This document shows, piece after piece, positions 1-64,000 of a stretch of DNA of 64,000 bases; position 1 is the stretch's first letter; each line of letters starts with the position of its first letter. The notes below the pieces were generated by a model. The model was not told where the DNA came from. It made no database searches and saw only the letters and a program-made list of their open reading frames with translations. Source of the DNA: Shinella granuli (lineage in GTDB: Bacteria > Pseudomonadota > Alphaproteobacteria > Rhizobiales > Rhizobiaceae); assembly GCF_004341885.1 (NCBI RefSeq), contig NZ_SLVX01000009.1, positions 124,001 to 188,000 on the forward strand. The letters run 5' to 3'. A program made the translations under genes and the position numbers.

Positions 1-707
1 CCGAGCCTGGCTATCTCCAGGCCCTGAAGGACCTGTGCCACGACAACGGCGCGCTGTTCATCCTCGACGAGATGATCACCGGGCTTCGCTGGGCGCGCGG
101 CGGTGCGCAGGCGCATTACGCCGTGCAGCCAGACCTTTCCTGCTTCGGCAAGGCGCTGGGCAACGGTTTTGCCATCTCGGCCCTTGCCGGCCAGCGGGAA
201 TACATGGTGCTCGGCGGCATCGAGCAGGTGGAGAAGCCGCGGGTCTTCCTGCTGTCGACGACGCACGGCGCCGAGACCCACGCCATGGCGGCGGCGATCG
301 CCACCATGCATGTCTATGCGCAGGAGCCCGTCATCGAGCATCTGCGCAGCCAGGGGCTGCGGCTGAAGGCGGGGCTTGACCAGGTCATCGCCCGGCACGG
401 CCTGCAACGCCATGTCAATGTCGTCGGGCACCCGGCCTGCCTGTCCTATGGAACGCGGGATGCGACGGGAAAGCCCTCGCAGGCATTGCGCACCCTGCTC
501 CTTCAGGAAACGATCCGCCGCGGCGTGCTCGCCCCGTCGCTGGTGGTGAGCTACTCGCACGGCGACGACGATATAGACCAGACCGTCGATGCCTTCGACG
601 GAGCCCTCCACATCTATCGGCTGGCGCTGGAAGAAGGGGTCGAACGCTACCTCGTGGGCCGGCCCTCGGAGGTCGTCTTCCGTCGCTACAACAGCCGAAA
701 GGAGTAG
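1..707 (+). CDS. Glutamate-1-semialdehyde-type class III aminotransferase (5' truncated)
   Basis: The reading frame is open from base 3, so about 234 C-terminal residues are present and the N-terminus lies outside the window. It is a PLP-dependent class III aminotransferase of the glutamate-1-semialdehyde aminomutase type: the cofactor-binding motif LDEMITG is followed by [10 protein letters not shown], whose Lys should form the Schiff base. The stop is a TAG at 705-707. A haem-pathway HemL would not normally sit beside an NDP-sugar epimerase, so a sugar- or glycan-modifying aminotransferase is more likely (inference). About 110 bases separate it from the next co-directional gene, so it probably belongs to the same cassette. 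Confidence 0.85.
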
Positions 708-816
708 GGTATCGCGGCGCCTGCGCCGTTCGAGCAGGGGGCGCCGTCTTTGTCCTCAATCGCGGCCGCGACACCCCGCGCCTACCATCCGCGAACATCA
801 GATGGGGGTTTTCGAC

Positions 817-1887
817 ATGAAGGTGCTTGTGACCGGACACCAGGGCTATATCGGCGCCGTGATGGTGCCCTTCCTCTTGCGCGCCGGGCATGACGTGCAT
901 GGCTATGATGCCGGGCTCTACCGGCACTGCGCTTATACGCCGGGCGGCGCGATGTTCGATATCCCGTCCGTGCTGAAGGATGTGCGCGATATCTCCCCCC
1001 GCGACCTCGACGGCTTCGACGCCGTGATCCATCTCGCCGCCCTTTCGAACGATCCGCTCAGCAATCTCGATCCCGAGGTCACCTACGACATCAACCACAG
1101 GGGCAGCGTGCGGGTCGCGCGCGCGGCGAGACAGGCGGGGGTGTCCCGCTTCCTCCTCGCCTCCTCCTGCAGCAACTACGGCCTTGCCGGCGCCGACCTC
1201 GTGGACGAGGATGCGCCGCTCAATCCCGTCTCTGCCTATGGCATTTCCAAGGTGCGGGCCGAGGCCGACATCGCCGAACTTGCGGATGCGCGGTTCTGCC
1301 CGGTCTTCCTGCGCCCCGCGACCGCCTACGGCCTGTCGCCGATGCTGCGCTTCGACATCGTTCTCAACAACCTCGTCGCCTGGGCCGTGACGCAGCACCT
1401 CATCCTCCTGAAATCGGACGGCACGCCCTGGCGGCCGATCGTGCATGTCGAGGATATTTCGCGCGCCTTCCTCGCAGCCCTCGAAGCGCCGGTGAAGAGC
1501 GTCTTCAACGAGGCATTCAATGTCGGCCAGACGGCGCACAATTACCAGATCCGCGAGATCGCCGACGTCGTCGCGCGGATCGTCCCGGGATGCCGGCTGG
1601 AATATGCACAGGAAGCCGGGCCGGACGCGCGCTCCTACCGCGTCGACTTCGGCAAGATCGCCCGTGTTCTGCCGGCGTTTCGGCCGCAATGGGACGTGGT
1701 CGCCGGCGCGCGCCAGCTTTATACGGCCTACAGCAGCGCCGGGCTCAGCCTCGCGGAGTTCGAAGGGCCGCGCTACCAGCGCATCAGCCAGATCCGCCAG
1801 CTCCTCGAAACCGGCGCGATCGACCCGGACCTGCGCTGGCGCCCCGCGGTTCGCAGCCCGGCCGCCATGCGGGAAATCCGCGTTTGA
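817..1887 (+). CDS. NAD-dependent epimerase/dehydratase (extended SDR)
   Basis: A 356-residue extended short-chain dehydrogenase. The N-terminus holds the Rossmann motif GHQGYIG (residues 7-13). An active-site YGISK (YxxxK) follows a serine-rich strand, ASSCSNYG. Such enzymes act on nucleotide-sugars as 4-epimerases, 4,6-dehydratases or 4-reductases; the substrate cannot be read here. I chose ATG 817 because GGGGG lies about 7 bases upstream and the protein then begins directly with MKVLVTG; an in-frame ATG at 802 would add five residues. It ends 9 bases before the DUF4910 gene, which suggests co-transcription. Confidence 0.85.
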
Positions 1888-1896
1888 GGCGATGGC

Positions 1897-3228
1897 ATGA
1901 ACGAGGCCACACGATTTCCCCCCGGAGCCTTGCCGGGCGACACGGCCGATCCGGGCCGCGCGCTTTTTGCGCTCGTCGCCCGGCTCTTTCCGATCTGCCG
2001 AAGCATCACCGGCAACGGCGTGCGCGAAACCCTCGCCATCCTGTCGGAGCATGTCGACATCGCGGTGCGGGAGGTGCCGACGGGCACGCAGGTGTTCGAC
2101 TGGACGGTGCCGAAGGAATGGACCGTGCGCGGCGCCTTCCTGCGCACGGCAAACGGCCGGACCGTGGTGGATTTCGCCGACTCGAACCTCCATCTCATGA
2201 ATTACAGCGAGCCGGTCTTGCGCCGCCTGTCGCTGGAAGAGCTGAGACCGCATCTCCACACGCTGCCCGACCAGCCGGACCTGATCCCCTACCGCACCAG
2301 TTACTACAGCCGCGACTGGGGTTTCTGCATGACCCATCGCGACTACCTCGCCCTGCCCGACGAGGAGTACGAGGTCTTCATCGATACGGAGCTTGCCGAT
2401 GGGGCGCTGACCTATGGCGAGGTCTTCCTGCCGGGCGAAACGGATCGCGAGGTCCTGTTCTCCGCCCATATCTGCCATCCTTCGCTGGCGAACGACAATT
2501 GCTCGGGCCTTGCTGTTCTGGCCCTTCTTGCGCAAACGCTGGCGCGGCGGCGCAACCGTTTCGGCTACCGCTTCCTCTTCGCGCCGGGCACCATAGGGGC
2601 GCTCTGCTGGCTGGCCGCAAATGAAGAGGCAACGCGCCGCATCGATCACGGCCTGGTCGTCTCCTGCATCGGTGACGGCGGCGGTCCGGTCTACAAGCGC
2701 AGCCGCCGCGGTGACGCGGTCATCGACCGGGCGGTCGATGCCGTGCGCTGCGAAGGGCGGCGGGTTGCCACGGTGGATTTCAGCCCTTTCGGCTATGACG
2801 AACGCCAGTTCTGCTCGCCGGGCTTCAACCTTCCGGTCGGCCTCCTGCAACGCAGCGCCTTCGGCTCCTTCCCGCAATACCATACCTCGGCCGACAACCT
2901 GGACCTGGTGCAGCCGCAACACCTGGCATCCTCCTTCCGGATGATCCTCGATATCGTGGAGGTTCTGGAGGGGGACTGGCTGCCGCTGAACCTTTCGCCG
3001 AAAGGCGAGCCGCAGCTCGGGCGGCGCGGGCTCTATTCGGCGACCGGCGGGCACAAGGTTACCTCGGATGTCACGATGGGCTACCTCTGGGTCCTCAATC
3101 TGGCGGATGGCGCTCATACCCTTCTCGATATCGCCCGCCGTTCCGGCCTGCCCTTCCGCGATATCGCCGAGGCCGCCGCCCGGCTGAAGGCCGGCGGGCT
3201 GCTGGCCGATGCGGGGCCGTCAGCCTGA
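1897..3228 (+). CDS. DUF4910/DUF2172 M28-like aminopeptidase-fold protein
   Basis: 443 residues. The core resembles the DUF4910 aminopeptidase-like family. The likely metal-binding motif AHICHPSLANDN spans residues 190-201 (H191 or H194, D200), and QYHTSADN (H329) provides a later metal ligand. The last 60 or so residues look like a small winged helix (LLDIARRSGLPFRDIAEAA), as in this family. Members recur in polysaccharide and O-antigen loci beside C-methyltransferases and cytidylyltransferases, but no reaction has been settled to my knowledge. Amide or peptide hydrolysis on a glycan precursor is an inference. Its end overlaps the end of the convergent rfbC by 9 bases. Confidence 0.8.
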   Translation: MNEATRFPPGALPGDTADPGRALFALVARLFPICRSITGNGVRETLAILSEHVDIAVREVPTGTQVFDWTVPKEWTVRGAFLRTANGRTVVDFADSNLHLMNYSEPVLRRLSLEELRPHLHTLPDQPDLIPYRTSYYSRDWGFCMTHRDYLALPDEEYEVFIDTELADGALTYGEVFLPGETDREVLFSAHICHPSLANDNCSGLAVLALLAQTLARRRNRFGYRFLFAPGTIGALCWLAANEEATRRIDHGLVVSCIGDGGGPVYKRSRRGDAVIDRAVDAVRCEGRRVATVDFSPFGYDERQFCSPGFNLPVGLLQRSAFGSFPQYHTSADNLDLVQPQHLASSFRMILDIVEVLEGDWLPLNLSPKGEPQLGRRGLYSATGGHKVTSDVTMGYLWVLNLADGAHTLLDIARRSGLPFRDIAEAAARLKAGGLLADAGPSA

Positions 3229-3750
3229 GAGCAACGGCCAGTTCCTGTCCTTGTCCGACATGGCGGAGGGCGTGGCCGGCCAGTCGATGCCGAGCGCCGG
3301 ATCGTCGTAGCGGAGGCCGCGGCTTGCCGCCTGTTCATAGCGCGCCGATATGAGGTAGCCGACCGCGACATCCTCGGTGAGCGACAGGAAGCCGTGCGCA
3401 AACCCCTCGGGAATATAGAGTTGCCGCATGTTCTGCTCGGTAAGTTCCGCCGCCGTCCAGCGAAGATAGGTATGCGACCGCGGCCGCAGATCGACCGCGA
3501 CATCCCAGATCGCCCCCTTGAGGCAGGACACCAGCTTCACCTCGCCATGCGGCTCCTCCTGGAAATGCAGGCCGCGAAGCGTATGCCTTTGCCGCGAGCG
3601 GGAAAGGCTGTGCTGCACGAAATGGTGCTCGAGCCCATGCTGCTCCATCTCGTCGACGCAGAAGGTTCGCGCGAAGGAACCACGCTCGTCCGCAACGGGA
3701 CATGACCCGATCAACCATACGCCTTCGAGATCAGTTTGGGCGAACAACAT
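3220..3750 (-). CDS. rfbC: dTDP-4-dehydrorhamnose 3,5-epimerase family (RmlC-type)
   Basis: 176 residues, close to the usual 180-185 of RmlC. Visible family features are DERGSFARTF near the N-terminus, RGLHFQ with the catalytic His (H62), K72, and Tyr132 in VGYLIS. The enzyme epimerises C3 and C5 of a 4-keto-6-deoxy-NDP-sugar in the cytoplasm. A strong ribosome site (GGGAGGA) precedes the ATG. It is the only minus-strand gene inside the plus-strand sugar cassette. No rmlA, rmlB or rmlD is present, so the partner enzymes are elsewhere or the substrate is the CDP-type sugar made by the neighbours. Confidence 0.9.
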   Translation of the reverse strand: MLFAQTDLEGVWLIGSCPVADERGSFARTFCVDEMEQHGLEHHFVQHSLSRSRQRHTLRGLHFQEEPHGEVKLVSCLKGAIWDVAVDLRPRSHTYLRWTAAELTEQNMRQLYIPEGFAHGFLSLTEDVAVGYLISARYEQAASRGLRYDDPALGIDWPATPSAMSDKDRNWPLLSG

Positions 3751-4036
3751 GACATCCTCCCTTCCGGGGACGCGCTATCCTGCCGCATGCGATGGTGCTG
3801 CCAAGTGCTGCTTCCGACGTATTCTGGCGGGCCGGCCGGCCTATAGTTAGGAAAATCTTACCCCCTGGTTCGAAATGCTACGCCTTTCAGACAGGGTGTC
3901 TGTTCGCATGGCAGTATCGTAACTGCCGTACCACTCGCCTAATCTGACAGTGGGCCAAGAGACGATTTCAATTTGGAAAGCTGTTCACGTTCAGCTTTTC
4001 GTTCCCGTTCTGTCGAATTTTCTGTGGAGACGGTAG
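3751..4036. promoter_or_regulatory. Divergent promoter region with two inverted repeats
   Basis: This is the only divergent gap in the sugar cassette, between rfbC and the C-methyltransferase. It holds two short perfect inverted repeats in tandem: CAGACA-GGG-TGTCTG at 3888-3902 and GGCAGT-ATCGTA-ACTGCC at 3910-3927. Their position suits operators or a leader hairpin for the plus-strand operon. No gene is seen in the gap. Confidence 0.4.
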
Positions 4037-5332
4037 ATGAGCTCGCAGATTAGTCCTTCGCTTTCGTACGCATCCGATATTTCCTTGAAACCGAGCTGCC
4101 GTTTGTGCGGTACGGCACTGAACCATACTGTCGTTGATCTCGGCATGTCGCCGCCTTGCGAAAGTTTTCGTCAGGAAAACGAGCTCGGACGCATGGAGGA
4201 ATATTATCCGCTCCATGTCCGTGTCTGCGAAGAATGCATGCTCGTCCAACTGGAGGAGTATGTCAGCCGCGAAAGCATCTTTGAGGAGTATGCCTATTTC
4301 TCGTCCTACTCCACGAGCTGGGTGGCGCATGCGAAACGCTACTGCGAAGGGATGATCGACCGGTTCGCCCTCGATGGCGAGAGCTTCGTCGTGGAGGTCG
4401 CCAGCAATGACGGCTACCTGCTCCAGCATTTCGTGGCGCGCGGCATTCCGGTGCTCGGCATCGAGCCGGCCGCCAATGTGGCGAAGGCCGCCATCGCCAG
4501 GAACGTGCCGACGAAGATCGCCTTCTTCGGGCGGCGGCTTGCCGACGACATGGTCGCGGCCGGCCAGCAGGCAGACCTGATCGCCGCCAACAACGTTCTG
4601 GCGCAGGTGCCCGACCTCAACGACTTCCTCGCCGGCATGAACCGCATCCTCAAGCCGCACGGGGTCATCACGCTGGAATTTCCCCATGTCGCGATGCTTC
4701 TGGCGCACAACCAGTTCGACACGATCTACCACGAGCATTTCTCCTACTTCTCCCTGCTCACGGTGCAGATCGCCGCGCGGCTGCACGGCCTTGAGGTTTT
4801 CGACGTGGAGGAACTGCCCACCCATGGCGGTTCGCTGCGGGTCTATCTCGGCCATGCCGGCGCGCGCAGCGTGATCAGCCCCCGCGTCGCCGACCTCCTG
4901 GGACAGGAACGACGCGCCGGGCTCCATACGGTGGAGGCCTATACGTCCTTTGCAGCCAGGGCCCGCAAGGCCAAGCGCAACCTGCTCTTTTTCCTCATCG
5001 GCGTGAAGGAGCGCGGCGGGTGCATCTGCGGCTACGGCGCCCCCGGCAAGGGCAACACGCTGCTCAACTATTGCGGCATCGGCACGGACTTCCTCGATTT
5101 CACCGTCGACCGCAATCCCTACAAGCATGGCCGGTTCACGCCGGGAATGCACATTCCCATCCTGCCCGTCGACGCGATCGACCGGCACAAGCCGGATTAC
5201 ATCCTGATCCTGCCCTGGAACCTCAAGGACGAGATCGTCGCCCAGATGCGCCATGTCGGCGAATGGGGCGCGAAATTCATCGTCCCGATCCCCGATGTCA
5301 GCATCATCGATCCCTCGGAGGCCTGGTCATGA
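4037..5332 (+). CDS. Zinc-finger class I SAM C-methyltransferase (TylC3-like)
   Basis: 431 residues with the three-part layout of NDP-sugar C-methyltransferases. An N-terminal zinc site is made by C21/C24 and C64/C67. A SAM-binding Rossmann domain starts at VEVASNDGYLL (about 119-129), and the C-terminal domain contains YGAPGKGNTLLNY. The family adds a methyl carbon to a keto-sugar carbon, giving branched sugars; the position here is unknown. GGAG lies about 9 bases before ATG 4037. The stop overlaps the start of the cytidylyltransferase (ATGA at 5329-5332), so the two are translationally coupled. Confidence 0.88.
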   Translation: MSSQISPSLSYASDISLKPSCRLCGTALNHTVVDLGMSPPCESFRQENELGRMEEYYPLHVRVCEECMLVQLEEYVSRESIFEEYAYFSSYSTSWVAHAKRYCEGMIDRFALDGESFVVEVASNDGYLLQHFVARGIPVLGIEPAANVAKAAIARNVPTKIAFFGRRLADDMVAAGQQADLIAANNVLAQVPDLNDFLAGMNRILKPHGVITLEFPHVAMLLAHNQFDTIYHEHFSYFSLLTVQIAARLHGLEVFDVEELPTHGGSLRVYLGHAGARSVISPRVADLLGQERRAGLHTVEAYTSFAARARKAKRNLLFFLIGVKERGGCICGYGAPGKGNTLLNYCGIGTDFLDFTVDRNPYKHGRFTPGMHIPILPVDAIDRHKPDYILILPWNLKDEIVAQMRHVGEWGAKFIVPIPDVSIIDPSEAWS

Positions 5333-6141
5333 AGGTCGTGCTTTTCTGCGGTGGCCGGGGCACGCGCATCCGGGAATATTCCGAAAGCATCCCCAAGCCC
5401 ATGATCCCGCTCGGCACCCAGCCGATCCTGCGTCACGTCATGCAGTACTACGCCTCCTACGGGCATGACGATTTCACCCTCTGCCTTGGCTACAAGGCGG
5501 ATGTCATCAAGGGATTCTTCCTGAATTGCCGGCCGCAAACCTTTTCGGACTGCGTGGTGTCCGGCGAGGGCCGGGTCGAACTTCTTGGCGAGGCGCAGGA
5601 GCAATGGCGCGTGGCGCTGATCGACACAGGCATCTGGCGTAACATCGGTGAGCGCCTGTGGGCCGTGCGCGACCATGTGATGAGTGAGCGAATGTTCCTC
5701 GCCAACTACAGCGACGGCCTGACCGATGTCGATCTCGACGACATGGTCGCCCGCTTCGAGGCCAGCGGCAAGATCGCCTGCTTCCTCGCGGTCAGGCCGC
5801 CGCTGACCTATCATCTCGCCGACATCGACGCGACCGGCCGGGTGGTCGAGTTCCGCTCGTCGGACACATCGGAAATCTGGATCAACGGCGGCTACTTCCT
5901 GATGCGCCGCGAGATCTTCGACTATATGCGGGAGGGTGAGGAGCTGGTGCTCGAACCCTTCGCGCGGCTGATCGCGGACGACATGCTGATGGCCTACAAG
6001 CATGAGGGCTTCTGGCGGTCGATGGATACGCTGCGCGACTGGCAGGTGCTGGAGGAAATGGTCGAGCGCGGCGAGATGCCGTGGGTGCGCCGGGCGGCGG
6101 CCGGCCGGGTCTCCAGCCTTCGGATGGCAGGCCGTTCATGA
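5329..6141 (+). CDS. Glucose-1-phosphate cytidylyltransferase-like nucleotidyltransferase
   Basis: 270 residues, near the 257 of RfbF. It starts with the nucleotidyltransferase signature FCGGRGTRIRE and continues with PKPMIPLG. Later INGGYFLM and FWRSMDTLRDW match the RfbF-type C-terminal region. It should couple a hexose-1-phosphate to a nucleotide, typically CTP to give CDP-glucose, the entry point to 3,6-dideoxy and branched sugars. ATGA overlaps join it to the methyltransferase before it and the PIG-L gene after it (6138-6141), marking a tight operon. Nucleotide choice cannot be proven from sequence alone. Confidence 0.88.
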   Translation: MKVVLFCGGRGTRIREYSESIPKPMIPLGTQPILRHVMQYYASYGHDDFTLCLGYKADVIKGFFLNCRPQTFSDCVVSGEGRVELLGEAQEQWRVALIDTGIWRNIGERLWAVRDHVMSERMFLANYSDGLTDVDLDDMVARFEASGKIACFLAVRPPLTYHLADIDATGRVVEFRSSDTSEIWINGGYFLMRREIFDYMREGEELVLEPFARLIADDMLMAYKHEGFWRSMDTLRDWQVLEEMVERGEMPWVRRAAAGRVSSLRMAGRS

Positions 6142-6791
6142 AAACGCTGTCGATAGCCTCCGCCGGGCACCCGTTGAAGATCCTTTGCCTCGGCGCGCAT
6201 GCCGACGACATCGAGATCGGAGCGGGCGGCACGATCCTCGGCCTGATCGCGGCCGGCGTGAAGCTCGACGTCTACTGGTGCGTGCTGAGCGCAACGCCGG
6301 AGCGCGCGTTGGAAACCCGACGTTCGGCGGCCGCCTTTCTCGAGGGCGCTGCCGCCGCGGTGGTGGAGGTCTGCGGCTTCGAGGACAGCTACTTTCCGAG
6401 CCAGAGCCGCGAGATAAAGCAGTTCCTGCTGGCATTGCGCGCGCGCGTGGAGCCGGAGGTGATCTTCACGCATAGCCGCTTCGATGCGCATCAGGACCAT
6501 CAGGAGTTGAACAGGCTGACCACGAATGTCTTCCGCGACCACCTCGTGCTGGAATACGAGGTTCCGAAATGGGACGGGGACTTCACGGAGCGCAACACCT
6601 ATGTGCCGCTGCTGCCGGGAATGATCGAGCGCAAGATTGACCTGCTCATGGAGCATTTTGCGACGCAAAGATCGAAGGACTGGTTCCACGAGGACGTGTT
6701 TCGAGGCGTTGCGCGCATGCGCGGAATGGAATGCCGTTCGCCCTCGCTGTTCGCGGAGGCGTTTACTGTAAGAAAATTGGCTCTCGTTTAA
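6138..6791 (+). CDS. PIG-L/LmbE family deacetylase
   Basis: 217 residues. The metal-binding motif AHADDIE (H21, D23, D24) is the family's A/P-H-x-D-D-E signature, and a second histidine cluster occurs at FDAHQDHQE. The family removes N-acetyl groups from glycan or glycoconjugate substrates with a divalent metal. The start at 6138 overlaps the previous stop; longer in-frame extensions would run into the cytidylyltransferase. In this cassette it may deacetylate an amino sugar, possibly one made by the aminotransferase at the left edge (inference). Confidence 0.88.
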   Translation: MKTLSIASAGHPLKILCLGAHADDIEIGAGGTILGLIAAGVKLDVYWCVLSATPERALETRRSAAAFLEGAAAAVVEVCGFEDSYFPSQSREIKQFLLALRARVEPEVIFTHSRFDAHQDHQELNRLTTNVFRDHLVLEYEVPKWDGDFTERNTYVPLLPGMIERKIDLLMEHFATQRSKDWFHEDVFRGVARMRGMECRSPSLFAEAFTVRKLALV

Positions 6792-6895
6792 GTGGATTCA
6801 CCTTCACGAAACGTTAACGCTAATAAAGCGGAGCGAGGCACAAGCGGAAATAGATCAGGACTCGGATTTCGAACCAGGAGTTAGCGAGGGATACC

Positions 6896-7693
6896 ATGGC
6901 GAAAGACGAAACATTTTTGGAGAGGCAGTCAATCGATATCTTTCGATCACGGAACTCGCTCGGCGTCGAGCGGCGGGAGGCCGTGAGCGAGCGAGTTGAG
7001 TATCCGTCGCAAACCTACGCGGCAAACGATTACCTGGCGATCTTCGACAAACGGAACCTCGACCGGGAATGCCTGGCGAACAGTCTCATTTCCCACCAGA
7101 TCGGCATCAGCATCTTCACCTTCTCGGGCATCGCAAGCTGGCAGCAATGCAAGTCGACGCTCGGCACCCTCAGGGTCGCATTGATCAACATCGGCAGCAA
7201 CGACATCACGGATGTTTCGGTTCGCCAGGAAATCACCCAGCTCGTGACGACGCTGGAGCCGGTGCCGGTCGTGGTGCTCTCCAACAGCCAGACGCTGGAC
7301 CATGTGCTGCAGGCCATCGATCTCGGCGTGCATGGCTTCATTCCAAGTTCCGTCGACATCGACGTGTGCATCGAGGCGATCGGACTGGCGATTGCCGGAG
7401 GGCAATTCGTGCCGGCAAGCAGCGTGCTTGCGATGCGCGGGCTCGTCGGGGGCTTCGTTGCCCGCAAGGCGATCCGTTCCGCCTTCACGGTACGCCAGAC
7501 GGCCGTCGCCGAAGCGCTGCGCCGCGGCAAGGCGAACAAGATGATCGCACGGGAACTCAATCTCTGCGAAAGCACCGTCAAGGTGCATATCAGGAACATC
7601 ATGAAGAAGCTCGGCGCCACGAACCGCACCGAGGTCGCATGCAAGGTCGGCGACCTCCTGCCCGACGCCGAGCATCATCTCGACCGGGTCTAG
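6896..7693 (+). CDS. LuxR-family regulator with degenerate receiver domain
   Basis: 265 residues. The C-terminal LuxR/NarL helix-turn-helix is clear at about 196-255 (IARELNLCESTVKVHIRNIMKKLG). The middle (about 45-175) has the fold pattern of a NarL receiver. However, the strand that should end in the phospho-acceptor Asp reads VALINIG, with Asn98 in its place, and the conserved Lys is replaced in GFIPSS. It is therefore probably not controlled by phosphorylation. GAGGG precedes ATG 6896. It lies 25 bases upstream of the co-polymerase gene, so it is probably a local regulator of exopolysaccharide export. Confidence 0.82.
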   Translation: MAKDETFLERQSIDIFRSRNSLGVERREAVSERVEYPSQTYAANDYLAIFDKRNLDRECLANSLISHQIGISIFTFSGIASWQQCKSTLGTLRVALINIGSNDITDVSVRQEITQLVTTLEPVPVVVLSNSQTLDHVLQAIDLGVHGFIPSSVDIDVCIEAIGLAIAGGQFVPASSVLAMRGLVGGFVARKAIRSAFTVRQTAVAEALRRGKANKMIARELNLCESTVKVHIRNIMKKLGATNRTEVACKVGDLLPDAEHHLDRV

Positions 7694-7718
7694 AACGCCC
7701 CGCAACAGGAATAGTGTC

Positions 7719-9905
7719 ATGATCGTGTCGGGGAACCCTGGCGTCTCCGAGGAACTTGCCGTTTCTCGGGCGGTATCGCTTGTCTTGCAGCGCAAATGGC
7801 TGATCCTCGCCTTCCTGGCGGCCGGCATGTTCGGCTCGACGGTCGGTTACCTGGACCAGCCGCCGCGCTACTTCGCCGAGGCGGTGCTGGCGCTGGACGT
7901 GCGCAAGTTCCAGGCGCTGCCCACCGAATCCGTCGTCTCGCCCCTGCCGCAGGAAAGCCCGGCACTGCGCACCGAGATCGACATCATCAGTTCGAGGTCC
8001 ATGGGCGAAAAGGTCCTGACGCAGCTCCGGGCGGCCGGCGTCGATGTCGCCAGGGGTCTGGGGCTGACAGGGGAGACCGGCGCCGGCTCCTCGGCGGCAA
8101 CGACCGCCGAGCCGAGATTCCACCCGGCCATCGACGATCGCATTCTGGTCGATCACTTGCTCTCCGGCGTGCGCGTCGCCAACGACGGCCGGTCCTATAC
8201 GATCTACATCTCGTTCAGCGGTGCGAACCCGGAATTTCCCGCCATCGTCGCCAATGCCTATGCGGAGGCCTATATCGATTATCAGGTCGACGTGCAGACG
8301 ACCGCGACGCGGCATGTCAGCGACTGGCTGGGCACCCGTCTGGTGAGCCTGCGCAGCGAGCTCGAACGATCCGAACATGCGGCCACCGAGTTCCGCGAAA
8401 AATCCGGCATCGTCAAGTCGGGCGGCACGACCCTGCTTTCGCAGCAGATTGCCGGGCTGAACACGGAGCTGGCGAAGCTGAGGGCACAGGTCGCGGGCGC
8501 GAGCGCCCGGCTGGAGACCGCGCTCGACGTTTCCAAGACAGAAAGCGGCCTCACTCTGTCGGAGGTCCTGAACTCACCGGCGATCCAGCAACTGCGCACC
8601 GAGGAGTCGCGCCTCAAGCGCTCGCTTGCGACGATCAGCGAGAGCGGTGCGGTCAAGAACCCGCAGATCCCCGAGCTGAAGTCCCAGCTCGAGACGATCC
8701 AGGCGCAGATCGCGGTGGAGGTGGACCAGATCGTCGAGAGCCTGCGCAACGAGATCGAGGTCTCCAAGCGTCAGCAGGCCGGCCTCATAGCGAGCCTCAA
8801 GCAGATGCAGACCGAGATGTCCATCGCGAACGAGGCGATCGTCCAGGCCGACCAGCTCGATCGCGAGGCGAGCGCGAACCGCGCGATCTACGAGAGCTAT
8901 CTTGCCCGCTACAAGCAGACGATCGAGCAGGACGGCATCGCGATGGCGGAGGCGCGGATCATCTCCAAGGCGATGCCGCCATCCTCGCGGGCAGGCCCCG
9001 ATGCTGCGACCTGGCTGCTCGCCGGGATCGTCTTCGGCCTCGCCGGCGGGCTGCTCGCCGCCGTGCTTCTGGAGCTGCGCTCCGTCTTCCTGCGCCGGTC
9101 GACCGCCTATGAGGAACATGCCGGCGTGCCGATCGTCGGGCGCATTCCCGAGCTTTCGCAGCACCAGCGGACCGGCATCGCCAAGCTGATCTGCCAGGGG
9201 CATGCGCCCTTCGCCCATGCGGTGGCCGACCTGCAGGGGCGCCTGCGGCTCTCCGCCCGCGCCGGCAACGCCCTGACGGTTTCGGTGACGTCGGCCGGCC
9301 CTCGCGAGGGAAAGACCTTCATCGCCTCCTGTCTCGCCCGGTCGCTGGCGGCAACGGGCCTGCGAACCGTCCTGCTCGACGCGAACCTGCTGGCCCCCGC
9401 GGTGGCGCGGGAGTTTTCCATCCAGCCCGGGCGCACGCTCGTCGATCTCGTTGCCGCACGCGATGGCATTTCGCTTGACGACATCCTGCGCCACGACGGC
9501 GGATCGGGCATCGATCTCGTCTGTGCCGACCTGGCGGAAGGCCCGGCCGAACACGTTCTCGGCCACGAGTCCTTCGCCCGGCTGCTTGGTACGCTCAAGC
9601 AGACCTACGACGCGGTGGTCATCGATTCCGTCCCGGTGGGGAGCGGGTCGGGGGCGCTGCTCGTGTCGGCGCTGGTCGATGCGACCATCTTTGTCATCCC
9701 TGCCGGCAGCGACCTCCTGCAGGCGATGAGCGGCCTGCGCAAGGCCGCAGCGGCCGGTATCGTCGTGGACGGTCTGGTCATCAACGAGGCTTCGCGCGGC
9801 ACATTGAAACGCCGGGCGAGCCCGACCAAGGATCTCCAGGCCGCGAATGAAGGCAGAAAACGAACCGATGCGGCCGTCGACATGCCGTCGATTGCCGGAA
9901 TGTGA
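7719..9905 (+). CDS. Wzz/GumC-type polysaccharide co-polymerase with BY-kinase-like domain
   Basis: 728 residues. An N-terminal hydrophobic segment (about 26-46, WLILAFLAAGMFGSTVGYL) is followed by a Wzz domain and a long coiled-coil region (about 190-400). A second membrane segment lies near 425-450. The cytoplasmic C-terminal half has an ATPase core: Walker A SAGPREGKT at 525-533, an A' strand VLLDAN and Walker B VVIDSVP at 633-639. No tyrosine cluster follows; the tail ends without Tyr, so autophosphorylation as in ExoP/Wzc is doubtful. The protein would set chain length and span the periplasm with the export protein encoded next. AGGA precedes the ATG. Confidence 0.88.
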   Translation: MIVSGNPGVSEELAVSRAVSLVLQRKWLILAFLAAGMFGSTVGYLDQPPRYFAEAVLALDVRKFQALPTESVVSPLPQESPALRTEIDIISSRSMGEKVLTQLRAAGVDVARGLGLTGETGAGSSAATTAEPRFHPAIDDRILVDHLLSGVRVANDGRSYTIYISFSGANPEFPAIVANAYAEAYIDYQVDVQTTATRHVSDWLGTRLVSLRSELERSEHAATEFREKSGIVKSGGTTLLSQQIAGLNTELAKLRAQVAGASARLETALDVSKTESGLTLSEVLNSPAIQQLRTEESRLKRSLATISESGAVKNPQIPELKSQLETIQAQIAVEVDQIVESLRNEIEVSKRQQAGLIASLKQMQTEMSIANEAIVQADQLDREASANRAIYESYLARYKQTIEQDGIAMAEARIISKAMPPSSRAGPDAATWLLAGIVFGLAGGLLAAVLLELRSVFLRRSTAYEEHAGVPIVGRIPELSQHQRTGIAKLICQGHAPFAHAVADLQGRLRLSARAGNALTVSVTSAGPREGKTFIASCLARSLAATGLRTVLLDANLLAPAVAREFSIQPGRTLVDLVAARDGISLDDILRHDGGSGIDLVCADLAEGPAEHVLGHESFARLLGTLKQTYDAVVIDSVPVGSGSGALLVSALVDATIFVIPAGSDLLQAMSGLRKAAAAGIVVDGLVINEASRGTLKRRASPTKDLQAANEGRKRTDAAVDMPSIAGM

Positions 9906-9917
9906 GGCTTGAAACAG

Positions 9918-11174
9918 ATGCTGAAAGCGCAAGAGGCCATTCCCACTGCCGCCGGCCGTCGACGAGGCACCATCCGCCTGGCCGCGGTCCTCGGCGCCCT
10001 GCTGCTTGCCGTTTCGAGCGGTCCGGACAAGGCGGCCGGCGCCGAATATCCGGTGGGAAGCGGCGACGTGCTGCGCATCACCGTCTATGGCGATACCGGG
10101 TTGAGCGGCTCCTTTCCGGTCGGCGCGGACGGCACGATCGGCTATCCGCTGCTCGGCAATCTCCCCGTGGGGGGAAAGAGCATCGAGCAGGTCCGCGCGA
10201 TCATCGACGACGGGCTGAAGGTGCATATCGCCAATCTCTCCGTCGCGGTGGTGGTGGAGAACTACGCACCCGTCTACATCGTCGGCGAGGTGCAGAAGCC
10301 CGGCAAATACGAATTTCACCCCGGCATGATCGCGCTTGAACTGTTCGCGCTCGGCGGAGGACAGAAGGAGGCGCTTGCGGAGGGCGAAAGCGGTTCCGCG
10401 CGCCTTACCGGCCTCCGGCAGGAATATGCCGATCTGGGCGTGCAGCTTCTCGGCCAGGACGTGAAGCGGGCGCGCCTCGAGGCGGAACTCAACGGGCGGC
10501 CTTTCACCTATGTGGCGAATGACGACATCGGAACGCCCGATGCCCGCGTCGTCCAGCAGGTGGTCGAGGCCGAGCGCACGCTGTTCGAAATGCGGCGCAC
10601 CTCGCTCGATGCCGAATTGAGCAGCCTGGAGCGGCAGCGGGTTGGTTATGTCGAGGAGATCGACACGCTGGAAAAGAGCGGCAAGCTGCGCGACGGCGAG
10701 CTTGCGCTGCTCAACGAGGACGTCAAGGTGGCGAGCGCCATGGTGGAGCGCGGCCTCACCTCGAAAACCCAGCTTCGCGAGAAACAGCGGGAAATATCCG
10801 CCACCAACCGCGACGTCCTGGAGTTCGGCTCGTTCCTCGCGCGGGCGCGCCAGAACCTGACGCTGATCGACGGTCGATTGGTATCGCTGCGCGGGCAGCG
10901 CCGCGGCGAGGCGGCAGCCGAGCTGCGCGAGGTGAACATCGACATCCTGCGCCTGCGCCGGAAGATGGCCTACAACATCCAGTCCATGGCGGAGGCAGGC
11001 ATCGCCCTGCAGAAGAAGGATGGCAGCCGGCAGGCCGCCTTCCGCTTCTCCGCCATCCGGATGCTCGACGGCAAGTACCAGGAAGTCGAGGTCGGCCAGA
11101 CCGACCCGGTGCTGGCGGGCGACATCCTTCGCGTGAGCATCATCCTGGACGAGGCGAACATCGCCCGCCGATGA
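9918..11174 (+). CDS. ExoF-like polysaccharide export protein (Wza/GumB superfamily)
   Basis: 418 residues with an N-terminal signal peptide (hydrophobic stretch LAAVLGALLLAV, then AAGAEYPVGSGD). There is no lipobox cysteine. The poly-export domain spans about 42-115 (GSGDVLRITVYGD), followed by an SLBB-like repeat (YIVGEVQKPGKYEF). A long helical, coiled-coil C-terminal part reaches to about 390. This layout and length resemble rhizobial ExoF. Start ATG 9918 has GAGG ten bases upstream; a TTG at 9909 would be too close to it. It begins 12 bases after the co-polymerase gene and should form the outer-membrane/periplasmic export channel with it. Confidence 0.87.
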   Translation: MLKAQEAIPTAAGRRRGTIRLAAVLGALLLAVSSGPDKAAGAEYPVGSGDVLRITVYGDTGLSGSFPVGADGTIGYPLLGNLPVGGKSIEQVRAIIDDGLKVHIANLSVAVVVENYAPVYIVGEVQKPGKYEFHPGMIALELFALGGGQKEALAEGESGSARLTGLRQEYADLGVQLLGQDVKRARLEAELNGRPFTYVANDDIGTPDARVVQQVVEAERTLFEMRRTSLDAELSSLERQRVGYVEEIDTLEKSGKLRDGELALLNEDVKVASAMVERGLTSKTQLREKQREISATNRDVLEFGSFLARARQNLTLIDGRLVSLRGQRRGEAAAELREVNIDILRLRRKMAYNIQSMAEAGIALQKKDGSRQAAFRFSAIRMLDGKYQEVEVGQTDPVLAGDILRVSIILDEANIARR

Positions 11175-11279
11175 GCCGGGGCGCGAAACCGTTTCACACG
11201 TTTGCTGGAAATTATTCCGGAGGCGGAAGCGAACCGTGGCTCACCGCCCCGGAACGCCTGTCAATGGTGAGCGACACGC

Positions 11280-11951
11280 TCAAGGCCTGTAGCCGACGGC
11301 CCTCACCTGGCTGATCCCCGTCATGAGCCGTCCGTAGACGGTGCAGATGCGGTTCATTGCCCTCTTGCCAACGATGGGGCCGACAACCCACCAGTAGCGC
11401 GGCCAGCGGTGATGGATTGGCGACGCGCTGATTTCCGTAAAACCGGCGCGCTTCAGCAGATTGCCGAGATTGCTGGGCGACCATGTGAACAGATGGAAGT
11501 TCGGGTCGTCCTCGCGGTAGCGCATCTTGAAGGTTTCGCTCGGCGTCACGAGCACGATCCGCCCACCTGCGCGAAGCCTGGTGAACATCAACCGCACCAT
11601 GGCGAGCGGGTCGTCGACATGTTCGAGTGCATGATGGGAAATGATGATGTCGGCCCAGCCTTCCTCTATCTTCTCTATACTGTCGAAAACCTGGATGCCG
11701 TTCTCGCGCGCCGCCGCCGCGGCCGCCTCGTTGATCTCGACGCCGACCCTCTCCCTGACATCGAGGCCGGAGAGTATGTAGCCGCCGCCACATCCAAAAT
11801 CGATCACGCGATCCGACGGGCCGACAAACTTCTCGAACTTCAGGCGATCGAAATAGGCCGCGTAGCGCTGGTGCGCGAACGTTTTGTCGAAATAGGACGT
11901 GTCATAATAGGCGTTCTTTTCGGAAACGGCGGCTGCGTCGGAAACGGTCAT
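11280..11951 (-). CDS. Class I SAM-dependent methyltransferase
   Basis: 223 residues. The SAM-binding motif I is VIDFGCGGGYIL, an acidic residue ends strand 2 (VGVEIN), and post-motif ISHHALEHVDDPLAMVRLM is typical of the Methyltransf_11/23 group. The substrate is unknown; the location between the export operon and a glycosyltransferase points to glycan methylation. The ATG at 11951 has GGGGGAG just upstream; the frame extends further back, but without a ribosome site. It is convergent with the ExoF-like gene and about 170 bases downstream of the GT2 gene. Confidence 0.82.
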   Translation of the reverse strand: MTVSDAAAVSEKNAYYDTSYFDKTFAHQRYAAYFDRLKFEKFVGPSDRVIDFGCGGGYILSGLDVRERVGVEINEAAAAAARENGIQVFDSIEKIEEGWADIIISHHALEHVDDPLAMVRLMFTRLRAGGRIVLVTPSETFKMRYREDDPNFHLFTWSPSNLGNLLKRAGFTEISASPIHHRWPRYWWVVGPIVGKRAMNRICTVYGRLMTGISQVRAVGYRP

Positions 11952-12120
11952 GTTCTCCCCCGTGAGGCAAGGCCGGACAGACTGAGCGCCCGTAACCGAC
12001 ACTATAGGAAACCGTTCCGACGGTGTTAACGCGACTGTATGGGGTAGAACCTCCACCGAACGTATAGGAGGCTTACGCCCTGTCGCGAGAGCATCGGCAG
12101 GTCGTTCCCGTCAACCGGCG

Positions 12121-13092
12121 CTAGCGCAGCGCCCTGGCAAGGAGCGAGCGGACGCGCGGCATCATATCGCGACGCCGCAGGAGATAGCCGAGGGGCGGCA
12201 CGAGCGCCGTGAAGGGCGACAGCCGGAAGGCGACGTTCAGCAGTCGCAAGGCCTCCGCATTTCCCTGCAGGGCATGGGACACGGCCGACCAGTAGGCGCG
12301 CTGGGCGATACCGCGCCGGGCGCGCTTGCGCAGCGCCTCGGCCCCGTCCAGCCATCGACCCTCATGGTGGAAGAAGCTCTCCGCCGCCGCCGCCGTGTGC
12401 AGGACATGCAGGCTTTGATGCGTCCACAGGTCCGTCGAACGGTTTGCGGCGTGGGTGCGGATTCCGGCCTGCACGCAATCGAGCGCGGCAACGGGACCGT
12501 GCATGGCAAGCCGCAGCCAAACTTCGTAGTCGTCGCTGTGCGGAAGGGAGGTCCGGTAGTGGCCGGTGCGCTGCTGGACGCTGGTGCGCACGAGAATGGA
12601 GGGGCCTGGTATCTGGAAGACGCCGAGATAGCAGAAACGCTCGATGAAGGCGCGGCCGGACATCAGCTCCACCGTCGGGAAAGCAGGCTGCGCCGCGACC
12701 TCGGGCAACGGCGCGTCGTCGCGGATCGCGACAGCATGTCCGTAGCAGAAGGCGATCGCCCGGTCTTTCTCCATGACCGCGGTTGCCCGCCGGAGTGCGC
12801 CCGGCACGAGAAAGTCATCCGCAAAGAGGAGAAGAAAATAGTCGGCGCGCGCCCAGTCTATGCCGGCGTTGAAGGAGGCGTGGGGACCAAGATTTTCCGG
12901 GCGAAGCAGCAGTTCCACCCGCGGGTCCGCAGCCGCAAGGCGCCGGGCGATCGCCACGCTGTCGTCCGTCGAGGCGTTGTCGACGATGAGGACGCGCACG
13001 GCGGCGGCTTCCTGGGACAGCGCGCTCGTCACGCAGGCTTCGAGATACCGGCCGTAATTGTAGTTGGGAATGACGACATCGACGCTCGCCAT
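12121..13092 (-). CDS. Family 2 glycosyltransferase
   Basis: 323 residues of GT-A fold. The start DVVIPNYNYGRYLEACVTS is the GT2 nucleotide-binding strand, and FADDFLVPGAL contains the DxD-like metal site. A C-terminal basic segment may contact the membrane. It transfers a sugar to a lipid-linked repeat unit on the cytoplasmic face (family knowledge). It starts 3 bases after the flippase gene ends, so the two are co-transcribed on the minus strand. Confidence 0.87.
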   Translation of the reverse strand: MASVDVVIPNYNYGRYLEACVTSALSQEAAAVRVLIVDNASTDDSVAIARRLAAADPRVELLLRPENLGPHASFNAGIDWARADYFLLLFADDFLVPGALRRATAVMEKDRAIAFCYGHAVAIRDDAPLPEVAAQPAFPTVELMSGRAFIERFCYLGVFQIPGPSILVRTSVQQRTGHYRTSLPHSDDYEVWLRLAMHGPVAALDCVQAGIRTHAANRSTDLWTHQSLHVLHTAAAAESFFHHEGRWLDGAEALRKRARRGIAQRAYWSAVSHALQGNAEALRLLNVAFRLSPFTALVPPLGYLLRRRDMMPRVRSLLARALR

Positions 13093-13095
13093 GAC

Positions 13096-14568
13096 CTAGG
13101 CCCCTGCGGCGAGGAGCCGCCGCAGCCGTTCGATGCGGCTGCGGCCAAGGCGCAGCCCGATCTGTATTTCGGCAAGGAAGGGATGGCGCGTGAGGTGCAG
13201 CCCGGCGAGCCAGCCGATCGCGGCAAGGACGGTGGCCGCAGCGAAGGACAGGAGGTCCGACTGCGGCTGCTCGTTGGAGATGACAAGCGCCAAGGGGCCT
13301 GCAAGGGCAAAGGCGGTGACGATGGCGCTCGGCGCAAACGCCGCAACGAGGGCGCGCAGGGAAAAGGGGATATGGCGGCGTACGAAGAAGAAGCCCACCG
13401 CCGTCTGGACCGGAAGCGCGATGAACTGGCTGAGCGCCATGGCGATCACCCCGTAGAGGCTGGCGGTGCAAAGGACGGACGCCGCAAAGACGCGGGAAAC
13501 CAGGCTGGCGAGGAAGGCGTCGCGGTTCTGGCCAAGTGCCAGGAGAAGCGGTCCCGTGACGATCGCCGGCGCCCAGAAGACCGCGGAAAGACCGAGGATC
13601 CGCACGACGGGAATGGCCTCTTCCCACTGGTGGCCGAGCACGATCCGCACGATCTGCGGAGCGAGAAGGCAAACCATGATGGCGGCCGGCCAGTAGAGCA
13701 CCGAAAGATAGGCCAGCACGCGAAGATAGGTTTTCTCAATGTCGTATCCCTCGCGGATGCTGTTTGCCAGCGCCGGGAAGGCCATGCTGTAGAAGGCGGA
13801 CATGATGATGCGGTCCGGCACGCCGCAAAGGGCGTTCGAGCGGTTGTAGAGTGCGACGGCGGTCATGGAGGTGAGCCGGCCGAGGATCAGTTGCGGCACG
13901 GCCTCCTGGATACGCTCCACCACCAGCGCCGCCCCCTTGAAGGCGCCGAAGGCAAGGACCTCCCGCCAGCGCGAGAGGCCCGGGCGAAAGAATTCCCGCG
14001 TCGGCACGGGAGAAAGCATGACGGAGAGGCCCGCGAGCATCATCGCGCCCGCCAGCAAGCCCCAGGCAAAGCTGATCGGACCGAAGCCGAGGACGGCAAG
14101 AAGGATGGTCGTCAGCCCGTTGACGAGCGACACCGCAGTGCGGATCGCCGCAAGCGCGCCAAAGCTCATGTTCCTGCGCAGGATGGCGATGACGGGCTGG
14201 GCGACGGCCTCCGTGAACCCCGCGACGGCGGCGAGCAGCAGGAAGAAGGAAAGGTCGGGCGTGCCATAGAAGCCGGCGATGAGGCCGGAGGCGAGACCGA
14301 GACCGAGGGCGACGGCGGCGCTGCACAGCACCTGCAGCGTCAGGGACGTGCCCACGGCCTCCCGGTCAACGGCATGGCGCTGGATGAGGAACTCCGCCGT
14401 GACGAATTCACGCGTCGAGAAGGCGACCACCGCGATGGCCAGCCCCGTGACGGCCTCGCCGATCTCGCCGGGGGTGAGCAGTCGCGCCACGGTCGCAAGG
14501 ACCGCGAAATTGATGAGCAGGGCGAGATATTGCTCCAGCGATGCCATGATATAGGCGCGGCGAACCAT
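13096..14568 (-). CDS. Oligosaccharide flippase (Wzx-like, MATE/MOP superfamily)
   Basis: 490 residues, almost wholly hydrophobic, with about 12-14 predicted membrane helices, typical of Wzx/RfbX/ExoT-type flippases. The start region MASLEQYLALLINFAVLATVARLLTPGEIGE is characteristic of the family. It would move the lipid-linked repeat unit across the inner membrane. I place the start at ATG 14568, with a weak GGAAAG upstream; an alternative ATG at 14625 adds 19 residues. It precedes the GT2 gene by 3 bases. No Wzy polymerase is nearby. Confidence 0.85.
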   Translation of the reverse strand: MVRRAYIMASLEQYLALLINFAVLATVARLLTPGEIGEAVTGLAIAVVAFSTREFVTAEFLIQRHAVDREAVGTSLTLQVLCSAAVALGLGLASGLIAGFYGTPDLSFFLLLAAVAGFTEAVAQPVIAILRRNMSFGALAAIRTAVSLVNGLTTILLAVLGFGPISFAWGLLAGAMMLAGLSVMLSPVPTREFFRPGLSRWREVLAFGAFKGAALVVERIQEAVPQLILGRLTSMTAVALYNRSNALCGVPDRIIMSAFYSMAFPALANSIREGYDIEKTYLRVLAYLSVLYWPAAIMVCLLAPQIVRIVLGHQWEEAIPVVRILGLSAVFWAPAIVTGPLLLALGQNRDAFLASLVSRVFAASVLCTASLYGVIAMALSQFIALPVQTAVGFFFVRRHIPFSLRALVAAFAPSAIVTAFALAGPLALVISNEQPQSDLLSFAAATVLAAIGWLAGLHLTRHPFLAEIQIGLRLGRSRIERLRRLLAAGA

Positions 14569-14727
14569 GCGGGTCACACTTTCCGGCGCCGGCGGGCCGG
14601 CGGCGCTGCATTTTCGGAACTGCATCTCATGTCGGTTCACTCCACAGTGACGGGGTAACGTAAGCCCGCCGCCGGTGCACACCACCTGTCCGTTTAGCCT
14701 GGGCCCTCCCCTTCAAGGCGTACGGTG

Positions 14728-15942
14728 TCAGGCGCACCGCTCCTTCAATATGCCCGACAGCAGAAGCTCTCCCTGCCGGGCGAGTTCGCGACGGATCGCG
14801 GCGTTGTGCTGCTCGATCTCCTTGCGGGCGCCATCGAGGTCCGCGAGCGCCGTGCGCACCTGCCCGATCAGGACCTCGACATCGAAATCCTCGATATGCT
14901 GGCAGAAGGCAGCGCGGCCGAACGTCGCCATCAGTTCGTCGTTCTTCTGCGCATATCCGAGCGAAAAGGCCGGCCGGCCGGTCTTCAGGGCGCAGAGCAG
15001 GTTGTGGTAGCGCGAGACGATGGCGATATCGACCTTCTTGAGCTCTTCCATCACCTGATCCAGCGAGGTCGTGCGCGCCACCGACACGAAGGCGTGGCTC
15101 GCGCCCGCAGGGCGTGGTGCAAGCCCCTGGAAGATATCGTCCAGGGCCGTTTCGTCCGCCTTGTCCCCCATGAAGAGATGAACCCTCCGGCCATCCTCGA
15201 GAAGCCGGCCGATGACCGCCGAAAGCTTGTTTATATAGGTGCGGTAGATCGCGTCCCCATCGGCCTGCCCGCGTTTCCAGCCGCGATAGTGCATGACCCC
15301 GACGCCGATGGCGGCATGCGCCGGCCGGCGGTCCACGACGGGATCTTGGGTCGGGGCACGCAATCCGAAGGCAAGATCGGGAAAGCGAAGATCGCGGGAC
15401 ACATCGACGCCGAGATCCCTCACGTAACGGAGCGAGAAATCGTCGCGGTAGGACCGATATTCGGCCATCTGCACCGCCGCCTTCAGGAAGCGGCGGCTGA
15501 GCGTATTGTGGATCGGTCCCGCGCCGATGCTGACAAAGGCGATGCGGATGCCGCGCAAACGGGCGGCGAGGCACCACCAGAAGAGGATGAAGGGCCAGCC
15601 GAACGGCGTCTCCTGGAAATCGTCGAGGATGCCCGTGCCGGGAATGACAAGGACCTCCGTCCCGGCAAGCGCCTGGAAAATGGCGATCATGCTGCCGATC
15701 CGGGAGGGCACGCGCCAGAAGCCGGCGCCGGGCGATCGTACAGACCGGCCCGTTGACGGCTTCTTCCCGCGGATGCTGACGACATCGAGCGCGAAGTCGT
15801 CGCGGACCTTTGCCGGATTGGAGCAGATGCACAGCAGCCTCGCCTCGGGCCGCGCCTGGCGCAGGAAGCGCACCATGGCTTCCAGCGAGCCGTCATTGCC
15901 GGAGTTTCCGGAGCCGAACTGTCCCAGCAGGCCGATCTTCAT
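14728..15942 (-). CDS. Polysaccharide pyruvyl transferase family protein
   Basis: 404 residues. It begins MKIGLLGQFGSGNSGNDG, the glycine-rich start common to this family. Near the C-terminus it carries SRYHNLLCALKTGRPAFSLGY, the conserved motif that resembles GT-B donor sites. Members add a pyruvate ketal from phosphoenolpyruvate to exopolysaccharide sugars; some instead act in other glycan modifications. ATG 15942 is preceded by GGGA. It lies upstream of the flippase on the same strand with about 160 bases between them, and is divergent from the GT4 gene. Confidence 0.85.
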   Translation of the reverse strand: MKIGLLGQFGSGNSGNDGSLEAMVRFLRQARPEARLLCICSNPAKVRDDFALDVVSIRGKKPSTGRSVRSPGAGFWRVPSRIGSMIAIFQALAGTEVLVIPGTGILDDFQETPFGWPFILFWWCLAARLRGIRIAFVSIGAGPIHNTLSRRFLKAAVQMAEYRSYRDDFSLRYVRDLGVDVSRDLRFPDLAFGLRAPTQDPVVDRRPAHAAIGVGVMHYRGWKRGQADGDAIYRTYINKLSAVIGRLLEDGRRVHLFMGDKADETALDDIFQGLAPRPAGASHAFVSVARTTSLDQVMEELKKVDIAIVSRYHNLLCALKTGRPAFSLGYAQKNDELMATFGRAAFCQHIEDFDVEVLIGQVRTALADLDGARKEIEQHNAAIRRELARQGELLLSGILKERCA

Positions 15943-16142
15943 CCGTAGGTCCCATCCGGAGCGTGATAGCGGCGGGATTATTGCGCCCGGGCGGAGAGCG
16001 GAAAACGCCCCCCTTCGACCCGCAGCCTCATCCGGAAGGGGTAGATCGGCGGAGGGCTGTCGCGAAGGAGGGCCGTGACGGTACGAACGGGCGGATTCCA
16101 ATGCCTCCCCCGTGCAGCGACAAAGGATGCAGGGGGTTGACC

Positions 16143-17333
16143 ATGAAGCTTGCCTATTTCGTCCTCCCGCATCTCGGCGGCACCTACACCGTGTTCACGC
16201 AGCTTCGCAGGGGGCTTGCGCCCTACGATATAGAACTCCGCTGGCTCGGGCTCCGCCACGGGACCGGCGGCGTCGACCCCACGCTTTCGGACGCGGCGGC
16301 CCTGGGCGCCGGGATCGATGCGGCCGCCCTTCCCGACGACCGGGAAACGGCCCGCCGCCTCGCCGACGCCATCGTGGCGGAAGGCTTCGATGGTGTCGTC
16401 GTCAATGTTCTCAGCGACCGCGTCCAGACCAACATCGTGCGTTACCTGCCGCCCGAGATCCTGCGCTTCATGGTCGTGCACAACATCACGCCCGGCACCT
16501 ATGCCGCGGCCTGCGCCATCGCGCCGCATGTGCACGCGACCATCTGCGTGTGCCGCCGCGCCCGGGATGATCTCGTCGACCGTCACGGCTTTCCCGCCGG
16601 CCGCACCCATGTCATTCCGAACGCCGTTTCGCTGAAGGATTTTCCTTTGCAGGATCGCACGTTACGGTTTGAGGGCCTTCGCCTGCTGTTTCTCGGCCGG
16701 ATCGAGGATGCGTCGAAGGGCGTCCTGTGGCTGCCGGAGATTTTCGCGCGGTCGCCCGGCACGGCGCGGCTGACGATCGTCGGCGATGGTCCGGACCTGC
16801 CCCGCCTCCGGGCGGCCCTGCCCGCCTCGGCGCGGGTCGATTTCCTGGGCGCCGTCGGCATCCAGGCGGTGCCAGCGCTGATGGCACGCCATGATGTCCT
16901 CCTCATGCCGTCACGCTACGAGGGGTTGCCCATGGCCCTGGTGGAGGCCATGGCCGCGGGCTGCGTGCCGATCGCTTCCGCCCTTCGCGGCGTCACGGAC
17001 ATGGTCGTCGACGACGGGCATGACGGCCTTCTGTTTCCTGTCGGCGACAGGAGGAAGGCCGCCGACCTCGTCCATGCGCTCGATGGCGATCGCCCGCGCC
17101 TCGCGCACCTGTCCGCCGGCGCCCGGCGCAAGGTGGCGCGGAATTTTACCGTGGAGCGCATGGCGATGCGCTATGCCGAGGCGCTGCGCAAGACCGCCTT
17201 GAATCCCCCGCCGATCGCCCCGTCGCTGCCCATCGAGAACTGGTCGCTGCCCTCGGGTCTGCGCCCCGGCTTGCGGACCTACCTCCCCGGCCCGGTGAAG
17301 AACTGGCTGCGCCTGGTTCGCGAGCGGCTGTGA
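16143..17333 (+). CDS. Family 4 glycosyltransferase
   Basis: 396 residues of GT-B fold. The second domain is clear: LLFLGRIEDASKG, LTIVGDGPDLPRLR, then the donor-binding motif SRYEGLPMALVEAMAAGCVP with the E-x7-E pattern. The first domain starts MKLAYFVLPHLGGTYTV. It would add a sugar from a nucleotide donor to the repeat unit. Start ATG 16143 follows GGGGG by about five bases. It is followed after 44 bases by the secreted hydrolase gene, likely as one operon. Confidence 0.87.
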   Translation: MKLAYFVLPHLGGTYTVFTQLRRGLAPYDIELRWLGLRHGTGGVDPTLSDAAALGAGIDAAALPDDRETARRLADAIVAEGFDGVVVNVLSDRVQTNIVRYLPPEILRFMVVHNITPGTYAAACAIAPHVHATICVCRRARDDLVDRHGFPAGRTHVIPNAVSLKDFPLQDRTLRFEGLRLLFLGRIEDASKGVLWLPEIFARSPGTARLTIVGDGPDLPRLRAALPASARVDFLGAVGIQAVPALMARHDVLLMPSRYEGLPMALVEAMAAGCVPIASALRGVTDMVVDDGHDGLLFPVGDRRKAADLVHALDGDRPRLAHLSAGARRKVARNFTVERMAMRYAEALRKTALNPPPIAPSLPIENWSLPSGLRPGLRTYLPGPVKNWLRLVRERL

Positions 17334-17377
17334 CCTGTCGCTTGCGGCCGATGTCGATCCCTTCGAAAGGAACCGCC

Positions 17378-18721
17378 ATGCATGTCCTCCGCCTCGCCCT
17401 CTGCGTCTGCCTGCTGGCCAGCCTGTCGCTTCCGGGAGATGCGACCGGTGCGGAGAATGCGCGGTTTCCCCTGCGCATCGCACCTGGCGGCCTCCATCTT
17501 GAGGACCAGGCGGGACAACCGTTTCTCATCACGGGAGATTCGGCTTGGTCGATGATCGCGGACCTCTCGGCATCGGAGGCGCAGTCCTACGTCGCCGACC
17601 GCAAGGCGCGGGGGTTCAACACCCTCCTGGTCTCGCTGATCGAGCACGAATTCGCCCGGAACGCACCCGCCAATATCGACGGCGTCGCACCCTTTCTCGA
17701 ACCGGGCAATTTCACGAAGCCGAACGATCCCTATTTTGCGGCGGCCGAGCGCATGCTTGATATCGCGCTCAAGGCGGACATGCTGGTGCTTCTGGCGCCG
17801 GCCTATCTCGGCGCTAATGGCGGCCCGCAGGGCTGGTATGGCGAAGTGGCCGCGGCCGGCCCCGAGGCGCTGCAGGCCTATGGCCGCTATGTCGGCAAGC
17901 GGTTCGCCCGCTATCCGAACGTCATCTGGGTCCAGGGCGGCGACTATGATCCACCCGAAAAGCGCCTTGTGGAGGCCCTGGCCGCGGGGATCGAGGCGGG
18001 AAATCCCGGCGTCCTGCAGACGGTGCACGGGGATCGCGATTCCGCAACCCACCTCTACTGGAAGGACGCAGGCTGGCTGAAGCTCGATACCGTCTACACC
18101 TATGGCGACGTGGCCGCGGCGGCTCTGGCGCGCCACCGCTCCGGTCCGCGCCGGCCTTTCTTCCTCATCGAATCGCGCTACGAAAACGAGCACGGCGTCG
18201 GCGCATCGGAAATCCGCAAGATCGCCTATGGCGCGTTGCTGTCGGGGGCGAGCGGCCAGGTCTACGGCAACAATCCCGTGTGGCATTTCGGCGGCCCCGG
18301 CCTTTACGACGCCCCAGTGGGCTGGGAGCAGGCGCTCGCAAGCGAAGGCGCGCAAAGCATCGGCCATCTCGCACGGTTTTTCGAACGTCTCGACTGGTGG
18401 AGGCTGCGGCCTGCCGACCCGACATTCGCCGTCAGGGCCACGGGACTGCCCACGGCGACCGCGATCTCGGCCCTTGCGGATGATGGAACCTTCGCCGTCG
18501 TCTATCTCTATGATGCGCTTTCCGTGGAGATCGATGCGCACGGGCTTGCGGCTGCGGACCTGGCCTTCGAATGGTACGATCCGTCCACCGGCGCGCTCAG
18601 CCGATCCGGCCCGCTGGACAGAAATGCCGGCATACACCGGCTGCAGGCCCCGTCCACGCAGAACGCTTCGGGCTCCAGCGACTGGCTTCTTCTCGTGCGG
18701 GGCGGCGCTTCGCGCCGCTAA
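17378..18721 (+). CDS. Secreted DUF4038 glycoside hydrolase (GH140/apiosidase-like)
   Basis: 447 residues with a signal peptide (VLRLALCVCLLASLSLPGDATGA). The mature part begins with the DUF4038 pattern (DQAGQPFLITGDSAWSMIADLS) and continues as a TIM-barrel hydrolase (WVQGGDYDPP, FLIESRYENEHG). The last 90 residues resemble the small beta-domain (DUF5060/collagen-binding-like) that ends these proteins, with WYDPSTGA. Family members include apiosidases and other exo-glycosidases; the substrate here is not readable. AAGG lies about 8 bases before ATG 17378. Its place after a glycosyltransferase suggests trimming or turnover of the locus's own polysaccharide (inference). Confidence 0.8.
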   Translation: MHVLRLALCVCLLASLSLPGDATGAENARFPLRIAPGGLHLEDQAGQPFLITGDSAWSMIADLSASEAQSYVADRKARGFNTLLVSLIEHEFARNAPANIDGVAPFLEPGNFTKPNDPYFAAAERMLDIALKADMLVLLAPAYLGANGGPQGWYGEVAAAGPEALQAYGRYVGKRFARYPNVIWVQGGDYDPPEKRLVEALAAGIEAGNPGVLQTVHGDRDSATHLYWKDAGWLKLDTVYTYGDVAAAALARHRSGPRRPFFLIESRYENEHGVGASEIRKIAYGALLSGASGQVYGNNPVWHFGGPGLYDAPVGWEQALASEGAQSIGHLARFFERLDWWRLRPADPTFAVRATGLPTATAISALADDGTFAVVYLYDALSVEIDAHGLAAADLAFEWYDPSTGALSRSGPLDRNAGIHRLQAPSTQNASGSSDWLLLVRGGASRR

Positions 18722-18733
18722 TGTCCACCGGCC

Positions 18734-18904
18734 TCACTGGCCGGCGATGCCCATTTCGATTTCGCTGTCGCTCCAGCCTTCGCGCCGATAGCGGAGAAAG
18801 AGATCCGCAAGCGTGGCGGCGCTCTTGTCGGTCTTGTCGAGAGCCGCGTCGACCGTGCGCCGCGTGGGTGTGGATGCGATCTTTCGTTCCTTCACTTTTT
18901 CCAT
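18734..18904 (-). CDS. Small conserved-looking protein, 56 residues, function unknown
   Basis: A short gene of 56 residues. It has a strong ribosome site (GGAAGGGG) about 7 bases before the ATG at 18904. The N-terminus is basic (MEKVKERKIAS), and the rest is a soluble helical segment rich in charged residues, ending DLFLRYRREGWSDSEIEMGI. There is no membrane segment and no signal peptide. It is convergent with the DUF4038 gene; the hairpin CCGGCC-TCACT-GGCCGG (18728-18744) spans its stop. I do not recognise the family. Confidence 0.6.
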   Translation of the reverse strand: MEKVKERKIASTPTRRTVDAALDKTDKSAATLADLFLRYRREGWSDSEIEMGIAGQ

Positions 18905-19337
18905 GAGAAAGCCCCTTCCGGAAAGGATGGTTGCGCCATGGCCGGCCGAACAGCCGCGCCAGGGCGGGAGAGACCCGGAGGACGAGGACACAGGGCGCCT
19001 CGGGGTCTCCCCCAACCGTGGCCGGCAAGGATGGGGGTCGGGGGCTGCCGGCACGGTTCTGCCCGGCCGATGCTTCCGGCGGAGGGCCAGGTCACGGACC
19101 ATGCTGCATCGTAAAACTCTCTTCCGCCGAGGCAACGTGGCTGAAAGGTCTAGGCCCTAGCCAAATGGTTTACGCCGGAGGGCTTCCCGGTATCGCCGAA
19201 GGCGAATCCGGCGTTTGCTACAGCCGATACCGTTGCCAAATAGGGTCATCTGCGTGGTGGTGATGGCCGCCGTCGATTTCGCATGGATGGCGGCGGGCCT
19301 TCGTCCACACGCGCGATGAACTTACGCCTGGCGCCTT
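18905..19337. other. 433-base gap without a supported gene
   Basis: No reading frame here has a credible start and codon pattern. The only structure I see is a pair of 8-base inverted arms, CGGTATCG at 19188-19195 and CGATACCG at 19225-19232, enclosing a smaller hairpin TCGCC-GAA-GGCGA (19193-19205). It lies downstream of the HPP gene and upstream of the small gene on the same strand, so it could be an end-of-transcript structure, but no T-run follows. Confidence 0.35.
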
Positions 19338-19853
19338 TCATGCGGGATAGACGCGCTTCGAAACGAACCGGTGATAGAGCCAGGCAAGAAGAACAAGGGC
19401 TCCGGTTCCCGCGGCGATCGGCAGAAGCAGGAAAGACCAGCCTGCGCCGGCAAGGATGACAACCAAGGGATTGCCCCCGGCCGGCGGATGAAGCGTATCG
19501 GTGAACTGCATGAGCGCAATGGCAAGACCGACGCCGAGCCCCATGGCGACGACACCGTTGCCGAGGAACGTCAGGACAAGCAGGCCGACAAGCGCGGAGA
19601 TCAGGTGGCCACCGATGACGTTCCGCGGCCGTGCAAGCGGGCTTTGCGGCAAGGCGAAGAGAAGAACGCAGCTTGCTCCAAATGGTGCGATCAAGAGAAC
19701 CTGGCCCAGATTCTCCGTCAGCACGGCAAGCAACCAGATTGCGAACGCGCCACCGAGGCCTGACGCGAGGGCGGGAATCGCACTCCTCCTGATATGGAGG
19801 AGAAGCGCCTGCGTCCCGGAAACGGGCCTGACGGCTTCCATACCTGGCGACAT
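19338..19853 (-). CDS. HPP family integral membrane protein
   Basis: 171 residues with four or so membrane helices. It contains the family signature TDTLHPPAGGNPL between helices. HPP proteins are small membrane proteins; some plant and cyanobacterial members transport nitrite, but the bacterial role is largely unknown. A strong GAGGAGG site precedes the ATG at 19853. It lies downstream of fdh on the same strand but is separated from it by a good terminator, so it probably has its own promoter. Confidence 0.85.
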   Translation of the reverse strand: MSPGMEAVRPVSGTQALLLHIRRSAIPALASGLGGAFAIWLLAVLTENLGQVLLIAPFGASCVLLFALPQSPLARPRNVIGGHLISALVGLLVLTFLGNGVVAMGLGVGLAIALMQFTDTLHPPAGGNPLVVILAGAGWSFLLLPIAAGTGALVLLAWLYHRFVSKRVYPA

Positions 19854-19870
19854 GTGCTCGCCTCCTCAGG

Positions 19871-19906
19871 AAAATCGGCCCGCGCATGTCCGTCTTGCGC
19901 GGGCCG
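19871..19906 (-). terminator. Rho-independent terminator after fdh
   Basis: Read on the minus strand, an 11-bp perfect GC-rich stem (19896-19906 pairing with 19876-19886) with a 9-base loop is followed by ATTTT (19875-19871). It begins 7 bases after the fdh stop and ends before the HPP start, so fdh transcription should stop here. Confidence 0.8.
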
Positions 19907-19912
19907 GGCCGA

Positions 19913-21118
19913 TCAATTGGCCTTCTTGAACTTGACCGCCTCTTCGGAGCCACCGGTCGCATTGCCCTTCGAATAGGAATGCGCGCCGACACCGGCCAGG
20001 GCTCCGCCCTGCGCGATCAGATATTCGTTGCGGATCGGCCGACCCTCGAAGAAGCATTCGAGGATTTCGCGCGTGCCGGCCGCGTAACGGGCCTGCGCCG
20101 AGAGCGAGGTGCCCGAGATATGCGGCGTCATGGCGTTGTTCGGGGCCGTTCGCCAGGGATGATCCTTGGGCGCCGGCTGCGGGAACCAGACATCGCCGCC
20201 GTACCCGGCCAGGTGGCCGCTCACCAGCGCGCGCGCAACGGCGTCCCGGTCGCAGAGCTTGCCGCGTGCGGTATTGACGAGATAGGCGCCGCGCTTGAAG
20301 AGCTTCAGCGTCTCCGCGTTGATCATGTTCTCCGTCTCGGGATGCAGCGGGCAATTCAGCGTCACGATATCGCAGGCCGGATACATGTCTTCCCGCGTCT
20401 CGTGCCAGATCAGGCCCAGTTCCAGCTCGACCTCGCGCGGCAGGCGGTGGCGGTCGGTATAGTGGAGATGCATGCCGAACGGTTTCAGCCGGCGCAGAAC
20501 CGCAAGACCGATACGGCCGGCGGCCACCGTGCCGACATGCATGCCTTCGATGTCGTAGGAGCGGGCGCCGCAATCGGCGATGTTCCAGCCGCCGTTCACC
20601 GCCCAGGCATGCGACGGCGTATAGTTGCGCACGAGGTTGAGGGCGGTCATCACCACATGCTCGGCCACGCTGATGGAGTTGCAGAACGTGACCTCCGCGA
20701 CGGTGATGCCGCGGTCGATGGCGGCCTGCAGGTCGACGTGGTCCGAACCGATGCCGGCCGTGAGCGCCAGCTTCAGCTTCGGCGCCTTGGCGATGCGTTC
20801 GGCCGTCAGATAGGCGGGCCAGAAGGGTTGGGAGATCACGACGTCCGCGTCGGCCAGTTCCTCCTCGAACCGGGATTCCGGCCCGTCCTTGTCGGAGGTC
20901 ACGACAAAGGTATGACCGTTCGATTCCAGATAGTTGCGCAGGCCAAGCTCGCCGGACACGCAACCCAGCAGGCTTCCCGGAACGAAGTCGATCGCCTTCG
21001 GCGTCGGCAGGGTCTGCCCGTCGGCATAGCGTTCGATGACCGGCAGGGATTCACGCGCATAGCCGGTCGGATAACCGTCGATCGGATCGTCGTAAAGGAC
21101 GCACACTACTTTGGCCAT
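19913..21118 (-). CDS. fdh: NAD-dependent, metal-free formate dehydrogenase
   Basis: 401 residues, the same length as the Pseudomonas sp. 101 enzyme. Catalytic residues appear at positions one higher than in that reference: N147, R285 (NTARGKL), Q314 and H333 (TPHISG). The Rossmann motif is VGTVAAGRIG, and Asp222 after strand 2 (HYTDRHRLP) indicates NAD rather than NADP. It oxidises formate to CO2 in the cytoplasm and needs no molybdenum, tungsten or iron-sulfur cluster. ATG 21118 is preceded by AAAGGAAA. An LysR gene lies upstream on the same strand and is the obvious regulator. A terminator follows. Confidence 0.95.
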   Translation of the reverse strand: MAKVVCVLYDDPIDGYPTGYARESLPVIERYADGQTLPTPKAIDFVPGSLLGCVSGELGLRNYLESNGHTFVVTSDKDGPESRFEEELADADVVISQPFWPAYLTAERIAKAPKLKLALTAGIGSDHVDLQAAIDRGITVAEVTFCNSISVAEHVVMTALNLVRNYTPSHAWAVNGGWNIADCGARSYDIEGMHVGTVAAGRIGLAVLRRLKPFGMHLHYTDRHRLPREVELELGLIWHETREDMYPACDIVTLNCPLHPETENMINAETLKLFKRGAYLVNTARGKLCDRDAVARALVSGHLAGYGGDVWFPQPAPKDHPWRTAPNNAMTPHISGTSLSAQARYAAGTREILECFFEGRPIRNEYLIAQGGALAGVGAHSYSKGNATGGSEEAVKFKKAN

Positions 21119-21512
21119 GACATTTCCTTTCTGAACTTGAGACAACCAGAGACCTCCCGCACGCGTGCCGCGTACGGGTCAAAGGCCTGCTCGGTACGAT
21201 CAGGCACGCCGGCCGGTGACCGGCGAGATGCGGGGTTCCTCCTGGAGGCCTCGGGTTAAGAGGTATCTCTTTGACACGGGCATCTTGCATGGCAGCCGAT
21301 GCGACATCCAATGGATGTTTTTTACGAATCCATAGGCGATGCCGATGAAGTTGCAGCGCAGCAATAAGCAACTTCAATGCCGGTCAGGAAATTTGCCCGC
21401 AACTGGCGATCGGGGGACCGCAACGCCCCGCGGACACAATGGGCGCCTCCACGGAACACCGCGAGTCGGCCACGCGCAGCATCATGGATCTTGAACTCCC
21501 TGTGGTGCGCCG
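21119..21512 (-). promoter_or_regulatory. fdh upstream region with three inverted repeats
   Basis: 394 bases with no gene, between the LysR stop and the fdh start. Three perfect inverted repeats are visible: AAGAG-GTAT-CTCTT at 21258-21271; ATGGAT with ATCCAT at 21311-21333 (11-base spacer); and TGAAGTTGC with GCAACTTCA at 21346-21376 (13-base spacer). The clustering 140-260 bases ahead of the start codon suits LysR recognition and activation sites for fdh. Function is inferred from position only. Confidence 0.45.
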
Positions 21513-22511
21513 TCATCGGCCCTCCCCGACGACACCCAGCTTTCGGCCCTTCCGGCCGTGTTCTTGCATCGCGGCGTCCCGCAAGGGTCCAGTGCCTCCG
21601 CCGAAGGCACGATCGAAATGCCCTTCGATATCGGCGCGCTCCACACAGTCCTGGAGCGCCAGGACCATCGGCGATTGCGGCAGACGGTCGGCGAGCACGA
21701 GGCCGATCGCCTGATGGTGAACCGGATCGACCATGTCGAGAAGGACCAGGTCGTCCGCACGGCCGAAGACGAAGCCAAAGGTGTGGGGCACGATCGCGCA
21801 CCACAATCCGCGGCGCAGATGCGAAGCAACGCCGAGGAAGGAGTTGCTGACCACCTTCGGCCGAAGCTCCACTCCGGCGCCTGCGGCAATCCCGTTGAGG
21901 ATACGCCTGTTCTGCATATCGTCGGACAACAGGCACAGCGGCTGCGTCACCGCCTCCGCCCAGCGCACGGTCTGCGCCTTCGCCAGGGGATGGTCGGACC
22001 GGCATGCGAAAACGTAGCGCTCCCGGTAGAGCGGAAAGCGCCGGACATTGTCGAGCGGTTCGTTGTCGAGATAGGTCAGGCCGCCATCGATCTCGAAGGT
22101 CTCCAGCGATTTCTCGATCGCCCGTGACGACATCGAGCGGATCTCGATCTGGACCAGCGGATTGCGATCTTCGAACTGCTCGGTGACGAAGGAGACCGAT
22201 GGCATGGCCGCAGGGATAACGCCGAGCCGCAACGTGCCGGTCAGCCCGCCCTTCTTCTTGCCCCTGAGGTCATCGTGCAGGCTTTCGTAGTCGGCAAGGA
22301 TCTGCCTCCCCCAGCGCAGGACCTTTTCGCCTTCGGCGGTCAGCGAAAGGAAGCGGTGACCCCGGACGATCAGGGAAAGGTTCAAATCCTCCTCGAGCTT
22401 TCGAATGGCCTGCGACAGCGTCGGCTGCGTGACGCTGCACAGCTCCGCCGCCCGCCCGAAATGCTGCTCTTCGGCGAGCGTCACGAAAAACTTCAGATGC
22501 CTGATCAGCAT
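21513..22511 (-). CDS. LysR-family regulator, probable activator of fdh
   Basis: 332 residues. The N-terminal winged HTH is MLIRHLKFFVTLAEEQHFGRAAELCSVTQPTLSQAIRKLEEDL, shown here by its ends: it starts MLIRHLKFF and ends QAIRKLEEDL. An effector-binding domain follows (about 95-300). I chose ATG 22511, the classic LysR start with GGGA upstream, over a longer frame. It lies upstream of and co-directional with fdh. Its own promoter region contains the 30-bp Mo-box-like palindrome 130 bases before the start, so its expression may depend on molybdate. Confidence 0.88.
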   Translation of the reverse strand: MLIRHLKFFVTLAEEQHFGRAAELCSVTQPTLSQAIRKLEEDLNLSLIVRGHRFLSLTAEGEKVLRWGRQILADYESLHDDLRGKKKGGLTGTLRLGVIPAAMPSVSFVTEQFEDRNPLVQIEIRSMSSRAIEKSLETFEIDGGLTYLDNEPLDNVRRFPLYRERYVFACRSDHPLAKAQTVRWAEAVTQPLCLLSDDMQNRRILNGIAAGAGVELRPKVVSNSFLGVASHLRRGLWCAIVPHTFGFVFGRADDLVLLDMVDPVHHQAIGLVLADRLPQSPMVLALQDCVERADIEGHFDRAFGGGTGPLRDAAMQEHGRKGRKLGVVGEGR

Positions 22512-22640
22512 TAGCGCGTCCCGTATCGTTTCTCGCGTCATCGATCGGAGAGCCGAACGGACTTCCGCCCGGTCGCGGCCGCCAGCCTCAAGCGGCTGGG
22601 CTCGGCGCCGCACGCCACCGCATCGATATCGCTCTTTTCA

Positions 22641-22670
22641 AATCGTTATATTTCATGAAATATAACGATT
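22641..22670. promoter_or_regulatory. Perfect 30-bp palindrome matching the ModE Mo-box
   Basis: Each 15-base half is the exact reverse complement of the other. The layout is ATCGTTATATT, six bases (TCATGA), then AATATAACGAT, with one more matching A/T pair outside. The known ModE operator pattern is ATCGNTATATA-N6-TATATAACGAT, so all defining positions except the innermost pair agree. It is AT-rich in very GC-rich DNA and sits between the starts of the LysR gene and the NUDIX gene. TATAAC, usable as a -10 element, occurs in both directions inside it. Molybdate-bound ModE or a Mop-type homologue would be expected to block RNA polymerase here. Confidence 0.8.
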
Positions 22671-22751
22671 AGTGGATTTGCCATCGAAGCGAAAGCGCCT
22701 TTGGGCGGCATCCGGCGCGGCAACAACGAATTGAAGGGTCATCCGATCATC

Positions 22752-23201
22752 ATGCAGGAAGAAATCCGGATCGCGGTCGCGCTCATCATCCGAGAAAACG
22801 GCGACACGCTTCTCGTGCGCAAGCGCGGCGGGCCGCAATTCATGCAGGCCGGCGGCAGGATCGCGGGCACCGAAACGCCGAAGGCGACGCTTGCCCGGAG
22901 ATTGCGCGAGGAACTGAGCCTCGACATTCCGCCGGCGCGCATGGCGCCCTTCGGCTGTTTCGAAGCGGAGGCGGCCGACGAAACGGACCACCTCCTCGTC
23001 GCCTATGTATTCAGGGTCCAGCTCGAAGACGAGATCATCGCGCCGACCTGCGAGATCGACGAGGCGAGGTGGATGCCGATCCATGACGCGCCGACACTGC
23101 CGCTCGCCCCGCTCACACGCAACCACATCCTCACCCTGTACTGGCAGATGCAGTTCGGAACGGATCTGCCCCATCAGCAAGGCCGAGAAGCCGCGGCCTG
23201 A
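22752..23201 (+). CDS. NUDIX hydrolase
   Basis: 149 residues. The NUDIX box appears as GGRIAGTETPKATLARRLRE and EEL; it keeps the leading Gly, the first Glu and the REE core, but RE reads RR and the final Gly is Ser, so it is slightly degenerate. The family hydrolyses nucleoside diphosphates linked to another group. ATG 22752 is chosen; GAAGGG lies about 13 bases upstream, a little far. It is the first gene after the Mo-box-like palindrome and is followed 27 bases later by the DUF2325 gene, probably in the same transcript. Confidence 0.82.
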   Translation: MQEEIRIAVALIIRENGDTLLVRKRGGPQFMQAGGRIAGTETPKATLARRLREELSLDIPPARMAPFGCFEAEAADETDHLLVAYVFRVQLEDEIIAPTCEIDEARWMPIHDAPTLPLAPLTRNHILTLYWQMQFGTDLPHQQGREAAA

Positions 23202-23228
23202 ACGCCCCCTGCCAAGATCGGAACATCC

Positions 23229-24440
23229 ATGCCGAGCCTGCCCCGCCTGACATCTCCGCAACCGGGCCCTTCGGGCGTTTTCCTGCCCCTGCAAGCGCCT
23301 GCGGCCAAAGCCGGCTCGCAGCGCCTGCGGACATGGGACATCCCCACGACGTTCCACTGCTCGATCATCGGCACATGCCTGACCGCCGGCGAACTCCGCC
23401 AGATTCTCGTCAAGGCCGGACAGGAGGACGCACGCACCGCGACAGACCATGCCCTGCACGGGCGCGGCGTGCGTCTTGCCGGCCAGCGCGACCACGCGGC
23501 AAAGCTGCTCAACAAGGCGCTCGACAAGCGCCACGAAAGCGCCATCAAGCGCATTCCCCGCCAGGCGGACGAGGCGGCGTTGCGCAGCATCTGGCGGGAA
23601 TCCTTCGACCGTGGCGACATCGCCGGCCCCTACTGGGCGCTGATGAGCCATCCGGGCAGCCCGCAGGCGCTGATCCGCGATATCTTCGGCGAGGTGCATA
23701 TGCTTTCGCACCTTGTCGGCAGCGCGAGCCGCCTCGACATCGCCCGCCTGACACGGCTGGAAAAGGACCTCGCGCTTGCGCATGAGAAGAGCGAACGCCA
23801 GGAGCAGCGGCTGAGGACGGCCGCCGACGAGCGTGTCGCCTTGCAGCAGCGCATCCGGCAGCTAGAGGAAAAGCTGGTACAGGCCCAAGCATCCGCCGCC
23901 GCTTCTCGCCAGGCATCCCCCGCAACCGGCGCGACGGACCGCGTCGAAACCGGGTCGAACCGCGCCAATACCTTCGCCGAACAGCTCGTCGCGGCCGAGG
24001 AGACCATTGGCGGCCTGCAGCGCGCCCTCGACCATTCGCAGGATCTCAGCAATGCCCTGCTTCGGGAAAACGAGGCCCTTGAGGCGATGCTTGCCGAAAG
24101 GACGAGGAGCGGGGAGAGGCAGGATGCCGTCGCGATGCCCGGACCTGTTCTCTATGTCGGCGGCCGGCGCAATCTGTTCGATCATCTGCGCGCCTGCGCG
24201 GAAAACCGAAGGGTCGATCTGCTTCTTCACGACGGCGGTATGGAAGACAGCACGACGCTCCTGCCCGCCCTCGTCGGTCAGGCGGCGACGGTTCTCTTTC
24301 CGGTCGACCACATCAGCCACACGGCTGTGGGCCTCGTGAAGCGCCTGTGCCGGGAACAGGGCAAGTCGTATCTGCCGCTTCGCTCGGCCGGCCTTGCCAG
24401 CTTCCTCGCCGCGATCACCGGCGCCTACGGCAGACTGTAA
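23229..24440 (+). CDS. DUF2325 domain protein with coiled coil
   Basis: 403 residues. A helical N-terminal half includes CSIIGTCLTAGELRQIL (about 44-60). A long charged coiled coil follows at about 175-300. The C-terminal DUF2325 domain (about 305-400) begins VLYVGGRRNLFDHLRACAE and includes LFPVDHISHTAVGLVKRLC, with the conserved His pair. The biochemical role is unknown. It is linked to the Mo-box-like site through the NUDIX gene, which suggests a part in molybdenum-limited physiology (inference). It ends 11 bases from the convergent xdhC with no clear terminator. Confidence 0.78.
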   Translation: MPSLPRLTSPQPGPSGVFLPLQAPAAKAGSQRLRTWDIPTTFHCSIIGTCLTAGELRQILVKAGQEDARTATDHALHGRGVRLAGQRDHAAKLLNKALDKRHESAIKRIPRQADEAALRSIWRESFDRGDIAGPYWALMSHPGSPQALIRDIFGEVHMLSHLVGSASRLDIARLTRLEKDLALAHEKSERQEQRLRTAADERVALQQRIRQLEEKLVQAQASAAASRQASPATGATDRVETGSNRANTFAEQLVAAEETIGGLQRALDHSQDLSNALLRENEALEAMLAERTRSGERQDAVAMPGPVLYVGGRRNLFDHLRACAENRRVDLLLHDGGMEDSTTLLPALVGQAATVLFPVDHISHTAVGLVKRLCREQGKSYLPLRSAGLASFLAAITGAYGRL

Positions 24441-24451
24441 ACGGGCTGCCG

Positions 24452-25486
24452 TCAAAGGGTGACTGTGCCGTCGCGAGAAAGACAACCGACCGGCAAGGGT
24501 TGGTTGGCGGGCTCCCAGAGCGGCAACGCAGACGCTTCGCTGCCATCCGTCAACAGGCCGGCTCCGGCTGTTGCACCCACATTCGCCTGCATGATCTCCG
24601 CCAGGATGGAGAGAGCGATGGAGGATGCGCTCTTGCCGCTCTCGAACAGGCCGGCCGGCCCGCGGATCCGGCCCAGCTTCTCCTTTTCCACACCGAAGCG
24701 CGCGAGGATATCGAGCCGGCGCTGATGGGTCTTCCGGCTGCCCATGGCGCCGACATAGAAGGCGTCCGTCTCGAGGATGAGCGGCAGCAGGTTCGTTTCC
24801 CATTCATGGTCATGGAACATCACCGCCACCGCCGTATGGCGATCCGCATGGATCACCGGCAGGCTCGCCGCGCTCGGAATCGGCACCACCTCCACGCCCG
24901 GCGTCTTCAGCACCTCTTCCCGCGTTTCCCTGTCCGGCGAATAGAGCACAACCTCGAAACCGGTGAGCAGGCCGAGCCTAGAGAGTTGAACGGCCGAAGG
25001 CCCGATGCCGGCGATGATGAGGCGCGTGCGCGGCGCGTAGATGCGGGTCAATGTCTCGGTCTCGTCGCCCGCAAGCGAAGGCACATGCATCATGGCCGGC
25101 AGACGGCGGTGCAGGCGGGAATCGATCGCAACCAGGTCCTCATCCGCGATGCCGACATCGAAAACGAGTTCGATCGCACTGCCGCAGGGAAGCTGGATAT
25201 CGAAATATTTCGAGCCGCGGCCGTAGCGCACGCGCCGGTTCTCCCCGTCCTGGATGGCGGCGATGGCCTCCGTGACCACGGCCCGCTCGATGCAGCCGCC
25301 GGAGAGATAGCCCGTCCAGCGTCCCGTCTCCGAAACCGCCATCTGCGCCCCCAGCGGACGCGGCGAGGATCCCTCGATCTGCACCAGCGTGACGATCGCG
25401 ATCCGTTCGCTGCGGCGCTTTCGGTCGATGGCAAAGTCGATGACGTAATCGTCGAACTGATCCCACGATCCGGCTGGCATCTTCAT
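24452..25486 (-). CDS. xdhC: XdhC-type Moco sulfurase/insertion factor
   Basis: 344 residues with the two-part XdhC/CoxI layout. The N-terminal domain has EGSSPRPLGAQMAV and LSGGCIERAV, which carries the conserved Cys. The C-terminal Rossmann domain has IIAGIGPSAVQLSRL, YVGAMGSRKTHQRR and GRIRGPAGL. XdhC binds molybdenum cofactor, helps its sulfuration and delivers it to xanthine-dehydrogenase-type enzymes. AGAGGAG precedes ATG 25486. It follows the fused hydrolase gene by 15 bases and must serve that enzyme. Confidence 0.9.
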   Translation of the reverse strand: MKMPAGSWDQFDDYVIDFAIDRKRRSERIAIVTLVQIEGSSPRPLGAQMAVSETGRWTGYLSGGCIERAVVTEAIAAIQDGENRRVRYGRGSKYFDIQLPCGSAIELVFDVGIADEDLVAIDSRLHRRLPAMMHVPSLAGDETETLTRIYAPRTRLIIAGIGPSAVQLSRLGLLTGFEVVLYSPDRETREEVLKTPGVEVVPIPSAASLPVIHADRHTAVAVMFHDHEWETNLLPLILETDAFYVGAMGSRKTHQRRLDILARFGVEKEKLGRIRGPAGLFESGKSASSIALSILAEIMQANVGATAGAGLLTDGSEASALPLWEPANQPLPVGCLSRDGTVTL

Positions 25487-25501
25487 CGCGTGCTCCTCTT
25501 C

Positions 25502-28264
25502 TCAGGCAGGTTCATGAACATCGGCCGGCATCGATACCGGCGCGGGCCGCACCTCCATCGCCAACTTGTAAAGCATGTCGGCCTTGAAGGGCGTCGCGTA
25601 GAGGCGGACCCCGATCGCATCCCGAATGGCATTGCCGAGCGCCGCGGCGACCGGATTGTACGGGCTCTCGCTCATCGATTTCGCGCCAAGCGGTCCGATC
25701 CGGTCGTAAGTGTCGGCGAAGAAGACCTCGGTGCGCGGAATATCGGCGAAGGCGGGGATGTGATAGCCCCGGAAGGTCGGGTTCGTGACCCGCCCCTCCC
25801 CGTCGATCTTGAGATCCTCGTAGAGCGCGGCGCCGATCGCCTGGGCGACCCCGCCCTCCACCTGGCCACGGCACTGCATCGGGTTCATCACCGTGCCTGC
25901 ATCGGCGGCATGGACGGAGCGCAGGATGCGGATCTCGCCGTAACGGCGATGGACGGCAACCTCGAAACCCTGGACATTGAAGGCGACGGAGCGCGGCGTG
26001 CCGCCGCTGCGACCCTGCCCCGAGAGCTTTACCCCCGCCAGGGCCGCTGCCTGCGCCAGCTTCGCAAGCGGGATGCTTTGGCCCGCGGCAATCACGACGC
26101 CCTCGCCGAGCTTGCACGCCGATCGCCGGGCGCCGGCGAACGATGCCGCAAAATCGAGGAGCATGCCGGCAAGGTCCTCCGCCGCCTCCCGTGTCGCCGA
26201 GCCGGCGACGACCGTTCCGGTGCTGCCGAAGGCGCCCGTGTCATGCGAGATGTGGTCGGTGTCCGACTGCTTGATGCGCACATGGGAAAGCGTCGTGCCG
26301 AGCAGCGAGGCAACGATCTGCCCATGCACGGTCGTCGTGCCATTGCCGAACTCGGCCGTGCCGGTCTTCAGCTCGTAGGTGCCGTCCGGCAAAAGCGTGA
26401 CCCGGCTTTCGGCCCGGTGGCCGCGCGGCGGGATCGTGTCGATCATGCCGGCGGCGATGCCGCGGCCGATCAGCCAGTCGTCGGAGAGATCGGGATGCGG
26501 CCCTTTGCACAGGGCGGCTTCCACCCTGTCAAGGCACTGGTCGAGCCCGTAGCTGCCATATTCCACGTCATGCGGGCCGTCGTCCGCCGCGGTCATCGGG
26601 TCGCCCGGCACGACGACGTTGATCCGTCGGAACGCGATCGGGTCCATGCCGATCTGCCGGGCTACCTCGTCCATCGCCGATTCGATCGCGAAATTGCTCT
26701 GGCTCAGCCCATAGCCGCGAAAGGCACCGCTCGGCATTTCGTTGGTGTAGATGGCGACGGAATCGACCTTCTTGTTGGGGCAGCGGTAAAGCGCAATGCA
26801 TTCTCCCGAGCCGTGGTACATGACACCCGGTCCGTGATTGCCATAGGCGCCCGTATTGGAGAGCATGCGCATCGAAATGGCCGTCAGGCGGCCGTCCTTC
26901 TTCGCGCCGACCTTCACCGTGATCTTCATCGGATGCCGGCTGGTGGAGGCGGAAAACTGTTCCATACGCGTATATTCGAGCTTCACCGGGCGCCCGGTCT
27001 TGAAAACGGCGAGCGCCACGATGTCCTCGGTGATCATCTCCTGCTTGCCGCCGAAACCGCCGCCGACGCGCTCGGCGAAGACCCGGATCTTGTCCTGCGG
27101 CAGGTCGAAGAGGGCACACAGCGCGTCGCGCGTCAGGAACGGCACCTGCGTGCTGGTGCGCATGTTGAGTCGCCCGTCGCCGTCGAGCCAGCCGATGGCG
27201 CCATGGGTTTCGAGATGGGCGTGCTGCACGCGCTGGATATGGTAGGTGCCCTCGTGGATGGCGTCCGCCTCGGCAAAACCCGCCTCGACATCGCCGAGAT
27301 GCCCATGCAGTTCGGCGACGATATTGCGCTGCGGATTGGCGATGCGGGACGAGAGGGGCTTGTCATGCACGACATGCGCACCGGGCTTCAGGGCGTCCTC
27401 CGGATCGAAGACAGCGGGCAGCAGTTCATATTCGACCGCAATCAGCTTGCAGCCGGCCTCGGCGATCCCCTCGCTTTCCGCAATGACGGCTGCAACCCGC
27501 TGGCCGATATGGCGGACGATCGGATCTAGCACCAGCGTGTCGTCGGGGTCGTCCGTATACATCTCGTGGCGCGCGGTGGAGAAATAGCGATCCGGCGCAT
27601 CCTCGTGGGTCAGCACCGCGACGACGCCCGGCAGCGCAAGCGCGGCGCGCGCATCGATGGAAACGATGCGCGCGGACGGATGCGGCGCACGCAGGATCTT
27701 CATATGGGTGAGGCCGGCCAGGTCACCGACGGGCGCGACATCCATCGTGTAACGCACACGGCCGGTCACGACGCCAGGCCCAGCAGGGGCCGCGAGATTG
27801 CGGCCGCACGCCTCGCCTGCGCCGACGCGCTCGACATGCTTCACGCCTTCTATGGCATCCGCAATCGCCCGGTAGCCGGTGCAACGGCACAGGTTGCCCT
27901 TGAGCGCGGCCGGCAGGTCACGGCGCTGGGCCTGGTCGAGCGCCGCCGCCGTCATGATCGCGCCGGCCGTGCAGAAGCCGCACTGGAAACCCTGCGCGTC
28001 GAGAAAGGACTGCTGCACCGGATGCAGGTCGTCCGGCGATCCGAGCCCCTCGATCGTCGTCACCTCCAAGCCTTCGGCACGAAATGCCGGCACCAGGCAG
28101 CTATGCACCGGCCGGCCGTCGAGGTGGACGGTGCAGGCACCGCAGTCGCCCGCATCGCACCCCTTCTTGACCCCGAAACAGCCGAGGTCGCGCAGGAAGG
28201 TGCGCAGGCACTGGCCCGGACGGGGCGTTGCCCCATGCTCCACGCCGTTTACGAGATAGGTCAT
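25502..28264 (-). CDS. Molybdenum hydroxylase, fused [2Fe-2S] and Moco subunits (XdhD-like)
   Basis: 920 residues. Residues 1-160 are a ferredoxin-type domain with two cluster sites: C36, C41, C44, C56 and C95, C98, C126, C128 (CGFC, CRCTGY). The rest is the molybdopterin-binding part with ERVGGGFGGKQE, GAFRGYGLSQ and, near the C-terminus, GAKSMSESPYNP, where the Glu takes the place of the catalytic Glu. Usually these are separate proteins; the fusion resembles E. coli XdhD, a putative hypoxanthine oxidase. The substrate is likely a purine or other N-heterocycle but is unproven. ATGA overlap (28261-28264) couples it to the FAD subunit. Confidence 0.9.
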   Translation of the reverse strand: MTYLVNGVEHGATPRPGQCLRTFLRDLGCFGVKKGCDAGDCGACTVHLDGRPVHSCLVPAFRAEGLEVTTIEGLGSPDDLHPVQQSFLDAQGFQCGFCTAGAIMTAAALDQAQRRDLPAALKGNLCRCTGYRAIADAIEGVKHVERVGAGEACGRNLAAPAGPGVVTGRVRYTMDVAPVGDLAGLTHMKILRAPHPSARIVSIDARAALALPGVVAVLTHEDAPDRYFSTARHEMYTDDPDDTLVLDPIVRHIGQRVAAVIAESEGIAEAGCKLIAVEYELLPAVFDPEDALKPGAHVVHDKPLSSRIANPQRNIVAELHGHLGDVEAGFAEADAIHEGTYHIQRVQHAHLETHGAIGWLDGDGRLNMRTSTQVPFLTRDALCALFDLPQDKIRVFAERVGGGFGGKQEMITEDIVALAVFKTGRPVKLEYTRMEQFSASTSRHPMKITVKVGAKKDGRLTAISMRMLSNTGAYGNHGPGVMYHGSGECIALYRCPNKKVDSVAIYTNEMPSGAFRGYGLSQSNFAIESAMDEVARQIGMDPIAFRRINVVVPGDPMTAADDGPHDVEYGSYGLDQCLDRVEAALCKGPHPDLSDDWLIGRGIAAGMIDTIPPRGHRAESRVTLLPDGTYELKTGTAEFGNGTTTVHGQIVASLLGTTLSHVRIKQSDTDHISHDTGAFGSTGTVVAGSATREAAEDLAGMLLDFAASFAGARRSACKLGEGVVIAAGQSIPLAKLAQAAALAGVKLSGQGRSGGTPRSVAFNVQGFEVAVHRRYGEIRILRSVHAADAGTVMNPMQCRGQVEGGVAQAIGAALYEDLKIDGEGRVTNPTFRGYHIPAFADIPRTEVFFADTYDRIGPLGAKSMSESPYNPVAAALGNAIRDAIGVRLYATPFKADMLYKLAMEVRPAPVSMPADVHEPA

Positions 28265-29157
28265 GGCCGTCCTCCGAGTTCGAGCCGGATCTCTTCCGCG
28301 AAGACATGCGTCATGTGCCGGCGCCAGTCGGGCAGGCCGTGGATGTCGTCGTAGTAGAGCGCCTCGGGAATTTCGGCTTCCAGGCGGCGCACGAGCTCCC
28401 TCTCGCCCGGAAGAGCGGCGAAAGCGAGCCGGACCGGGCGCCGCGTCGACGCCGTTACCGTGAGGACGAATTCCCCCCGGCTCGCAAGCGTTCCGATGAG
28501 AAGCACGCCGGAACGGCCGAGCGGCGTGAGGCTCGCGCGGCGAAAGGCCGTGCGGCGCGCCAGCGCTTGCCAGGGCAGGCTGATGCTGCGCAGGATCTCG
28601 CCCGGCCGCAGGTCGTTGCTGAGCGGCCCCTTCACGAAATCGACCACCGGAACCCTTCGCTCGGAACCATCCGGCGACCAGATGGTGCAGACGCCGTCGA
28701 GCGCCGCCGTCAGCGAGATCATCGGACCAGCCGGCAGCGACATGCAGAGATTGCCGCCGACCGTCGCCATGTTCCAGATCTTGAAGGAGGCGAGGAACGA
28801 GCGGCAGCACGTTCCGATCAGCCGCGCCGCCGGCCAGGCGACCGGCGGTTCGAAGGCATCGAGCGTCGCCACCTTGCATGTCGCCGCAATCGAGAGGCCC
28901 GCATCGCTGGCAACAAGGGGCTGCCAGCCGAGATCGGAAAGGTCGACCAGCCGGGAGAGCTTCGGCTGCGGCTCGGAAAACAGCCAGGTCCCGCCGCCGA
29001 GCCAGGCATCGCCCTCGCAAAACGGCCAGAGTTCGGCGCGCTCGCGCGGCCTCCTGACGGCGGTGATGGTGTTGATGTCCAAGGCGGCAGCTCCGGTGCG
29101 AATGGCGGCGTCCCGTGCCGCGCCATCACTGTCGCGCATCGCAACTGATCTTGCCAT
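28261..29157 (-). CDS. FAD-binding subunit of molybdenum hydroxylase
   Basis: About 298 residues of the CoxM/XdhB/YgfM family. FAD-binding segments are visible as GDAWLGGGTWLFSE and NMATVGGNLCMSLPAGPM. It passes electrons from the iron-sulfur domain encoded next to the final acceptor. The start is uncertain: ATG 29157 is used; ATG 29139 is 6 codons shorter and ATG 29196 is 13 longer. None has a good ribosome site. It is the first gene of the three-gene hydroxylase operon and is divergent from an LysR gene about 55 bases away. Confidence 0.85.
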   Translation of the reverse strand: MARSVAMRDSDGAARDAAIRTGAAALDINTITAVRRPRERAELWPFCEGDAWLGGGTWLFSEPQPKLSRLVDLSDLGWQPLVASDAGLSIAATCKVATLDAFEPPVAWPAARLIGTCCRSFLASFKIWNMATVGGNLCMSLPAGPMISLTAALDGVCTIWSPDGSERRVPVVDFVKGPLSNDLRPGEILRSISLPWQALARRTAFRRASLTPLGRSGVLLIGTLASRGEFVLTVTASTRRPVRLAFAALPGERELVRRLEAEIPEALYYDDIHGLPDWRRHMTHVFAEEIRLELGGRP

Positions 29158-29211
29158 TTCCAATTCAAGAGCAGATTGTTGCCGGAAAGGCATCAATGGA
29201 ATGCATCGCCC

Positions 29212-30210
29212 ATGCGCGCTCCGAAGGAAAAAACCACCCGTCCGTCACCGCCGCGCGAGCGCGCGCTGTCGCCTGCCCTGCTCGCCCGCATGTTCCACCA
29301 GCCCGCGATGATCTACTTCCAGACCGTCGCGGAGCTGCTCTCCGTTCGCGAATGCGCCCGCCGGCTCAACGTCGCGTCGTCCGCGGTCTCGCGCCAGATC
29401 GCCCAGCTCGAGGATGCGCTCGGCATGGCGCTCTTCCAGCGCGAGGGGCGCGGATTGCGGCTGACGGCGGCCGGCGAAATTCTCTTCCGTCATGTGCGCC
29501 GCGTTGCTTCGCCGCTGGAGGCGGCCGTCTCGGAGCTCGACATGCTGCGCGGGCTGAAGACCGGATCGGTGCGCATCGCCACGGTGGAGAGCGTCGGCCT
29601 TTCCTTCCTGCCGCCCCTCCTGACCGCGTTCGCGCAACGCTATCCGACGCTCCATCTCAGCGTCGAGGTCACGTCGTCGGCCGACGTCGTCACCCGCCTC
29701 GTCGACGAGACCGTGGATGTCGGCTTCGGCTTCGTCACGGTGCCGCCGCGCGAGATCGAAATGGCCGTCCGGCGCGACGTTCGCGTCGGTGCCCTGATGC
29801 GGCCGGACCATGCCCTGGCAAGCCGCCAGAAGCTGACCCTTGCCGACTGTTTCGTGCACCCTGTCGCGATCGGGACCCGCGAACTGTCCATCCGGCGCGC
29901 CATCCAGTCGACCCTCGACGCATCTGCATCCGTGCCGCCGCCGCTTCTGGAGGTGGGCTCCATCCGTATGCTGGTCGAGCTGGCGCAGGCCGGGCATCAT
30001 GTTTCGATCATGACCCCGATCGGCGCGCACACCGAAATCAGCAGCGGGGCTCTGGTGTTCCGCCCGCTCGACGATCCCGGGCTTTCCACCAACCGGTTCG
30101 GCCTGATGGTGCGCGCCCGCGCCGGTCTGCATTTTGCACCGGCCGTCTTCTACGATCATGCGAAGGAGCACTTCCGGAGCCTGGAACTGCCCGGAACGGT
30201 GCTTGCTTGA
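29212..30210 (+). CDS. LysR-family regulator, divergent from the hydroxylase operon
   Basis: 332 residues. The HTH lies about 40 residues in (YFQTVAELLSVRECARRLNV ... SAVSRQIAQLEDALG), so the N-terminus is longer than usual. The effector domain follows (SVRIATVESVGLSFLPPLL). The start could also be the internal ATG at 29290, which would give a classic-length LysR; ATG 29212 lacks a strong ribosome site. The divergent layout with the FAD subunit gene and the tiny shared gap point to control of the molybdenum hydroxylase by its substrate. Confidence 0.82.
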   Translation: MRAPKEKTTRPSPPRERALSPALLARMFHQPAMIYFQTVAELLSVRECARRLNVASSAVSRQIAQLEDALGMALFQREGRGLRLTAAGEILFRHVRRVASPLEAAVSELDMLRGLKTGSVRIATVESVGLSFLPPLLTAFAQRYPTLHLSVEVTSSADVVTRLVDETVDVGFGFVTVPPREIEMAVRRDVRVGALMRPDHALASRQKLTLADCFVHPVAIGTRELSIRRAIQSTLDASASVPPPLLEVGSIRMLVELAQAGHHVSIMTPIGAHTEISSGALVFRPLDDPGLSTNRFGLMVRARAGLHFAPAVFYDHAKEHFRSLELPGTVLA

Positions 30211-30358
30211 AGGAGGAGCCCCCGCGCGACGAAGGGATAGAGGGAAGCGCGGCAGCAAGGCATTCCTGCGGTCCGTCGCGTGCGCGTGCAGTTTGCTGCG
30301 ATACGGCGGCGACGCAAGTGGTGCCGGTGCGTGATCGGCCTATCGGTTCCAGCGACGC

Positions 30359-30386
30359 CTCGTTATATTCGACCGAAGCCAACGGT
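30359..30386 (+). promoter_or_regulatory. Mo-box-like site upstream of moeA
   Basis: The left half TCGTTATATT (30360-30369) is identical to the half-site of the perfect palindrome at 22641-22670. After a 6-base spacer the right half AAGCCAACGGT agrees at 7 of 11 positions with AATATAACGAT. It lies 107 bases before the moeA start, in the 282-base gap between the LysR stop and moeA, where I see no gene. It is a plausible weaker ModE-type site for moeA. Confidence 0.5.
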
Positions 30387-30492
30387 AGCGGCGCGCGCGG
30401 AGCCACCATTTCGAGGACGACCGCCGCCGCTGCGGACTGACGTGGAACCGGAATGAACTGTTCATTGCAGGCTGCCGGAATGTGAGGGGTGC

Positions 30493-31728
30493 ATGGGTAT
30501 CGAGAAGCCGTTCGGGAAAAGTGCCATTACCGTCGACGAAGCACGCGGAATGATCACCTCCGCGATACGCCCGGTCGCGGTGGAGACCATCGGCCTGCAA
30601 GAGGCATTGGGTCGGGTTTCGGCCGCCGCGGTCAAGGCACTGACGACGTCGCCGCCCTTCGACGTGTCCGCAATGGATGGTTATGCCGTCCGGGCTGACG
30701 ACGTCCCTGCCAGCGGCATTGCGCTTCCCCTCGCGGGCGCGTCGAAAGCGGGGCTTGCCGCCGTGCCGACGCTCAGTCACGGAACATGCATGCGTATCTT
30801 CACCGGCGCGCCTGTTCCAGCCGGCGCCGATGCGATCGTCATTCAGGAGGACGTGGAGAGCGACGGGGAGCGTATCGTCTTTCGCACCGCCGCCCAACGG
30901 GGCCTCTTCATCCGCAAGGCCGGTTTGAACTTTGCCGAAGGAGCCGAGGTCGTCGCGGCCGGGCGCGTGCTGACGGCGCGCGACATCGGATTGCTTGCCG
31001 CCTCCGGTCACGACAGCATCCTCGTCCACCGCCGGCCAAGGGTCGCGGTGCTTTCGACCGGCGATGAACTGGTGGCAAGCGGGACCGGCATCGGTCCGGG
31101 CCGGATCTTCGACGCGAACCGCCCGGCACTCCTTGCGCTCGTCCGGGCATGGGGTGGCGAGGCATCGGACCTGGGCATTGCCGGCGATGACGACGCCGCG
31201 ATCACAGCCGCCCTTCAGGGCTTGGATGCGGATCTCCTGCTGATCACCGGCGGCGCCTCCGTCGGCGACCACGACAGGGTGCGGCCGACACTTCAGGCAC
31301 TCGGCCTGAGCTTCGAATTCTGGAAGATCCGCATGCGCCCCGGCAAGCCGCTGATGTTCGGCACGCTCGGCGACATGCCGGTGCTGGGGCTGCCCGGCAA
31401 TTCGGTATCGGCCCTGGTCTGTGCCGTGCTTTTCCTCGAACCCGCCATCGGCGCGCTGGCGGGCCACGACGCTTCCGGCCCGCGGTTCGAGAATGCTCGT
31501 CTTGTTTCCCCAATCGGCAAGACGGGAGAGCGGGACGATTATTTGCGAGCAACGGTCTCCCTTGATGATGGTGCGCTCTTAGTCGAAGCGTTCTCCGAGC
31601 AAGACAGTTCGATGCTGGCCGTGCTCGCATCCGCCAATGCGCTCCTGTTTCGGCCGGCGGGGGCTGCGCCAGCCGTGGCGGGTGAAACCGTCAAGGTCGT
31701 CAGGCTTGACACGCTCCCCGGTTTCTAG
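30493..31728 (+). CDS. moeA: Molybdopterin molybdenumtransferase MoeA
   Basis: 411 residues, the usual MoeA length. Domain markers are PPFDVSAMDGYAVRADD near residue 60, FTGAPVPAGADAIVIQED, the MoaB-like core VAVLSTGDELV, ITGGASVGDHD and MRPGKPLMFG, and the C-terminal LPGNSVS (usually LPGNPVS). MoeA inserts molybdate into adenylylated molybdopterin. GAGGGG precedes ATG 30493. It is unlikely to be the only copy, as essential moeA usually sits elsewhere; here it seems recruited to a molybdoenzyme locus. The stop TAG lies inside the rhizobial-type repeat that follows. Confidence 0.92.
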   Translation: MGIEKPFGKSAITVDEARGMITSAIRPVAVETIGLQEALGRVSAAAVKALTTSPPFDVSAMDGYAVRADDVPASGIALPLAGASKAGLAAVPTLSHGTCMRIFTGAPVPAGADAIVIQEDVESDGERIVFRTAAQRGLFIRKAGLNFAEGAEVVAAGRVLTARDIGLLAASGHDSILVHRRPRVAVLSTGDELVASGTGIGPGRIFDANRPALLALVRAWGGEASDLGIAGDDDAAITAALQGLDADLLLITGGASVGDHDRVRPTLQALGLSFEFWKIRMRPGKPLMFGTLGDMPVLGLPGNSVSALVCAVLFLEPAIGALAGHDASGPRFENARLVSPIGKTGERDDYLRATVSLDDGALLVEAFSEQDSSMLAVLASANALLFRPAGAAPAVAGETVKVVRLDTLPGF

Positions 31729-31783
31729 AGCAGTTCCAGCAAAAGTGCGAAGCGGTTTTGCGTCCGGAATTGCGTTAAAATAA
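31726..31783 (+). repeat. Rhizobial-type intergenic palindromic repeat (CTAGAGC element)
   Basis: The segment starts CTAGAGCAGTTCCAGC and continues with GCAAAAGTGCGAAGCGGTTTTGC, whose ends GCAAAA and TTTTGC pair, then TCCGGAATTGCG. From memory, near-identical short mosaic elements are common between genes of Rhizobium, Agrobacterium and Sinorhizobium. It lies between the convergent moeA and DUF2478 genes and could act as a two-way terminator. The moeA stop codon is formed by its first bases. Confidence 0.6.
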
Positions 31784-31813
31784 TCCAAGTGGCATGACCA
31801 AGGGGCCATCGCC

Positions 31814-32338
31814 TCAGCGCGGACGAGGTGCCACGAGACGCGCCGCCCGCCACCAGCCGTCGATCGCTTCGGCATCCGGCTGCAGCCGGATCGCCGACGG
31901 CGCCCACGCGTTCCAGGCCTCCATATGCCTGGGCGAAACGGTCGTCAGCAAAGGCATGCCAGCCTGCGCGGCGAACGTGAACGCATCCCAAAGGCCCTGC
32001 CGCATCGCTTCCAGCTTGCCGAACTTGCTGAGCACCAGGACATCGGCGGAAGCGATACCAGCCATCAACACGCTGCAGACTTCCTCCACGCCGCGGGCGT
32101 CGAGGTGGCACGAGGTGCCGGCAGGCGGCGCATCCAGATGGATCGAAAACCGACGGCCGGTCGCGATGTCGCGCAAATGGCCCGCGCTGCACGCGCCTTC
32201 CCCTTCGTAACCCTCTGCGAGCACCCCTGCAACGCGGGCGCCCTCATCGCGCCACCGTGTCACGGCGTCCGCAAGCAGCACCTGCGGATGATGCGCATCG
32301 TGACTGGAGATAACGGCGATATTGCTTTGTATTGTCAT
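31814..32338 (-). CDS. DUF2478 family protein (putative NTPase-like)
   Basis: 174 residues. It starts NIAVISSHDAHHPQVLLADAV and carries GACSAGHLRDIATGRRFSI and ADVLVLSKFGKLEA, the recognisable core of DUF2478. This family is frequently found by molybdate-transport and nitrogenase genes; its reaction is unknown. ATG 32338 is the first credible start (upstream only TTG), without a clear ribosome site. It is convergent with moeA and divergent from an LysR gene, so it completes a set of molybdenum-associated genes. Confidence 0.75.
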   Translation of the reverse strand: MTIQSNIAVISSHDAHHPQVLLADAVTRWRDEGARVAGVLAEGYEGEGACSAGHLRDIATGRRFSIHLDAPPAGTSCHLDARGVEEVCSVLMAGIASADVLVLSKFGKLEAMRQGLWDAFTFAAQAGMPLLTTVSPRHMEAWNAWAPSAIRLQPDAEAIDGWWRAARLVAPRPR

Positions 32339-32578
32339 GATGGCGTTATAGCGCACAAGTTCGCCTTTGGCTTGGTCGGCAATCAGCAATCGCGGGACTG
32401 CCGAGCCTGTTTCTCCGAAGATCGAGGAGGCCGCCTGCCGCTACGCACCTCGCTTGCAAGTCCCTCGACTGTTCGATCAACGGCGGCGGCGAGGAGAGCG
32501 TCTCCATGCGCAGCACCACGGAAAGGCCGGTTCCGAGAATGCCTGACAGTAGGGAACAGGAAGGCAAACGGATCTAAA

Positions 32579-32606
32579 TGCGTTATAAGCACAAAAAAAT
32601 TGCATT
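32579..32606 (+). promoter_or_regulatory. Weak Mo-box-like site before LysR gene
   Basis: The left half contains CGTTATA, the core of the ModE half-site; the right half is poor. Together 13 of 22 arm positions agree with the perfect palindrome at 22641. A flanking pair AATGC/GCATT (32577-32581, 32602-32606) also forms an inverted repeat. It ends 14 bases before the LysR ATG. Another lone CGTTATA occurs at 32344-32350 near the DUF2478 start. The call is tentative, and an autoregulatory LysR site is an equally good reading. Confidence 0.3.
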
Positions 32607-32620
32607 GAACGGGGCTTCGC

Positions 32621-33520
32621 ATGGATATCGACCGGGCTCGCACCTTTCTTGAGATCGTCCATACCGGCAGCTTCCTGAAGGCGTCGGAGCGGCTGCACAT
32701 CACCCAGACGACGGTGAGCGCACGCATCCGCACGCTCGAAGAAGCGCTGGGGCGCAAGCTTTTCGTGCGCACGCGCAACGGCGCGGCGCTGACGGCGGCG
32801 GGCCGGGAATTCGAGCGCTTCGCCCAATCCTTCGTGCAGGTCTGGGAACGGGCGCGCCAGCAGCTCACCGTGCCGCCCGGCCGCACCGCCGTCGTGGCCG
32901 TCGGCGGGGAGGTGAGCCTGTGGAACCCCCTCATGCTCGAATGGCTGGTCTGGATGAAGGGGCATTGCCAGAATATCGCGGTCCATGCCCGCATCGGCAT
33001 TCCCGACCAATTGCTCGAACAGTTGCGCACGGGGGTGCTCGACATCGCCGTGCTCTACGCGCCGAAGCTGATGCCGGGCTTCCGGGTCGATCTTCTGGAA
33101 GAAGAACAGCTCGTCCTGGTTCGCAGCACCACCGGCTTGAAGGAGGGCGAGGAACCGGACCATGTCCATGTCGAATGGGGGCCGCAGTTCGCCGGCCAGT
33201 CCGGTTTCGGGCAGGCCGGCTTTGCCGAGCCGGCGCTACAGGTGGATTTCGGCCTGCTCGCCCTCCACTATATCCTGCGTGTCGGCGGCACCGGCTATTT
33301 CCGCAAGGGAACGGTGGCGCCCTATCTGAGGGCCGGCACGCTCGAAAGGATCAAAGGCGCCCCCGAATTCACCTATCCGGTCTATGCCGTCTACGCGGAC
33401 TCATCAAGGACCCGGCGGGATATACAGGACGCGCTCTCCGGCCTGCGGCAGGTTTCCCACCAGCCGGCCGGCGGTGTGCCGGCGATCAACACGAGCGGCA
33501 CTGTCTGGCTTAGAAAGTGA
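32621..33520 (+). CDS. LysR-family regulator
   Basis: 299 residues. The N-terminal HTH is MDIDRARTFLEIVHTGSF followed by KASERLHITQTTVSARIRTL; the effector domain starts near residue 90 (TAVVAVGGEVSLWNPL). No unusual residues are seen. It stands between the DUF2478 gene (divergent) and the nucleoside deaminase gene (co-directional, 111 bases downstream). Either could be its target. The HTH resembles that of ModE in general, as both are LysR-type, but there is no Mop/TOBE domain, so it is not ModE. Confidence 0.87.
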   Translation: MDIDRARTFLEIVHTGSFLKASERLHITQTTVSARIRTLEEALGRKLFVRTRNGAALTAAGREFERFAQSFVQVWERARQQLTVPPGRTAVVAVGGEVSLWNPLMLEWLVWMKGHCQNIAVHARIGIPDQLLEQLRTGVLDIAVLYAPKLMPGFRVDLLEEEQLVLVRSTTGLKEGEEPDHVHVEWGPQFAGQSGFGQAGFAEPALQVDFGLLALHYILRVGGTGYFRKGTVAPYLRAGTLERIKGAPEFTYPVYAVYADSSRTRRDIQDALSGLRQVSHQPAGGVPAINTSGTVWLRK

Positions 33521-33631
33521 GTGTTTCCAAGCGGGCGTGAAGGGACGCCAGGTCGCGCGCATCATTGGCGCAAGCCCCTTTCTCGCGCACTCTGTGACTG
33601 CAGGAATTTCAAGCGTTGAGGAAGAAAAGAA

Positions 33632-34132
33632 ATGATTGGCAAACAGAACAAGGGACAGGCAACCGACATCGACCTGCGCAACCTGCGCGAGGCGATGAAG
33701 ATCGCGGAGGAAAGCCGTGCGACGGGCAATCACCCGTTCGGCGCGCTGCTGGCGGGGCCGGATGGCGCCGTGCTCCTCACCGCGGGCAACACATTCAAGG
33801 ACGACAAGGGCGTCGGCCATGCCGAGATGAATGTCGCGCGCAACGCCGCAAAGGCCTATTCTCCGGAATTTCTAGCCGAATGCACGCTCGTCACCTCGGT
33901 GGAGCCGTGCTGCATGTGCTCCGGCGGCACCTATTGGGCGGGTATCGGCCGTCTCGTCTACGGCATGACGGAAAAGCGCCTCGCGGAACTGACGGGCGAC
34001 AATCCGGAAAACCTGACGATGGACATGCCCTGCGAGCGCATTTTCGATGCCGGGCAGCGCCGGGTGGAGGTCGTCGGCCCCGTCCCTGCGCTCGAAGAGG
34101 AGATTGCAAAGGCTCACGAAGGCTTCTGGTGA
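33632..34132 (+). CDS. Nucleoside/guanine deaminase family (CMP/dCMP deaminase fold)
   Basis: 166 residues. The zinc site is complete: HAEMN supplies the His ligand and the catalytic Glu, and EPCCMC supplies the two Cys ligands. GNHPFGALL near the start is typical of guanine- and nucleoside-deaminase members rather than tRNA adenosine deaminase. Guanine deaminase would give xanthine, a substrate for a xanthine-type molybdenum hydroxylase such as the one encoded upstream; that link is inference. GAGGAAG lies about 8 bases before ATG 33632. Confidence 0.85.
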   Translation: MIGKQNKGQATDIDLRNLREAMKIAEESRATGNHPFGALLAGPDGAVLLTAGNTFKDDKGVGHAEMNVARNAAKAYSPEFLAECTLVTSVEPCCMCSGGTYWAGIGRLVYGMTEKRLAELTGDNPENLTMDMPCERIFDAGQRRVEVVGPVPALEEEIAKAHEGFW

Positions 34133-34209
34133 ACAGGACGGGAGCCCGTCGTTAGCCGATTGAATCAAAAAGACCGGCTACAAAGACAGCGGATGCCTTG
34201 CACGGAAGC

Positions 34210-34983
34210 TCAGGCAGACGCCAGGAAGGCGAGCGCCTGTGAATGCAATCCGGCAGAGCCGGCCGCGATGATGGAGCCGCCATTTTCCGCAGGCCCGCCG
34301 CTCCAATCCGTGACGACGCCGCCCGCCTGCTCGATGATCGGAATGAGGGCGACGATGTCGTACGGCTGCAGACCCGCCTCGACCACGAGGTCGACCTGCC
34401 CGGCGGCGAGCATGCAATAGGCGTAACAATCCGTGCCGTAGCGCGACAGGCGAACCTGCCGCTCCAGCCGGTCGAAGGCGGCTCTCTGCGCGGGCTCGAA
34501 GATCGCAGGCGTGGTCGTGCAGAGCGTGGCGTCGGCGAGGTTTTCCGTTGCCCGCGTGGCAAGCCTGGTGCGGCCATGCGGCCCTTCATAGTGCGCGCCG
34601 TGGCCAGTGGCGTAAAACAATTCGCCGATGAACGGCTGCACCATCATGCCCGCGACCGCATCGCCCTCTTCCGTCAGGCCGACAAGCGTGCCCCAGAGCG
34701 GTATCCCGGCAATGAAGGAGCGCGTTCCATCGATCGGATCGACCACCCAGACATACCGGTTCTCCGCTCCCTCCGCGCCGAACTCCTCGCCGAGAATACC
34801 GTGGTCCGGAAACTCGGTCCGGATCAATGCGCGGATGGCCTTTTCCGTTTCGCGATCGGCCTCCGTCACGGGGTCGAAGCCGGCCGCAAGCTTGTTGGCG
34901 ATAAGACCTGCCTGCCGGAACCGCGGCAGGGTCTCGCGCGCCGCGACCGCGGCGAGCCGGTGTATGAAATCAACGGGGATCAT
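34210..34983 (-). CDS. Inositol monophosphatase family phosphatase (HisN-like)
   Basis: 257 residues with the metal motifs of the family: GEEFG, the DPIDGTRSF loop and, near the C-terminus, LQPYDIVALIPIIEQAGG. These Mg-dependent enzymes remove phosphate from inositol phosphates, histidinol phosphate or similar small substrates. It is the last gene of a ten-gene minus-strand operon and starts 13 bases after the phosphotransferase gene. With two kinase-like neighbours upstream it may act on the same phosphorylated intermediate (inference). Confidence 0.87.
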   Translation of the reverse strand: MIPVDFIHRLAAVAARETLPRFRQAGLIANKLAAGFDPVTEADRETEKAIRALIRTEFPDHGILGEEFGAEGAENRYVWVVDPIDGTRSFIAGIPLWGTLVGLTEEGDAVAGMMVQPFIGELFYATGHGAHYEGPHGRTRLATRATENLADATLCTTTPAIFEPAQRAAFDRLERQVRLSRYGTDCYAYCMLAAGQVDLVVEAGLQPYDIVALIPIIEQAGGVVTDWSGGPAENGGSIIAAGSAGLHSQALAFLASA

Positions 34984-34996
34984 TGCTCCGCCTTCC

Positions 34997-35935
34997 TCAA
35001 ACGGCCTTCAACCATTCCGCCCAGCGCGGATCGCTCATCACGAAGCGCGCCCGCATGTGCTTCCAGAAACCGTATTTGAAGAAATCGAAATCGAGGCGGG
35101 AGATCCGGTTCTGCACCATCGCCCAGGTCGACCATTTGAGATCGACCAGCGCCTTGAACAGGCAGACCCGCGCCAGGAGAGCCGGATCGAGACGGCCGTA
35201 ATATTCCTCGATCATCTCCGCTTCCACCTCCGGCGAGAAGCACATTTCGCTGAACCACAGGGCAAGTTCGGCCGCCCGGTCGTTTGTCGAGGCATATTCG
35301 AAATCGACGAGCATGACCCGCTGGTCGGCATGGAGCAGGAAATTCCCGGCGAGCGTATCGTTCATGCAGGGGGCGAGGTCGAGGCCGGACGCTTCCAGGG
35401 CCTGCCGCGCCTCGCGGTAGCGCGCATTGAGCCAGCCGAAATCGCCGGGAAACTCGCCGCCCAACACCAGGGCCTGCTCGAAATGCTCGTCGATCATGTC
35501 GAAGGTCGTCTTGCGCTGGGAGAGCGGCACGCTGTCATTGAAGGCCTTCAGGGCGCGCAGGCCGTTGAAGCGCACGACCGGGTCGAGAAAGTCTGCATTG
35601 GTGGATGTGCGCAGCCCCTCGACGAACTCGCTGATCTCCACGCCGGTCTCGGGGAAGAAGTCGATGATGCGCGCGCCGACGCCGGCGGCATGCGCCTTGC
35701 GGCCGGCCTCGTTCGCCGTCCGGCGATCGATGAACATTTCCGTGCCTTCGCCCGGGATCTTGACGAAGAAGCTGTGCGGCGTGCCATCGACATGCACCCG
35801 CCAGTTCGGATTGCTGATGCCGCCAGGCACCGGCTCGTAGGAAACCGGCCGCTCCCGCCAATCCGCGACGGCGAGAATGGCGGCCTCGATCGCCCGCTCC
35901 GCCGGAGATACGCCTTCACCCAGACTGCGCCGCAT
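34997..35935 (-). CDS. APH/choline-kinase-like phosphotransferase A
   Basis: 312 residues. It has the small-molecule kinase pattern: VPGGISNPNWRV (nucleotide loop), FFVKIPG with the ATP-binding Lys, CMNDTLAGNFLL in place of the Brenner HxDxxxxN loop, and VDFEYAS, where Asp binds Mg. The Brenner loop has N before D, as in choline kinases. GGGAGGGG precedes ATG 35935. It shares the C-terminal pattern (FFKYGFWKHMRARF ... WAEWLKAV) with the next gene, so the two are paralogues. Confidence 0.83.
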   Translation of the reverse strand: MRRSLGEGVSPAERAIEAAILAVADWRERPVSYEPVPGGISNPNWRVHVDGTPHSFFVKIPGEGTEMFIDRRTANEAGRKAHAAGVGARIIDFFPETGVEISEFVEGLRTSTNADFLDPVVRFNGLRALKAFNDSVPLSQRKTTFDMIDEHFEQALVLGGEFPGDFGWLNARYREARQALEASGLDLAPCMNDTLAGNFLLHADQRVMLVDFEYASTNDRAAELALWFSEMCFSPEVEAEMIEEYYGRLDPALLARVCLFKALVDLKWSTWAMVQNRISRLDFDFFKYGFWKHMRARFVMSDPRWAEWLKAV

Positions 35936-35946
35936 CCGCCCCTCCC

Positions 35947-36876
35947 TCAGACCTGTTTCAGCCACGTTTCGAAGCGCGGCCCCTCGATCACGGTGCGCGC
36001 CCTGAGCAGCCGCCATTCGGCGTATTTGAAGAATTCCACGTGCTTTCGCGGCGAGCGCGCCGCACTGATGAAGCCCCATAGCGCCCACATCAGATCGTCC
36101 GCCGCGCCATAGAGGCGCGCGCGGGCAAGGATCTGCCCATCCGGTTTTCCGGTCGCGATCTCGATCGCCAGCAGCGCTTCGCCATCGAAGGGAAGCAGTT
36201 CGGCGAGCACGGTTCCAAGATCATGGGCGGGGTCCGCCTGTCGCGCCCATTCGAAATCGACCAGCCGGACGGCGTCTTGCGGCCCGACCATCACGTTCGA
36301 CGACACGCCATCGGCATGGCAGGCGACGCGATCGACGCCGGCGGCCGCGATCGCCGCGCCAATCCGCTCTACGGCCGCTGCAACGGTCCGCACCGGCGCG
36401 GGCAGGATCACGCCGGGCGCTTCGGCAAGCCTTCGATAGGCGGCGACGAGATCGAACACGCTGCGGTCTTCGGCAAGCGGTTCCGCCTCCTGGAAGCGGC
36501 GCTTGGCGGCAAGCAGGTTTTCGAGCACCGCGGGACGGCGAAGCACATCCGCCCGGCCCCATGCCCATTCCTCGCCCAGCGCGTCGAAGACGAGGACACC
36601 GCGTGTGGGATCGGCATGCAGCAGCCGGGGCGCGATACCAAGCTCTCCCGCCTTGCGGCTGGCCTCCGCAACGCGGTCCAGCGCGATGAAATCGGCCATG
36701 TCGTCGTGACGGTGCTTGATGAAGACTGGCGGCCGGCCGGGCGCCGTGGCGAAAAGGCAGGTGTTCTCGACGGCCCGGTGAATGGGGGAAACAATGCCCC
36801 CGATCGACGGAGAAAGCGCCGCACCAGACAGGCCGATGGCTGCAAGCGCGGGCAGGATCGCCTCATCGTTCTGCAT
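35947..36876 (-). CDS. APH/choline-kinase-like phosphotransferase B
   Basis: 309 residues, a diverged sister of the preceding kinase; both end with FFKYAEW/FFKYGFW then WLKxV. ATP-binding Lys is in VFIKHRHDD, the Brenner-type loop is CHADGVSSNVMV and the metal Asp is in LVDFEWA. The conserved loop differs from that of the sister protein, so the two may phosphorylate different substrates or form a heteromer. ATG 36876 with GGGAGGA upstream lies inside the end of the M20 gene (14-base overlap). The substrate is unknown. Confidence 0.82.
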   Translation of the reverse strand: MQNDEAILPALAAIGLSGAALSPSIGGIVSPIHRAVENTCLFATAPGRPPVFIKHRHDDMADFIALDRVAEASRKAGELGIAPRLLHADPTRGVLVFDALGEEWAWGRADVLRRPAVLENLLAAKRRFQEAEPLAEDRSVFDLVAAYRRLAEAPGVILPAPVRTVAAAVERIGAAIAAAGVDRVACHADGVSSNVMVGPQDAVRLVDFEWARQADPAHDLGTVLAELLPFDGEALLAIEIATGKPDGQILARARLYGAADDLMWALWGFISAARSPRKHVEFFKYAEWRLLRARTVIEGPRFETWLKQV

Positions 36877-38131
36877 GAAATCCTCCCTCGGCGAGCCGCC
36901 GCAACAGTGCTGTCAGAACCTTGAGACCCGCCTTCATGTCCTCCGGATGGGTCAGTTCGTCGGGATGGTGCGCGATGCCGTCGACGCTCGGAATGAAGAT
37001 CAGGGCCGAGGGAATGCCGGCATTTTGCAATGCCACGGCGTCATGCCCGGCAACCGAGCGCATGATCAGCGGATCGAAACCGCAGGCACGTGCCGTGTCG
37101 CCGGCAAGCGCCGACAGACGGTCGTCCATGCGGGCGGGCGCACGCAGCCCATCGGCGGCAATCTCCAACCGCGTGCCGGTTTCGCGCGTCGCCTTTTCGA
37201 AGGCCGCGATCACCGCCCGGCCAGCGATGTCGAGTTCGACGACGTCGCGACCGCGCAGTTCGAACCAGACCGTCGCGCGCTCGACCACGACGTTCGGCGA
37301 ATTCGGCTCGATGACGAGGCGCGCAGCCGAGCGATGGAGGTGGGGATGATGCGCGGCGACAAGGGCCTCGAAGGCCGTAATACCCCGCGCCGCAGCGAGA
37401 AGCGCATCGCGCCGGTCCGCCATGGGTGTCGGTCCCGTATGGGCGGCGCGGCCGGTCCAGGCCGCGGTGATCTTGCGGGCCGCCCAGGTTCCCTCGACAA
37501 CGCCGATCCGCCGCTCGGCCTCCGTCAGGACCCGGCCCTGTTCGACATGCAATTCGACATAGGCTTCCGGGCGAGGCGGAACGCTTCCCGTTTCGCCGGC
37601 CACACCGATCGCATCGAGGGCGGCGCGGAGCGCAATGCCAGCCCCGTCCTTGAGAGCAAGCGCATCGTCCAGCGGCAGGGCGCCCGAAAAGACGCCGCTG
37701 CCGGTGAGGCTCGGCTGGTAGCGCGCGCCCTCCTCGTTCGTCCAGTTGACGACGGCGAGATTGCAGCTTGGGCGAAAGCCGCCAGCGCGAATCTCCGCAT
37801 CGAGATCCAGCGCCGCGCAGCCAGCCGCGAGCACGCCAAACGCGCCGTCGAAGCGGCCGCCGCGTGGCTGGCTGTCGAGATGCGAGCCGGCAAAGACCCA
37901 GGGGGCACCCTCACCCGCCCAGTCGAAACAGGCGAACTGGTTGCCGATCGCATCCTGCGCGATGCGGGCGCCACCCCTCGACATCCAGTCGGCAAAGAGG
38001 CGCCGCGCCGCGCCATCCTCGGCGCTTGCGGCCAGCCGCGTGATCCCTGCCCCGGGATGCGCGCCGATCGCGGACATCCGATCGAAAATCGTCGCCAGAT
38101 CGGAGCCGGTCATAGCCGCTGCGCTATCCAT
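36863..38131 (-). CDS. M20 family Zn-dependent amidohydrolase (N-carbamoyl/allantoate type)
   Basis: 422 residues. Metal ligands and family motifs are GSHLDSQPRGGRFDG, NWTNEEGARY, ELHVEQG and, near the end, IAHHPDE; GRAAHTGPTPMADRRDA is the lid-domain signature of the HyuC/AllC branch. These enzymes cleave N-carbamoyl or ureido amide bonds, releasing ammonia or carbamate. It overlaps the DeoR gene by 8 bases at its start and the kinase gene by 14 at its end. The exact substrate (N-carbamoyl amino acid, allantoate or another amide) cannot be decided. Confidence 0.88.
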   Translation of the reverse strand: MDSAAAMTGSDLATIFDRMSAIGAHPGAGITRLAASAEDGAARRLFADWMSRGGARIAQDAIGNQFACFDWAGEGAPWVFAGSHLDSQPRGGRFDGAFGVLAAGCAALDLDAEIRAGGFRPSCNLAVVNWTNEEGARYQPSLTGSGVFSGALPLDDALALKDGAGIALRAALDAIGVAGETGSVPPRPEAYVELHVEQGRVLTEAERRIGVVEGTWAARKITAAWTGRAAHTGPTPMADRRDALLAAARGITAFEALVAAHHPHLHRSAARLVIEPNSPNVVVERATVWFELRGRDVVELDIAGRAVIAAFEKATRETGTRLEIAADGLRAPARMDDRLSALAGDTARACGFDPLIMRSVAGHDAVALQNAGIPSALIFIPSVDGIAHHPDELTHPEDMKAGLKVLTALLRRLAEGGFHAER

Positions 38132-38882
38132 GGATGATCTCCAGCCCCTCGGCCTGGACAGCCGTGACGATGGCAGGCGGAGGACGGCGGTCCGTCACCA
38201 GCGTATGAACCCGGCCGAAGGGCGCGGTGATGACATTGCCGACCTTGCCGAACTTGGAGTGATCGGCAAGCATCACGCTTCGCGACGTCTGCTTCAGCAG
38301 CACCTGGCGGATGCGCGCCTCGTCCTCCTCGAAGTCCATGAAGCCGTAATCGGCATTCACGGCGGCTGCGCCCATGAACACCATGTCGAAATGGAACTGC
38401 TGGATGTAGGCGATCGTGTCGTAGCCGACGAGATCCTGCTCCACCGGACGCAGGTGCCCGGGCGTCATCAGCACCTGAACGCCGAAATGCTCGCAGGCCG
38501 CCTGCGCGATGCGCAGCGAGTTGGTATAGAGCCTGAGTTTCTTGAAACCGACGAGCCGGCGGGCCAGCGCCAGCGTCGTCGTGCCGGTGTCGAGGAAGAT
38601 GACGCAGTCGTCGACGATGAGGTCGCGCGCAAGGCCCGCGACCTCGTCCTTCTCCAGGGCATTCAGCTTGATGCGCTCGGTGATCGGCGTGTCGGCGGTG
38701 CGGCCCGCCGGAATGGCACCGCCATGCACACGCCGCACGGCGCCCTCCGCCTCCAGGTCCTTGAGGTCGCGCCGGATCGTTTCGCCGGAAACGCCGAATT
38801 CGGCCGAAAGCTCGAGCACGCTGACGCGCTGATCGCGGTCCAGGCGCTCCAGGATGACCTCCTTGCGGATCTCACTCGACAT
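38124..38882 (-). CDS. DeoR-family transcriptional regulator
   Basis: 252 residues. The N-terminal HTH reads VSVLELSAEFGVSGETIRRDL and the sensor domain has the DeoR phosphate-binding loop LDTGTTTLALAR. DeoR proteins usually answer to a phosphorylated catabolic intermediate. That fits the two kinases and the phosphatase in the same operon. ATG 38882 has GGAGGAAG upstream and overlaps the end of the ATPase gene by 11 bases. It is probably an autoregulated repressor of the operon. Confidence 0.88.
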   Translation of the reverse strand: MSSEIRKEVILERLDRDQRVSVLELSAEFGVSGETIRRDLKDLEAEGAVRRVHGGAIPAGRTADTPITERIKLNALEKDEVAGLARDLIVDDCVIFLDTGTTTLALARRLVGFKKLRLYTNSLRIAQAACEHFGVQVLMTPGHLRPVEQDLVGYDTIAYIQQFHFDMVFMGAAAVNADYGFMDFEEDEARIRQVLLKQTSRSVMLADHSKFGKVGNVITAPFGRVHTLVTDRRPPPAIVTAVQAEGLEIIHG

Positions 38883-40695
38883 GAACGGCTTCCTCCTCAT
38901 GCGGCGCCTCGTGCCGGTGCAGGCAGGCGGCGTAGTTGCCGCCGGCAAGGGCCAGCAGCGGCGGATCGGTTTTCTCGCAGTCGCCTTGCGCGCGCGGGCA
39001 GCGCGAGCGGAACGAACAGCCGAGCGGCAGATCGATCGGGCTTGGCGGCTCGCCGTCGAGCAGGTAGCGCGGGCGCGGAAAACGGTTGTCCTCCAGCGTC
39101 GGCATGGCGCTCAGCAGCGCCCGCGTATAGGGGTGGTGCGGCTGTTCGAAAAGCGTGCTGTTGTCGGCCAATTCCACGATGCGCCCAAGATACATGACGG
39201 CGATACGGTGGCACATCCGGCGCACGAGCGCGAGGTCGTGCGAAATGAACACATAGGAAAATCCGTGTGTTGCCTGGAGCCGGTTGAAGAGGTCCAGAAG
39301 CTCGGCCTGCTCCACCTGGTCGAGCGCCGACAGCGTCTCGTCGAGGATGAGCAGGCGCGGCTTCAGCACCAGCGCGCGGGCGATGTTGATGCGCTGGCGC
39401 TGGCCGGCGCTCAGACCCACGGGCAGCCGGTCGGCAAGCTCCATGTCGAGCCCCACCTCGGCCATCGCCTCCTGTGCCCGTTTCGCCGCCTCCGCCCGGC
39501 CGACGCCGTGAATGAGCAAAGGCTCCTCGATCATGCGCTGGAGCGGCATGCCTGACGGCAGCGAACCGTAGGGGTCCTGCAGAAGAAGCTGGAAGGACCG
39601 GCGCATTTCCGTCAGCGAGCGGGCGGAAAGGTGCGAAAGGTCCTTGCCGAGGAAGGCGATGCGACCGCCGTCCGGCTGCTCCAGCCAGGCGAGGAGGCGG
39701 GTCAGGGTGGACTTTCCGCAGCCGCTTTCGCCCACGATGCCGAAATTCTCGCCGGCCTTCACGGTGAAGGAGACGTCGCGCACCGCCTTCACCTCGTTAT
39801 AGGCGTTGAAGGAGCCCCGCCGGCGCACGAGGTAGGAGCGCATGACGTTGTCGACGGTCAGCACCGCCTCGCCTTCCCGCGCCGCCGGGGCCGTCACATC
39901 CTTCCAGATCGAGGGGATGCGCGAGATGAGCGCGCGCGTATAGGATTGCCGGGGACGCGCGGCGATCTCCGCCGTGCGCCCCTCCTCCACGATGCGGCCG
40001 CGCTGCATGACGAGCGTGCGCTCGGCGATCTGCGCCACCACCGGCAGCGATGACGAAATGAAGAGGAAAGCGGTATCCAGGCTCTGCCGCAGCCCGTCGA
40101 TGAGACGGATGATCTGCGCGGCCACCGTCACGTCGAGCGGCTGGGTGATGTTGTCGGCGATGACCAGCGACGGATCGGAAACAAGCGCATCGACGATCAT
40201 CACCCGCTGCATCATGCCGCCGGAGAACTGGAACGGCGCCTCGTGGAAGCGGGCGCCCGGCGAAGGGATGCGCACGCGGGCGAGCAGGTCGAGCACCTTG
40301 TCGCGCGCCTCGGCCCGGCCGATCCCGGGCCGCACGCAGCGCAGCTTCTCGACGATCTGCTGGCCGATCGGCAGACGGGGATCGAGCGACCCCATGGGAT
40401 TGGCGCCGATGAAACCGATGCGGTTGCCGCGGATGGCGGAGAGCGCGCGCGGCGGCAGCGACAGGATGTCCTTGCCCTCGAAGACGACCTTGCCGGCGGC
40501 GATCTCCAAGGGCGTGGAGACGGCGCGCACCAGCGCACGGGCAAGCACCGACTTGCCGGAACCGGCCTCGCCGACGAGGCCGAGCACTTCGCCGGGCGCC
40601 AGGGCGAAGCTGACATCGTCGACGACGCGCCGGCTGCGCCCTTCACGCTCGAGATCGACGCTGAGATTGGAGACGGCGAGAATGGGACCGGTCAT
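38872..40695 (-). CDS. ABC importer double ATPase with degenerate first site
   Basis: 607 residues, a DppD-DppF type fusion. NBD1 keeps Walker A (GEAGSGKS) and the signature FSGGMMQR. It lacks the Q-loop Gln (Ala98), the Walker-B Glu (Asn182 in IADNITQPLD) and the switch His (Ser215 in FISSSLP). NBD2 is intact: GESGCGKS, LLLQDP, LSAGQRQR, ILDETLSALD, FISHDLAL. The protein ends with the oligopeptide-transporter C-terminal cysteine motif (CSFRSRCPRA). Only one of the two ATP sites should hydrolyse. Start ATG 40695 overlaps the permease stop by one base. Confidence 0.92.
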   Translation of the reverse strand: MTGPILAVSNLSVDLEREGRSRRVVDDVSFALAPGEVLGLVGEAGSGKSVLARALVRAVSTPLEIAAGKVVFEGKDILSLPPRALSAIRGNRIGFIGANPMGSLDPRLPIGQQIVEKLRCVRPGIGRAEARDKVLDLLARVRIPSPGARFHEAPFQFSGGMMQRVMIVDALVSDPSLVIADNITQPLDVTVAAQIIRLIDGLRQSLDTAFLFISSSLPVVAQIAERTLVMQRGRIVEEGRTAEIAARPRQSYTRALISRIPSIWKDVTAPAAREGEAVLTVDNVMRSYLVRRRGSFNAYNEVKAVRDVSFTVKAGENFGIVGESGCGKSTLTRLLAWLEQPDGGRIAFLGKDLSHLSARSLTEMRRSFQLLLQDPYGSLPSGMPLQRMIEEPLLIHGVGRAEAAKRAQEAMAEVGLDMELADRLPVGLSAGQRQRINIARALVLKPRLLILDETLSALDQVEQAELLDLFNRLQATHGFSYVFISHDLALVRRMCHRIAVMYLGRIVELADNSTLFEQPHHPYTRALLSAMPTLEDNRFPRPRYLLDGEPPSPIDLPLGCSFRSRCPRAQGDCEKTDPPLLALAGGNYAACLHRHEAPHEEEAVHVE

Positions 40696-41612
40696 CACGC
40701 TTCTCCCCGCAGCACGGCATTGCGCGCGCGCTCCAGCGCCGATCCCATCAGGTTGAGGCAGGTGAGCGAAACCAGCATGAAGACGCCGGGCATGGTGGCG
40801 ATCCACCAGGCGTTCAGAAGGTATTTTCGCGCATCGGCGATGACATTGCCGAAGGTGGGCGTCGGCGGCTGCACGCCGAGGCCGAGAAAACCGAGAATGG
40901 ATTCGAAGATCATCATGCGGGCGATATCGAGCACCGCGACGAAGGCGATGGGCGGCAGAACGACCGGCGCGACGAAGAGCAGCATGATGCGCAGGTCCGA
41001 GGCCCCGAGCACCCGCTCGCCCAGCACATAGCCACGGCTGCGCTCGCCGAGCGCCACGGAACGGGCGACGCGGGCATAGAGCGGCCAGCCGGAAAGCCCC
41101 AGAACGAGGATGATCGCCGGCACCGTCGGGCGGGAGACACCGAGAATGGTGATGGCGAGGATGATCATCGGGATCGAAAGCTGCGCATCGGTGAGCCGCA
41201 TGATGACGGCATCGACCCAGCCACCGCGAAAGCCGGCATAGAGCCCGAGGCTGCAGCCGACGACGAACATCAGGACGACGGTGGTGATGCCGATCAGCAG
41301 CGAATAGCGCAGGCCCACCAGACAGCGCATCAGCACGTCGCGGCCGAGCTGGTCCGTGCCGAGCAGGTAGGGCCACTTCCAGCCCTCGGCGGGGAACGGC
41401 GGCAGCAGCTTGGAACCGTAGGCGATCTTGATCGGATCGACCGGGCTCACCAGCGGCAACAGGATCGCAAGGCCGACGAGCATGGCAAAACCGACGAGGC
41501 CGATGCGGAAATCCGTACGCGCCGCAGCGATCTGGAGCATGCGCCGGGTGGGCGTGACGCCCCGTTTGGCCGCGGGGCGCGGGGCGACATTCTCATGGGC
41601 GATATCGGCCAC
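40695..41612 (-). CDS. ABC importer permease (DppC-like)
   Basis: 305 residues, about six membrane helices. The family marks are the pre-helix LLGTDQLGRDVL and the EAA-type loop YVLGERVLGASDLRIMLL. Start is GTG 41612, preceded by GGAG with 8-base spacing; the next Met lies 25 residues in. It starts just after the stop of the other permease, so the pair is translationally linked. It forms half of the channel of importer system I. Confidence 0.88.
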   Translation of the reverse strand: MADIAHENVAPRPAAKRGVTPTRRMLQIAAARTDFRIGLVGFAMLVGLAILLPLVSPVDPIKIAYGSKLLPPFPAEGWKWPYLLGTDQLGRDVLMRCLVGLRYSLLIGITTVVLMFVVGCSLGLYAGFRGGWVDAVIMRLTDAQLSIPMIILAITILGVSRPTVPAIILVLGLSGWPLYARVARSVALGERSRGYVLGERVLGASDLRIMLLFVAPVVLPPIAFVAVLDIARMMIFESILGFLGLGVQPPTPTFGNVIADARKYLLNAWWIATMPGVFMLVSLTCLNLMGSALERARNAVLRGEA

Positions 41613-41613
41613 G

Positions 41614-42594
41614 TCAGTACTCCAGTCTCGGATCGATGGTCATCGCGATGAGATCGACGAGAACGTTGATCATCACGAACATCACGGAAATGAAGATCGC
41701 GATGCCCTGGATGAGCGGGAAATCGCGTTGCAGCACGGCATTGATCGTCAGGAGGCCAAGGCCGGGATAGTCGAAGATGAACTCGATGACGAGGACCCCA
41801 CCGAGCAGCATGCCTAGCTGCACGCCGAGCAGATTGATGAGCGGGATCGCCGAATTGCCCAGCGCATGGGAGAAGATCGTGCGGCTGCGCGAGAGGCCGC
41901 GGATCGGCGCGAGCTGGATGAAATCCTCGCGCATCACCTGCGCCACCGAGACGGTGAGCGTGCGCAGGATGAACGGCACGATCTCCACCGCAAGCACGAT
42001 CGCCGGCAGGATGGTGTAGCTGAAACCGCGATAGCCGATGGCCGGAAGCAGTTTCAGTTTCACCGACAGGAACAGCGTCAGCACGATGCCGAGCCAGAAA
42101 TTCGGCGTCGACACGCAGATGGAGCCGATCGCAAGTGCCAGCTTGTCCGGCCAGCGCCCCGGATAGAGCCCGCCCAAAGTGCCGAGCGGCACGGCCACGA
42201 GCAAGGCGAGCGCCAGCGCCACGGCCGCAAGCTGGAGCGTCATCGGCAGCGTCGCGAGGATGAGGTCCAGCACCTTGGCGCGCTCCTCGCGCGTCGCATC
42301 GTCGAAGGACGAGCCGCCGAGGCTGGCGCCGCTTTTCGGGCGCACGAAGGACGTGCCGAGATCGCCGGTCACGAGATCGCCGAGATAGGAGACGAACTGC
42401 ACGGGAATGGGCCGGTCGAGGCCGAGTTCCTTCGCTTTCATCACCACCACCTCGTCGGGCGCCATGCCGCCGACGATGAGGCGTGCCGGATCGCCCGGCA
42501 CCACACGCAGCAGCGTGAAGATGATGAAGGTCACGAGCAGGATGATGAGCGCTCCCTGCAGGAGCCGTCTCAACAGGAACGACAGGACGAACAT
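41614..42594 (-). CDS. ABC importer permease (DppB-like)
   Basis: 326 residues with six helices. The N-terminus MFVLSFLLRRLLQGALIILLV is typical of DppB/OppB, and the coupling loop is QLAPIRGLSRSRTIFSHAL. It pairs with the DppC-like subunit encoded directly after it. The 63-base gap to the binding-protein gene contains inverted arms TGATGGC/GCCATCA at its upstream end, a possible mRNA-stabilising hairpin after the binding-protein cistron. Confidence 0.88.
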   Translation of the reverse strand: MFVLSFLLRRLLQGALIILLVTFIIFTLLRVVPGDPARLIVGGMAPDEVVVMKAKELGLDRPIPVQFVSYLGDLVTGDLGTSFVRPKSGASLGGSSFDDATREERAKVLDLILATLPMTLQLAAVALALALLVAVPLGTLGGLYPGRWPDKLALAIGSICVSTPNFWLGIVLTLFLSVKLKLLPAIGYRGFSYTILPAIVLAVEIVPFILRTLTVSVAQVMREDFIQLAPIRGLSRSRTIFSHALGNSAIPLINLLGVQLGMLLGGVLVIEFIFDYPGLGLLTINAVLQRDFPLIQGIAIFISVMFVMINVLVDLIAMTIDPRLEY

Positions 42595-42657
42595 GCGGTT
42601 TCCCTTGCGCTGATCGGTATGGAAGCGACCGCCCTTGATGGCGGCCGCCGCGTGCCA

Positions 42658-44223
42658 TCAGGCCAGGGTCGCCTTGTTCGCGTCCATCATGCCGTTCGGG
42701 TAGAAGTACATGCCGTCCAGCCCGTCGCGCATGGCGTGGATGAAGACCGAGGTGAACAGCGACAGCGCCGGCACCTTGTCCGCCAGCATCGGCATCACCT
42801 CGTTCTGGATCACCGCCTTGCGCTCCGCCGGATCGAGCGTGTTGCGCTCCTTGTCGAGAACCGTATCCAGATCCTTGTCCTCGATGCCGCAGATGCGCTT
42901 CGAGCTCGAATGGAAATGCGTGCGCAGCACGAGGTCGGGTTCCGGCGAGCCCGTCGACCAGCCGCAGTCGATCATGTGGCCCGGCCCGCCGCCCGGCCGG
43001 TCATAGAGCCGCTCGTTCCAGGCCGCGACCTCCATGACATTGAGCTTCACGGGGAAACCCTGTTCCTGGAGCATCGCCGTGATGACCTCGCCATATTCCT
43101 TGGTCTTCGGATAGAAGCCGACCGAGGTGATGTATTCGAGTTCCGGCAGGCCCTCACCCTTCGGGAAGCCGGCTTCGGCCAGAAGCCGCTGGCTTTCCTC
43201 CGGATCGTATTCCGGATAGTTCGGCGTATCGACATAGCCGAACTTCACCGGCGAGATCCACGCCTTGGACGCGTGGCCGGAGACGCCGAGGATGTCGAGC
43301 AGCACGGCGCGGTCGATCGCATGGGCGGCCGCCTTGCGCACGCGCGGATCGTTGAAGGGCGGCTTGGAGCAGCGGAACCAGAGATATTTGTTCTCGACCG
43401 ACACCGCCTTGCTCAACTTATAGCCGCCGGTCTCCTCGATGGTCTGGACCTGCTCGGCCTCAAGACGCTCGATGAGGTCCGCCTCTCCGTTGAGCAGCGC
43501 CAGCGTGCGGGTGGTCGCATCGCCGACGAAGCTGAAATTGATGCCGGGAATGGCCGGTTTGCCGAGATAGAAGCCGTCAAAAGCCTCCAGCACCGTCGTG
43601 TTGCCGTCCTGGCGGGCGAACTTGAAGGCGCCGGTGCCATTCGGACGCGAGGACAGCGTCTTCGGGTCGGCGACGTCCTTTGCGGACATGATCGGCAGGA
43701 AGGCCGACAGGAACCAGAAGAGGCTCGCCGGGTAGCCGGCCTTGTCGGTCCTGATGCGGGCGACATGATCGCTCACCACCTCGACCTCGCAGGGGCCGGG
43801 ATACCACGCCGCCGGCCGGTCGGGCTGGCTGGCATATTCGAAGGTCGCCTTCACGTCTTCGGCGGTGAAGGGCTTGCCGTCATGGAAGGTCACGCCCTCG
43901 CGCAGCGTGAACTCCAGTGTATGCTCGTCGACGAGCTTCATGTCGGTCGCCAGTTCCATCACCAGTTCGTCCGGGTTGTCCGGCCGCATCGGCGCGCGGG
44001 TGAGATAACCGAAGACGAAGCTCTCCAGATTGATCTGGGCGAGCGTGGTGTGCGAGGACGGGTCCCAGTTGCCGGTCAGGTTCTCCGCCGACATGAAATT
44101 GAGGACCTTGCCCTCGGCGGCATGCGCCGGATTGACAAAAAAGGCGGTATTGAGGACCGGCAGGCCGACGGCGACGCCAGCGAGCGCAGAACTCTTTAGG
44201 AATGCTCTCCTGTTGAATTGCAT
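42658..44223 (-). CDS. ABC importer substrate-binding protein with Tat-type signal
   Basis: 521 residues of the SBP family 5 (peptide/nickel/opine type). The N-terminus MQFNRRAFLKSSALAGVAVG has the twin-arginine pattern RRAFLK, so it is likely exported folded. Family marks are LREGVTFHDGKPFTAEDV and GTGAFKFAR. The start ATG 44223, with GGAG nine bases upstream, lies inside the 3' end of the amidase gene (28-base overlap), so the transporter is coupled to the amidase. The ligand is unknown; the operon suggests an amide-containing compound. Confidence 0.9.
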   Translation of the reverse strand: MQFNRRAFLKSSALAGVAVGLPVLNTAFFVNPAHAAEGKVLNFMSAENLTGNWDPSSHTTLAQINLESFVFGYLTRAPMRPDNPDELVMELATDMKLVDEHTLEFTLREGVTFHDGKPFTAEDVKATFEYASQPDRPAAWYPGPCEVEVVSDHVARIRTDKAGYPASLFWFLSAFLPIMSAKDVADPKTLSSRPNGTGAFKFARQDGNTTVLEAFDGFYLGKPAIPGINFSFVGDATTRTLALLNGEADLIERLEAEQVQTIEETGGYKLSKAVSVENKYLWFRCSKPPFNDPRVRKAAAHAIDRAVLLDILGVSGHASKAWISPVKFGYVDTPNYPEYDPEESQRLLAEAGFPKGEGLPELEYITSVGFYPKTKEYGEVITAMLQEQGFPVKLNVMEVAAWNERLYDRPGGGPGHMIDCGWSTGSPEPDLVLRTHFHSSSKRICGIEDKDLDTVLDKERNTLDPAERKAVIQNEVMPMLADKVPALSLFTSVFIHAMRDGLDGMYFYPNGMMDANKATLA

Positions 44224-45674
44224 GACGATATCTCCGCAGTTGGATTGCTGGGTGTTCCCCACCCCGCTTTGCCGCCAGCAACGACAAGCGGAGGTATTTT
44301 ATTCTGGAAAAGATGGTCTTCGGCCTGCTGGCAGAAGGCCATCACAAGCGCATCGGCATGCCGCCGGCCAACGACCTGAAGGCCGACCGGCAGGCCATTC
44401 GCCGTCAGCCCGCAGGGCAGCGAGGCTGCCGGGTTGCCCGACAGGTTGAAGGGATAGGTAAAGGGCGTCCAACCCGTCCAGGCCAGCACCTCGGACGGCG
44501 ACGTGAAGCCTTCGGGCGCCTCGCGGTCGGCGGCGAAGGGCTCGACCGGCACGGTTGGCATGAGCAGAAGGTCGATATCCTCGAAAAGCGCATGGACGCT
44601 GCCGGCGAATTCGGCGCGCGCCTTTGCAGCCGCAAGATAGTCGGCGAGATCGTAGCGCGCCGAAGCCTCGACGAGACCGCGGAAACCGCTCCCGAAAGCC
44701 GAGAGGTCCGCCTGCGCGCCATAGGCGACGCCGCGACCGGCGACCCAGAGCGTTTCGAAAATCCCGATCGGGTCCTGCCAGTCGAGGACGACCGGGCGGA
44801 TGTCGATGCCGAGCGTCGTGGAGAGGGTCGCAACGGCTTCCCGAACCACCCGCTCGATTTCGGGCGCGACGGAAAAGCCGAACAGGCCGGGTACGAAACC
44901 GACGCGCAACGACCCGAGGGATCGCGGTGCCGTATAGTCGGCGCCGTCATCGGGCAGCGCCTGATGGTCGCGCGGATCCGGCCCCTTGAGGATGTTGAAC
45001 AGGAGGGCGCTATCCTTCGCCGAAAGGCTCATCGGACCGGCATGGGAGAGCATTTCCGTTGCGCTCCACGGCCAGGCCGGTACGCGCCCCAGCGAACCCT
45101 TCATGGCGAAAATTCCACAAAAGGCTGCCGGGATGCGCACGGAACCGCCGCCGTCGGACCCCAGCGTGAAGGGAACCATCCGCGCGGCGAGCGCCGCACC
45201 GGAACCGGAACTCGAGCCGCCACTCGTCAGTTCCAGGTTCCAGGGATTGCGGGTCGGCCCGTAGAAATCCGAGCAGCCGGATCCGGACCAGCCCATTTCC
45301 GTCGTCGTCGTCTTGCCGATCATGATCGATCCGGCATCGATCATCCGCTGGACAATCGGTGCCGTCGCCTTGGGAGCGAAATTGCTGTAGGCGGCCGAGC
45401 CTCGCTGACAGAGCCGGTCCGCCACGAAGAAGAGGTCCTTCACCCCCATGGGGATGCCGTGCAGCGGGCCGCGCAGGCGGCCTTCCGCCCGCTCCCGGTC
45501 GCAGGCGCGCGCCTCCTCCAGAGCCTCCTTTTCGTAGACCTGGCTGAAGGCGTTGACGACCGGGTTCAATCGCCGGATGCGCTCCAGGCTTTCCTGCACG
45601 AGCGCCTCGGAGGTGAGGCTGCCGGAAGCAATTGCCGATCTGAGTGCAAGAACCGAAAAATCCACGACCTTCAT
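44196..45674 (-). CDS. Amidase signature family hydrolase
   Basis: 492 residues with the Ser-cisSer-Lys triad: K79 in GVKDLF, S154 in TSGGSSSGSG and S178 in DGGGSVRIPA. The family hydrolyses amides, ureido compounds or esters in the cytoplasm. It is the first gene of the ten-gene operon. The annotated ATG 45674 directly abuts its GGAG; the in-frame GTG at 45665 has that GGAG at ideal nine-base spacing, so the true start may be three codons later. It overlaps the binding-protein gene by 28 bases. Confidence 0.88.
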   Translation of the reverse strand: MKVVDFSVLALRSAIASGSLTSEALVQESLERIRRLNPVVNAFSQVYEKEALEEARACDRERAEGRLRGPLHGIPMGVKDLFFVADRLCQRGSAAYSNFAPKATAPIVQRMIDAGSIMIGKTTTTEMGWSGSGCSDFYGPTRNPWNLELTSGGSSSGSGAALAARMVPFTLGSDGGGSVRIPAAFCGIFAMKGSLGRVPAWPWSATEMLSHAGPMSLSAKDSALLFNILKGPDPRDHQALPDDGADYTAPRSLGSLRVGFVPGLFGFSVAPEIERVVREAVATLSTTLGIDIRPVVLDWQDPIGIFETLWVAGRGVAYGAQADLSAFGSGFRGLVEASARYDLADYLAAAKARAEFAGSVHALFEDIDLLLMPTVPVEPFAADREAPEGFTSPSEVLAWTGWTPFTYPFNLSGNPAASLPCGLTANGLPVGLQVVGRRHADALVMAFCQQAEDHLFQNKIPPLVVAGGKAGWGTPSNPTAEISSCNSTGEHS

Positions 45675-45996
45675 CTCCAGTTATGTGGATTTATGTTGGT
45701 TTTGTGGAAATTGTCAATATGCAGAAAATCAACAAAACACAGCCAAATCGGCATGTCCCGCACACCGGGGACCCACTGTGTTGATTCCAATAAGAAAATT
45801 TTCCACGCTTGGAGCGTGATGCGCGTCGACCACGGCTCTTCCCCGAACTGCCATGAAACGAAAGCCGACTTTTCTTGCCGGAAGGCTACCCTTCCCCGGC
45901 GCTCAAACGCTCGGGCATCATGCTCGCATCCGTCCCGTTCGAAGCGCTCGTTACAATGCCGAGGATTCTCCACCGACATCGACACGCGATCCGATG
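45675..45996 (-). promoter_or_regulatory. Promoter region of the amidase operon
   Basis: A 322-base AT-rich gap with no gene. On the minus strand a sigma-70-like promoter reads TTGACA (45717-45712), 16 bases, CATAAA (45695-45690), which predicts a leader of only about 9 bases before ATG 45674. Just upstream of it the inverted repeat AATCAACA (45727-45734) and TGTTGATT (45779-45786) could bind the operon's DeoR regulator. A smaller hairpin GTCCC/GGGAC lies between the arms. The left part of the gap also ends the ATPase gene of system II. Confidence 0.55.
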
Positions 45997-47694
45997 TTAT
46001 TGTGGACTCGTCTCAAGCTTCGGAACGGCAGCGAGCAGCATCTGCGTATAGGGATGCCGGGGCGCGGTAAAAACCTGTCCCGCCGGGCCCTGTTCGACGA
46101 TCTCGCCATGGCGCATCACGACGACGCGGTCGCACAGGTGATGCACGACCGAGAGATCGTGGCTGATGAACAGCAGCGTGATGTTGAGGCTGCGGCGCAG
46201 TTCCATCAGCAGGTTGATGACCTGCGCCTGGATCGAGACATCGAGCGAGGCGACCGGTTCGTCGCAGATGATGACTTCCGGCTGCATGGCCAGCGCCCGG
46301 GCGATGGCGATGCGCTGGCGCTGTCCGCCCGAGAACTGGTGCGGATAGCGATCGGCCAGCGCCGGGTCGAAGGCGACGGCGCGCAGCCAGCGGTTGACAT
46401 AGTCGCGCGCATCGGCGCGCGTGCAGAAACCGTGCGCGATCGGCCCTTCGGCCACCGACTGGAAGATGGTGCGGCGCGGATCGAGCGAGGCGAAGGGATC
46501 CTGGAAGATCATCTGCACATGGGTGCCGAGCTTGCCCGTCGCCGAGCGCACCGGCTTGCCGCCGACGCTGACCGTGCCGGAGGTCGGCGGATAGATGCCG
46601 CACAGGATGCGCCCGAGCGTCGATTTGCCGGAGCCGGATTCGCCGACGAGGCCGAGGATCTCGCCGCGGGCAATGGCAAGGTTTGCCGAGATCACCGCAT
46701 GGACGGGGCCGGGCTGGCGCAGCAGGCCCCAGCGTATGCCGAGACCCCGCAGGAAGCCGATGCGCGGGGCGAAGATCTTCTCGATCGCCTCCGCCTTCAC
46801 GAAGGCTTCGTCGGGTGCGGCACCGATCGCCGCGCCGCCGAGACCGTCGAGGTCCACCGGGCCGGCCGCCTCGGTCGCGGCGGACGCCAGCGGCTTTCCG
46901 GGCGTCGAGCGCGACGGCAGGGCGTCCAGCAACCCTTGCGTATAGGGATGCTGCGGGTTGTGCAGCACCTGCCGTGCGGGACCGGCCTCGACGATCTTGC
47001 CGCGTCGCATCACCGCGATGGTGTCGGCGATCGAGGAAACGGTGGCAAGGTCATGGCTCACCCAGATCAGGGAGGTCCCCATCTCGGCAACCAGCGCCTT
47101 CACCATGCGCAGGATCTCGGCCTGAACTGAGACGTCGAGCGCGGTCGTCGGCTCGTCGGCGATGACGAGTTGCGGGCGATGCAGGAGCGCGATGGCGATC
47201 GCCACGCGCTGGCGCATGCCGCCGGAAAATTCGTGCGGATACTGGTCCACCTTGCTTTCCGGATCGACGATCCTCACCCGCTCCAGCGCCTCGACCGCGC
47301 GGCGGCGGATTTCGGCCTCCGAGACCGGTTCATGCGCCCGGATCGCCATGCCGATCTGGTCGATGATCCGGACCACCGGGTTCAGCGTCATCATCGGATC
47401 CTGGAACACCATGGAGATGTCCTTGCCGCGGATCTTGCGCAATTCCTTGCCGTCCAGGCCGACCAGTTCGCGCCCGTTGAACCGGATGGAACTGCCCTCC
47501 TGGATGCGGCCGGTCTCGTCCAGCAGGCCGATCAGCGAAAAGCCGGTGATGGACTTGCCCGAGCCGCTCTCCCCGACGAGGCCCATGACCTCGCCGCGCT
47601 TCAGCGTGAAGGAGATGTCGTCCACCGATTTGACGGTGCCCCTGTCGGTCGCAAAATAGGTCCGCAGATTGCGGACATCCAGAAGATCGCTCAT
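45997..47694 (-). CDS. ABC importer double ATPase (system II)
   Basis: 565 residues, again a DppD-DppF fusion but with two complete sites. NBD1: [39 protein letters not shown]2: [37 protein letters not shown]. It energises importer system II. ATG 47694 forms an ATGA overlap with the permease stop (47691-47694). It contrasts with the half-dead double ATPase of system I. Confidence 0.93.
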
Positions 47695-48590
47695 TTGCGC
47701 AGCCTCGGATTGAGCTGATCCCTGATCTGGTCCCCGACCAGATTGATCGCCATGATGAGGATGATGAGGGCGACGCCCGGATAGATCGCGATCCAGTAGC
47801 GCCCCGACATCAGGTACTGGAATCCGTTGGCGATCAGCATGCCGAGCGACGGCTCCGTCGGCGGCAGGCCGACACCGAGGAAGGAAAGGGTCGCTTCCAG
47901 CGAAATCGCCGAGGCGATCTGCACCGTGGCGACCACGATGAGCGGCGGCAGCGAATTCGGCAGGATATGCCGGGTGATGACGAACCAGCCGCTCATGGGC
48001 ACGGAAAGGGCGGCCTGCACATAATCCTTTTGCCGTTCGGCCGCGGCGGCGCCATGGGCAGTGCGCACGAAATAGGCATATTGCGCGAAGACCAGCGCGA
48101 GGATGAGCTGCGACTTGCCCTGGCCGAGGATCGCCGCCACGACGAAGGCCAGCAGGATCGCCGGGAAGGAGAGCTGGATGTCGACAATGCGCATGATGAC
48201 GGATTCGATGCGCCCGCCGACATAGGCGGCAAAGCACCCCACCACCGCGCCGATCGAAAAGGCGATGGCGCCGGCGACAAGCCCCATCTGCAGCGAGATG
48301 CGCAGCCCGTAGACGATGGCCGAAAGCAGGTCGCGTCCCTGGCTGTCCGTGCCGAGCAGATGCACGATGCCGGTCGAGCCGACATGGCCCGGCGGGCGGC
48401 GGGCATCGCGCAGCACCAGCGACTTCAGGTCATAAGGGTCCTGCGGCACGAGAAACGGCGCGAAGACGGCCAGAAGGATGATGGCGATCACGACGCCGAG
48501 GGCCACGACCGCGATCTTGTTGCGGCGGAAGATATGCCAGAATTCGGAAAGCGGCGAGACGGACGTCACCGCGCGGGCTTCCATCGACAT
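47691..48590 (-). CDS. ABC importer permease (DppC-like, system II)
   Basis: 299 residues with about six helices; HLLGTDSQGRDLLS is the DppC-type N-terminal motif and YVQAALSVPMSGWFVITRHIL contains the coupling loop. ATG 48590 is used; a second Met two codons on is possible. It begins one base after the preceding permease stop and overlaps the ATPase start by four bases. The three transporter genes are therefore tightly coupled. Confidence 0.88.
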   Translation of the reverse strand: MSMEARAVTSVSPLSEFWHIFRRNKIAVVALGVVIAIILLAVFAPFLVPQDPYDLKSLVLRDARRPPGHVGSTGIVHLLGTDSQGRDLLSAIVYGLRISLQMGLVAGAIAFSIGAVVGCFAAYVGGRIESVIMRIVDIQLSFPAILLAFVVAAILGQGKSQLILALVFAQYAYFVRTAHGAAAAERQKDYVQAALSVPMSGWFVITRHILPNSLPPLIVVATVQIASAISLEATLSFLGVGLPPTEPSLGMLIANGFQYLMSGRYWIAIYPGVALIILIMAINLVGDQIRDQLNPRLRK

Positions 48591-48591
48591 G

Positions 48592-49563
48592 TCAGCGCCT
48601 CCCCTGCCGCAGGCGCGGATCGAGCGCCGCATAGGCGAGATCCACGCAAAGATTGATGACCACGAAGAGCGCCGAGACGAGCATCAGATAGGCGACCATG
48701 ACGGGCCGGTCGAGCGAAGTGATGGAATCGACGATCAGCTTGCCGAGCCCCGGCCAGGAGAAGATCGTTTCGGTGACCAGCGCGAAGGCCAGCGTCGAGC
48801 CGAGCTCCAGGCCGAACACCGTCACCAGCGGAATCGAGATCAGCTTGAGCACATGACGGCGCAGGATGGTGCCTTCCGAAATGCCAGCCGCGCGCGCGAA
48901 CTTGATCGTGTCGGTGAGCATCACCTCACGGGTGCCGGACGCGGCGAGCCGGCACATCATCGACAGCTTGAACAGCGAGAGATTGAGGGCCGGCAGGATG
49001 AGATGCGACCAGCCGTCCAGCGTCAGGAAGGAGAACGGGATGCCGAAAAGCTCCGCCGTCTGCCCCCGCCCGCCGGCCGGCAGGACGCCGAACTGCACGG
49101 CGAAGACCATGATCAGCATCAGGCCGATCCAGAAGGTCGGCACCGAGAAGCCGAGGATCGACACGGCCATGATGGCCTTCGCGATATAGCTGTCGGGCTT
49201 GTAGCCGGCATAGACGCCGAGCGGAATGCCGATGAGGGAGGCGAACAGCACCGCGATCAGCGTCAGTTCCAGCGTCGCCGGCAGACGCTGGGCGATCAGC
49301 GTGACGACCGGCATGTTGAAGACGAAGGAGCGCCCGAGGTCACCGGTCAGCAGGCGCTGGAGGAACTGGAAATACTGTTCCCACAAGGGCAGGTCGAGCC
49401 CGTATTGCTGGATGACCTGCTGGCGCATCTCCTGCGTCACATCGGGCGAGATCAGCACGTCGACCGGATTGCCGATGACGTAGACGCCCATGAAGACGAG
49501 CATGGACATGACCAGGAGCACGAAGCCCGCCTGCCCCAATCTGCGAAGAATGAAAGATGCCAT
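48592..49563 (-). CDS. ABC importer permease (DppB-like, system II)
   Basis: 323 residues with six helices, starting MASFILRRLGQAGFVLLVMS. The coupling loop is FARAAGISEGTILRRHVLK. GGGGGAG sits just ahead of ATG 49563. It follows the creatininase gene by 45 bases and precedes the DppC-like gene. The matching binding protein is probably the one on the opposite strand at 51.1 kb. Confidence 0.88.
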   Translation of the reverse strand: MASFILRRLGQAGFVLLVMSMLVFMGVYVIGNPVDVLISPDVTQEMRQQVIQQYGLDLPLWEQYFQFLQRLLTGDLGRSFVFNMPVVTLIAQRLPATLELTLIAVLFASLIGIPLGVYAGYKPDSYIAKAIMAVSILGFSVPTFWIGLMLIMVFAVQFGVLPAGGRGQTAELFGIPFSFLTLDGWSHLILPALNLSLFKLSMMCRLAASGTREVMLTDTIKFARAAGISEGTILRRHVLKLISIPLVTVFGLELGSTLAFALVTETIFSWPGLGKLIVDSITSLDRPVMVAYLMLVSALFVVINLCVDLAYAALDPRLRQGRR

Positions 49564-49608
49564 GTCTCCCCCCGGTGAACCCGCGACGGGGCAAAATGCC
49601 CCCGGATT

Positions 49609-50310
49609 TCAGTGCCAGCCGTGCTCGATCTCGTGACGCGTTTCCTCGACGCCGACCTGCCAGACCTCCAGCATGTCCGCATCGGGCCGCTGGAAGACGC
49701 CGTGATAGTTGCCCTCGGCGATACGCGCGCGCTTGCGGCCCGCGTCGACGCGCGACGTGGCGGCGAAATCGATCCGCTCCTTCTGGAAATTGGGGATCGG
49801 CGCGCCTTCGAGACGGGTCCAGGGGAAGTTTTCCATCCAGCTCGCATGCGAGGCGGCAGGATCGATCTCCTGCACCTTCGCCATGGTCCTGGGCGCGCGC
49901 CACCAGTCGTGCAGCTTGACCGAGGCGTCGCGATTGCGGTTCATCCACTCGCTGATGACAGGATTGACCGGCGTGTTGCCGCCATGGCCGTTGACGATGA
50001 GGATGCGCCGGAAGCCGGAACCGTGGAGGCTGTCGAGGATATCCTCGAAGATACCGATATAGGTGCGCAGCGAAAGGGTGACCGTGCCGGGGAAATCGGC
50101 AAAGCCCGAGGCCATGCCGTAGGGCAGGCATGGAAAGACCGGCACGCCGAGCGGCTCGGCTGCCTCCACCGAGACCCGCTCGGCCAGGATCATGTCGGTG
50201 GCGAGGCTCAGATAGGCATGCTGTTCGATCGAGCCGATCGGCAGGACGCAGCGATCGTCTTCCTTCACCCGCTCCTCGACCTGGCTCCAATGCATGTCCT
50301 GAATGCGCAT
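49609..50310 (-). CDS. Creatininase family amidohydrolase
   Basis: 233 residues. Metal ligands are visible in the family's usual motifs: PIGSIEQHAYLSLATDM, and NGHGGNTPV. Members open cyclic amides (creatinine) or act on formamides in cofactor pathways; the substrate here is unknown. AAGGA precedes ATG 50310. It leads the minus-strand operon of system II and is divergent from the MarR gene, which probably controls both sides. Confidence 0.87.
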   Translation of the reverse strand: MRIQDMHWSQVEERVKEDDRCVLPIGSIEQHAYLSLATDMILAERVSVEAAEPLGVPVFPCLPYGMASGFADFPGTVTLSLRTYIGIFEDILDSLHGSGFRRILIVNGHGGNTPVNPVISEWMNRNRDASVKLHDWWRAPRTMAKVQEIDPAASHASWMENFPWTRLEGAPIPNFQKERIDFAATSRVDAGRKRARIAEGNYHGVFQRPDADMLEVWQVGVEETRHEIEHGWH

Positions 50311-50411
50311 TTCCCGTCCTTCTCACTGCTCGGCCACGCCTTCGGCGCGCCGCCCGTCCCCGTTGTCCACGGGGAGCCGCTTCTTGAAATTAGTTCTTTA
50401 TGGATCAAAAA

Positions 50412-50426
50412 TTGCGATTGACGCAA
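50412..50426. promoter_or_regulatory. Inverted repeat in MarR/creatininase divergent gap
   Basis: TTGCG-ATTGA-CGCAA, a 15-base perfect inverted repeat with 5-base arms, lies in the 177-base gap between the divergent creatininase and MarR genes. MarR proteins bind such short palindromes near their own promoters. The assignment is by position only. Confidence 0.4.
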
Positions 50427-50487
50427 GGGTTTCACGCCAAATAAAGTCCCATTCGAGATCAATATCTATTTTGCATGGGATAGCGGA

Positions 50488-51060
50488 ATGGACGAGGCGT
50501 TGCGTCAGGCACTGTTTGAGGGGCGGGCCGGCCGGGAGGAGCCCGTGGTCGCGCCGGGCACGAAAATAGACGCGCTCATGCACGCGAAACTGTGGGACAA
50601 TCCCTGCTGGTTCTCCTTCCGCCTGAACTATCTGGCGCTTCACTTCAACAACCCGGTCTACAGCTATATCCAGCAGCATCTCGGCCTGCTGCGCCCTGAA
50701 TTCGTGGTGCTCTGGTCGCTCTATCTCGGCGGAAGCTCGACGCTGACCGATGTGGTGCGCTCGTCCGGCTTCCCGAAGAACACGCTGAGCCGCGCCGCCA
50801 ACAAGCTGACCCGCCTCGGCATGATCGACCGCGCCATCGACCAGGACGACCAGCGCCGCATCACGCTCGATCTCACCGGCAAGGGGCGCGAGGCGGTGGA
50901 ATTCGCCAAGGGCATGATGATCGAGCATGAACGCCGCATGCTGGAATGCCTCAGCCCCGCCGAGCGGCTGAGCCTTTCGGAGATCATGACCAAGCTCGTG
51001 ACCGCCTCCGGCCAGTGGCCGCAGATGATCGACAACGATCAGTCGGACGACGCGCTTTGA
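50488..51060 (+). CDS. MarR-family transcriptional regulator
   Basis: 190 residues. The winged HTH is at about 75-140 (STLTDVVRSSGFPKNTLSRAANKLTRLGMIDR then DDQRRITLDLTGKG). The N-terminal 45 residues are longer than in a minimal MarR. It stands between the divergent creatininase-permease operon and the binding-protein gene, and likely controls importer system II. ATG 50488 follows GCGGA closely; the frame offers no better start upstream. Confidence 0.87.
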   Translation: MDEALRQALFEGRAGREEPVVAPGTKIDALMHAKLWDNPCWFSFRLNYLALHFNNPVYSYIQQHLGLLRPEFVVLWSLYLGGSSTLTDVVRSSGFPKNTLSRAANKLTRLGMIDRAIDQDDQRRITLDLTGKGREAVEFAKGMMIEHERRMLECLSPAERLSLSEIMTKLVTASGQWPQMIDNDQSDDAL

Positions 51061-51138
51061 TCCGCACCTATCATTCTCCGGCTGGAGCCGGACGGCGGCG
51101 GACCCGCCAACACCCCGTTTAACGAGAGAGGAAGTCCG

Positions 51139-52719
51139 ATGATATTGAAATCCATGCTCCGCGCAGCCCTGGTGGCCACCATGCTGTCGTCGCCCATCGC
51201 CGCGCTCGCCGCCGATCTGGTGATCGCGACGAAGAACGGCCCGGCCTCGATGGACCCGCACTTCACCGCGACCTCGGCCAATGCCGAAGCCACCAAGCAC
51301 ATCTTCGACACGCTGCTCCGCTCCGGCAACAATCTGGAAATCCTGCCGTCGCTGGCGACGAGCTGGCAGGCGCTGGACGACACGACCTGGGAATTCAAGC
51401 TGCGCCAGGGCGTGAAGTTCCATGACGGCTCCGACTTCACCGCCGAGGACGTGAAGTTCTCCATCGAGCGCATCCCGAACGTCACCGGCCCGAACCCGTC
51501 GACCATCTATGTACGGCGCGTCGCCAGCGTCGAGATCATCGACGACTATACGCTGCGCGTGAAGACCAATGGTCCCGCCCCCACCCTGCCGAACGATTTC
51601 ATTCGCCTCTTCATCGTTTCGCACAAGGCGGCAGCCGACTACTCGACCAAGGACAGCTCGGCCGAGGGCTTCAACATGGGCAAGGCGACCATCGGCACCG
51701 GCCCCTACAAGTTCGTGAGCTGGGCACCGACGCAGGACCTGGTGCTGGAGAAATTCGACGGCTACTGGGACGGCGCCCAGCCGTGGGACAAGGTCATTCG
51801 CAAGGAAATCCCGAATGACGCGGCCCGCGTCGCCCAGCTGAAGGCCGGTCAGGTCGACCTCATCTCCAAGGTGCCGGCAACGGATCTTGCCAGCATCGAG
51901 TCCGATTCCGCCCTGCAGGTGATCAAGACGGAATCGATCTACATTCCCTATCTGGAATTCGACTTCCGGGAGAACTCCCCGCAGGTCTGGGACAATGCTG
52001 GCAAGACACTCGACAAGAACCCCTTCCTCGACCCGAAGGTGCGCGAAGCCTTCGATCTGGCGCTCGACCGCGAGACCATCGTGGAATTCGCGCTTGAGGG
52101 CATGGGCGTCGTCTCCACCCAGCTCGTCAGCCCGAATATCTTCGGCTACAACACGGCGATCGCCGCTCCGGCCTTCGATGTCGAAAAGGCGCTCAAGCTG
52201 ATGGCCGAGGCTGGCTATCCTGACGGTTTCAAGGTCGCGCTCAGCTATGCCAACGACCGCATGCCGACCGAACTCGGCCCGACCGTCGCCCAGCTTCTGG
52301 CCGCGATCAACGTCACGGTCGATGTGCAGGGCGTGCCGGCCGCGGTGTTCAACCCGGCCAAGACGCGCGGCGAATATTCGCTCTACATGGCCTCCTGGGG
52401 CACGCTGACGGGCGAAGCCAACTACATGCTGTCGTCGCTGATGCACACCAACGATGCGGAAAAGTCGCTCGGCGCCTTCAACGTGCGCGGCTATTCCAAC
52501 CCGCAGATGGACAAGCTGATCGAGGATGCAGCGGTCGAGATGGACGAAGCCAAGCGCCGCGCCCTGCTCGAGGAGGCCAACATGCTGGTTGCGACCGACC
52601 TGCCCGACCTCCCGCTGGCGACCAACCTTTCCGCCTGGGGCGCCAAGGCCGACAAGGTGACCTACGATCCGCGCTCGGACGAGGACACGCTGGCCATGGA
52701 CGTCCATCCCAAGCAATAA
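51139..52719 (+). CDS. ABC importer substrate-binding protein (system II)
   Basis: 526 residues of SBP family 5. It has a classic Sec signal peptide (MILKSMLRAALVATMLSSPI ... ALA before ADLV). Family marks are LRQGVKFHDGSDFTAEDV and GTGPYKFVSW. GAGAGAGGAAG precedes the ATG. It is separated from its permeases by the divergent regulator region. A strong hairpin terminator or attenuator follows directly, which often lets the binding protein be made in excess over the downstream hydrolase. Confidence 0.9.
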   Translation: MILKSMLRAALVATMLSSPIAALAADLVIATKNGPASMDPHFTATSANAEATKHIFDTLLRSGNNLEILPSLATSWQALDDTTWEFKLRQGVKFHDGSDFTAEDVKFSIERIPNVTGPNPSTIYVRRVASVEIIDDYTLRVKTNGPAPTLPNDFIRLFIVSHKAAADYSTKDSSAEGFNMGKATIGTGPYKFVSWAPTQDLVLEKFDGYWDGAQPWDKVIRKEIPNDAARVAQLKAGQVDLISKVPATDLASIESDSALQVIKTESIYIPYLEFDFRENSPQVWDNAGKTLDKNPFLDPKVREAFDLALDRETIVEFALEGMGVVSTQLVSPNIFGYNTAIAAPAFDVEKALKLMAEAGYPDGFKVALSYANDRMPTELGPTVAQLLAAINVTVDVQGVPAAVFNPAKTRGEYSLYMASWGTLTGEANYMLSSLMHTNDAEKSLGAFNVRGYSNPQMDKLIEDAAVEMDEAKRRALLEEANMLVATDLPDLPLATNLSAWGAKADKVTYDPRSDEDTLAMDVHPKQ

Positions 52720-52738
52720 GCCCGGCAACAGGCCTCAG

Positions 52739-52767
52739 GGGCACCGGCAGCCGCCGGTGCCCTTTCT
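52739..52767 (+). terminator. Hairpin terminator/attenuator after binding-protein gene
   Basis: A perfect 10-bp stem GGGCACCGGC (52739-52748) and GCCGGTGCCC (52753-52762) with a 4-base loop is followed by TTTCT. It lies 20 bases after the binding-protein stop and ahead of the isoaspartyl peptidase gene, so it is either a terminator or a partial read-through attenuator. Confidence 0.75.
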
Positions 52768-52787
52768 CATGATAATCGGAGATTCCC

Positions 52788-53735
52788 ATGACGAAATTCG
52801 CCCTTGCCATCCATGGCGGCTGCGGCGTGATGGCCAAGCTGGACCTCAGCGAGGCCGAATGGATCGCAGCCCGGCGCGACCTCGGGCGCGCGCTGGAAGC
52901 CGGCTATGCCGTTCTGGAGCGCGGCGGACGTGCCATCGACGCCGTGCAGGCCGCCGTCGTCGTCATGGAGGACAGCCCGCATTTCAACGCCGGCCATGGC
53001 GCTGCGCTGAACGAGAACGGCATTCATGAACTGGACGCCTCCATCATGGACGGAGAGACGCTGGCGGCCGGCGCGGTCTGCGCCGCGCGCCATATCCGCA
53101 ATCCCGTGCTTGCCGCGCGCGCCGTTCTCGAACATGGCGATGCCATGCTGCTTGCAGGCCCCGCCGCCGACCGCTTCGCCGAGGCCAGGGGGCTGGCGGT
53201 GGTGGATCAGGCCTATTTCACCACCGAACGGCGAAGGCAGGCGCTGGCCGCGATGAAGGCCCATGTCGCCGCCGGCACGCAGGTCGCCGCCAGCGAATCC
53301 GAAAAGCACGGCACAGTGGGCGCGGTCGCGCTCGACCGGCACGGCCACCTTGCCGCCGCCACCTCGACGGGCGGCTATAACAACAAGCCCGACGGACGGG
53401 TCGGCGACAGTCCGGTCATCGGCGCCGGCACCTATGCACGCGACGGCGTCTGCGCGCTCTCCGGCACCGGCAAGGGCGAATTCTTCATCCGCCACGTCGT
53501 CGGCCACGAGGTCGCCGCGCGTATGGCCTATCTCGGCGAGGACGTGAAGACTGCCTCTGCCAAGGTCATCATGGAAGACCTGAAGCCGCACAATATCGGC
53601 GCAGGCCTCGTTGCCGTCGGCGCCGACGGCTCGGTCGCCGCCCCCTACAACACCGATGGCATGTTCCGCGGCTGGGTAACGGACACGAAGGAGTTTCGCG
53701 TCGCCTCCCACGCGGAAGTCATGTCCTATCCATAG
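52788..53735 (+). CDS. Isoaspartyl peptidase/L-asparaginase (Ntn hydrolase)
   Basis: 315 residues of the plant-type asparaginase family. It should autocleave between G175 and T176 (KHGTVGAVA), freeing the catalytic Thr. NAGHGAALNENG and STGGYNNKPDGRVGDSP, followed later by GTGKGEFFIR, are family motifs. It hydrolyses isoaspartyl dipeptides or asparagine. CGGAG precedes ATG 52788. Placed after a peptide-type binding protein, it likely processes imported beta-aspartyl peptides or amides (inference). Confidence 0.92.
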   Translation: MTKFALAIHGGCGVMAKLDLSEAEWIAARRDLGRALEAGYAVLERGGRAIDAVQAAVVVMEDSPHFNAGHGAALNENGIHELDASIMDGETLAAGAVCAARHIRNPVLAARAVLEHGDAMLLAGPAADRFAEARGLAVVDQAYFTTERRRQALAAMKAHVAAGTQVAASESEKHGTVGAVALDRHGHLAAATSTGGYNNKPDGRVGDSPVIGAGTYARDGVCALSGTGKGEFFIRHVVGHEVAARMAYLGEDVKTASAKVIMEDLKPHNIGAGLVAVGADGSVAAPYNTDGMFRGWVTDTKEFRVASHAEVMSYP

Positions 53736-54127
53736 GGATGCCCTGCCGATCACTCCAGGATGTTCGCTGGCGCGAGGTGGCCGGCTGGCCCCTCTTTCCG
53801 GGCAGATGAACACCGGCGACATGGCTGCCGGACAAGGCCCGAGGGAGATAACCTTTCTCCCCTTTACAGATGCTTCGCATCAATCTTCCGCGTCGCGATG
53901 ACCGTCGTGAGCGCCATTACCGACGAGTTCCCTCCTTGGCACCGTTAAGGCTTGAGGAAGCCTTCCGGGGCGTCTCCGGCAATCAACGGAAGCCGTTTTG
54001 AGCCCCTCCTGGCTCAATCGAGCGAAAGTGCAGCAATCCCGCGACACCCCCGGCAATAGCGAAAGGTCACAGACCTTCCCTCTTCGATAAATCTCCCCGG
54101 GCGAGACACCCCAAGAAGGAGATAGCC
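53736..54127. other. 392-base gap without a supported gene
   Basis: No credible reading frame is seen. Near its right end lies the inverted repeat AAGGTC-ACA-GACCTT (54063-54077), 51 bases before the alpha/beta hydrolase start, a possible operator for that gene. The ribosome site AAGGAG is at the end of the gap. Confidence 0.4.
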
Positions 54128-55150
54128 ATGATCAAACCCACTTATCCGGACCCATCCATCGCCAGCGAGCATCTTTTTGCGGCCCCCATGCCACTTCGCC
54201 GCAACCTCTTGATTGCCGGCCTCTCGGCCTCTGTTTTGGCAGGAATGCCTCTCAGCGCTGCCGCCGAGAACACCTCCAGCAACGGCAACCATGCCACCAG
54301 GGAAAACCACGATATGAACTACGTAACCACCGCCGACGGCACCGGGATCTTCTACAAGGACTGGGGCCCAAAGGATGCCCAGCCTCTCGTTTTCCATCAC
54401 GGCTGGCCGCTCTCCGCAGACGACTGGGACGCTCAGATGCTCTATTTTCTCGGCAAGGGCTATCGGGTAATTGCCCATGACCGCCGTGGTCATGGCCGTT
54501 CGAGCCAGGTCAGCGGCGGCCATGACATGGACCACTATGCCGCTGACGTCGCGGCGGTCGTCGAACATCTCGACCTGCGCAATGCCATCCATATCGGCCA
54601 TTCCACCGGCGGCGGCGAGGCTGCGCATTATGTCGCCAGACACGGCCAGCCGAACGGGCGCGTGGCGAAGCTGGTGCTGATCGGAGCCGTGACGCCGATC
54701 ATGGTAAGGACTGCGGCCAATCCCGGCGGTCTGCCGATCGAGGTTTTTGACGGGCTGCGGGCGCAGCTCGCCGCAAACCGTGCGCAATTCTACTTCGACC
54801 TGGCAAGCGGCCCCTTCTACGGCTTCAACCGCGCCGGCGCCGAGGTCACCGACACGATCGTGCAGAACTGGTGGCGTCAGGCGATGACGGGAGCTGCGAA
54901 CGCGCAGTATCTCGGCATCAGGGCCTTCTCGGAAACCGACTTCACCGAAGACCTCAAGGCCATCACGGTTCCGACGCTTGTCCTGCATGGCGACGACGAC
55001 CAGATCGTGCCCGTCGCCGACGCCGCCCCCCTCGCGGCCAAGCTTCTGAAGAATCCCACCCTCAAGATCTATCCCGGCCTGCCGCATGGCATGTGCACGA
55101 CCCATGCCGGGATCATCAACGCCGACCTGCTCGCTTTCATCCAGCGGTAG
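54128..55150 (+). CDS. Exported alpha/beta hydrolase (non-haem chloroperoxidase-like)
   Basis: 340 residues. The catalytic triad is visible: Ser in GHSTGGGE, Asp in LHGDDDQIVP and His in LPHGMCTTH; HHGWPLSADDW holds the oxyanion region. This is the chloroperoxidase/arylesterase group, normally about 275 residues. The extra 60 residues at the N-terminus include LRRNLLIAGLSASVLAGMPL and AAAE, a signal peptide with a twin-arginine pair, so it is probably periplasmic. AAGGAG precedes the ATG. An AraC gene follows and may regulate it. Confidence 0.87.
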   Translation: MIKPTYPDPSIASEHLFAAPMPLRRNLLIAGLSASVLAGMPLSAAAENTSSNGNHATRENHDMNYVTTADGTGIFYKDWGPKDAQPLVFHHGWPLSADDWDAQMLYFLGKGYRVIAHDRRGHGRSSQVSGGHDMDHYAADVAAVVEHLDLRNAIHIGHSTGGGEAAHYVARHGQPNGRVAKLVLIGAVTPIMVRTAANPGGLPIEVFDGLRAQLAANRAQFYFDLASGPFYGFNRAGAEVTDTIVQNWWRQAMTGAANAQYLGIRAFSETDFTEDLKAITVPTLVLHGDDDQIVPVADAAPLAAKLLKNPTLKIYPGLPHGMCTTHAGIINADLLAFIQR

Positions 55151-55403
55151 GCCGGCCGGGAGGCGGCGCTATCCGCCGCTGGCGCCGCCTCCCGATCCAG
55201 ATCGCAGACATCGGCATTGAAGGCGAAGCTATTCCCAAGCATAGGGCATTTCACCAATCGACAGGGATCAGGCCCGCATTCGAAGGGGGCTGCCCGTTCC
55301 CCCGGAGCAGATCAGGATATCCCATCGGCCGATATCGTCTGCAGCCCTCGGGCTCTACTTTTCTTCCACATTCTCGACCACGAGCCTGTTGGAAGGATCA
55401 CGT

Positions 55404-56336
55404 ATGGCTCCCTCCCCTTTCATGGATCAAGACCCCGCTGCAATCGCCGCCCCTCAGAAACAGAGCGGAGTCCCGGCGGATAGAGAGATGCAGCGCGTGC
55501 TCCGCACCGCCCCGATCGAATCCTTCAGCATCGACGACCCTTTCGATACCCGCCTCGCTCATTGGAAGCACGCGCCGTTTCATGAGGTCGTGCTTCCAAT
55601 GTCGGATCACGTCATCATGACCTATCTCGGACCGATGCAACGCCTTGAGCGCCGATCCGGACGGCAATATTCAACCGGTATGGGGCGTCGCGGCAGCATA
55701 ACCTTCATCCCGGCCGGGTCCAGTTCGCGCTGGGACATTCATGGTCCGATGGAGATCGTGCAGCTCTATCTGGCGCCGGAGCTTCTCGAGCAGGTGGCAC
55801 GGGAGTGCCCTGGTCCGACCAAACCGCTGATCGAAAGTACGGTGCGGCCCGACAATATCATGTCGACACTCCTTGAAATGACGCTCAACTCGGCGGGCGG
55901 ACTGGTCCATCTGGATGCCCTGTATCGTCAGCAACTCGCGACGCTGATTGCCATCCATATCGTCAAGACCCATAGCGGTCTCGCCGAGATGGCCTCGAAA
56001 GCATACGGCGGCCTGTCTCCCAGCGTCCTGCGGATGTCGCTGGAACGGCTGTCGTCGGAAAACGAGGACGATTTCTCGTTGGGCGCTCTCGCGGAGGCGG
56101 CCAACCTTTCGCGCTTCCACTTCTGCCGTGCATTCAAAAAAAGCACGGGCCTGACGCCACACGAATGGTTGCGGCAAAGGCGCATGGAGCAGGCGGTGGC
56201 GATGCTGCGCGATTCCGCGATGCCGATAACCGACATTGCAGGCGTGCTGGGCTATGCGACCTTGACCGCTTTCTCCGTCGCATTCAAACGGCACACCGGC
56301 CTGACGCCCAGCGAATGGCGCCGGACCGCCGGCTAA
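55404..56336 (+). CDS. AraC-family transcriptional regulator
   Basis: 310 residues. The C-terminal double HTH is at about 205-308: LGALAEAANLSRFHFCRAFK and DIAGVLGYATLTAFSVAFKR. The N-terminal part resembles the cupin-like effector domain of AraC_6-type regulators (FIPAGSSSRWDIHGP). GGAAGGA lies 6 bases before ATG 55404. It is convergent with the SDR gene and follows the alpha/beta hydrolase gene, the likeliest target. Confidence 0.88.
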   Translation: MAPSPFMDQDPAAIAAPQKQSGVPADREMQRVLRTAPIESFSIDDPFDTRLAHWKHAPFHEVVLPMSDHVIMTYLGPMQRLERRSGRQYSTGMGRRGSITFIPAGSSSRWDIHGPMEIVQLYLAPELLEQVARECPGPTKPLIESTVRPDNIMSTLLEMTLNSAGGLVHLDALYRQQLATLIAIHIVKTHSGLAEMASKAYGGLSPSVLRMSLERLSSENEDDFSLGALAEAANLSRFHFCRAFKKSTGLTPHEWLRQRRMEQAVAMLRDSAMPITDIAGVLGYATLTAFSVAFKRHTGLTPSEWRRTAG

Positions 56337-56415
56337 TTGGCACTCACCATGAGCGACAGCCGGATTTTTACCACGGCTCCGGAAGCCGAAATCGGCAACC
56401 GGTTGTCAGAGACGA

Positions 56416-56446
56416 TTGCAGCCGGTTCGCGGCGAACCGGCTGCAA
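56416..56446. terminator. 31-bp near-perfect inverted repeat between convergent genes
   Basis: Two 15-base arms, TTGCAGCCGGTTCGC and its exact complement, surround one central G. It lies between the ends of the AraC gene (plus) and the SDR gene (minus), the place for a shared two-way terminator. There is no T-run on either side, so a factor-dependent or merely structural role is possible. Confidence 0.5.
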
Positions 56447-56480
56447 GGCATTCCGGGGAGCGCAGGCGCGCACCCCTGCT

Positions 56481-57230
56481 TCAAGCCAGGGTCATGCCAC
56501 CATCGACATGCAGTTCGATGCCGTTGACGAAACTTCCGGCTTCAGAGGCGAGGAACAGCGCCGCGCGCGCAAGTTCCTCAGGCAGGCCCATTCGCCCCAC
56601 GGGGATAAGGGATGCCATGTGCCTTTCGAAAGCCGGGCTGTCGGCCTCCGAAACGCCGAGCTTGCCGAGGATCGCGGTTTCGACCGGCCCGGGGCTGAGA
56701 ATGTTGACCCGGATCTTCCGCGGTTTGAGCTCGACGGCCCAATTCCTGGCGAATGCGGCGACCGCGGCTTTCGAACCGGCATAGACGGTATGGTCCGGCA
56801 GGATCTTCGTTGCGGCGAGCGAACTGGTGACGATGATGCTGCCGCCGTCGCGGATCAGCGGAGCGACCGCCTGTACGCCAAAGAACACCCCGCGGGTATT
56901 CGTCGCGAAGTGCCGGTCGTATTCGTCCGGCGTCACCTTGTCCGACGTGGTGAGGTTGATGATGCCGGCATTCGCCATGTAGACGTCCAGCCTGCCGAAT
57001 CTGTTCTTCACCAGGTCGGCAAGCTTCTGATGATGCGCCAGATCGGCCACGTCGCCAACGAGGCCGATGGCGCCGTGGCCGATGTCGGCGACCGCCTGGT
57101 CGACGACGTCATCACGCCGCCCGGTGATGATGACCTGTGCGCCCTCTTCGGCGAAGAGCTGCGCGGTCGCCTTGCCGATGCCGCTGTTGCCGCCGGTGAT
57201 CACGGCGACCTTGTTCTTGAGCTGCTGCAT
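56481..57230 (-). CDS. Short-chain dehydrogenase/reductase
   Basis: 249 residues, classical SDR. Cofactor motif TGGNSGIGKA, NAG motif, and catalytic Ser and YAGSK are all present; NGIELHVDGGMTLA ends the protein as usual. Arg in ITGRRDD after strand 2 suggests NADP. AAGGAG precedes ATG 57230. A divergent LysR gene starts about 100 bases away and is the probable regulator. The substrate is unknown. Confidence 0.9.
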   Translation of the reverse strand: MQQLKNKVAVITGGNSGIGKATAQLFAEEGAQVIITGRRDDVVDQAVADIGHGAIGLVGDVADLAHHQKLADLVKNRFGRLDVYMANAGIINLTTSDKVTPDEYDRHFATNTRGVFFGVQAVAPLIRDGGSIIVTSSLAATKILPDHTVYAGSKAAVAAFARNWAVELKPRKIRVNILSPGPVETAILGKLGVSEADSPAFERHMASLIPVGRMGLPEELARAALFLASEAGSFVNGIELHVDGGMTLA

Positions 57231-57327
57231 TTTGCTTATCTCCTTTTCAACGGAGCGTGAGATAAGCACTGCGACCTCAAGCCTTTAGACCATGGTCAGG
57301 CACATGATCTGTGCCGCGGAGATGCCA

Positions 57328-58224
57328 ATGCCAAATCTGCTGGATGAGACATCGGGACTGATGGCGTTCGTGCGGACGGTCGAGGCCGGATCGTTCACGG
57401 CGGCCGCACGCGATCTGGGCACCACGCCCTCGGCGATCTCGAAGAGCGTGGCACGCCTGGAGAAGAAGATCGGCACGCGGCTTTTCCTGCGTACCACCCG
57501 CGCGCTCACCCTGACGCAGGACGGGCAGGTGTTCTTCGAGCGCGTCGCGCCGCTTTTGCGGGAACTGGATGCGAGCGACGAAGCCATCCGGTCGCAGGGG
57601 ACACCATCGGGCAGACTGCGCATCAGCATGCCTGCCGAGCTCGCCCCGCTCTTGCTTCCACGCCTGTTCGGTGCTTTTGCGGCGGACTACCCGGACCTGC
57701 ATCTGGACGTCGGGCTGACCGATCGCTTCGTCAACCTTGTCCGCGAAGACTATGATGTCGCCTTGCGTGCCGGCGCTCCCCTGCAGGACGATCTTATCGT
57801 CCGTCGTCTGGCGGACCTGCCGATGGCGATGGTCTGCTCCCCCGCCTTTCTGGAGACATGGGGCAATCCTGAAACCGCTGAAGCCCTTGCCGACCTGCCT
57901 TTCGCCCGCTACGCGATGAATGGCGCGGTGCAACCCGTCCGCCTGGCAGACGGAACGGCCTTCACTCCAAGGGGGAGGATCGATTGCGACACGGGCGCCG
58001 CCCTGATTCATGCCGCGCGCAGCGGGCTTGGCGCCGCCTATGTCCTGCGATGCCTGGTTGCGCATGAACTGCGGGAGGGCGCGCTCGTCTCCGTCGCGCC
58101 GCACATCGCGCTGCCGACGCTTCCGCTCAGCGTCCTGCATGCCTTCGGACGTACCGTCCCCGCGCGCGTCAAGCTGTTCTGCGACTTCATGGCCAGCGAG
58201 GCCAAGGCGCTTGCCGGGCTTTGA
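57328..58224 (+). CDS. LysR-family regulator, divergent from SDR gene
   Basis: 298 residues. HTH: MAFVRTVEAGSFTAAARDLG then TTPSAISKSVARLEKKIG. The effector domain is of the CrgA/AaeR-like group. I choose ATG 57328 because GGAG lies 6 bases upstream; four in-frame Met codons precede it at most 12 residues earlier. It likely controls the SDR gene on the other strand. Confidence 0.87.
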   Translation: MPNLLDETSGLMAFVRTVEAGSFTAAARDLGTTPSAISKSVARLEKKIGTRLFLRTTRALTLTQDGQVFFERVAPLLRELDASDEAIRSQGTPSGRLRISMPAELAPLLLPRLFGAFAADYPDLHLDVGLTDRFVNLVREDYDVALRAGAPLQDDLIVRRLADLPMAMVCSPAFLETWGNPETAEALADLPFARYAMNGAVQPVRLADGTAFTPRGRIDCDTGAALIHAARSGLGAAYVLRCLVAHELREGALVSVAPHIALPTLPLSVLHAFGRTVPARVKLFCDFMASEAKALAGL

Positions 58225-58238
58225 GTTTTTCTTACCTA

Positions 58239-58273
58239 GAGCGGGTCCGGTTCGGATTGAACCGGACCCGCTC
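58239..58273. repeat. Palindromic intergenic repeat / two-way terminator
   Basis: Arms of 15 bases, GAGCGGGTCCGGTTC and its exact complement, with a 5-base loop, stand between the convergent LysR and MBL genes. Like the element after moeA it begins with CTAGAGC (58236-58242), so it may belong to the same rhizobial repeat family. No clear T-run follows. Confidence 0.55.
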
Positions 58274-58344
58274 CATCTTCCTGTGTTTTCGTTTGGCTTT
58301 ACGGGAAGATCGTCTTTCCCTGGCAAACGCAATCGACCATACGG

Positions 58345-59310
58345 TCAGTAGTCCCAGAAGACCGGAACCCAGCGAAAGGCGTCACCATCGGCCGCCACCC
58401 GGCCGACGGAGGGGAACGGCAGGTGCGTGGCCACCAACTGCTCGCCGGTATCCGCCAGTTCCCGCAAGAGGCGGATCCGAACGCGGGCGGCCTCCTCCGG
58501 GTCGTGCTCGAAGCCGTTGTGCCAGTCGGGGTGGTCGAAGCCGACCGCGAACACCGCATCGCCGGCGAAGGTCAGCCGGTCGCCGCCGGATGCCAGGCGG
58601 ACGACACTGTGCCCGGGCGTGTGGCCACCGGTGCGCCGGACGGTCACGCCCGGCGCCACCTCATGCTCTTCATCAAACGGCCGCAGATAGCTGCGGTACG
58701 CTGCCGCGAACCGCTTGGCTGCCGCCCGAAGCGCGTCCGGGAAGCCTGGGGGCATGTTGACATGCGTGAAATCGGGGGCCTCCCAGAACCGGATCTCGGC
58801 GGCAGCCACGTGAATGCGCAGATCGGGGCGCAACCGGTCCTTCACGCCCTCGACGAGCAACCCGCCAATGTGGTCCATATGCATGTGGGTAAGCACCACG
58901 TCGGTCACGGATGCAAGATCGATGCCGGCGGCTTCCAGCCGCCTGACCACCTGCCCGGCCCGGGGCAGGTTCAAATCCGGGTCCAGCCCGAGCCCGGCAT
59001 CGACGAGTATGGTCTGCCCGCCGCTGCGGACCAGAACCACGTTCAAGGACCAGTCGAAGGCATCCGGCGGCAGGAACATCCCGTCCAGCCAGGCCGCGCG
59101 TTCCTTCGGCTCGACATTGTGCCCCAGCATCTTGGTCGGGAGGGGCAGCACGCCGTCGCTGATCACCAGCACTTCGATCTCGCCGACCTGCACCGCGTAG
59201 CGCGAGGGAACCAGTTCTTCCGTTCCCGATCCATTCGGGAGGGCCCTACTCAAACCCAAGTTTGTCTCCTGCTGCCCCATCGTACGGGGATTTGCTTCTG
59301 CCTGCGTCAT
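58345..59310 (-). CDS. MBL-fold metallo-hydrolase
   Basis: 321 residues. The metal-binding motif THMHMDH (H142, H144, D146, H147) is complete, followed by GGHTPGHS, FAGDAVF and the last His in ATHLPFPS. The group includes lactonases and other hydrolases; the fold alone does not tell the substrate. AGGAG precedes ATG 59310. There is no signal peptide, so it is cytoplasmic. It is convergent with the LysR gene and apparently a single-gene unit. Confidence 0.88.
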   Translation of the reverse strand: MTQAEANPRTMGQQETNLGLSRALPNGSGTEELVPSRYAVQVGEIEVLVISDGVLPLPTKMLGHNVEPKERAAWLDGMFLPPDAFDWSLNVVLVRSGGQTILVDAGLGLDPDLNLPRAGQVVRRLEAAGIDLASVTDVVLTHMHMDHIGGLLVEGVKDRLRPDLRIHVAAAEIRFWEAPDFTHVNMPPGFPDALRAAAKRFAAAYRSYLRPFDEEHEVAPGVTVRRTGGHTPGHSVVRLASGGDRLTFAGDAVFAVGFDHPDWHNGFEHDPEEAARVRIRLLRELADTGEQLVATHLPFPSVGRVAADGDAFRWVPVFWDY

Positions 59311-59667
59311 GATGCGCTCCTGTTTTGCGGGGTCGGAACGTGCCGAGCACGGACCATGCGACGAAGTGTAGGTCGGCGTGTTCTGGCGGTCGATCAGGCC
59401 ATGGAAGAGGCTGGGCTACACCAGAGAACAGGGTTGACTGCCCGGTTCGGTTACGGGAGCAGGGATTCCGTGATGGCAGGCTGGCGTGAAGGAAGGGATA
59501 CGGATGATGTCGACGTGATCGCCAAGACGAGCGCCCCTCCCCGTATTACGGGCGAAGACAAGCCCTCCCGGGTGGACGGGCCGAACAAACGCTCGCGCCA
59601 GCCTCCACGCTGCCGCGTGAACCAGACATCGGCCATGATGCGCGAGCGGTAGCGAACGTGGACGGGA
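59311..59667. other. 357-base gap without a supported gene
   Basis: I see no reading frame with a credible start, no strong hairpin and no repeat. The right side follows the end of the receiver gene and the left side should carry the promoter of the MBL gene. Confidence 0.4.
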
Positions 59668-60033
59668 TCAGCTTGCCCGGCTATCCAGAGCATCGCGGAG
59701 GGCCGCAAGCAGGACATGGCCATCGAAGGGTTTGCGCAGGAAACCACCCTTGCCGCGAGACCGGCTCTGATCGGTAATCTCGTGCCGGCCCGTGATCAGG
59801 AATACCGGCAGTTCCGGAAGCGCTTGCCGGATCCGGTCGCGCAGTTCAAACCCGTCGGTTCCCGGCATGCCGATGTCGGTGATCAGGACCTCTATGCCTG
59901 TGAGCCCCTGGGCAAGCAGTGCCTCTGCCGAAAGGAAGCTCCTGGTCACATATCCTGCCGATTCCAGCAGCTCCTCCAGGGAAGCAAGCACCCTCGGATC
60001 ATCGTCGACGATTGCCACAACAGGCTTGCTCAT
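59668..60033 (-). CDS. Stand-alone response-regulator receiver
   Basis: 121 residues, a FixJ-type receiver with no output domain. The acidic pair is D10/D11, the phospho-acceptor is D53 (LITDIGMPG), and the conserved Lys is K101 (FLRKPF). AAGGA lies 8 bases before ATG 60033; longer frames exist but lack a ribosome site. It follows the histidine-kinase gene by about 65 bases on the same strand. It probably accepts phosphate from that kinase and acts by protein contact or as a phosphate sink. Confidence 0.88.
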   Translation of the reverse strand: MSKPVVAIVDDDPRVLASLEELLESAGYVTRSFLSAEALLAQGLTGIEVLITDIGMPGTDGFELRDRIRQALPELPVFLITGRHEITDQSRSRGKGGFLRKPFDGHVLLAALRDALDSRAS

Positions 60034-60097
60034 ACCGTGTTCCTTGCTATCCGCCATTCCATTGGCGGCCGGTTCGGTTCGATGCGCCAATCCCGGC

Positions 60098-62749
60098 TCA
60101 TGCGTTTTTCGTCATTACGAGCGGCAGGGTGAAGATGAATTTCGCACCACGCGGTTCGTTCCTCTCCGCCCACAACTGCCCGCCATGCGCTTCGACGATC
60201 GAACGGGAGATGGCGAGCCCCATCCCCATTCCCTGATCCTTCGTCGTGAAGAAGGGCTCGAATATCCTGTCGGGAAACTGGATGCCTCTGCCTTGATCGC
60301 TGACTTCGATCCGGGCCATGTCCCCGGCCCCGTAACCTTGGATCCGAAGGATCCTTTCGTTCGAGACGGATGCCATCGCATCCATACCGTTTCGCATGAG
60401 ATTGACCAGCACCTGCTGGATCTGGACCCGATCGAACGGAACCGGCCGAAGCCCGCTGTCGCCTTCGATCGTCATCCGCACGCGCCGCCGCGAGGCCTCC
60501 TCGGCAAGCAGAGCGCGGGCTTCGGCAACGACGGTGCCAAGCGTCGTGCAATCCCTCTTGTCCGTCGATTGCTTGAAGAGGGCGCGGATACGGCTGACGA
60601 CATCGGCAGCGGAATCGGCACTTTGGACAATCATCTCCAATGCCTTCTGGGCCCGTTCGATGTTGGGGGGCTCCGCGGTCAGCCAGCGCTGGCAGGCGCT
60701 GGAATAGTTCATCACGGCCGAGAGCGGCTGGTTGACCTCGTGGGCGATCGATGCCGACAGCTCCGCAAGGCTCGCTGCCTGGTTTGCCCGGGCCAGGTTC
60801 TCCTGGGCACGGCTGAGCTCCTCCTGCGCATTCACCTGATCCTCGATATCGAGGCATATTCCGTTCCACTGGACGATCGCACCATCGCCATTGCGCATCG
60901 CCGTGGCGCGCGTCTCCACCCAGCGATACACGCCGTCGAACCGCCGCAGCCGATGCCTCAGCGCATAGGGCTCGCCTGTGGACAGTGCGTGGTTGTATCG
61001 CTGCTTCACCGCCGCGAGATCCTCGGGATGGATCACCGCGTCGAGTGTGCCGTCCAGCCGGGATTTTCCCTCTTCGTCCTTGTCCTCGAGGTTGAAGCCG
61101 AGATATCGGCGGAGCCGCTGGCTGCGATATATCGGCTTGCCGTCGGGCAAGGCGCAATAGACCATTGCGGGCAACGTTTCGACCAACTGACGGGAATACC
61201 GTTCGCTCTCGCGGAGCGCGTCCTGCGTCGTGACGAGGTCATGAATGTCCGTGCTCACGCCGTACCATTGAAGAATCGCGTCGGCTTCGTCCCGCAACGG
61301 CGCCGCCCGCGTCTCGGTCCAGCGATAGCTTCCATCGGCCCGGCGCTGACGATAGCGCTGGACATAGGGAACACCTGCCGTGACCGACTGCCGGAACGCT
61401 TCCCTTGCCGCCGCCCTGTCCTCCGGATGCACCACGCCGAGGGACGCAGATCCATCGGGTGCGGTGATGTCTTGCAGCGTGGCGCCGGTTATCTCGGTGA
61501 AGGGTTTGCTGACATAGGTCGGCGTCCCATCCGCCGCGGTGCTCCAGATCAGCGCCGGCACGGTATCGATCAATTGCTGGAGCTGCCTTTCGCGTTCGCG
61601 CAAGGCAGTCTCGGTGCGTTTATAGACGTCGATGTCCAGCGCGGTACCGTACCATCCGGTGATCCGCCCCTGCTCGTCGCGTGTCGGCCGTGCCGCGGCC
61701 CGATGCCAGACATAAGCGCCGTTGGCGCGCAGGACCCGGTATTCGAAGTTCCAGTTCTCGCCCGTCCTAAGGGCATGGCGCAACGTCTCGGCTGCCCGGT
61801 CGCTGTCGTCGGGATGCGTGCCTCGCTGCCAGCCCTGTCTCCCACCGTCCAGGAAGGGTTTGCCGTCCAGCAGAAGATTGAGATCCTCCAATGTCATGGC
61901 GATCGAGGTCTGCGCCGTCGGCGTCGCATAGGTGAACTGTCCGGTGGCATCGATGGCCCAGGCGCCGCCATAGAGCTTTTCGATGGCAAGGGCCGCTTGA
62001 ATCGCATCGCCGGTCTCGCCGAAGGAGCGCGCGATCGTCCATGGCGCATCCTGTCGTGCCACCGCCGGATCGACGTCGACGCTATTGCCATGGCCCGGCT
62101 CCATCCGGAACTCGACCCAGCGATAGCTGCCGTCCGCCTGAAGCTGGCGGTAGCTGCTGATCTGGGGAATGCCATGGAAGAAGGCCCTCGCCGCCGCCTG
62201 CTCGACAATGGACCTGTCATGTGGATGGATCGCTTCCATGGACGGACGCGGATTGCGGGCGGGTCCGCCGGCTAGAGGATCATCGAGATGTATCGCCGAA
62301 CGCTCGCCGGGCTCGGGCCGAAGGGCAGCGTCGATCACGGTGCCGTACCATCCGACGATCATGCCCTCGCCGTTGCGTATCGGTTGTCCGGTGCTGCGCG
62401 CCCAGCCATAGACACCGGTCGCGCGCAACATCCGGTGCTCGACATTGTAGTGTTCGCCGGTTTGCAGGCAGCGGCGCCAGGCCGCTGCCGCGGCATCGTA
62501 GTCCTCCGGATGTATGACCCGCCTCCAGCCGAAGGCGCTTCCGGCAGAAGGCGCATTGAGGCTTTCCAGGGTGATGCCGAGAAAGGCCAGCGCAGCCGGC
62601 GTCACATAGATGAAGACGCCCTCGGCATCTGTCGCCCAAGCATTGCCGGTAATCCGCTCGACAATCCTGGCCGCCTCCATAGCGTTGATATCAGGTGGTT
62701 TTGCAGATCCGCTCCTATCTGCTCCCGATGTTCCGGCTGACCTCGACAT
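60098..62749 (-). CDS. Multi-PAS soluble sensor histidine kinase
   Basis: About 883 residues. Four full PAS/PAC units and one partial unit are read from repeated GWYGT/QWYGV/QWNGI motifs with the ...RWVETRA pattern before them. The kinase core has the phospho-acceptor His in SIAHEVNQPLSAVMNY and the ATP-binding N box NLMRNGMDAM, DQGRGIQF and GMGMGLAISRSI. No membrane helix is seen, so it senses a cytoplasmic signal. The start is uncertain: ATG 62749 is used; 62767 and 62680 are alternatives. The receiver gene follows. Confidence 0.87.
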   Translation of the reverse strand: MSRSAGTSGADRSGSAKPPDINAMEAARIVERITGNAWATDAEGVFIYVTPAALAFLGITLESLNAPSAGSAFGWRRVIHPEDYDAAAAAWRRCLQTGEHYNVEHRMLRATGVYGWARSTGQPIRNGEGMIVGWYGTVIDAALRPEPGERSAIHLDDPLAGGPARNPRPSMEAIHPHDRSIVEQAAARAFFHGIPQISSYRQLQADGSYRWVEFRMEPGHGNSVDVDPAVARQDAPWTIARSFGETGDAIQAALAIEKLYGGAWAIDATGQFTYATPTAQTSIAMTLEDLNLLLDGKPFLDGGRQGWQRGTHPDDSDRAAETLRHALRTGENWNFEYRVLRANGAYVWHRAAARPTRDEQGRITGWYGTALDIDVYKRTETALRERERQLQQLIDTVPALIWSTAADGTPTYVSKPFTEITGATLQDITAPDGSASLGVVHPEDRAAAREAFRQSVTAGVPYVQRYRQRRADGSYRWTETRAAPLRDEADAILQWYGVSTDIHDLVTTQDALRESERYSRQLVETLPAMVYCALPDGKPIYRSQRLRRYLGFNLEDKDEEGKSRLDGTLDAVIHPEDLAAVKQRYNHALSTGEPYALRHRLRRFDGVYRWVETRATAMRNGDGAIVQWNGICLDIEDQVNAQEELSRAQENLARANQAASLAELSASIAHEVNQPLSAVMNYSSACQRWLTAEPPNIERAQKALEMIVQSADSAADVVSRIRALFKQSTDKRDCTTLGTVVAEARALLAEEASRRRVRMTIEGDSGLRPVPFDRVQIQQVLVNLMRNGMDAMASVSNERILRIQGYGAGDMARIEVSDQGRGIQFPDRIFEPFFTTKDQGMGMGLAISRSIVEAHGGQLWAERNEPRGAKFIFTLPLVMTKNA

Positions 62750-63087
62750 GCCTCGACCTGATCCCATTGCACTTGAGATCGTCGTGATGCCTCGTCCGAC
62801 GACCGGCACCACGATCCACCCAACCGGCAGCGTATAATGGAGTTGACGACAAAGACACCTGTGCCGAGGTATAGAGCCTTCCGATGCGCATGGCGTCGTT
62901 CACGGCCGTGCGGCCGCTGATGCGAAAACCGGAGTGGCGCGGCGGCTGCGCCACTCCGGCATCGGTGACCTGCGTCAGGCGAAGCCCGTCGTTGCGGGGT
63001 CGAACATGGACGGGCAGGCCCGGCGAGGTCCTGGCGCCGATGGCGTCGAAGTGGCTCCGGAATTTCGCCCTGACGCGTGTCACGAGC
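62750..63087. other. 338-base gap: kinase promoter region and cupin terminator
   Basis: No credible gene. It should contain the promoter of the histidine-kinase gene, and holds the terminator of the cupin transcript at 62925-62959. Confidence 0.4.
62925..62959 (-). terminator. Rho-independent terminator after cupin gene
   Basis: On the minus strand a perfect 12-bp stem (CCGGAGTGGCGC and its complement, loop 7 bases, 62929-62959) is followed by TTTT (62928-62925). It lies about 130 bases after the cupin stop and before the histidine-kinase start region. Confidence 0.8.
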
Positions 63088-63498
63088 TTATTTCTCGTAG
63101 GTCGTCAGGTTGGTTTCGTCCGTGTCGACCACGAACACGGCAAGCAGCAGGGCGCGCTCCGTCTCGCTGGCATTTTCGCTGACGCCGTGATGATCGCCGG
63201 GAAATTCAGAGAAGTTCTCGCCGGCACGGTAGACGACGATCGGGCCGTCATTGACCTGGCTGCGGATCGCGCCTTCCAGAACCGTCGCATAGATGAATGC
63301 CGAATCCGGATGCGTGTGCGCGGGCGAGTTGCCGCCGGGCGCATACTCGACGAGCACGCCTTTCATGCTCTTGCCGGGCACGTTCGGCAATGGCTGGTCA
63401 TAGACCAGCGTGACCTTTTCGTCATCGCCGTCATGGGCGGCGCCCGCCACGATGGAAGCGAACAGGAACGCCGTCGCGCAGAAAAGTGTCTTGATCAT
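63088..63498 (-). CDS. Exported small cupin protein
   Basis: 136 residues. A signal peptide (MIKTLFCATAFLFASIVAGA, then AHDGD) is followed by one cupin barrel: APGGNSPAHTHPDSAFIYATVLEG supplies two His of the metal site (motif 1) and GDHHGVSENAS a further His pair (motif 2). It is probably a periplasmic metal-dependent or stress-related cupin; the reaction is unknown. AAGGAG precedes ATG 63498. It follows the NmrA-type gene by 77 bases on the same strand and ends at a strong terminator. Confidence 0.87.
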   Translation of the reverse strand: MIKTLFCATAFLFASIVAGAAHDGDDEKVTLVYDQPLPNVPGKSMKGVLVEYAPGGNSPAHTHPDSAFIYATVLEGAIRSQVNDGPIVVYRAGENFSEFPGDHHGVSENASETERALLLAVFVVDTDETNLTTYEK

Positions 63499-63575
63499 CT
63501 TCGTTCTCCTTGTTGAACAGAGCTTCACCGAACCGAGGATCCGGCGAAGCTGAGAGAAATCCCGGAACGGGCCGT

Positions 63576-64000
63576 TCACGCTTTCGGGGCAGCGGCGGTT
63601 TTCAGCCAGTCGTCGAAGCGGATCTGGCCAAGGCGTGCGCCATCATCCGGAACCAGCGTCCGATCATCGATCTCGACCTCGAAGTAGCGGGCCTGCGGAT
63701 CAGCAACGACGGTGCGCGGATCGTTGGTAGCCTTGAGGTAGCGGGCGATGAAATCGTGCATCCGCCCCCGCTCCGGACCGGCGATCTCGATCATGCCGTT
63801 CACGGGTTCGGCGGTGCTGGCATCAGCCATCGCATCCGCCACGTTGTCGGCTGCGATGGGCTGAAAGGCGCCCGTGGGCAGCCGAACGGTCATTCCCTCG
63901 GTGGCCGACTGGGCGATGGCGCCCGCAAATTCGAAGAACTGGGTTGCGTGGACGATCGTGTAGGGAACGCCGGAATTCCTGATGTGCTTCTCCTGAAGCA
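63576..64000 (-). CDS. NmrA/SDR-type NAD(P)-binding protein (N-terminus beyond window)
   Basis: At least 141 residues of the C-terminal part are encoded; the frame stays open to the right edge, so the Rossmann N-terminus lies outside. The visible part reads YTIVHATQFFEF and later PIAADNVADAMAD and GMIEIAGPERGRMHDF, the usual pattern of atypical SDRs of the NmrA/quinone-reductase group. It is probably the first gene of the transcript that includes the cupin. Confidence 0.8.
   Translation of the reverse strand, partial: LQEKHIRNSGVPYTIVHATQFFEFAGAIAQSATEGMTVRLPTGAFQPIAADNVADAMADASTAEPVNGMIEIAGPERGRMHDFIARYLKATNDPRTVVADPQARYFEVEIDDRTLVPDDGARLGQIRFDDWLKTAAAPKA

Follow-up and report, generated by a model that had tools for sequence, protein, structure and literature searches.

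A perfect Mo-box-like palindrome as a probable shared ModE operator between the divergent lysR-formate dehydrogenase and NUDIX-DUF2325 genes of Shinella granuli

In the 64-kb window analysed here (the whole stretch of 64,000 nucleotides of Shinella granuli DNA), a perfect palindrome is probably a ModE operator common to two divergent units; the short regulator ModE(S) would repress both when molybdenum is plentiful, and starvation would bring about the synthesis of a LysR-family regulator and, through it, of a molybdenum-free (Mo-free) formate dehydrogenase, together with that of a NUDIX-DUF2325 pair. As judged from sequence comparison, the single symmetric box of the window is one standing between two units, each of which is found under such a box elsewhere. 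The site and the genes around it are the following (positions of the window):

22641..22670, no strand: perfect palindrome AATCGTTATATTTCA/TGAAATATAACGATT, with 100% complementary arms of 15 nt that abut directly
22642-22669: Mo-box core, 28 bp, ATCGTTATAT-N8-ATATAACGAT
21513..22511, minus strand: LysR-family regulator, 332 aa (PF00126 69.6 bits, PF03466 107.3 bits)
21329..21349, minus strand: candidate LysR-type dyad (degenerate TTGATnGnC..GnCnATCAA), 231 nt before fdh
19913..21118, minus strand: Mo-free NAD-dependent formate dehydrogenase (fdh), 401 aa from ATG 21118 (NF005750 687 bits, cut-off 329)
19338..19853, minus strand: HPP-family membrane protein after fdh (PF04982 160.9 bits)
22752..23201, plus strand: NUDIX hydrolase, 149 aa, first plus-side gene (PF00293 55.1 bits)
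23229..24440, plus strand: DUF2325 protein, 403 aa (PF10087 53 bits against a gathering threshold of 33.6, residues 307-396)
24452..25486, minus strand: XdhC/CoxI-family protein, convergent with the DUF2325 gene (PF02625 77.5 bits, PF13478 97.5 bits)
25502..29196, minus strand: xanthine dehydrogenase/aldehyde oxidase-type molybdenum hydroxylase genes (context)

The initial annotation, made from the sequence, had described a perfect 30-bp palindrome with complementary halves, which holds over 15 + 15 bp, and had placed it correctly between the starts of a LysR gene and of a NUDIX-DUF2325 pair, with a Mo-free formate dehydrogenase gene downstream of the former, as the NAD-dependent formate dehydrogenase model (687 bits) confirms. 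The palindrome is 80% A+T against 35% for the whole window, and no other zero-gap palindrome of the window has an arm longer than 9 nt, against 15 nt here; in a simulated control (2 Mb of first-order Markov sequence matched in composition), the longest such arm was 11 nt. It lies in the sole intergenic gap between the divergent genes, its edges being 129 nt from the likely LysR start (ATG 22511; an upstream GTG at 22613 is possible) and 81 nt from the NUDIX start (ATG 22752, which aligns with those of the related loci L033, L035 and L036). In the hydroxylase genes further along, the domains MoCoBD_1 (281.9 bits), MoCoBD_2, Ald_Xan_dh_C and Fer2_2 are found in 25502-29020, and FAD_binding_5 in 28261-29196.

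The palindrome agrees at 19/22 positions with the ModE consensus ATCGCTATATA-N6-TATATAACGAT, which is that of E. coli, as given in an excerpt of PMC2700814; position 11 of our alphaproteobacterial matrix is C or T, and not A as in this published consensus. With a matrix built from DUF2325 relatives, the window site scores 46.5 bits. A symmetric Mo-box pattern, ATCGNTATAT-N6..8-ATATANCGAT, has a single exact match in the 6.59-Mb genome, the window site itself, and none in the reversed control, while allowing up to 3 mismatches to the 20 fixed positions of the site returned 4 sites in the 6.59-Mb genome and, again, none in the reversed control. The near-match sites are located as follows:

L008: between a Mop-domain gene and a FecB-type binding-protein gene
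L009: before a TrmO-like gene, with a Mop-like gene (named by eye) close by
L010: before the nap genes

The modA gene is preceded, at 29 nt, by two tandem boxes that are weaker, and the L008 cluster holds an extra box before a gamma-glutamylcyclotransferase-like ORF (named by eye) followed by moeA, as well as another where a second FecB-like gene begins. When the pattern was relaxed and 3 mismatches were allowed, this genome gave 60 sites against 61 in the control, that is, no excess, so that only the near matches are meaningful; as these are found at modA, mop/Fec-type uptake genes, moeA, trmO and nap, the palindrome belongs to the ModE operator set of the genome. The genome scan proposed along with the initial annotation thus yielded sister sites at modA, mop, trmO and nap, and the ModE operator pattern that it had recognized is borne out by the consensus match, by these sister sites at molybdenum genes, and by the boxes conserved before both units in relatives (see below). 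The palindrome is, therefore, very probably a ModE operator, to judge by its sequence. That the operator itself is of the standard ModE kind is strongly indicated by comparison, and it is the physiology that we infer.

Several features of this genome deserve a mention in their own right. The region L008:3229-11124 is dense in moeA-like, FecB-type binding-protein and FecCD-like permease genes, together with a Mop protein, a ModA-like protein (SBP_bac_11) and three Mo-boxes; it is possibly a second molybdate uptake route. At L009:7059-7618 lies a TrmO/TsaA-type gene, encoding a tRNA-methyltransferase-like protein, with its own Mo-box, and such a gene recurs beside molybdenum genes in 17/80 DUF2325 loci (best 80 of 344). 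A 24-mer, GGCTATATCGACGTCAATATAGCC, occurs three times in the genome (G000 C49:15478, C60:8081 and C74:55) and is perhaps a mobile repeat resembling a Mo-box.

The reading proposed initially depended on the existence of a ModE homologue, and a ModE gene is indeed present, on contig C20 beside modABC (ModE domain E 2e-25; 91.2 bits, just below the curated cut-off of 98.5). The protein is 119 aa long, with HTH_1, a DNA-binding domain, as the sole domain found; no TOBE/Mop C-terminal domain was found on it, and a separate Mop protein is encoded in L008. It fits the short ModE(S) class, composed of the DNA-binding domain alone. A second, weak ModE match (24.3 bits) falls in a 343-aa frame. Because this ModE is short and has the DNA-binding domain only, direct sensing of molybdate by it is unlikely, and the statement of the initial annotation that ModE/Mop proteins bind molybdate probably does not apply as written. 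A parallel in layout is Agrobacterium tumefaciens ModE(S), likewise a short, HTH-only ModE beside modABC with two boxes before modA (in the present genome, the tandem boxes described above), whose activity reportedly follows the molybdenum cofactor and not molybdate.

On the plus side, the main conserved partner of the box is the DUF2325 gene. The box before NUDIX is kept in L033, L035 and L036 although the flanks have diverged. A survey of the order found a DUF2325 relative in 21/249 genomes, own genome included; the three closest (L012-L014) carry the box just upstream, and 17 more distant ones reach at most 13/20. We then took a wider sample, the best 80 of 344 DUF2325 relatives (one of which, L096, has only 179 bp upstream), covering Shinella, Rhizobium, Phyllobacterium, Methylobacterium, Rhodopila, Reyranella, Azospirillum and other genera. 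An upstream box of at least 14/20 is present in 73 of these best 80 of 344. Scored against the E. coli consensus, which is independent of the window, a box of at least 16/22 lies within 600 bp upstream in 64/80 loci, the other 16/80 scoring lower, against 26/1214 control stretches from the same loci; kinship is ignored in this comparison, and some of the control stretches contain true boxes of other molybdenum genes. A gene for ModA, ModB, ModE, MoeA or a short Mop protein lies within 6 kb in 56 of the same 80 loci; ModE itself is found in 28/80, and 26 of 29 such proteins are short (113-189 aa). The initial annotation had suggested an unusual branch of the ModE regulon with an atypical target: the target is indeed atypical, but it is no local oddity, as boxes before DUF2325 are found again and again across Alphaproteobacteria, often next to genes for molybdate uptake, moeA or modE. 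Neighbour cluster 1, considered as Mop, turned out to consist mostly of ABC-transporter ATPases (short proteins in 8 loci, long ones in 36), and a looser tally of 67/80 was dropped for the 56/80 given above. A DUF2478 protein, at L057:7170-7790, recurs in 9 DUF2325 loci in all (best 80 of 344).

In 61 of the 75 DUF2325 relatives with both a box and a recognized start, the first in-frame start codon is at most 16 nt from the box. A TTG at -24 or -27 is present in 31 of 51 non-redundant relatives outside the Shinella group, other single offsets reaching at most 5; this pattern was spotted post hoc in the alignment, and neither the window nor its near relatives show it. A promoter using that TTG as its -35 element would place the -10 element and the transcription start inside the box, which is a repressor position; the window promoter may be a weaker one, TTCAAA-N18-TATAAC, picked by eye.

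As for the DUF2325 protein, an alignment of 48 relatives shows H43, C44, G48, T49, C50, H77, H157 and H161 to be invariant. The AlphaFold2 model (mean pLDDT 85.9, pTM 0.50) is helical in its N-terminal part, continues with a long coiled region and ends in a small alpha/beta domain; Foldseek returned no match to this model in the PDB at E <= 0.001, and the matches in a profile search of PDB sequences were mostly to coiled coils. Metal binding or molybdenum handling would be our guess for its function. From its recurrence under the box, DUF2325 looks like a molybdenum-response protein that has apparently been overlooked so far; a search of the open-licence literature, subscription papers being outside its scope, found no link between DUF2325 and molybdenum.

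On the minus side, the best solved relatives of the formate dehydrogenase are the NAD-dependent formate dehydrogenases 2go1, 2gsd and 2nac. The genome also encodes a Mo-dependent formate dehydrogenase (fdsA, 964 bits, cut-off 666), and its second-best match to the LysR protein (43% identity) adjoins these fds genes; no Mo-box was found within 11 kb of fdsA and the LysR paralogue. The order contains the Mo-free enzyme in 50/397 genomes. We sampled 50 of the 55 non-window matches, leaving out three close relatives of sampled genomes and two partial matches, and found LysR adjoining fdh in 22/50 loci; an HPP-family gene stands in line behind fdh in 13 of these 22. A strict dyad, GATnG-N7-CnATC, occurs in 18/30 lysR-fdh spacers, mostly 200-260 nt before fdh, and in 0.33% of shuffles. 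The spacer of the window (21119-21512) is among the 12/30 without the strict dyad, its degenerate copy matching 11/14 positions. This conserved dyad before fdh is likely the LysR site, on the evidence of its conservation.

Does the Mo-box accompany lysR-fdh as it does DUF2325? With the matrix built from DUF2325 sites, which is independent of fdh, a box of at least 10 bits was found within 1.6 kb upstream of fdh in 14/22 lysR-linked loci against 2/28 loci without that LysR (L197, 17.1 bits at -1084 and poorly symmetric, and L227, 10.5 bits); at 16 bits or more in the same span, the counts are 11/22 against 1/28. The box stands 10-117 nt before lysR in the 14 relatives, and 10-49 nt in 13 of them, against 129 nt in the window. 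It is absent in 8/22 lysR-fdh loci, among them four genomes of one genus, so that these counts are not independent. ModE is present at E < 1e-17 in all 14 box genomes, while the 8 boxless genomes comprise 3 with a good match, 2 with weak matches in LysR-sized frames and 3 with none. The association between box and ModE has a Fisher p of 0.002 with a strict definition of ModE (5/8 boxless genomes without it), and the contrast is weaker with a lax one (any match at E <= 0.001; 5/8 boxless genomes with ModE, Fisher p = 0.036). A search of the class with LysR (48/385 genomes) turned up regulators without fdh, which we kept as a negative control: 29/29 have no box of at least 14 bits. Beyond the order, fdh was found in 7 further genomes, none with this LysR and none with a box of at least 14 bits (an AT-rich 13.9-bit match in L250 was left uncounted). 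In L051, L061 and L102, DUF2325 and lysR-fdh are adjacent, with a separate box before each, and L038 has the order box, DUF2325, lysR, fdh. The half-sites are the same across relatives, the box centres being variable.

Taken together, these observations suggest the following mechanism. When molybdenum is plentiful, which would probably be sensed as the molybdenum cofactor, ModE(S) would bind the palindrome and block transcription in both directions, and a shortage of molybdenum would lift the block. On the minus side, LysR would then be made and would switch on the Mo-free NAD-dependent formate dehydrogenase, which would take over from the Mo-dependent enzyme that the genome also encodes (fdsA and associated genes); the proposed cascade is thus repression of lysR by ModE(S) and activation of fdh by LysR. 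On the plus side, NUDIX-DUF2325 would be made, DUF2325 acting as a molybdenum-starvation protein. A swap between the Mo and Mo-free enzymes is possible given that fdsA is present in the same genome with no box within 11 kb. ModE binding, repression as opposed to activation, cofactor sensing, the ModE-LysR-fdh cascade and the replacement role are what we infer from these arrangements. We also lean, if only slightly, towards a broader proposal, in which one clade of DUF2325 would be a core alphaproteobacterial molybdenum-response protein repressed by ModE(S) through an operator lying over its promoter, in which H43, C44, C50, H77, H157 and H161 may be ligands of a metal or molybdenum species, and in which a LysR-driven swap from Mo to Mo-free formate dehydrogenase would be under ModE(S) control.

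Other readings have to be weighed. The box could serve NUDIX-DUF2325 only, lysR-fdh being adjacent by a chance of gene order and under a control of its own that we do not see: the box occupies the same position as before NUDIX in L033, L035 and L036, where no fdh lies within the span examined, 81 nt separate it from NUDIX as against 129 nt from LysR, and 8/22 lysR-fdh loci lack it. We consider this unlikely, as 14/22 lysR-fdh loci have a box of their own, including the separate ones of L051, L061 and L102, the box of the window is symmetric and in the sole intergenic gap between the units, and fdh lies near DUF2325 repeatedly (9/80 loci, best 80 of 344). One has also to consider that ModE may be an activator here, with both units rising with molybdenum. 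E. coli ModE activates some molybdoenzyme genes, XdhC and a molybdenum hydroxylase adjoin the DUF2325 gene, and the nap genes carry a box though nap needs molybdenum, so that ModE need not always repress. Activation of the two units is nevertheless improbable, since the box lies at most 16 nt from the DUF2325 start (61/75) and 10-49 nt from LysR (13/14), closer than would suit a classical upstream activator site, and producing a Mo-free enzyme at molybdenum surplus would make little sense.

Dyads in divergent gaps are common binding sites of LysR regulators, and the box precedes lysR in 14/22 loci, which might make it an autoregulatory site of the neighbouring LysR instead of a ModE site. Yet, the LysR cluster is present in just 8/80 DUF2325 loci against 73/80 for the box (best 80 of 344), the same motif stands at this genome's own modA, mop and nap, none of the 29 LysR relatives that lack fdh has a box reaching 14 bits, and a different conserved dyad precedes fdh; we find this reading very improbable. 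Finally, a perfect palindrome would fold in RNA too, and chance, an RNA hairpin or a terminator could be invoked; with an arm of 15 nt where 2 Mb of simulated sequence gave none above 11, no terminator-like site found, and half-sites recurring in relatives around variable centres, we give this explanation next to no credit.

The ModE operator shared by the two units, as we propose it, has precedents. In Rhodobacter capsulatus, MopA/MopB repress mopA-modABC, morAB and anfA via Mo-boxes, according to the available text of PMC6925177, and the same source and PMC7294313, in the parts available, describe the pattern in which MopA/MopB repress anfA, which in turn activates anf. Compared with the Mo-boxes of E. 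coli ModE and R. capsulatus MopA/MopB, the consensus is alike and the targets here are lysR-Mo-free fdh and NUDIX-DUF2325. As in anfA repression, a Mo-box precedes the gene for the activator of a Mo-free isoenzyme whose Mo counterpart is encoded in the same genome; unlike in that system, the enzyme is a formate dehydrogenase and not a nitrogenase, the activator is a LysR protein and not the AnfA enhancer-binding protein, and the case is made here from sequence alone. In the accessible parts of the literature, ModE control of Mo-free isoenzymes is documented for nitrogenase only, and our search for ModE control of a Mo-free formate dehydrogenase found none, a weak negative because "ModE" is indistinguishable from the word "mode" in searching.

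The fdh of the window is of the same enzyme family as the NAD-dependent formate dehydrogenase of Pseudomonas sp. 101, for which type we know of no regulator; reports of 1989-1991 are said to describe such enzymes as made only without molybdenum. If the proposal is true, ModE control of Mo-free isoenzymes would extend from nitrogenase to formate oxidation, and DUF2325, a family of no assigned function, would gain a pathway. A mechanism would also be at hand for the production of formate dehydrogenase without molybdenum, in an enzyme family widely used in biotechnology: the formate dehydrogenase swap would be the counterpart of the nitrogenase swap and would explain why such enzymes appear when molybdenum is lacking.
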